Shown here: piece by piece, positions 1-21,116 of the stretch
Numbering within the stretch: the first letter of the stretch is position 1
How the letters are laid out: each line of letters starts with the position of its first letter
IMG/VR virus record: IMGVR_UViG_3300033143_002343
Coordinates: 1-21,116 of that record
DNA length: 21,116 nucleotides
Source: a virus
Strand: one strand, 5' to 3'
Notes under the pieces: generated by a model
The model's input: the letters and a program-made list of their open reading frames with translations, nothing else
Databases searched by the model: none
What the model was told of the DNA's origin: nothing
Position numbers and translations under genes: made by a program

Positions 1-124
1 CGCTATTTATTTGTTAATGAGCTACTAATACTATCGTCATACTTCAACATTAAACTTAACATAAAAGTTGGAAATTGTCAAGAGAAAAAATAAAAAAAAT
101 TGAAAATAAGCTGGATAGTGTTAT
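1..124. other. AT-rich non-coding left edge
   Basis: No ORF with a credible ribosome binding site is seen on either strand. The stretch is AT-rich with A-runs just before the endonuclease VII-like gene. On the minus strand a TTGACA (complement of 77-82) is followed after 17 bases by a poor -10 (TAAGTT), so a leftward promoter serving a gene beyond the window is possible but weak. No convincing + strand promoter could be picked for the first gene. Confidence 0.4.
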
Positions 125-475
125 ATGAAATATAAAATGTGGAAAACTATGCAAAAAATAAGGGAGAACCGTAGCAATATAATACCAAAAACACAAGAGG
201 AATGGGAGACATTTCAAAGAAAACGGCTTGACCTTGAATTGTCAAAGTATGGAATTGATGGTCGAAAGTACAGTGAGCTGCTTCAGCAACAACAAGGCGT
301 TTGTGCAATTTGTAAAGGGGTGAATAAAGGCGGAAAGAGGTTATATGTTGACCATTGTCATATTACAGGCAAAGTGCGGGGACTGCTTTGTAGAAACTGT
401 AATACAATGTTAGGCAATGCAAGAGATGATATTTATAGGCTGAAAGCGGCTATAAAATACTTAGAAAACAAATAA
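125..475 (+). CDS. Endonuclease VII-like (His-Me finger) nuclease
   Basis: Predicted 116-residue nuclease of the phage recombination endonuclease VII family, which cleaves branched DNA in T4. The N-terminal half (1-45) is charged and not diagnostic. The core spans about residues 48-112: a zinc site formed by Cys60-x2-Cys63 and Cys89-x2-Cys92, the catalytic-type DHCH (76-79), then TGKVRGLLCRNCNTMLG, which is the family signature. The C terminus is a helix ending in KYLENK. The SD before the ATG is weak. It sits directly upstream of the terminase small subunit, as His-Me finger nucleases often do in phages, so a role in packaging or in resolving replicated DNA is plausible. It could equally be a free-standing mobile nuclease. 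Family call is firm, substrate is inferred. Confidence 0.88.
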   Translation: MKYKMWKTMQKIRENRSNIIPKTQEEWETFQRKRLDLELSKYGIDGRKYSELLQQQQGVCAICKGVNKGGKRLYVDHCHITGKVRGLLCRNCNTMLGNARDDIYRLKAAIKYLENK

Positions 476-515
476 ACCAATAATTTAAGGATAAAACAAT
501 CACAGATTGTCGATT

Positions 516-950
516 ATGAGAAGAAGAGAGATAACAGAAAAACAGCTAAGGTTCTGCCAAGAGTATATAAAGGATAGCAACTGCGCTCAGGCTATGATAA
601 GAGCTGGGTATAAGGAAAGCTATGCAAAGCATAGGGCTAATTTTATGTTGTCCAATGTTGTTGTAAAAGCTGAGATAGACAGGCTGAAAGCTGAAAACCG
701 GGTAAAGTATGAACATACTATCAGTACAGCTATCAAGATGCTTCGCCACGCCCACGACATAGCCGAGAAGCAGGCTAATCCAACAGGTATGGTTTCAGCT
801 ATAAAGGAAATGGACAATATCTGCGGCTTGCAGCAGCAGACTATCCATACAGATGCGCAAGAGCCGGACAAGCTAACGCCTGAGCAAATAGCAGAGCTGA
901 AGAGAATGAGCAAGGCGGCTACTAACATCAGGCTGAGCAAGTCAGGATAG
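516..950 (+). CDS. terS: Terminase small subunit
   Basis: The DNA-recognition subunit that binds the packaging site and hands DNA to the large terminase. The protein opens with the pattern ITEKQLRFCQEYIKDSNCAQA, continues AMIRAGYKES and then a helical segment up to about residue 100. This is the Terminase_2 (XtmA-like) arrangement of helix-turn-helix followed by oligomerisation helices. The C terminus (LTPEQIAELKRM) is a typical ending. Length (144 residues) is normal. The start is uncertain: ATG at 516 lacks an SD, and TTG at 507 in the same frame has only an AAGG 16 bases upstream. Unusually, the large subunit does not follow at once; about 640 bases with two mini-ORFs intervene. Confidence 0.87.
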   Translation: MRRREITEKQLRFCQEYIKDSNCAQAMIRAGYKESYAKHRANFMLSNVVVKAEIDRLKAENRVKYEHTISTAIKMLRHAHDIAEKQANPTGMVSAIKEMDNICGLQQQTIHTDAQEPDKLTPEQIAELKRMSKAATNIRLSKSG

Positions 951-1168
951 CTGCTGTAATAGCTCTCAGGCCGTTCAAAACGACGCAGGATGGCCAAACG
1001 GCTGGCAATGGGTATGCAACAGCCATAAAGTAAAACTAAGGCTTATATATAGCTAAGAGGGGGGTGGGAGAGGGGTTGATGCCCCCGTGCGATTATATGT
1101 ATATACGACAGATAAACTTAACCAACTTTTAACAATTCAGGACAAAAAAGATAGAGAGGCGGCCAAGA
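951..1168. other. Non-coding stretch with G-rich segment
   Basis: No supported gene. A G-rich block at 1059-1075 (runs of six, three and four G) is followed by C5 at 1082-1086, so a GGGG/CCCC hairpin with a six-base loop (1072-1085) can form. Alternatively the G-runs could stack. A palindromic ATATGTATAT follows. Nothing else is recognised. The position right after the terminase small subunit would suit a packaging or regulatory site, but nothing proves it. Confidence 0.35.
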
Positions 1169-1321
1169 ATGGATACAGAGGTTAAACAGGCGTTACAGAC
1201 GCTTACTGTATTAGCTGACAGTGTAGCTTTGAACAAAGCTCAGCGTGATGTTATTTATGGTGCTTTAGGGACTATTCGTGTTGCACTGGGCGAGTCTGAC
1301 AAGAAGCCCGACGTAAAATAA
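1169..1321 (+). CDS. Small protein, 50 aa, unknown
   Basis: A 50-residue ORF (start MDTEVKQALQTL, end KKPDVK) with a good SD: AGAGG at 1155-1159, nine bases before the ATG. The sequence is predicted helical and amphipathic, without cysteines, signal peptide or membrane segment. It lies between the two terminase genes. I do not recognise a family. The SD, a protein-like composition and the lack of a competing ORF support it as a gene; its small size keeps confidence moderate. Confidence 0.6.
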   Translation: MDTEVKQALQTLTVLADSVALNKAQRDVIYGALGTIRVALGESDKKPDVK

Positions 1322-1340
1322 GGGTTTATGTTGCTTAGAA

Positions 1341-1455
1341 ATTGTGGATAACTTTTTTTAAGTCTCGTTTGTTGTATATGGCGGTACCGGCTTTTTCTTT
1401 GGTTTTGGTTCAATAATTGGGGTTGGTAATTTAGGTAAAGATTGTGGATAACTTT
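1341..1455. repeat. Paired 15-bp direct repeats with DnaA-box sequence
   Basis: ATTGTGGATAACTTT occurs at 1341-1355 and again at 1441-1455, exactly 100 bp apart. Each copy contains, on the minus strand, TTATCCACA (1343-1351 and 1443-1451), identical to the classical bacterial DnaA box. A third perfect copy lies on the + strand at 1858-1866 inside the terminase gene. A given 9-mer is expected about 0.16 times on both strands of a random window this long. The first copy is followed by a T-run. Use as a DnaA-dependent origin or a repressor operator is inference. Confidence 0.45.
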
Positions 1456-1469
1456 GTGGAGGCGGAGAG

Positions 1470-1580
1470 ATGTGGTGTTTTGTAGTAATATGTCTGAATA
1501 GTTTAAGCGATGTTATGCTGGCTAAGATAATAATGGAGTGCAAGGCGATATTAAGGAGAAGGAAAAATGAAGATTTGTAA
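1470..1580 (+). CDS. Small hydrophobic-N-terminus protein, 36 aa
   Basis: A 36-residue ORF beginning MWCFVVICLNSLSDVML and ending in the basic tail RRRKNEDL. It has one of the best SD sites in the region (GGAGG at 1458-1462, seven bases before the ATG). The first 10 residues are hydrophobic but too short for a sure membrane helix. Its 3' end overlaps a second SD and a 13-codon minicistron (ATG 1567, stop 1606-1608) and runs up to the terminase large-subunit start. It may be a real short protein or a leader coupling translation into the terminase gene. No family recognised. Confidence 0.45.
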   Translation: MWCFVVICLNSLSDVMLAKIIMECKAILRRRKNEDL

Positions 1581-1591
1581 AAGAATGATAT

Positions 1592-3262
1592 GTGTATCTG
1601 GAATATAGGGCGGCGTTTGTGATTGATTTAGACGACCCGAAGCTGAATGACAAGTTGATGCAGGTCAATCCTTGTTATTGGGCGATGGCTAATAGGATAA
1701 AGTTGATGGGTAATACTACATTTACTCTTGACGGCTGTCGTTATATGGAAGAGATAATGACTGATGATTCTCGGTTTATCTCTGTAATGAAGGGTACTCA
1801 GGCACGTATTACTACTGCGTTTATGATTCGCAGTATTCACGCATTGGTTAATCAGGTTTATCCACAGGGTGTAATTTACTATTTCCCGTCAAGGGACGCT
1901 GTAGAGGATTTCAGCAAGACTCGGTTTACTCCCTTGATTAACGACAATCCTTGTATTCGCAAGTATTTGAAGTCAACTGACAGCGTGTTTGCCAAGAAGG
2001 TTGGCAAGGCATTTCTCACTTTAAAAGGTGCTACTGCTACCAAGAATTTGAAAGGTCGCAAGAAGGACAGTTCTTCTGTAAGGTCTACTCCTGCCGATGA
2101 GGTTATTCGTGATGAGCGAGACTTGTTTGACGACCAGATGGTTGAGATGACCAAGGACAGGCTCTTGAACTCTGACTTCAAGCGTGAAGTGGATTTAGGC
2201 AGTCCTACAATGCCTGATTTCGGGATAGCCAAGACCTTTAACATTTCTGACCAGAAGAACTCGATGTCGAAGTGCGAGCATTGCGGTGGCTATACTTGCT
2301 TGGTTGATGAGTTTCCTAATTGTGTAAAATATCGTCGGGACAACACTCACGACAAATTTGCTCCATATTGGGCTTGTATTAAATGCGGCAAAGAGATACC
2401 TGTGCTTGACCAGGAATTTGTGCCTAAATATAAAGACAGGGATATATCCGGCTATCACATTCCCCATTTGATTACTCCGAAATGCGAGATTCAGCTCGTA
2501 ATGGACAGATGGGCTGAAGCACAAGCCGACGGCAGCAAGATGGGCACGTTCTATAATTCTATCCTCGGTTTGCCGTATATCGCATCTGAGGACAGGCTTA
2601 CCGAGTCTGATGTATTTGCCTGCTGTGGTAATGATAATATGAGAGATTCGATAAGTATACGTGAAACTGCTATGGGGGTTGATGTTGGCAAGGCTTACCA
2701 CACAGTAGTTATAGGAGAGAAGGTTGATGATAAACGAGCTAAGGTTATCTACCTGTGCCGGGTCAAGGGATTTGATGCCGTCCACGACATTGCCAAAAAA
2801 TATAATGTTAAATCGGCTGTTGTGGATGTGCGGCCTTACGAGGAGTCATTTACTAAGTTCCAGCGGTCTGAACCTTACCGTGTGTTTGGCGCAGAGTACA
2901 AAGACAAACAAAGAGAGTTCTTAAAGACCGACGAGAAGTCTGGGGTTTACTCGCTCTTGAGAAACCAGATATTCGATAAAACTCACGCTTGGGTTAAAAA
3001 TAAGCAGATAGAAATACCTCGCAAGTGCGAGGAGGTGGAAGAGTTTGCCAAACAGATGTGTAACTGTGCCAAGATTTTAGAGGAGACAGAGCAGGGCGAT
3101 AGGGTTTATAGGTACATCAAATTAGGGCCAGACCATTACAGGTCGGCTGTGAATTATTTGTATATGGCCTTGGGGGATTTGACTAATTATCAAGGTATGG
3201 GTGCGCCTGGATATGGCGGAAACAAAGGTAGCGATTGGAATCCATTGGAATATGGCTTATAG
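1592..3262 (+). CDS. terL: Terminase large subunit (GpA-like)
   Basis: ATPase and nuclease that drives DNA into the prohead and cuts the concatemer. The N-terminal ATPase has a deviant Walker A-like loop around residues 67-75 (KGTQARITT) and Walker B ADE ending at Glu170. A zinc ribbon follows, Cys228-x2-Cys231 and Cys262-x2-Cys265. The RNase H-like nuclease shows three acidic positions: Asp364 (MGVDVG), Asp412 (VVDVRPYEE) and Asp514 (GPDHYRSAVNYLYMAL). This is the order of GpA-type terminases. Length is 556. The frame opens only at 1589, so GTG 1592 is the first possible start. It lacks its own SD; the strong upstream SD serves an out-of-frame minicistron (1567-1608) overlapping the start, suggesting translational coupling or a mis-set start. 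Confidence 0.9.
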   Translation: MYLEYRAAFVIDLDDPKLNDKLMQVNPCYWAMANRIKLMGNTTFTLDGCRYMEEIMTDDSRFISVMKGTQARITTAFMIRSIHALVNQVYPQGVIYYFPSRDAVEDFSKTRFTPLINDNPCIRKYLKSTDSVFAKKVGKAFLTLKGATATKNLKGRKKDSSSVRSTPADEVIRDERDLFDDQMVEMTKDRLLNSDFKREVDLGSPTMPDFGIAKTFNISDQKNSMSKCEHCGGYTCLVDEFPNCVKYRRDNTHDKFAPYWACIKCGKEIPVLDQEFVPKYKDRDISGYHIPHLITPKCEIQLVMDRWAEAQADGSKMGTFYNSILGLPYIASEDRLTESDVFACCGNDNMRDSISIRETAMGVDVGKAYHTVVIGEKVDDKRAKVIYLCRVKGFDAVHDIAKKYNVKSAVVDVRPYEESFTKFQRSEPYRVFGAEYKDKQREFLKTDEKSGVYSLLRNQIFDKTHAWVKNKQIEIPRKCEEVEEFAKQMCNCAKILEETEQGDRVYRYIKLGPDHYRSAVNYLYMALGDLTNYQGMGAPGYGGNKGSDWNPLEYGL

Positions 3263-3276
3263 GAGAAGGAAATGAG

Positions 3277-3699
3277 GTGTGGCAGATTGGGTTATTTGTC
3301 CAAGTTTTAGGCAAGGAAATGATATATTTTTGTTCCGATATTGACTTGGCAACACTTTCGCCAAGGTTTACTGAATGTGGGGATTATACAAAAGAGGTGA
3401 TACTTGAAGAGTTTGAATACCACCAGAAGTTGCCGGATTTTCTTTGCCTTGTTTCAAAAAACAATGGCGTTATTGACGGTTTCCTTATTGGTTATCGCAA
3501 TAGGAATAGTTTATGGATTGCACAGGCTTGGAATAGTACTGGTATCAAGGCTGGCAGAAAAGCTATGTTGTTGGCTAAGGATTGGGCGAGGGCAAGGGGA
3601 ATGACGAGTATAACTTGTGAGACAAAGCGTAGTGAAATGAGGGCTATGCAAAGATATGGTCTTAAAGAATTTTCTGTAATTATGAGGCGTGAGATATGA
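3277..3699 (+). CDS. GNAT-like protein near portal
   Basis: About 126-140 residues with a GNAT (N-acetyltransferase) pattern: a first strand MIYFCSDID, a middle DFLCLVSKNNGVIDGFLIGY strand pair, a helix rich in Ala, Arg and Lys (GRKAMLLAKDWARARG), and the closing MQRYGLKEFSVIMRRE typical of GNAT C termini. Related proteins are often found between terminase and portal genes in T7-like podoviruses, with unknown substrate. The start is unclear. GTG 3277 is served by AAGGA six bases upstream. ATG 3319 would fit the fold better, but its SD is one base away. ATG 3272, in another frame, opens a 12-codon minicistron ending at 3310. A second GNAT-like gene lies at 18788. Confidence 0.68.
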   Translation: MWQIGLFVQVLGKEMIYFCSDIDLATLSPRFTECGDYTKEVILEEFEYHQKLPDFLCLVSKNNGVIDGFLIGYRNRNSLWIAQAWNSTGIKAGRKAMLLAKDWARARGMTSITCETKRSEMRAMQRYGLKEFSVIMRREI

Positions 3700-3941
3700 A
3701 ATTATATAATACTTTTTGGCAAGACGTTTTTTACAGATACAAAGGCGGTGCGCCATCTGCGCCTGCTGTACCGGCTCCAACGCCTACGCCTCGTCAGGTC
3801 GACGAAGAGGTGAAGCAGAAAGAGCGAGACAGGCGCAGGCAGAGGATACTCGCTGCCGGCAGGGCTGGTACCATACTTACACAGGGGCAGGGCCTTGCCG
3901 AAACAGGCAAAGCTACTATTTTAGGTCGGAGTACGGCATGA
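3696..3941 (+). CDS. Small conserved phage protein, Pro/Ala-rich with TILT motif
   Basis: 81 residues with a Pro/Ala-rich segment (about 18-34, APSAPAVPAPTPTP), an acidic then basic helix (VDEEVKQKERDRRRQRILAAGRAGT), and a glycine-rich end TILTQGQGL..GKATILG. This combination (prolines, arginine-rich helix, then TILT and a closing K-x-x-LG) is a common small protein near the portal in podovirus-like genomes; its function is not established. The ATG overlaps the previous stop (ATGA), and the next gene starts the same way at the end, so the genes are translationally coupled. A minor virion or head-tail junction role is only inferred from position. Confidence 0.7.
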   Translation: MKLYNTFWQDVFYRYKGGAPSAPAVPAPTPTPRQVDEEVKQKERDRRRQRILAAGRAGTILTQGQGLAETGKATILGRSTA

Positions 3942-4183
3942 CAGAATGGGTTATAACCAATGATTTTGGCGACAAAGAACCTCAGTGTTTGTCCGTAAAA
4001 GCTAAAGACGGTTTTTATGAGGCGTTTATTAAATGGAATGGTTGTTGTGACATAACAGAATACGAAACAGACCAGAATAAAACAGAAGAGTTTAACATTC
4101 ATATTTGTGACATTCCAAGATTTATCAAAATGTTACAATCTCTTGAAGATTTTAGAATGAACAATATAACAGGGGCTAAGTAA
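3938..4183 (+). CDS. Small acidic protein, unknown
   Basis: 81 residues beginning MTEWVITNDFGDKEP and ending MNNITGAK. It is acidic, with three cysteines (in NGCCDITEY and IHICDIPRF) and predicted alpha/beta content; no membrane segment. The start is set by the ATGA overlap with the preceding stop; longer readings in this frame run backwards through the upstream gene and are not credible. The stop overlaps the portal ATG (TAATG). I do not recognise a family. Tight coupling to the portal suggests co-expression with head genes. Confidence 0.65.
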   Translation: MTEWVITNDFGDKEPQCLSVKAKDGFYEAFIKWNGCCDITEYETDQNKTEEFNIHICDIPRFIKMLQSLEDFRMNNITGAK

Positions 4184-5883
4184 TGCCAGAAAAAACTTTA
4201 CCAGAGAGTCTTCGTCTTAGAATGAAACAACTCGAAGAAGAGAAACGACATTACGAAAGTATGCTGTATGATATAGCTCGATATGTAAATCCTCGCCGAG
4301 AGCTTCTTAGGGACTCGCAGAGATTTGATGACAGGGGCAAGGCAAGGGGTAAGAGTTCTTATAGCGGCGTACCAAACTCTGCTTTAAGCGTGTGGGTTGA
4401 TGGTATGCAGGGTCATTTGGTAAGTCAGTCCTTGAACTGGTTTAAGAATATTACATCAAGCCCTGCGTTGAATAGGGTTGATGAAGTTCAAGCGTATCTT
4501 CAGCAATACGACGAGGCTATGTATGGCGAATATAACAGGTCTAACTATTATTCTGTACTTGGTGAGTGGTTTAGGGACGCTGGTTCGATAGGGACTGCCA
4601 CCTTATTTACCGAAGAAGATATAGGCCGTGGTGTTGCTGTCCATATACCCATCCACCCGAGAGAGATATTTATATCAGAAGATAAGTATGGAAAGGTTGA
4701 CACAGTTTTTAGGAAGTTTTTCCTGACGGCAAAGCAGGCGGTAGACAAATTTGGCGAAAACAACCTCTCAAAGGATATAATAGATAATTCTAAAGAACAC
4801 CCCGAAAAGAAGCACGAGTTTATTCATGCTGTATTTCCTAATAAAGATAGAATGTTCGGCAGCTTACTGGCTATCCATAAGCCTTATGCCTCTGTGTATA
4901 TTCAGGCAGAGGCTAATAAAGACGGCAAACCCGACAATGTGATACGCAGGTCTGGTTTTGATATTAACCCTTATGCCGTTTGGCGATTCCGAAAGAACTC
5001 TGACGAGATTTACGGATATTCGCCCGCCGCTGATGCAATGGTGTCTATTAAGAAAATTCACCAGATGAGCAAAACGCTATTAGAAGCTGCACACAGGGCA
5101 GTTAAGCCAGTTCTGAATATACCTGAACACATGCGTGGCAATACCAGAATGACTCCTGATGGCCATAACTATTACGAGCGTGGCGGGGATATAATCAAGC
5201 CAGTCCACACCGGCGTTAATTACCCAATTGCTATAGACAGAGAAGAAAAAGTTCAGCGGATAATCGAAGACGCCTACAGAGTAGAGTTTTTCTTAATTCT
5301 TGCAAGAGCAGAACGAGAGATGACGGCTACCGAGATTATGGAACGTGCAGCCGAAAAAGCTGTTCTGCTTGGCCCACAGCAAGACAGGCTTTATGGTGAA
5401 GGTCTTGTTCCGGCCAACGAGAATGTTCACGAAATAGCTGATAAAGCAGGACGATTACCTGAGCCTCCTCAGATTTTAATTGATGCTAATGAAGATGCAA
5501 AGATGAGGGGTTTGCCGCCTATAAGGTTGACCCTTCAGCTTATCGGCCCGCTTGCGCAAGCCAGAAGGCGGCAGATGGAAATGCAGCCGATAAAAACCGG
5601 CCTAAACGAAATAGCACAAGCGTCAACGATATTTCCGAAAGTATTAGATAAGATTGACCCTGACAAATTAGCAGAGCGAATACTCGACTCTACAAACTTC
5701 CCGCAGGACGTATTAAGAACCGACGAGGAAGTTCGCCAGTTGAGAGAACAACAGGAAGCTGAACTTGCACAACAGCAGATACTGCAGCAGGCACAAGGAA
5801 TTGCTGAGGCATATCCTAAAATAAATGAAAAGATAGAAGGCGGCAGTCCCGCAGAGTTAATAGCGGGCCAGATGGGAGTTTGA
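4183..5883 (+). CDS. Portal (head-to-tail connector) protein
   Basis: A 566-residue T7 gp8-type portal, the ring at the unique vertex through which DNA enters and leaves and onto which the tail adaptor docks. Recognisable parts: N-terminal RLRMKQLEEEKRHYESMLYDIARYVNPRR, a typical connector start; SVWVDGMQGHLVSQSLNWF; the wing region GSIGTATLFTEED; IHPREIFISEDKYGKVDTVFRKF; then GYSPAADAMVSIKKIHQMSKTLLEAAHRAVKPVL and RAEREMTATEIMERAAEKAVLLGPQQDRL, near-diagnostic of the family. The C terminus is a Gln/Ala-rich helix (REQQEAELAQQQILQQAQG), the barrel or crown part. Length is normal. It starts on TAATG, coupled to the gene before. Confidence 0.95.
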   Translation: MPEKTLPESLRLRMKQLEEEKRHYESMLYDIARYVNPRRELLRDSQRFDDRGKARGKSSYSGVPNSALSVWVDGMQGHLVSQSLNWFKNITSSPALNRVDEVQAYLQQYDEAMYGEYNRSNYYSVLGEWFRDAGSIGTATLFTEEDIGRGVAVHIPIHPREIFISEDKYGKVDTVFRKFFLTAKQAVDKFGENNLSKDIIDNSKEHPEKKHEFIHAVFPNKDRMFGSLLAIHKPYASVYIQAEANKDGKPDNVIRRSGFDINPYAVWRFRKNSDEIYGYSPAADAMVSIKKIHQMSKTLLEAAHRAVKPVLNIPEHMRGNTRMTPDGHNYYERGGDIIKPVHTGVNYPIAIDREEKVQRIIEDAYRVEFFLILARAEREMTATEIMERAAEKAVLLGPQQDRLYGEGLVPANENVHEIADKAGRLPEPPQILIDANEDAKMRGLPPIRLTLQLIGPLAQARRRQMEMQPIKTGLNEIAQASTIFPKVLDKIDPDKLAERILDSTNFPQDVLRTDEEVRQLREQQEAELAQQQILQQAQGIAEAYPKINEKIEGGSPAELIAGQMGV

Positions 5884-5884
5884 A

Positions 5885-6013
5885 ATGCCAGTAAGAAAAT
5901 CAGGAAATAAATGGCGGATAGGTTCTGGCAAGGCTATGTATAAGAGTAAGGCTTCGGCGGAGAGGGCATATAGGGCATATAGGGCGAAAAAACATGCAAG
6001 AAAAAATAAGTAA
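5885..6013 (+). CDS. Small basic phage protein, 42 aa
   Basis: 42 residues, very basic, starting MPVRKSGNKWRIGSGKAMY and continuing YKSKASAERAYRAYRAK. It resembles a widespread short phage protein of the form MPV-K..-G-x-x-W, K-Y-K-S-K-x-x-A-E-R, whose function is not established. The start lies one base after the portal stop. The RAYRAYRAK segment is encoded by a 9-bp tandem repeat (AGGGCATAT, about 2.5 copies near 5964-5985). The 3' end overlaps the next gene by 20 bases. It could bind nucleic acid, but that is only inferred from charge. Confidence 0.6.
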   Translation: MPVRKSGNKWRIGSGKAMYKSKASAERAYRAYRAKKHARKNK

Positions 6014-6236
6014 TGAGCTTGCTTCATATCGTGCCTGCTTCTCTACAGATGCGGGTCGCAGGGTTTTGTCTGACATTTTAATTAACTCAGGCTACTTCGA
6101 CACAAATTTGCAAACAGAAGGTGAGGTAGCTGTGCAGAACTTTTCTAAGCGTATACTCAAGAAGATGGGCATAGGCACTACCCCGCAAAAAGCTAATGAG
6201 TATGTAAATAATCTGTTCAATTTAAGCTCGGAGTAA
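5994..6236 (+). CDS. Bbp19-like small phage protein
   Basis: 80 residues; the N-terminal half YRACFSTDAGRRVLSDILINSGYF matches the pattern of Bbp19-type phage proteins (F-x-T-x-x-G-x-x-V-L-x-D-L). The middle EGEVAVQNFSKRILKKMGI fits the family's second half. These lie close to the portal and scaffold in podoviruses of the BPP-1 type; their role is unknown. The ATG lies within the preceding small ORF, so the two overlap, with a weak SD (GGGCG) before it. Confidence 0.62.
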   Translation: MQEKISNELASYRACFSTDAGRRVLSDILINSGYFDTNLQTEGEVAVQNFSKRILKKMGIGTTPQKANEYVNNLFNLSSE

Positions 6237-6238
6237 TT

Positions 6239-6415
6239 ATGGTAAAAAAAAAGGTAACGAAGAAAGTAATAAAAAAAACTGCGGAAACTGGATTTGGCAC
6301 AGTTAGCACTATGAAGGAAATTGAAGGGTTAATAGATAGAATTACTCGACTCGAATGGCGGGTCGATAGATTAGTTGACGCTGTTGATAGCAGCAAAAGA
6401 GTGAAAGGAATATAA
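6239..6415 (+). CDS. Lys-rich coiled-coil small protein, 58 aa
   Basis: 58 residues: a lysine-rich start (MVKKKVTKKVIKKT), a short linker, and a heptad-like helix MKEIEGLIDRITRLEWRVDRLVDAV. It is probably a short coiled coil with a positively charged head. It begins three bases after the previous stop and ends just before the scaffold start, in keeping with co-translation. The start codon is followed by long A-runs (6242-6251 and 6270-6280), which could slip during transcription or sequencing. No family recognised; a scaffold or DNA-contact helper is possible. Confidence 0.55.
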   Translation: MVKKKVTKKVIKKTAETGFGTVSTMKEIEGLIDRITRLEWRVDRLVDAVDSSKRVKGI

Positions 6416-6416
6416 A

Positions 6417-7172
6417 ATGGCAGAAGAGCCTCAAGGGTCTCTGGTAACAGAGGGAACCCAGACAGAGACAACTCCGACCGCTTGGTATGGAGAGGAGTCT
6501 AAAAAAATTGTAGAAACAAAAGGATGGAAAACACCCGACGATGTAATCAAGGGCTATACCGAACTTGAGAAAACAGTTGGTGGCAGGGTTAAAATGCCGA
6601 CACCTGAAAGTTCGGCGGAGGAAATCAGGGCGTTCTATCAAAAAACCGGATGCCCAGAAAACCCAGACGGCTATGAGATTATTGTGCCAGAAGAAATGGC
6701 TGGCATGCGTGACGAGGGTATTGAGTCCGTAATCAAACAAATAGCCTATGACCAGGGCGTAAGCAAGCAGGCGTTTGAAAGCATTGTCAGGGGTTATTAT
6801 GAAAAAGTAAACGCCGACTTGATTGCAAGCAGAGAGGCTGGCGAGAAGGCGCTAAAAGAAGAGCTTGGCGACAAATATGATACAGAGGTCGGCATAGCAC
6901 AAAGGTTCTGTAAAGAAGCCTGCTCGCAGGAATTTAGGGATTTATTGGAGTCGTCTGGTCTTGGCAACAACCCTGTGTTCGTGAAAGAGTTTATCGGGTT
7001 GGGCAAAAAAACTATGGCAGATACTTTAATTAAAGGTTCTGCAGCTGGCGACGCTGACGAAGATAGCTATACGCCGCAATATAAAACTTCGCCTGAAATG
7101 TATGCTTCCGGCGAAGATGAAGAAAGCAAAAAAGCCCGTGCCTGGTTTGAGGCACGTGGACATAAATACTAA
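6417..7172 (+). CDS. Scaffold (capsid assembly) protein
   Basis: 251 residues, acidic, directly before the capsid gene, as scaffold proteins of T7-like phages are. The N terminus has WKTPDDVIKGYTELEKTVGGRVKMPTPES followed by FYQKTGCPENPDGYEI, a pattern shared by many phage capsid-assembly proteins. The middle is helical (YYEKVNADLIASREAGEKALKEELGDKY) and the C terminus polar and charged (SKKARAWFEARGHKY), fitting capsid contact. It would guide assembly of the shell and leave before or during packaging. The start ATG follows the previous stop by one base, with GAAAGGAA upstream. Confidence 0.85.
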   Translation: MAEEPQGSLVTEGTQTETTPTAWYGEESKKIVETKGWKTPDDVIKGYTELEKTVGGRVKMPTPESSAEEIRAFYQKTGCPENPDGYEIIVPEEMAGMRDEGIESVIKQIAYDQGVSKQAFESIVRGYYEKVNADLIASREAGEKALKEELGDKYDTEVGIAQRFCKEACSQEFRDLLESSGLGNNPVFVKEFIGLGKKTMADTLIKGSAAGDADEDSYTPQYKTSPEMYASGEDEESKKARAWFEARGHKY

Positions 7173-7346
7173 TCTCCCGCAAGGGATAAAGTGAGGTATA
7201 CAGAAATCTCAGATAACCTGCAATGGTCTGAGTGCACACACGTAAGTCGTGTTGGGGGCTGAACATATCAGCAAGTAGTAGTCCGTTATGGGCGGGTAAC
7301 TTCTGCGACCGTAGAGAAAGTCTAACTATTGTTAAAGGAGTTTACT
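7173..7346 (+). promoter_or_regulatory. Structured 5' leader of the capsid gene
   Basis: 174 bases without an ORF between scaffold and capsid. Consecutive hairpins can be drawn: TCCC-GCAA-GGGA at 7175-7186 (a GNRA-type loop); CTCAGA/TCTGAG at 7208-7213 and 7227-7232; ACACG-TAAGT-CGTGT at 7238-7252; GCTGA-ACATA-TCAGC at 7258-7272; and a weaker GTTA/TAAC at 7285-7300. The loop of the last holds GCGGG (7292-7296), complementary to CCCGC (7176-7180) in the first hairpin, allowing a long-range alternative pairing. The leader ends in a strong SD (AAAGGAG, 7334-7340), six bases before the capsid ATG. No known riboswitch or ribozyme signature was recognised. A role in translation control, RNA processing or stability is inferred. 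Confidence 0.5.
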
Positions 7347-8387
7347 ATGGCTATTACAGCTGTTAATTTAGACGACCGTGAAAATCTATTGCTTGCGTCA
7401 AAAATGACGCATAACCAGGAAATTATAGATGTAGCGGAAGTATTAAACGAGACTAATGATATTATTGCTGACGCTATTGTTCAGCGTGCGAATGACATCA
7501 CCTCTCACGTTGTTGCAAGGCGTACACGTCTTCCAGCCGTAAATTGGGTTAAGGTTGGTAATGGTTGGAACGCAACCACTGGTCTCGTCAATCAGGTTCG
7601 TGAAGAAATGGGTATGTTAAAAGCCCGCTATCTTTGTCCTGAAGACGTAATGAGGCTTCAGCCAAATCCCGCTAAGTATCGGCAGCAACAGGAACGTGCT
7701 TATATTGAGGCGATGGGGCAAGAACTTGCCAACACTTTAGTTGGCAATGCAAGTGGTGGAGCATTAAGCCCCACAGCAAGTCCACCCGAAGAGTTTGCCG
7801 GACTACAGTACAGGTATAATTCTTTAAGTACGGGTTCAAATTATGTCCTTAGTAATGGGCATACTACTGATGACAATACTAATACGTCGATTTGGTTCAT
7901 TCAATGGAAGCCAGGCGGGGTTTATCTGATTCACCCTCGTAACACTGATGGTGGCGGATTGAAGAAGAAAGACGAAGGTCGTGTTTTCACTTCTGGCGAC
8001 AACGCCGTTGCTTCTACATCTGCGACTGCACCTAACCCAACAAATTCCCTCTGGGCTTATGTAACAGAGTTTAGCTGGGATGTTGGGTTGTGTATCGAAG
8101 ACCAAAGATGTGTTAAAAGGTTGTGTAATATTGACCCCGACCATACTGCTACCAACACCTTGAATGAAGATTATATCATTCAGATTAGGAATAACTTTAA
8201 GACGAATGATACTATCTATATGTACTGTAATGAAACTGTGTTTACCCAACTGCAAATTCTGGCCAAGGATAAAACTAACGTCCACTGGTCAGAGAATAAT
8301 CCGTTTGGTAAACCTCAAATGTATTTCCTTGATATGCCGGTAAGACGTTGCGACGCAATTACTAATGTTGAGGCTGTTATTTCATAA
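7347..8387 (+). CDS. Major capsid protein (GP7/BPP-1-like)
   Basis: 346 residues forming the icosahedral shell, probably an HK97-type fold. Family-like landmarks: EIIDVAEVLNETNDIIADAI at the N terminus; RRTRLPAVNWVKVGNGWN; EEMGMLKARYLCPEDVM; ERAYIEAMGQELANTLVGNAS; EEFAGLQYRYNSLS; NTSIWFIQWKPGGVYLIHP; the closing FLDMPVRRCDAITNVEAVIS. This order is typical of the phage major capsid family often annotated GP7 (BPP-1-like podoviruses). The start is ATG 7347, served by AAAGGAG; an in-frame TTG at 7329 lies upstream of the SD and is rejected. The preceding structured leader may tune its high expression. Confidence 0.93.
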   Translation: MAITAVNLDDRENLLLASKMTHNQEIIDVAEVLNETNDIIADAIVQRANDITSHVVARRTRLPAVNWVKVGNGWNATTGLVNQVREEMGMLKARYLCPEDVMRLQPNPAKYRQQQERAYIEAMGQELANTLVGNASGGALSPTASPPEEFAGLQYRYNSLSTGSNYVLSNGHTTDDNTNTSIWFIQWKPGGVYLIHPRNTDGGGLKKKDEGRVFTSGDNAVASTSATAPNPTNSLWAYVTEFSWDVGLCIEDQRCVKRLCNIDPDHTATNTLNEDYIIQIRNNFKTNDTIYMYCNETVFTQLQILAKDKTNVHWSENNPFGKPQMYFLDMPVRRCDAITNVEAVIS

Positions 8388-8400
8388 GAAAGGATAAAAA

Positions 8401-8865
8401 ATGTCTATTTATGATGCAAAATTTGAATTATTGGATGACGGCGCTCTCTATGCTGATGACACGACTGATTACAATGCCGCCACCGCAAAAGAGATTGACT
8501 GGGTTGCCTCTGACCTTGATATTGGCCAGGGCACTCCCATCTATCTGAACATCAGGGTTGGGACAACTGTTTATGCTGGTGGAACTACTTGTGATTTTAA
8601 GTTGTTTGCAGATGACACATCAGAGGGTCACGACAGCAACAGTACGGTTGTTTTGTCAACCGGCCCGATTGCTACCGCAAATCTGGACGCTGCTGGTGAT
8701 TATGTGTTTAGCGGTGCCGTTCCAATTACTGTTGATACTGAAAGGTATCTGCAGCTTGGCGTGACTTGTGTTGGAACATATACGCAAGGCTCAGTTGATG
8801 CGTGGTTGAGCTACTCGCCTATAGGGTCGACTTACGACACTCAGGTTGACAGTTCTAATATTTAA
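8401..8865 (+). CDS. Bbp16-like capsid cement/decoration protein
   Basis: 154 residues, all-beta, directly after the capsid gene (13-base gap, SD AAAGGA). Features: short N-terminal strand IYDAKFELLDDGAL, then DIGQGTPIYLNIRVGTTV, GTTCDFKLFADDTS..., VVLSTGPI, and RYLQLGVTCVGTYTQGSVDAWLSY. The G-x-G-x-P-I-Y-L-x-I-x-V and R-Y-L-x-L-x-x-x-x-x-G-x-x-x-x-G-x-V-x-A pattern matches Bbp16-type cement proteins, which stabilise the shell at capsomer contacts. Length is in the normal range. It lacks cysteine clusters or a signal peptide. Confidence 0.82.
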   Translation: MSIYDAKFELLDDGALYADDTTDYNAATAKEIDWVASDLDIGQGTPIYLNIRVGTTVYAGGTTCDFKLFADDTSEGHDSNSTVVLSTGPIATANLDAAGDYVFSGAVPITVDTERYLQLGVTCVGTYTQGSVDAWLSYSPIGSTYDTQVDSSNI

Positions 8866-8883
8866 CCAGAAAGGAAAATAACA

Positions 8884-11067
8884 ATGAAAAAGTTTTTACT
8901 TATACTACTCTTCATTGTCTTTATGGTTCAACTTTGTATGGCGTCGTTTACCACGTCTATTGATGAAAAGAAAACGTGGAAAAACGCATACCGCTTTACA
9001 AATAAGCCTAAGGACAAATTTCTGGACTGGTGTCAGGAAGTTGAAGACAGGATAGATGGTACAACTGGGTTTTCGTACCTATATCTCATTCCCAGCACTG
9101 AACCGGCATCAACCGAAGGAAATATCTATTACAACTCGTCCACACAGAATATCTCTTATTACAATGGTGCTTCGTGGCTAACGCTTGGTATTTCTTCGAG
9201 TGGAACGCTTGATGAGGCATACAATGCTGGTCATGGTATTGATGTAGATGGCACTGCTGTCACATTAACGGTTAGTGATGGCGATAATAATGCTGGGTTA
9301 ATCGTAGCACAAAATGATTCTACTAATGACCCTGATGCTATGAACATCACAAGTGCTGCTGATTCAGCTACTGCTGTTGGATTGCAGATAGATTGTACTG
9401 CTGGCTTTGATATTCAGGGTACCAGTGACTCGTGGAATATATCAATAGCAGGTCTGTTTGGTGGCGAAGGGCTTACTGGTCTGACGAACTCACAGAGCAT
9501 CTTATTTGACACGAATAATGAGATTCAGTTTGGTGATAACTCAGAAGATGTTGCAATGGTATTTAGTACAAATACTGTCACGTGGGCTACTGATACCGGT
9601 GTTGATTCGATGGCATTTGGCGATGTAGACGACCTTGAGGGTGTTGGAACTATTGTTTTTGACGCTGCCGCAAGTTCAATTACGTGTACTGCCGATGCTG
9701 GTGCAGAAGATTTAACTATTAGCCAAGCTGGCGCTGTTGATGCAAGCCTAATCTTGACGTCTGCTGGTACGGGTACTGATGCCGTTAGTATCTCTACCTC
9801 AAATGCCGATGGTGACATCAAGGTTGCATCTGCGGATAATATCGACATTGATGCCGCTGATGATATTGCTATTGATACTGCCGATGGGTCGATTTCAATT
9901 ACTGCTGCCGGTGCTGTTAATGGTGATTATACATTAACTGTTGGTGACGATTATGCCTTGGTCGGTACAAGTAAAATAGAAATATCTAATTCTGGCGCAG
10001 GTGAAGATATTACTATAGATTCAGCTCTTGGTAGTATTTCCATTGAGGCAGAAGAGGATGCAGCAAATGCGCTTCAGTTAATTGCTGACGGTGGCACATC
10101 GTCGACTCTTAAAATATTTAATGATACAGGTACATCAGTTGCCGAGACCGCTGCGTCTGTGCAAATATTAAGTGATGTTGGCGGAATTAGCTTGGTATCA
10201 AATGCCAATCTTGCCAAGAGTATACAACTTGTGGCTGACGGCGGGGTTGATGAATATATTTATATTCAGTCTGACCAAGGTACAGGCGCTGACTCGATAA
10301 CGCTTTTGTCTGACGTTGGCGGTATAACCGCTACAGCTTCGGCTGGCCCTGTGGCTATTACCGCTTCTGGTGCGAGTGCTGGCGACCTTACAATTTCCGC
10401 AGGTGACGTAATGAACATTACCCATGTAGACAAAGCTATTTTTAGTGGTGCTGCTGCTGAGACATGGGAAATCGAAGGCACAGCTGACGACCATGAAGCG
10501 ACAGTAGTGTTTACAGACCCAACTGCTGATATAACATGGACGTTCCCGACGGGTGCAGCCGATACATTAGCTGTTATGAGTTCTACTTTGGCGACTAATA
10601 TTCCAGAGGCGGCTAATTCTGTTACTGGCGGTACTAATCAACTTATCTTTGAGGGCACTGCTGACGACCATGAAACCATTCTAACAGCTACAGATGCAAC
10701 TGCTGATGCAACTTTAACACTGCCAGATGATACTGGAACGATTGTTTATACTGCTGAGGCTGGTTCAGCTACCAAAGATAATTCTAATGCTGATTTGCCA
10801 TTAACAGATGCCGTTGTTCTTGGTACAAGTGGCGCTGCTTCCGCATGGGGACTCCCAGACGGTGAGAATGGGCAGATATTATCTGTGGTTATTGTAACAG
10901 ATGGTGGTGAGGCTACAATCACACCAGCAACCTCTTCTGGATGGGCAACCGCTGTTTTAACAGATGCTATTGACCAAATATCGTTTATGTATGTTAATGA
11001 CACGGTTGGTTGGATTATTCTTGGAACATCTGGTGATGGAACTAACACAGTAGAAATAACACAATAA
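8884..11067 (+). CDS. Repetitive beta-rich fibre-like protein with signal peptide
   Basis: 727 residues. The first 20 form a textbook Sec signal peptide: MKK, then the hydrophobic LLILLFIVFMVQL, and a likely signal peptidase I site after CMA; it is not a lipobox. Residues about 100-520 are Asp/Ala/Thr/Gly-rich short beta repeats, including a duplicated unit at about 396-490 (LQLIADGG..LSDVGGISL and IQLVADGG..LSDVGGITA). A further repeat, EGTADDHE at about 531 and 590, is encoded by nearly identical 21-mers 177 bp apart (10477-10497 and 10654-10674). The C terminus (GLPDGENGQILSVVIV, then GWIILG) resembles phage fibre-type end domains. It is probably a head or tail fibre, or a phage-encoded surface protein. 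A signal peptide is unusual in a virion protein. A terminator follows. Confidence 0.75.
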   Translation: MKKFLLILLFIVFMVQLCMASFTTSIDEKKTWKNAYRFTNKPKDKFLDWCQEVEDRIDGTTGFSYLYLIPSTEPASTEGNIYYNSSTQNISYYNGASWLTLGISSSGTLDEAYNAGHGIDVDGTAVTLTVSDGDNNAGLIVAQNDSTNDPDAMNITSAADSATAVGLQIDCTAGFDIQGTSDSWNISIAGLFGGEGLTGLTNSQSILFDTNNEIQFGDNSEDVAMVFSTNTVTWATDTGVDSMAFGDVDDLEGVGTIVFDAAASSITCTADAGAEDLTISQAGAVDASLILTSAGTGTDAVSISTSNADGDIKVASADNIDIDAADDIAIDTADGSISITAAGAVNGDYTLTVGDDYALVGTSKIEISNSGAGEDITIDSALGSISIEAEEDAANALQLIADGGTSSTLKIFNDTGTSVAETAASVQILSDVGGISLVSNANLAKSIQLVADGGVDEYIYIQSDQGTGADSITLLSDVGGITATASAGPVAITASGASAGDLTISAGDVMNITHVDKAIFSGAAAETWEIEGTADDHEATVVFTDPTADITWTFPTGAADTLAVMSSTLATNIPEAANSVTGGTNQLIFEGTADDHETILTATDATADATLTLPDDTGTIVYTAEAGSATKDNSNADLPLTDAVVLGTSGAASAWGLPDGENGQILSVVIVTDGGEATITPATSSGWATAVLTDAIDQISFMYVNDTVGWIILGTSGDGTNTVEITQ

Positions 11068-11076
11068 ATTGTAAAT

Positions 11077-11112
11077 GGGGTGGTACACAATGTACCACTC
11101 CTACTTTTATTT
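11077..11112 (+). terminator. Rho-independent terminator after the fibre-like gene
   Basis: An 11-bp stem, GGGGTGGTACA (11077-11087) with TGTACCACTCC (11091-11101), containing one G-T wobble and a three-base loop CAA, followed by TACTTTTATTT. It lies ten bases after the stop of the repetitive protein and before the next gene. The T-run is interrupted, so read-through into the tail genes is likely. It divides the head from the neck/tail block. Confidence 0.8.
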
Positions 11113-11126
11113 AGGGATAATTATTT

Positions 11127-11390
11127 ATGAAGTATCCTAAAGCTACAAAGTTTTTACAATACGTACTCACACTGACAATTGGTGTTCTAATTGGAACATT
11201 GCTACCAAAGTATCAGTCTAAATATGATGAGTTGGCCGAAATTGCTAAAATACAGGCTGTGAAGATTGCTGTTATTGCGCAAGCGTCTAAGTTGGCTAAT
11301 TATACACAACAGATACAGCAATCGCAAAATCCAAAATTTGTAGAACCCGATTTGCCCGCAGACCCAAAGGACGTGCCCGTTGACAATTAA
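11127..11390 (+). CDS. Small single-span membrane protein, unknown
   Basis: 87 residues: short basic N terminus (MKYPKATKF), one clear membrane helix at about 10-26 (LQYVLTLTIGVLIGTLL), a helix with coiled-coil character (YDELAEIAKIQAVKIAVIAQASKL), and an acidic, proline-rich tail (VEPDLPADPKDVPVDN). The pattern fits an N-in membrane-anchored protein with an exported coiled coil, like an i-spanin or a tail-associated membrane protein, but no lysis gene is near and the next gene has no lipobox, so a spanin call is not supported. The 3' end overlaps the next ORF by 11 bases. Confidence 0.6.
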   Translation: MKYPKATKFLQYVLTLTIGVLIGTLLPKYQSKYDELAEIAKIQAVKIAVIAQASKLANYTQQIQQSQNPKFVEPDLPADPKDVPVDN

Positions 11391-11604
11391 AAAAATAACA
11401 TACAGCACACCGACTACCGGCACAAGTACAACCAATACTTCTTTTATAGAGGGGTCGGAAACTGTTGGCGGAGAGAATACGCTTTTGATAGCAGATATGT
11501 CCTCAAGGGAACTCCTTGAGGGTATTTATATAGAGTTAAAGAAATTAAATCTCCGCCAGGAAGTCCTGACCGGAGAGCAGGTTAATGATGAGGATGTAAA
11601 ATGA
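11380..11604 (+). CDS. Small conserved phage protein (neck region)
   Basis: 74 residues with a TTG start (AAGGA nine bases upstream), overlapping the previous gene. The N-terminal half is Thr/Ser-rich and probably flexible (TTGTSTTNTSF). The C-terminal half SSRELLEGIYIELKKLNLRQEVLTGEQVNDEDV resembles a short helix module found in many phage structural clusters, of the form ELL-x-x-I-x-x-E-L-K-x-x-N-x-x-x-x-x-x-T-G-E-x-I/V-x-x-x-D-V. Its role is unknown. The stop overlaps the next ATG (ATGA). Confidence 0.62.
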   Translation: MTIKKITYSTPTTGTSTTNTSFIEGSETVGGENTLLIADMSSRELLEGIYIELKKLNLRQEVLTGEQVNDEDVK

Positions 11605-12131
11605 GAATAAACGGAAATACATATAATGCAGAGGTGACAAAACAAGAGAGGTTGCAGACTGACAATAAAACTCCATTCGAGATAGCTGTTGAAAACCAGG
11701 ATGCATATTCGGTAGTATTTGAGCAAGATTCAGGGGCGGTAACATCAGATTTCTTTTACTTAAAGAATACATCCAATAAGAATCTAAAGATAACTAAATT
11801 GACAATGTATACTCCAACCCTTGATGTTGAAGTTGACTTAAAGATAGGTGTAACCGGAAGTCCTACTTCTGGCACAGCTATAATACCAACTAATCTTTAT
11901 GCTGGGGGTAAGGCCGCAGACGTAACGTGTGAGGGCAGAGATGGCGATATGGATTTGACTGGTGGAAACACAGTTGAGAAAATGTTTCTTGACAAGGATT
12001 TTATAGGAGCGCAAACATGGGAATTTGGTTCTGTCTTGCTTCCGCCTAATACCGCAATGGTTCTTTATGTAAACATTGACCCGACAGCAGATATTGATGG
12101 TACGCTTTATTTCTATTTTGAAGATATTTAA
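11601..12131 (+). CDS. Beta-rich phage structural protein, unknown
   Basis: 176 residues, mostly predicted strands: FEIAVENQDAYSVVFEQDS, FFYLKNTSNKNLKITKLTMYTP, VEVDLKIGVTGSP, and a last block VLLPPNTAMVLYVNIDPTADIDGTLYFYFEDI. This reads like a jelly-roll or immunoglobulin-like virion protein. It starts on an ATGA overlap and ends just before the DUF5320-like mini-gene. The composition (Asp-, Thr-rich) matches its structural neighbours. I do not recognise a named family; a neck or decoration protein is inferred from position. Confidence 0.6.
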   Translation: MRINGNTYNAEVTKQERLQTDNKTPFEIAVENQDAYSVVFEQDSGAVTSDFFYLKNTSNKNLKITKLTMYTPTLDVEVDLKIGVTGSPTSGTAIIPTNLYAGGKAADVTCEGRDGDMDLTGGNTVEKMFLDKDFIGAQTWEFGSVLLPPNTAMVLYVNIDPTADIDGTLYFYFEDI

Positions 12132-12143
12132 TAAGGAGTTGTA

Positions 12144-12248
12144 ATGCCAAGATTAGATGGTACTAGCCCTAATGGAGAGGGGCCAATGACAGGTGGCGGG
12201 TTTGGAAATTGTGAAGGAGATAATATGGCTAAAGGCAGGAGGCGCTAA
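12144..12248 (+). CDS. DUF5320-like mini-protein, 34 aa
   Basis: 34 residues: MPRLDGTSPNGEGPMTGGG, then FGNCEGDNMAKGRRR. The start MPR-x-DGT-x-P-x-G-x-GPMTG-x-G-x-G-x-C is the recognisable signature of DUF5320-like small proteins, which occur in many bacteria and some phages with unknown function. It has an excellent SD (AAGGAG, 12133-12138, five bases before the ATG), and its stop overlaps the adaptor start (TAATG). A glycine-rich, single-cysteine, basic-tailed peptide; the role is unknown. Confidence 0.65.
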   Translation: MPRLDGTSPNGEGPMTGGGFGNCEGDNMAKGRRR

Positions 12249-13060
12249 TGGCTACAGATGCTACTGAAATTTGTAATTTAGCTCTCTTAAAAATGGGACA
12301 AAGCACCATAGATGATGCTGTTACACCAGGCTCTTCTGTGTTAGAGGTTAAGTGTAATCTACTCTATGAACAATGCAGGGATGAGTTGCTTGTGGAAGGC
12401 CCGCAGTTGGGCTGGAAGTTTGCAACCCGTCGGTACAATGAAATAGACGACGAGAGGTTTACAATTATCTCTATTGCAGAAAGTTCTACATCCGGCGATA
12501 TAACCGTTACAGCCACACATACATTACAAGTTGGCGATTTGGTGGAATTGGATGGTGATACTGGCTATGACGGCGAATACGAAGTTACAGCTATATCTAC
12601 TACAGAAACCTTTGATGTAACGGCAACATTCGTGGCTACCGGCACAGGCTATGCCTACTGGCGAAGCGGAGAGTATAGTTACAGGTATCTTATACCGTCA
12701 AGCCCGACCGTTCTAAGAATTTCTTCTGTTCAAGTCGGCGGCGTAGAGATTACCGACTGGATAAGAGAGGGTGATTATATCCTTACTAACGAGGAAAGCG
12801 ACGAGATTAGCTTAACGATAGTCCAGCAAATAACTGATACAACTAAATTTCCGCCTTGGTTCACGAGGTTACTTGTACTGAAACTGGCGATAGAACTTCA
12901 CTACAACCTCACACAGGATTTACGGGCAATACAATTGCTTGGACAGGAATACGACCTTGCTTGGTCGAAGGCTGTGGCTATGGACGAAAGGGAAAAGTAT
13001 GTAGCAGAGTCCGATACAAGCTGGGTGGATGCCGGAAATGTAAACGACAATATAATATAG
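12248..13060 (+). CDS. Tail adaptor, T7 gp11-like (tail tubular protein A)
   Basis: 270 residues. The adaptor binds below the portal and connects it to the nozzle. The start ATEICNLALLKMGQSTIDD...LYEQCRDELLVEGPQLGWKFATRR is the typical gp11-type helical region (I-x-N-x-A-L-x-x-L-G; Y-x-x-x-R-D-x-x-L). Residues about 72-138 are a beta insertion (ITVTATHTLQVGDLVELDG, GYDGEYEVTAI, TGYAYW) resembling the small FCCH-like domain found spliced into many phage proteins. The family pattern resumes with YRYLIPSSPTVLRISSVQ, and the helical C terminus PWFTRLLVLKLAIELHYNLTQD closes it. Start fixed by the TAATG overlap. Confidence 0.85.
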   Translation: MATDATEICNLALLKMGQSTIDDAVTPGSSVLEVKCNLLYEQCRDELLVEGPQLGWKFATRRYNEIDDERFTIISIAESSTSGDITVTATHTLQVGDLVELDGDTGYDGEYEVTAISTTETFDVTATFVATGTGYAYWRSGEYSYRYLIPSSPTVLRISSVQVGGVEITDWIREGDYILTNEESDEISLTIVQQITDTTKFPPWFTRLLVLKLAIELHYNLTQDLRAIQLLGQEYDLAWSKAVAMDEREKYVAESDTSWVDAGNVNDNII

Positions 13061-13069
13061 GAGTAGATA

Positions 13070-13459
13070 ATGGCAAATATGACAATAGCCGACCCTGTTA
13101 TTGGAACAGTACAGGGCGGCAAAGCAAAATTGAGGCGTGTTACGTTTACTCATACTTCTGCTGCAACGGCAGCGGGAAGTGCAACTACAACATTTCCTAT
13201 AACAGGAAGATTGTTAAGATATTTTACTACTGGCGGAGATGTAGAGTGGCAATTTACTCTTAGCGATGGAACTGCTACTATATTTTCTTCTGGAAACCTT
13301 ACCGCAACGGCTACCAGTGGCGCACTGAATATGCATGCAACAATACCGCACAATGGCATACCAATGGTTGACCAAACATTAACCTGTACTACTGCCAATG
13401 TGTCTGGAACTGCACCAACAATTACTATTATATATGAAGTAAGCGATTCTGTAACGTGA
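13070..13459 (+). CDS. Small beta-rich structural protein, unknown
   Basis: 129 residues, Thr/Ala-rich, predicted strands throughout: KLRRVTFTHTSAATAAG, TFPITGRLLRYFTTGGDVEWQFTLSDG, LTCTTANVSGTAPTITIIYEVSD. SD AGGAG (13059-13063), six bases before the ATG. It lies between the adaptor and the nozzle, where podoviruses often have small neck or decoration proteins. No family recognised. Its stop overlaps the next gene's GTG by four bases. Confidence 0.6.
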   Translation: MANMTIADPVIGTVQGGKAKLRRVTFTHTSAATAAGSATTTFPITGRLLRYFTTGGDVEWQFTLSDGTATIFSSGNLTATATSGALNMHATIPHNGIPMVDQTLTCTTANVSGTAPTITIIYEVSDSVT

Positions 13460-14028
13460 ACCTAACTACACCTTCTCATAAAATCTGGCCTATGCGGGCA
13501 ACAGGGGCAGAGGACACGCTTCTCGACTTGACTACGGCGGGGGATTATGAAAATAGGCCGTCAGCCGGGGTGTTAGACTTACTTAAAGACAATGTAGAAT
13601 GGACAAACAACTCTACAGAAACAGATAATAACACTCACGACCTTGAAACAAACGGTATGGAGATTTATATCGCTGGCAGCACAGCTCATAGCAGAAATGC
13701 GATATGGTATCTTACTGCCTGGCGAAATGAGAACGGGCCTGCAAAACGAGTTGCACAAGGGACTTGCACAACAGGAACACAAGCGGTAGTTAAATGGCCT
13801 CACAATAACGCAGCTATAGCAAATACTTTCTGGTGTGACCAGATTGTAGTAACTTGGCATAACTGGCCAAAAGGTGTGGTTGGTACGGACGCCGACGGAA
13901 ACAGCAATAGCGTTGGGAGTTTATGGTTTGACGCTTGCGGGTATAGGTATTGGATGATAGAATTTAATACCACTGACGCAGAAGCGACAGCACTAACCAA
14001 TCTAACAGCATTTTACGGGAGGTTCTAA
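13456..14028 (+). CDS. Phage structural protein, unknown (GTG start)
   Basis: 190 residues starting at GTG in a GTGA overlap with the previous stop. Seen are EDTLLDLTTAGDYENRPSAGVLDLL, then a strand-rich C-terminal half with many aromatics (IWYLTAWRNENGPAKRV, CDQIVVTWHNWPKGV, SLWFDACGYRYWMIEFNTTDA) and the ending LTAFYGRF. It is probably a beta-sandwich virion protein. I recognise no family. It sits directly before the nozzle N-terminal part, whose presumed ATC start overlaps its stop (TAATC), with the SD GGGAGG inside its last codons. Confidence 0.6.
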   Translation: MNLTTPSHKIWPMRATGAEDTLLDLTTAGDYENRPSAGVLDLLKDNVEWTNNSTETDNNTHDLETNGMEIYIAGSTAHSRNAIWYLTAWRNENGPAKRVAQGTCTTGTQAVVKWPHNNAAIANTFWCDQIVVTWHNWPKGVVGTDADGNSNSVGSLWFDACGYRYWMIEFNTTDAEATALTNLTAFYGRF

Positions 14029-16151
14029 TCGCAAAAACAAACAAGATAATCCAGTCTCTCAACGCTGGCGAAATTTCTCCGCTAATGGATATGCGCATCG
14101 ACCAGGAGAAATACCAAATGGGTTGCCGCACAATGGAGAACTTCTATCCGTTGATTTACGGCGGAGCAGAGAGGCGTCCTGGTACATACTTTGTGGGGGA
14201 AGCAAAAGACAGTTCGGCCAAGATAAGGCTGGTAGATTTTGTCTATTCAGTTGACCAGGCATACATATTAGAGTTTGGCAATCAATATATAAGATTTTAC
14301 GCAAACAGCGGCAGGTTTGTTAGTAAACTTGCCGCAAGTATTTCAACTTGGGCAGACGGAACAACTTATTACGCAGGCGATTTTGTCAAGGGTTCAGATA
14401 CGGACATTTATCGTTGCCTAATTGGTCACGTCGCCGACGCAGGCGGCACAGACGCAACTGGCGGTGACCCTGCCAGTGACGGCAACCCTACACAATGGGA
14501 GAATGCTACCGATACAGCGGGAGCGCTTACATCCGATTTATACCCTATATATGAGATTCCTTCTCCCTACCTTACGGCGGACTTGTTTGAACTTAAATTT
14601 GAGCAGTCCGCCGATGTTATGTATATAGCTCACCCCAGTTATGAGCCGAGGAAGTTGTCGAGAATCAACGAGACCACATTTGTTTTAGAAGAATATGGTT
14701 GTAAGACGGGCCCATTCCAAGACCTCAACACAGTAACAACTGCGCTTATCACACCTTCAGCCACTACCGGCACAATCACACTTACTGCTTCCGGTACAGC
14801 CAAAGACGGTTCGGCGTTTGCGCCGTTTCAGGCAGGCACAGATGTTGGCGGTTTTAATACCAATGGGCACAAGCCAAGCGTGGCAACTGGCGACTCCAAT
14901 GCAGGCACTTCACAGACCGCCCCCGCCATAACCGGAACGCTATTCAAAATTATTCAATCTATGGAGGAGAGCCAGATAGATGAAATATTTACTGCAACAG
15001 GTACGTCGGATTCTTTATTGGTGTATAAAGGCGTTAAATGGGATTTTGTAACTAAGGGTACGTGGTCAGGAATATTTAAACTTGAACGAGCTTACATAGA
15101 GACATCAACAGTGTGGGAAACTGTGGCCACTGTAACCTCAACATTCAATAACAACGAAGCTGTCGAGGGCGAGGAAGATGTCGGCGATGCTTACTATAGA
15201 ATAAACTGTTCAGACATTGATACGGGTGTAAGTGGCGACCATTACCCAGAAGCACAATTCTCTGTTAGAGACACTTCTCATATCGGGATAGTCGAGATAA
15301 CAGACGTTACAAGTACGACAGTGGCTACTGGTACAGTCCTGCAAACTTTAGGCTCTACCGACAAAACTCACCGTTGGGCTGAGGGTTATTGGAGTAATTA
15401 TAGGGGCTGGCCGAGCTGTGTAGCAATATCAAGCGAGGAAAGATTAACTTTTGCGGGCAGCACAAGTTTTCCACTTACTGTATGGGGTAGCGTTTCAGGC
15501 GATTATACCGATATGACTATTGGCACAAACGACGACGATGCGTTTATCTTTACCCTTGTAGGTTCAGGCAGACAGAATGCTATACGCTGGATAGTGTCTA
15601 AGAACGCTTTGGTTCTCGGCACTTATGGCGGAGAACACGTTCTCGGTGCAAGTGACGACAAAGAGGCTATGACGCCTACCAATGTGAATGCTAAGATACA
15701 ATCAACCTATGGTTCTGAAGATATTCAGGCTATTTTGGTAGGTGATTCTATCTTATTCGTCCAGCGTGGCGGGCGCAGGCTTAGAGAGATGCATTACGAC
15801 TTTGAGAAAGACTCAATGATAGCGGAGGATTTAACTGTCTTTGCCAATCATATTACAGAGAATACCATAGATGAGATAGCTTATCAGAGAACGCCAGACC
15901 CCGCTGTGTTATGTATAAGAGGCGATGGGCAAGTTGCTTATTTGTCTTATGAAAGAAGTCAGGATGTGTGGTCGTGGTGTCGTTTAATTACAAGTACTAA
16001 TCTTGCCGGAACACAAACCGCCTCAGAGTTTGAAAGCGTTGCGGTTATTCCAACTTCTGGCGAAGAAGACCAAATATGGTTTTCGGTTAATCGTACTATC
16101 GGAGGTGCTACAAAGAGGTACATAGAATATATGGCTCCCCGTGCATTTTAA
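14028..16151 (+). CDS. Tail nozzle protein (tubular protein B, gp12-like), N-terminal part
   Basis: About 707 residues of the nozzle, the distal part of the short tail. Conserved start: IIQSLNAGEISPL, then MDMRIDQEKYQMGCRTMENFYPLIYGGAERRPGT. Residues about 106-159 are an insertion resembling a CBM5/12-like fold (STWADGTTYYAGDFV, YRCLIGH, TQWENA). Later blocks, GYWSNYRGWPSCVAISSEERLTFAG and FVQRGGRRLREMHYDFEKD, are strong family marks. It stops at YIEYMAPRAF, just where related proteins continue into their C-terminal domain. The conserved start precedes the first ATG (14085), and the frame has no ATG, GTG or TTG there. ATC 14028, five bases after GGGAGG and overlapping the previous stop, is the best candidate start; ATG 14085 is the conservative one. 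Confidence 0.85.
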   Translation: MAKTNKIIQSLNAGEISPLMDMRIDQEKYQMGCRTMENFYPLIYGGAERRPGTYFVGEAKDSSAKIRLVDFVYSVDQAYILEFGNQYIRFYANSGRFVSKLAASISTWADGTTYYAGDFVKGSDTDIYRCLIGHVADAGGTDATGGDPASDGNPTQWENATDTAGALTSDLYPIYEIPSPYLTADLFELKFEQSADVMYIAHPSYEPRKLSRINETTFVLEEYGCKTGPFQDLNTVTTALITPSATTGTITLTASGTAKDGSAFAPFQAGTDVGGFNTNGHKPSVATGDSNAGTSQTAPAITGTLFKIIQSMEESQIDEIFTATGTSDSLLVYKGVKWDFVTKGTWSGIFKLERAYIETSTVWETVATVTSTFNNNEAVEGEEDVGDAYYRINCSDIDTGVSGDHYPEAQFSVRDTSHIGIVEITDVTSTTVATGTVLQTLGSTDKTHRWAEGYWSNYRGWPSCVAISSEERLTFAGSTSFPLTVWGSVSGDYTDMTIGTNDDDAFIFTLVGSGRQNAIRWIVSKNALVLGTYGGEHVLGASDDKEAMTPTNVNAKIQSTYGSEDIQAILVGDSILFVQRGGRRLREMHYDFEKDSMIAEDLTVFANHITENTIDEIAYQRTPDPAVLCIRGDGQVAYLSYERSQDVWSWCRLITSTNLAGTQTASEFESVAVIPTSGEEDQIWFSVNRTIGGATKRYIEYMAPRAF

Positions 16152-16566
16152 TTTTTTGGTGCAAAATTCTATGGCATTTATTGCAAAGCGGAATAACATT
16201 TAATCGATTATCTATATCGTATCCATTGTAGTGATGATACTCTTCGGCTTGTCCATTGCATATTGTACAAGTACATAATGATATTTTTTTTAATTTATTG
16301 TTTCTAACGGCTTGATTAACGGCATTACACGCCTGTCTCTTGTGGAAATCACGAACGTAACGGTTTTGTTGTGCTCGTTTATGACCCTCTCGTAAGCGAT
16401 ATTTCTTTTCTGTTATTTTACCCTGTTGCGTTGAACGATAACGATTCCTTGCTATAAGACGACATTTTCTACATTGACAACAAAGGCCGTCTTTGTTGTA
16501 TTTATCTTTGCAAAATTCGCTTAACCCTTTTACTTCTTTACACTTAGAACATTGTTTAGTTTCCAT
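16108..16566 (-). CDS. HNH endonuclease (mobile, inserted in nozzle locus)
   Basis: 152 residues on the minus strand, the only antisense gene. N-terminal zinc module: Cys6-x2-Cys9, then DKYNKDGLCCQCRKCR with Cys32-x2-Cys35, a common accessory of phage HNH nucleases. The HNH core has Cys100-x2-Cys103, His111-His112, Asn123, and Cys128-x2-Cys131-His132, followed by RILHQKIK. The last ~12 residues (MHGEPYILCTSL) are antisense to the nozzle N-terminal ORF, as if the gene ran past its natural end into the target. It has its own SD (GGAG, five bases before ATG) and promoter. Such genes are typically free-standing homing endonucleases that cut insertion-free alleles; that is inferred here. AT content is higher than in the flanks. 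Confidence 0.88.
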   Translation of the reverse strand: METKQCSKCKEVKGLSEFCKDKYNKDGLCCQCRKCRLIARNRYRSTQQGKITEKKYRLREGHKRAQQNRYVRDFHKRQACNAVNQAVRNNKLKKISLCTCTICNGQAEEYHHYNGYDIDNRLNVIPLCNKCHRILHQKIKMHGEPYILCTSL

Positions 16567-16587
16567 AATATCTCCGATTAAAACTAT

Positions 16588-16616
16588 AATATACTATAAG
16601 GATAACCTTTTGTCAA
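16588..16616 (-). promoter_or_regulatory. Sigma70-like promoter of the HNH gene
   Basis: Read on the minus strand: TTGACA (complement of 16611-16616), a 17-base spacer, then TATATT (complement of 16588-16593). The -35 is consensus and the -10 has one mismatch. It lies 22 bases upstream of the HNH ATG, facing it, inside an AT-rich gap. It would let the endonuclease be expressed by host RNA polymerase independently of the late operon. Confidence 0.7.
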
Positions 16617-16647
16617 GTATAAAATATAAAAATTTTTTGAGGGCGTT

Positions 16648-18255
16648 TTGACAACCAAAGCAAATGCTCATTTCGTTGATTGCGATATATCCGGTATGTC
16701 TGGGTTGGACGATTGGGAGAGCAATAATTACAAATATCCAGATGCAATCGTAACTCCTGGTAAGATTGGAATTGGTACGGCAGAAGAATTGCAGAAGATA
16801 AGTTGGGACGATGATTATCCAAGAGACGGAGATTATGAACTTACAGCCGACATAGATTGCAGTAGTATAGACTGGTGGAAACCAATTGGTGGAAGACATC
16901 CAGATAACGGTGGGTATAATACTTTTATTGGAACTTTTGATGGCAGAAATTATACTATAAGTAATGTAAATGTCAAAACAATTGCAACATATAATCCATT
17001 AAACAAATATAGCGATTATGGACTGTTTGGGCGTGTTGATGGTGTTACGATAGAAAACGTAATTTTAGAGAACGCAGATTATGTGTTCGCAAATATTTCG
17101 CACGGTTCTGGAGCTGGGCTATTAGTTGGTTATTGCGTTACAGAAAGTGTTAATATTATCAGAAAGTGTAGTGTATCAGGGTCGATTACAGGTGTTGACA
17201 CTGTAGGAATATGGCGGTCTGGGGGCATTGTTGGAAGTGCAAGTTCTGGTACTACTATATCCTTGTGCCATACAGACTGCGATTTTACAAGTGGTACTAC
17301 CGCATTAAACACTAATTGTGGTGGCATTGTTGGTATAACAAGTGGGGCGGCGACCATTGAAAATTGTTATGCAACAGGAACGATAACCGGAACTGTTGGC
17401 AAGCGACTTAGGGAATGTGGTGGATTAGCTGGCGACCTTACTGCCAATATAACAATAACGAATTGTTATTCCGCAATGACTTTTGCAGGAACAGTGTATG
17501 AAGATGTAGGTGGTTTTATTGGGGAGGGAAATAGTAAGGGTATATTTAGTGATTGTTTTTGGGATGGTGATGTTCAAGGAGACGGATTTAATTTGGACGA
17601 TGTTGGCGATGATGGCGATGTTGATGGTGTTACCAAAGGCACTTCTGGCGATGGTGGCGCAAACGATATGTACAAAGAAACCACATTTACCAACTGGGAT
17701 TTTTTGAATATCTGGGAAATTGAAGAAGACGTATCTTATCCAACTTTGCTATGGTTATCTCAGCCGCCAACAAAGATAAAAACTGGCGAACAGCATCGCA
17801 CAACCGCTATGCCTACTGACTATAGCCATCTTAACGGCCAGACCGTACAGGGCTTAGGCGACGGCTCATATCTCGGCACAGAGGTAGTATCAGGCGGTGC
17901 AGTAGATATGGACGACGACACGACAATTAACCATATAGGCTTGCAATACACAAGTACAATCCTACCTATGAAGATAGACGGCGAGGTAAACATCAAGCGG
18001 ATAAGCAAGATTATACCAAACGTCTACGAGAGCGTAGGAGGCGATTACGGGCGTGATAGCGATAATATGTACTCAATGGTATTAAGAGACTTAAACGACC
18101 CCTTAGACACCGACTCAGACCTATTCAGCGGCCATGTAGAGCTACCTTATGACGGTACATACGACAGGAGTGGAGATATGTACATTAAACAGATATATCC
18201 TCTGCCTTATCACCTTTTGGGGATGGGCGTTGATTTATCACAGGAGGCAATATAG
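16648..18255 (+). CDS. Nozzle C-terminal module 1 with inserted GLUG beta-solenoid
   Basis: 535 residues, TTG start with GAGGG (16639-16643) four bases before it. Residues 1-25 (KANAHFVDCDISGMSGLDDWE) and 380-535 (HRTTAMPTDYSHLNGQTV, GLQYTS, LPYDGTYDRSGDMYIKQIYPLP) make up the C-terminal domain of a podovirus nozzle protein. Between them, about 38-370, lies a bacterial-type GLUG repeat region: IGTAEELQKIS, FIGTFDGRNYTISNV, GGIVG, IENCYATGTITG, GGLAGD, ITNCYS, closing with FTNWDFLNIWEIEEDVSYPTL. GLUG proteins form beta-solenoids and are usually secreted surface or adhesin-like proteins. Part of the insert is AT-rich (31% G+C over 16921-17100 against 47% over 17881-18060). It may contact the host surface. 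Confidence 0.8.
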   Translation: MTTKANAHFVDCDISGMSGLDDWESNNYKYPDAIVTPGKIGIGTAEELQKISWDDDYPRDGDYELTADIDCSSIDWWKPIGGRHPDNGGYNTFIGTFDGRNYTISNVNVKTIATYNPLNKYSDYGLFGRVDGVTIENVILENADYVFANISHGSGAGLLVGYCVTESVNIIRKCSVSGSITGVDTVGIWRSGGIVGSASSGTTISLCHTDCDFTSGTTALNTNCGGIVGITSGAATIENCYATGTITGTVGKRLRECGGLAGDLTANITITNCYSAMTFAGTVYEDVGGFIGEGNSKGIFSDCFWDGDVQGDGFNLDDVGDDGDVDGVTKGTSGDGGANDMYKETTFTNWDFLNIWEIEEDVSYPTLLWLSQPPTKIKTGEQHRTTAMPTDYSHLNGQTVQGLGDGSYLGTEVVSGGAVDMDDDTTINHIGLQYTSTILPMKIDGEVNIKRISKIIPNVYESVGGDYGRDSDNMYSMVLRDLNDPLDTDSDLFSGHVELPYDGTYDRSGDMYIKQIYPLPYHLLGMGVDLSQEAI

Positions 18256-18791
18256 CAACTTTAGTAAACGCACATTTCGTTGACTCAGACATAACAGAGG
18301 ATACGTCCGGTTCTGACGATTGGAGTAGCGGCTCTGGTGCAACTGCACAAGAAAGAACTACAGCCTTTCCACAGGACAGAAGCCACCTTAACGGCCAGAC
18401 TGTCGATATACTCGATGATGGTGTAGTAGTAACAGACCAAGTTGTAACGGGTGGAGTAGTTACAGGAATATCCGGCACGTATCATATAGGACTGAACTAC
18501 GTATCCACTGTAAAGCCAAGCAAGCTCGATATTGAGGGAATGGGTATAATTCTGACCAAAAAGATAACTAAGGCTATTGTGAGTTTTTACCAAACCCTGA
18601 AAGGCAAGGTCGGCGTAGATGCTGACGATATGGCTACTGTAGATTTCGGCACAACGCTATTTGACGGTATAAAGGAAGTGTCTATGAATAACGGCTACGA
18701 CAGGTCGGGTGATATAATTATTCAGCAAGACGAGCCTCTGCCGATGACGTGCCGAGGGCTGGTGTTAGATACAGGGGTGCACAATAAATGA
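18252..18791 (+). CDS. Nozzle C-terminal module 2 (paralogue, no GLUG insert)
   Basis: About 179 residues paralogous to the ends of module 1: ATLVNAHFVDSDITEDTSGSDDW, ERTTAFPQDRSHLNGQTVDIL, HIGLNYVST, NGYDRSGDIIIQQDEPLPMT. The 14 conserved positions around SHLNGQTV and YDRSGD make the match plain. It lacks the GLUG part and so looks like the plain nozzle C terminus. The frame opens after a stop at 18231-18233 and has no ATG, GTG or TTG before 18540, well inside the domain. AGGAGG (18242-18247) lies four bases before ATA 18252, which overlaps the previous stop (ATAG); I take ATA as the likely start. Its stop overlaps the next ATG. Untranslated remnant is the alternative, but the intact frame argues against decay. 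Confidence 0.72.
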   Translation: MATLVNAHFVDSDITEDTSGSDDWSSGSGATAQERTTAFPQDRSHLNGQTVDILDDGVVVTDQVVTGGVVTGISGTYHIGLNYVSTVKPSKLDIEGMGIILTKKITKAIVSFYQTLKGKVGVDADDMATVDFGTTLFDGIKEVSMNNGYDRSGDIIIQQDEPLPMTCRGLVLDTGVHNK

Positions 18792-19213
18792 CCGAGCATA
18801 TACCATACAAACCCGAACATGCTGAAAACATAATCGTCCAGGGTGCAGTAAATCTATGCGATATGCCGTCTGAACGCAGAGAAGCACTTTCCAATTCTGG
18901 CGAAGCATGGACTTGTGTTCGCAATAACAGAATAGTAGCTTGTGGTGGATATGAACTATTATGGACAGGCGTAGGGCAGGCGTGGTTTATTTGTGTAACT
19001 GATATAAAGCCGTTAGTTCTTAGAGAGTGCAAACGCAAGTTTTTAGAAATAGTAAAGAAAGCAGGTTTATGGCGAGTGCAAGCACCGATGAGTCCTAATT
19101 TTGGGACAGGGATAAGATTCGCAGAATATATGGGATTTGAACACGAAGCAACATTAGTAAAATATAACGCAGACAAAACAGATGTACTTTTATACACATT
19201 GAGAGGAATATAA
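18788..19213 (+). CDS. T7 gp13-like / GNAT-type protein (DUF2833-like)
   Basis: 141 residues with a GNAT fold pattern: start HIPYKPEHAENI, middle SGEAWTCVRNNRIVACGGYELLWTGVGQAWFIC, a helix LRECKRKFLEIVKKAGLWRVQA, and the closing RFAEYMGFEHEATLVKY. The core G-x-G-G-x-x-x-x-W-x-G-V-x-x-A-W resembles the gp13-like acetyltransferase family of T7-type phages (DUF2833). In T7, gp13 is internal virion protein A, and the position between nozzle and the gp14-like gene is the same here. Starts on an ATGA overlap and ends on TAATG. Whether it acetylates anything is not known. Confidence 0.8.
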   Translation: MTEHIPYKPEHAENIIVQGAVNLCDMPSERREALSNSGEAWTCVRNNRIVACGGYELLWTGVGQAWFICVTDIKPLVLRECKRKFLEIVKKAGLWRVQAPMSPNFGTGIRFAEYMGFEHEATLVKYNADKTDVLLYTLRGI

Positions 19214-19743
19214 TGCCACCTCTGGTGATACCTTTAATTATAGCTGGAACTGCTATGGGTGCACATAGCCAATATGAAGCCGGTCAACAGGCCAAACGTG
19301 ACGCTAAGGCACAGCAGGAGTTAGCTGAATACAATGCCAAACTGAAAGAGCGTCAGGCCGAGGCTGAACGTGAACGTGCACAAGAAGAGGCAAGGCAGTT
19401 TGAAAAAGAAGGTGAAAGACTACTTGGTACACAACAAGTTCAACTTGCTAAAGGTGGGGTGTTGACAGGGATAGGCACGCCTGCTTTGCTATTAGAAGAA
19501 ACTGCACAGGAACTTGAAGCTGATAGATTAAGGATACTGAAAGAGGGTTATCTTGCCGAAAGTTTCAGAAAGTCTGAAGCAGAAGGATTGAGGTTCGGTG
19601 GAAGGATAGCAAAAGCAAGAGGCGCCGCCGCCGCTAAGGCTGGAACATTCAAAGCCGCTGGAAGTATATTAACAGGGGTAGGTACTGCCGGATATGCCTA
19701 CGGACAAGGCTACAGACCATTTAGTGCAAAAGTAACTACATAA
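19213..19743 (+). CDS. Internal virion (core) protein, T7 gp14-like
   Basis: 176 residues with the usual gp14-like layout: a hydrophobic N terminus (PLVIPLIIAGTAMGAHSQYEAG), a long Ala/Gln/Glu/Arg-rich helix (AKRDAKAQQELAEYNAKLKERQAEAERERAQ), GTQQVQLAKGGVLTGIGTPALLLEETAQELEAD, then GRIAKARGAAAAKAGTFKAAGSILTGVGTAGYAYG. The phrase L-A-K-x-G-V-x-x-x-G-T-P-x-x-x-L is characteristic. In T7, gp14 leaves the capsid first and forms the outer-membrane part of the ejection channel; assignment here is by similarity of layout and by gene order. Confidence 0.82.
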   Translation: MPPLVIPLIIAGTAMGAHSQYEAGQQAKRDAKAQQELAEYNAKLKERQAEAERERAQEEARQFEKEGERLLGTQQVQLAKGGVLTGIGTPALLLEETAQELEADRLRILKEGYLAESFRKSEAEGLRFGGRIAKARGAAAAKAGTFKAAGSILTGVGTAGYAYGQGYRPFSAKVTT

Positions 19744-19753
19744 GGAGATTGTT

Positions 19754-21116
19754 TTGCCTCGCATACCAACATATAGACAAAGACGATTGCCAAGCACAAA
19801 CGTAGGCGCTGCGCCAATTACCGTAGACCCTGCTATTGGCGGCGCTGAATATCAGGGTTTGGCGGCGTTAGGCAAGGGAATAGGCGATATAGGGCAAGCG
19901 TTATTTAAGGTTGAGCAAGAAAAGCAAAAAGGTAGAGACAGGGTTGATATTTCACAAGCCAACAGAGAGCTAAATACTTGGGTGGCCACAGATATAGACC
20001 GTATGAATAGGCAATCTTATGACACTTTTAGCGATTTCTCTGAAGACAAAATTGGTTTTAGTAAACGGTATAACGACAAAATAAATGAGATAAAAACCAA
20101 GTATAACCAGAATGTTTCTTCTGTTTTTGAAGCACGAGCAAATAACAGGTTTCCTGTTTCGCAATATTATCTCAACAGTTCGTTGTCTCGTGTTGAAAAA
20201 AGAATGGCATCTGTTGAATGGAGCAGCCAAATTACGTCTCTTTATACCCTAAAGCCCCCGCAAGACAGTCCGTTGTATGACCAATGGCAACAGCAATATA
20301 ACGAAACAAGGGAATCGTCTGCTTTTTATCTAAATGACCGTGATTTAGATTTAATAGAAATAAAGACTTTGATAAACGACGGCTCTTTTGTTGCAGCACA
20401 ACAGAAAATTGACGACCGAGGGAGCCTCTTGCCAGATGATATTAAAAAATTAAACTCTTCCCTTAAAATTGCATCTAAAAGAAAGAAAAGTATCAACCAA
20501 CAGGTAGGGTTACAGAAAGCCCACGACATTAGACAACAAATTTTAGATGGTACTATTACAGATTTCGACCAAATAGATTTGGCGATAGGAACAACCCAAA
20601 GTCCGTTTTTACAACCCGTAGAGTTTAATTCTTTGTTAAGAAAAACCGCTATGAAGTCTCCCCTTACTGACTGGGACGACTATATTAAGGCCGAAGATTT
20701 TGTAATGGATTATTTATTAAAAGATTTCGCAGTGCTTAACTCGGCAGGAATAGTTGGCGACCCACGTGACGGTGTAGAGCGTGCGTTACTCAATCTCTAT
20801 AAAGACAAACTTTCTGACGAAGAGTTTAATACGCTGTGGAAAAGGCTTGATGTTAAAGTACCACCACACACACTTCTGCATATCAAGAACACAATAGACG
20901 CTAACCGCAAAGAAAAATGGGAGGGACTATGGAATATCTTCACAGACAGAGATAAGCAAAATGTTTCTAAGGCGAACATGGCATTGTTTGATAAGATTAT
21001 AACTGATGTGTCAAATGGCAAAGACCCTTCTTTGATAGATGTTTATAAAACTGGAACAGAACTTGCAATTCCGCCTGATGATAGTGCTGTGGATATAAAT
21101 ATTTTACCGGAACCAA
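19754..21116 (+). CDS. Large internal virion (core) protein, partial
   Basis: Open to the window end; 454 residues visible, no stop. TTG start (PRIPTYRQRRLPST) with AAGGAG (19742-19747) six bases before it, eleven bases after the gp14-like stop. The N terminus (PSTNVGAAPITVDP, GGAEYQGLAALGKGIGDIGQAL) resembles the beginning of many podovirus core proteins. The rest is mainly polar helices (ISQANRELNTWVATDIDRM, YNDKINEIKTKYNQNV, ALFDKIITDVSNGKDPSL), like the gp15-type helical repeats of the core. No transglycosylase domain appears in the visible part. It would be ejected with DNA to form the periplasmic channel. Family is inferred from order and composition. Confidence 0.75.
   Translation, partial: MPRIPTYRQRRLPSTNVGAAPITVDPAIGGAEYQGLAALGKGIGDIGQALFKVEQEKQKGRDRVDISQANRELNTWVATDIDRMNRQSYDTFSDFSEDKIGFSKRYNDKINEIKTKYNQNVSSVFEARANNRFPVSQYYLNSSLSRVEKRMASVEWSSQITSLYTLKPPQDSPLYDQWQQQYNETRESSAFYLNDRDLDLIEIKTLINDGSFVAAQQKIDDRGSLLPDDIKKLNSSLKIASKRKKSINQQVGLQKAHDIRQQILDGTITDFDQIDLAIGTTQSPFLQPVEFNSLLRKTAMKSPLTDWDDYIKAEDFVMDYLLKDFAVLNSAGIVGDPRDGVERALLNLYKDKLSDEEFNTLWKRLDVKVPPHTLLHIKNTIDANRKEKWEGLWNIFTDRDKQNVSKANMALFDKIITDVSNGKDPSLIDVYKTGTELAIPPDDSAVDINILPEP

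Follow-up and report, generated by a model that had tools for sequence, protein, structure and literature searches.

The nozzle locus and its coding pieces

The window analysed is the whole 21,116-base virus record, a 21 kb metagenomic contig. A podophage structural block runs across it, with terminase, portal, scaffold-like, major capsid and fibre-like genes and, further, a tail tubular A-like gene, the nozzle, an acetyltransferase-like gene and internal virion proteins. Some of these gene names were taken from general knowledge and from comparison with a sister phage, L002 (IMG/VR 3300035698_002285, 27.8 kb). The tail nozzle occupies positions 14028-18791 and is encoded in three pieces (N, C1 and C2); an HNH gene on the opposite strand lies between the first two. 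All of these elements had been named in the initial annotation, and they were recovered here as open frames, the three nozzle pieces also by matches to the tail profile phrog_376.

The N chain (14028..16151, plus strand, 707 aa) is a beta-propeller body with a conserved N terminus, and its frame closes on ...KRYIEYMAPRAF*. The C1 chain (16648..18255, plus strand, 535 aa) has a TTG start with GAGGG at 16639-16643 and begins TTKANAHFVD. The C2 chain (18252..18791, plus strand, 179 aa) begins IATLVNAHFVD and is a plain platform without a large insert. YDRSGD...PLP closes both C chains.

The phrog_376 profile (712 positions) was matched by N at positions 3-534 (2e-153), by C1 at positions 557-707 (1e-22) and by C2 at positions 541-709 (1.3e-22). 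Together, N and either C1 or C2 span positions 3-709 of the 712. The solved Carin 1 'Tail Nozzle' (8ck1) is spanned likewise. It was recovered at 1e-220 by a profile built from six members of the family, of which four are fused phage nozzles; the alignment of N alone runs to residue 568 (...RYIEYLDSRRF) and that of C1 covers residues 675-819. N and the two C pieces thus fall on successive parts of the intact nozzle, as the initial annotation had proposed to check, and at the sequence level the match of each is far above chance. Both C1 and C2 are homologous to the remaining part of the nozzle, the C-terminal platform domain, which in C1 lies at 17791..18252 (plus strand) and is modelled with a pLDDT mostly of 80-90. 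VNAHFVDSGL is present inside the intact single-chain nozzles L092-L094, which indicates that C1 and C2, by opening with NAHFVD, carry on the nozzle sequence in the ordinary way. The gene order, with the tail tubular A-like gene at 12248-13060 (phrog_394), fits a nozzle between the adaptor and the tip, as judged from the genes alone. Homology over the whole nozzle places the locus in the podophage tail nozzle family (phrog_376 / T7 gp12 type). The single-chain encoding usual for that family is replaced by three frames, an unusual gene form rather than a separate family. A weak match to a carbohydrate-binding module (CBM_5_12), below the family cut-off, was also seen within N at 14346-14469 (N residues 107-148), where LamG domains are found in related nozzles.

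Translation starts

No ATG, GTG or TTG codon is available ahead of the conserved N terminus of N. The start is likely the ATC at 14028, read from the sequence as overlapping the upstream stop (TAATC) and lying 5 nt behind a strong GGGAGG Shine-Dalgarno-like site (14017..14022, plus strand). Similarly, C2 likely starts with the ATA at 18252, which overlaps the C1 stop and lies 4 nt behind a strong AGGAGG Shine-Dalgarno-like site (18242..18247, plus strand). The N and C2 genes of L002 both start with ATG at the corresponding places, and the N start of another relative, L178, appears to be ATT at 4799. Starts lacking an ATG, GTG or TTG option were found in 3 of the 144 nozzles examined (the window, L012 and L178); the start in L012 lies near 5905-6001. 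These near-cognate starts suggest that initiation may be coupled to termination of the preceding gene.

A hydrophobic, signal-peptide-like leader precedes the conserved N terminus in L009 (4207), L010 (near 4207), L012 (near 5935) and L208 (860). The fibre-like protein of the window (8884-11067) opens with MKKFLLILLFIVFMVQLCMA, which is likewise hydrophobic and signal-peptide-like. Such leaders would not be expected on virion proteins, which assemble in the cytoplasm.

Position of the cut

The last residue of the N chain is the one with which the beta-propeller is closed in intact nozzles. Structure prediction for L031, a fused relative of 668 aa, gave a model with a mean pLDDT of 90, which matches 8ck1 with a Z of 45.9 over 648 residues and T7 gp12 with a Z of 26-28. 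By alignment, the end of N in the window corresponds to L031 residue 489, which sits in a coil (485-500) between the strands 476-484 and 501-515. Alignments of unrelated beta-propellers to the L031 model cover about residues 37-491 and end there. The cut in the coil and the end of the propeller alignments at the same point indicate that N is the propeller body and that the cut falls at a domain border.

In the T7 nozzle, the propeller is followed by the fibre dock, which lies on the outer surface, and the dock by the platform (PMC6702177). The L031 model shows the same succession of propeller and platform, and N and C2 of the window map onto it by alignment. Three strands of the T7 platform barrel come from the first 45 residues of the chain (PMC6702177). 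This sharing of strands makes a non-covalent hold between separate N and C chains plausible.

Split nozzles in relatives

The gene order of the window is common to L002, with identities of 88% for the terminase, 79% for the portal, 83% for the capsid protein and 78% for the N chain. The same N, C1 and C2 pieces are present in L002, where the N stop overlaps the C1 start in TAGTG and the C1 stop overlaps the C2 start in TAATG. The HNH gene was found neither at the N/C1 junction of L002 nor anywhere else in its record. Since L002 is split without an HNH gene, the nozzle was evidently split, and its C part duplicated, before the HNH gene came in. A search for relatives lacking both the HNH gene and the first C module had been suggested in the initial annotation; L002 lacks the former and keeps the latter.

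The nozzle of L178, which was found through its capsid protein, is cut in the same loop at a point about 44 residues downstream, and it has a TAATG overlap and a single C gene. The gap between N and C holds a gene for a 537-aa pectate-lyase-like beta-helix protein (PF12708) at 6959-8572. Fused relatives with a single C part number at least about 150 among the nozzle-search matches listed, in which a few contigs occur twice, and two C genes were seen only in the window and L002 among these matches. Further split relatives may exist beyond them. In the N tree, the window, L002 and L178 group weakly (85/39), beside five fused relatives; judged from this tree, a single split event is possible, as are two. 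L010 was also considered as a split nozzle, with a frameshift in the same linker and the rest of the C domain intact; this is probably a sequencing error, and it was not counted.

The C1 and C2 modules

Phylogenetic analysis of the C domains was used to place the two modules. The C1 chains of the window and L002 form one sister pair and the C2 chains another, with supports of 100/96-99 and 100/99. The two pairs are joined at 99/97 in the broad-set tree. In a tree with close relatives, which were found through the capsid protein, C1 and C2 are joined with moderate support (85/89) inside a 100/99 clade that includes the C domains of these relatives. The trees, together with the profile matches, bear out the initial annotation in that C1 and C2 are paralogous nozzle C termini that share NAHFVD starts and DRSGD...PLP ends. 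The branching favours a tandem duplication before the window phage and L002 parted, rather than the import of a foreign end. A foreign origin of the C modules had been considered when the early N and C trees seemed discordant; an AU test did not reject a shared placement (p 0.525), and the conflict disappeared once the close relatives were added.

N, the C1 platform and C2 are each conserved, with dN/dS values of about 0.08-0.09; these are rough values, with dS near or past saturation. The profile of fused nozzles scored C1 slightly better (119-136 bits) than C2 (95-104 bits), and C1 retains slightly more of the family-conserved residues. Between the window and L002, C2 is the better conserved, at 84% identity against 68% for C1. 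The initial annotation had taken C2 as the possibly ancestral C terminus; on this, the profile score and the identity between the two phages point in opposite directions.

A variable slot at the fibre-dock position

The main difference between C1 and C2 is a single loop that follows the NAHFVD strand and precedes the platform, at the position of the T7 fibre dock. In C1 of the window, this loop holds a GLUG-repeat region (16720..17790, plus strand; PF07581, 3.4e-6). The reading of C1 as a C-terminal module is thus upheld for its platform, and about residues 25-380 of the chain are taken up by the GLUG repeats instead. The GLUG region has distant relatives in gut phages, and its structure was predicted with low confidence. 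In C1 of L002, the slot is filled by a beta-propeller of the DUF5122 type (PF17164, E 1.2e-5, slightly short of the family cut-off), for which no relative was found among phage records. In C2, the slot is only about 30 residues long. The GC3 of the insert is 0.275 in C1 of the window and 0.294 in C1 of L002. By sequence comparison, the swapped element is therefore a domain within C1, GLUG in the window and DUF5122 in L002.

The same region is used by close relatives as well: L178 has its pectate-lyase-like gene there, and L179 has a fused nozzle of 1500 aa with a LamG domain inside its C part. LamG and CBM_5_12-like inserts are found in the N part. In L198 (7962-11009), a von Willebrand A (VWA) domain lies between the body and the platform of the nozzle. 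The N-part inserts and the VWA domain indicate that, in this section of the family, nozzles frequently bear extra domains.

The HNH gene and its insertion

A 496-base insert (16152..16647) separates the N stop from the C1 start in the window and is absent from L002, where these codons overlap. Its GC content is about 0.32 versus 0.46 in N. The HNH endonuclease gene (16108..16566, minus strand, 152 aa) matches the endonuclease profile phrog_2340 (E 4.7e-15), and the 3' end of the gene overlaps the final codons of N, which lie on the opposite strand. The HNH residues are found in HHYNGYDIDNRLNVIPLCNKCHRILH, and homologues of about 33% identity occur in many phages. No relatives in viral contigs were found by exact peptide patterns. 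A promoter-like site, TTGACA-17-TATATT (11/12), precedes the gene (16588..16616, minus strand), and promoter-like sites overall are no commoner in the window than in shuffles. The antisense HNH gene of the initial annotation was thus found again, with a promoter-like site of its own.

The endonuclease homology and the presence of the gene in the window and its absence at the same site in L002 are those of a free-standing HNH homing endonuclease. An Rfam scan of the window returned no family, group I and II introns included. With no Rfam match and with the HNH frame antisense to the nozzle, the gene does not have the features of an intron-encoded endonuclease. From the comparison of the two phages, the HNH gene is a late passenger that did not cause the split. 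Another nuclease gene of mobile appearance, from the endonuclease VII family (PF02945, 2.4e-26), lies at positions 125-475 of the window and has no match in the L002 record.

Proposed explanation and alternatives

The explanation that we consider probable is a nozzle made in pieces, in which C chains dock non-covalently on N, the C gene has been duplicated, C1 has become adhesin-like and the HNH gene is a later passenger. The N chain would form the beta-propeller body and end in the loop leading from the propeller to the fibre-dock position and the platform. Separate, translationally coupled C chains would form the platform and dock on N, and the completion of the platform barrel by strands of the N-terminal 45 residues, as in T7-type nozzles, would be a plausible basis for this docking. 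The free-standing C gene would then have been duplicated in tandem. C1 would carry a large replaceable domain at the fibre-dock position, most likely displayed as an adhesin or receptor-binding unit, and C2 would be the plain platform chain. Finally, a free-standing HNH gene would have entered the N/C1 junction of the window phage. Since N is a nozzle body and C1 and C2 are paralogous nozzle C termini, a nozzle of separate N and C chains, with a choice of two C variants, would follow naturally, as the initial annotation had expected; both C chains may be present in virions. Of these elements, the homology, the place of the cut, the paralogy of C1 and C2, the exchange of the C1 insert and the late arrival of the HNH gene are shown by the comparisons above, and the docking of the chains, their stoichiometry and the adhesin role are inferred.

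In a bolder and more tentative form of this explanation, the nozzle would be hetero-oligomeric by design. N chains would bind both C1, with its variable adhesin at the fibre-dock position, and C2, as plain chain, in one tail. The resulting nozzles would be mosaic, or could even have twelve C chains in a ring to match the 12-fold adaptor, and the nozzle would be a diversifiable receptor-binding organ.

The main rival places C1 outside the nozzle core, as a separate adhesin anchored by a borrowed, duplicated platform, with N and C2 alone forming the working nozzle. The higher conservation of C2 between the two phages, its lack of a large insert and the replaceable insert of C1 all agree with this arrangement. 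However, C1 directly follows N and is slightly richer in family-conserved residues, and fused relatives hold inserts in the same loop while being the structural nozzle; we regard this rival as rather unlikely. Far less credit is given to the cassette put forward in the initial annotation, in which an HNH element arrived together with a new C terminus and placed it before the old one, akin to orphan modules of polymorphic systems with a foreign C module upstream of a displaced ancestral one. The HNH gene does adjoin C1, whose insert is large, foreign-looking and low in GC3, but L002 holds C1 and C2 without the HNH gene, its insert is equally low in GC3, and C1 and C2 group together as sisters. 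The cassette reading was therefore abandoned.

Two further alternatives would remove the split altogether. N and C1 could be joined by RNA splicing, readthrough or frameshifting into a normal single-chain nozzle, and slippage is conceivable at the overlapping stop and start codons of the L002 junctions. Against this stand the lack of any Rfam family in the window, the antisense orientation of the inserted frame and the Shine-Dalgarno-like sites that C1 and C2 each possess, so that such joining is very improbable. The least probable alternative is that the nozzle gene is broken by decay or by an assembly artefact in this genome or contig. The missing standard start codons of N and C2 and the metagenomic origin of the short record would agree with it, but all pieces are open and conserved in the independent contig L002, with low dN/dS, and a third contig, L178, is split in the same loop.

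Comparison with known systems and meaning

Single-chain podophage nozzles (Carin 1 8ck1, LME-1 orf18 9efk, T7 gp12 and phrog_376) share the sequence and the domain order of the locus; here, in contrast, N and two C chains are separate genes, and a large insert is present only in C1. Modular receptor-binding proteins and tailspikes combine a conserved virion anchor with a swapped distal domain. The window and its relatives resemble them in having a conserved virion-binding part and a replaceable adhesin- or lyase-like part (GLUG, DUF5122, LamG, pectate-lyase-like), and differ in that the anchor is the nozzle's own platform domain and not a fibre or spike anchor.

Split genes with an endonuclease gene in the gap are known from the T4-like gene 43 (43A/43B, phages 25 and 44RR), Aeh1 nrdA/mobE and T4 topoisomerase/mobA (PMC2988022). 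The products of such split genes work together where tested, and co-purification and activity were shown for some (PMC2988022). As in the nozzle, a normally single-chain gene is cut between domains and an endonuclease gene lies in the gap. The endonuclease of phage 25 may have entered a gene 43 that was already split (PMC2988022), as is proposed for the window. Those cases concern enzymes, whereas here a structural tail protein is cut, its C part is duplicated and the endonuclease gene is antisense. No published split nozzle was found in the open-access papers searched.

The nozzle closes the DNA channel, and one would expect such a protein to tolerate division poorly. Here, it is cut where two domains naturally meet, the outer part is present in two copies, and unrelated adhesin-like domains occupy a slot in the outer loop; in L178, the loop takes a whole lyase-like gene. 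If the proposed assembly is true, the locus would add a case of an endonuclease gene settling in an existing split and would provide a natural split protein for the study of nozzle assembly, and short-tailed phages could change their receptor-binding parts while the channel body remains untouched.
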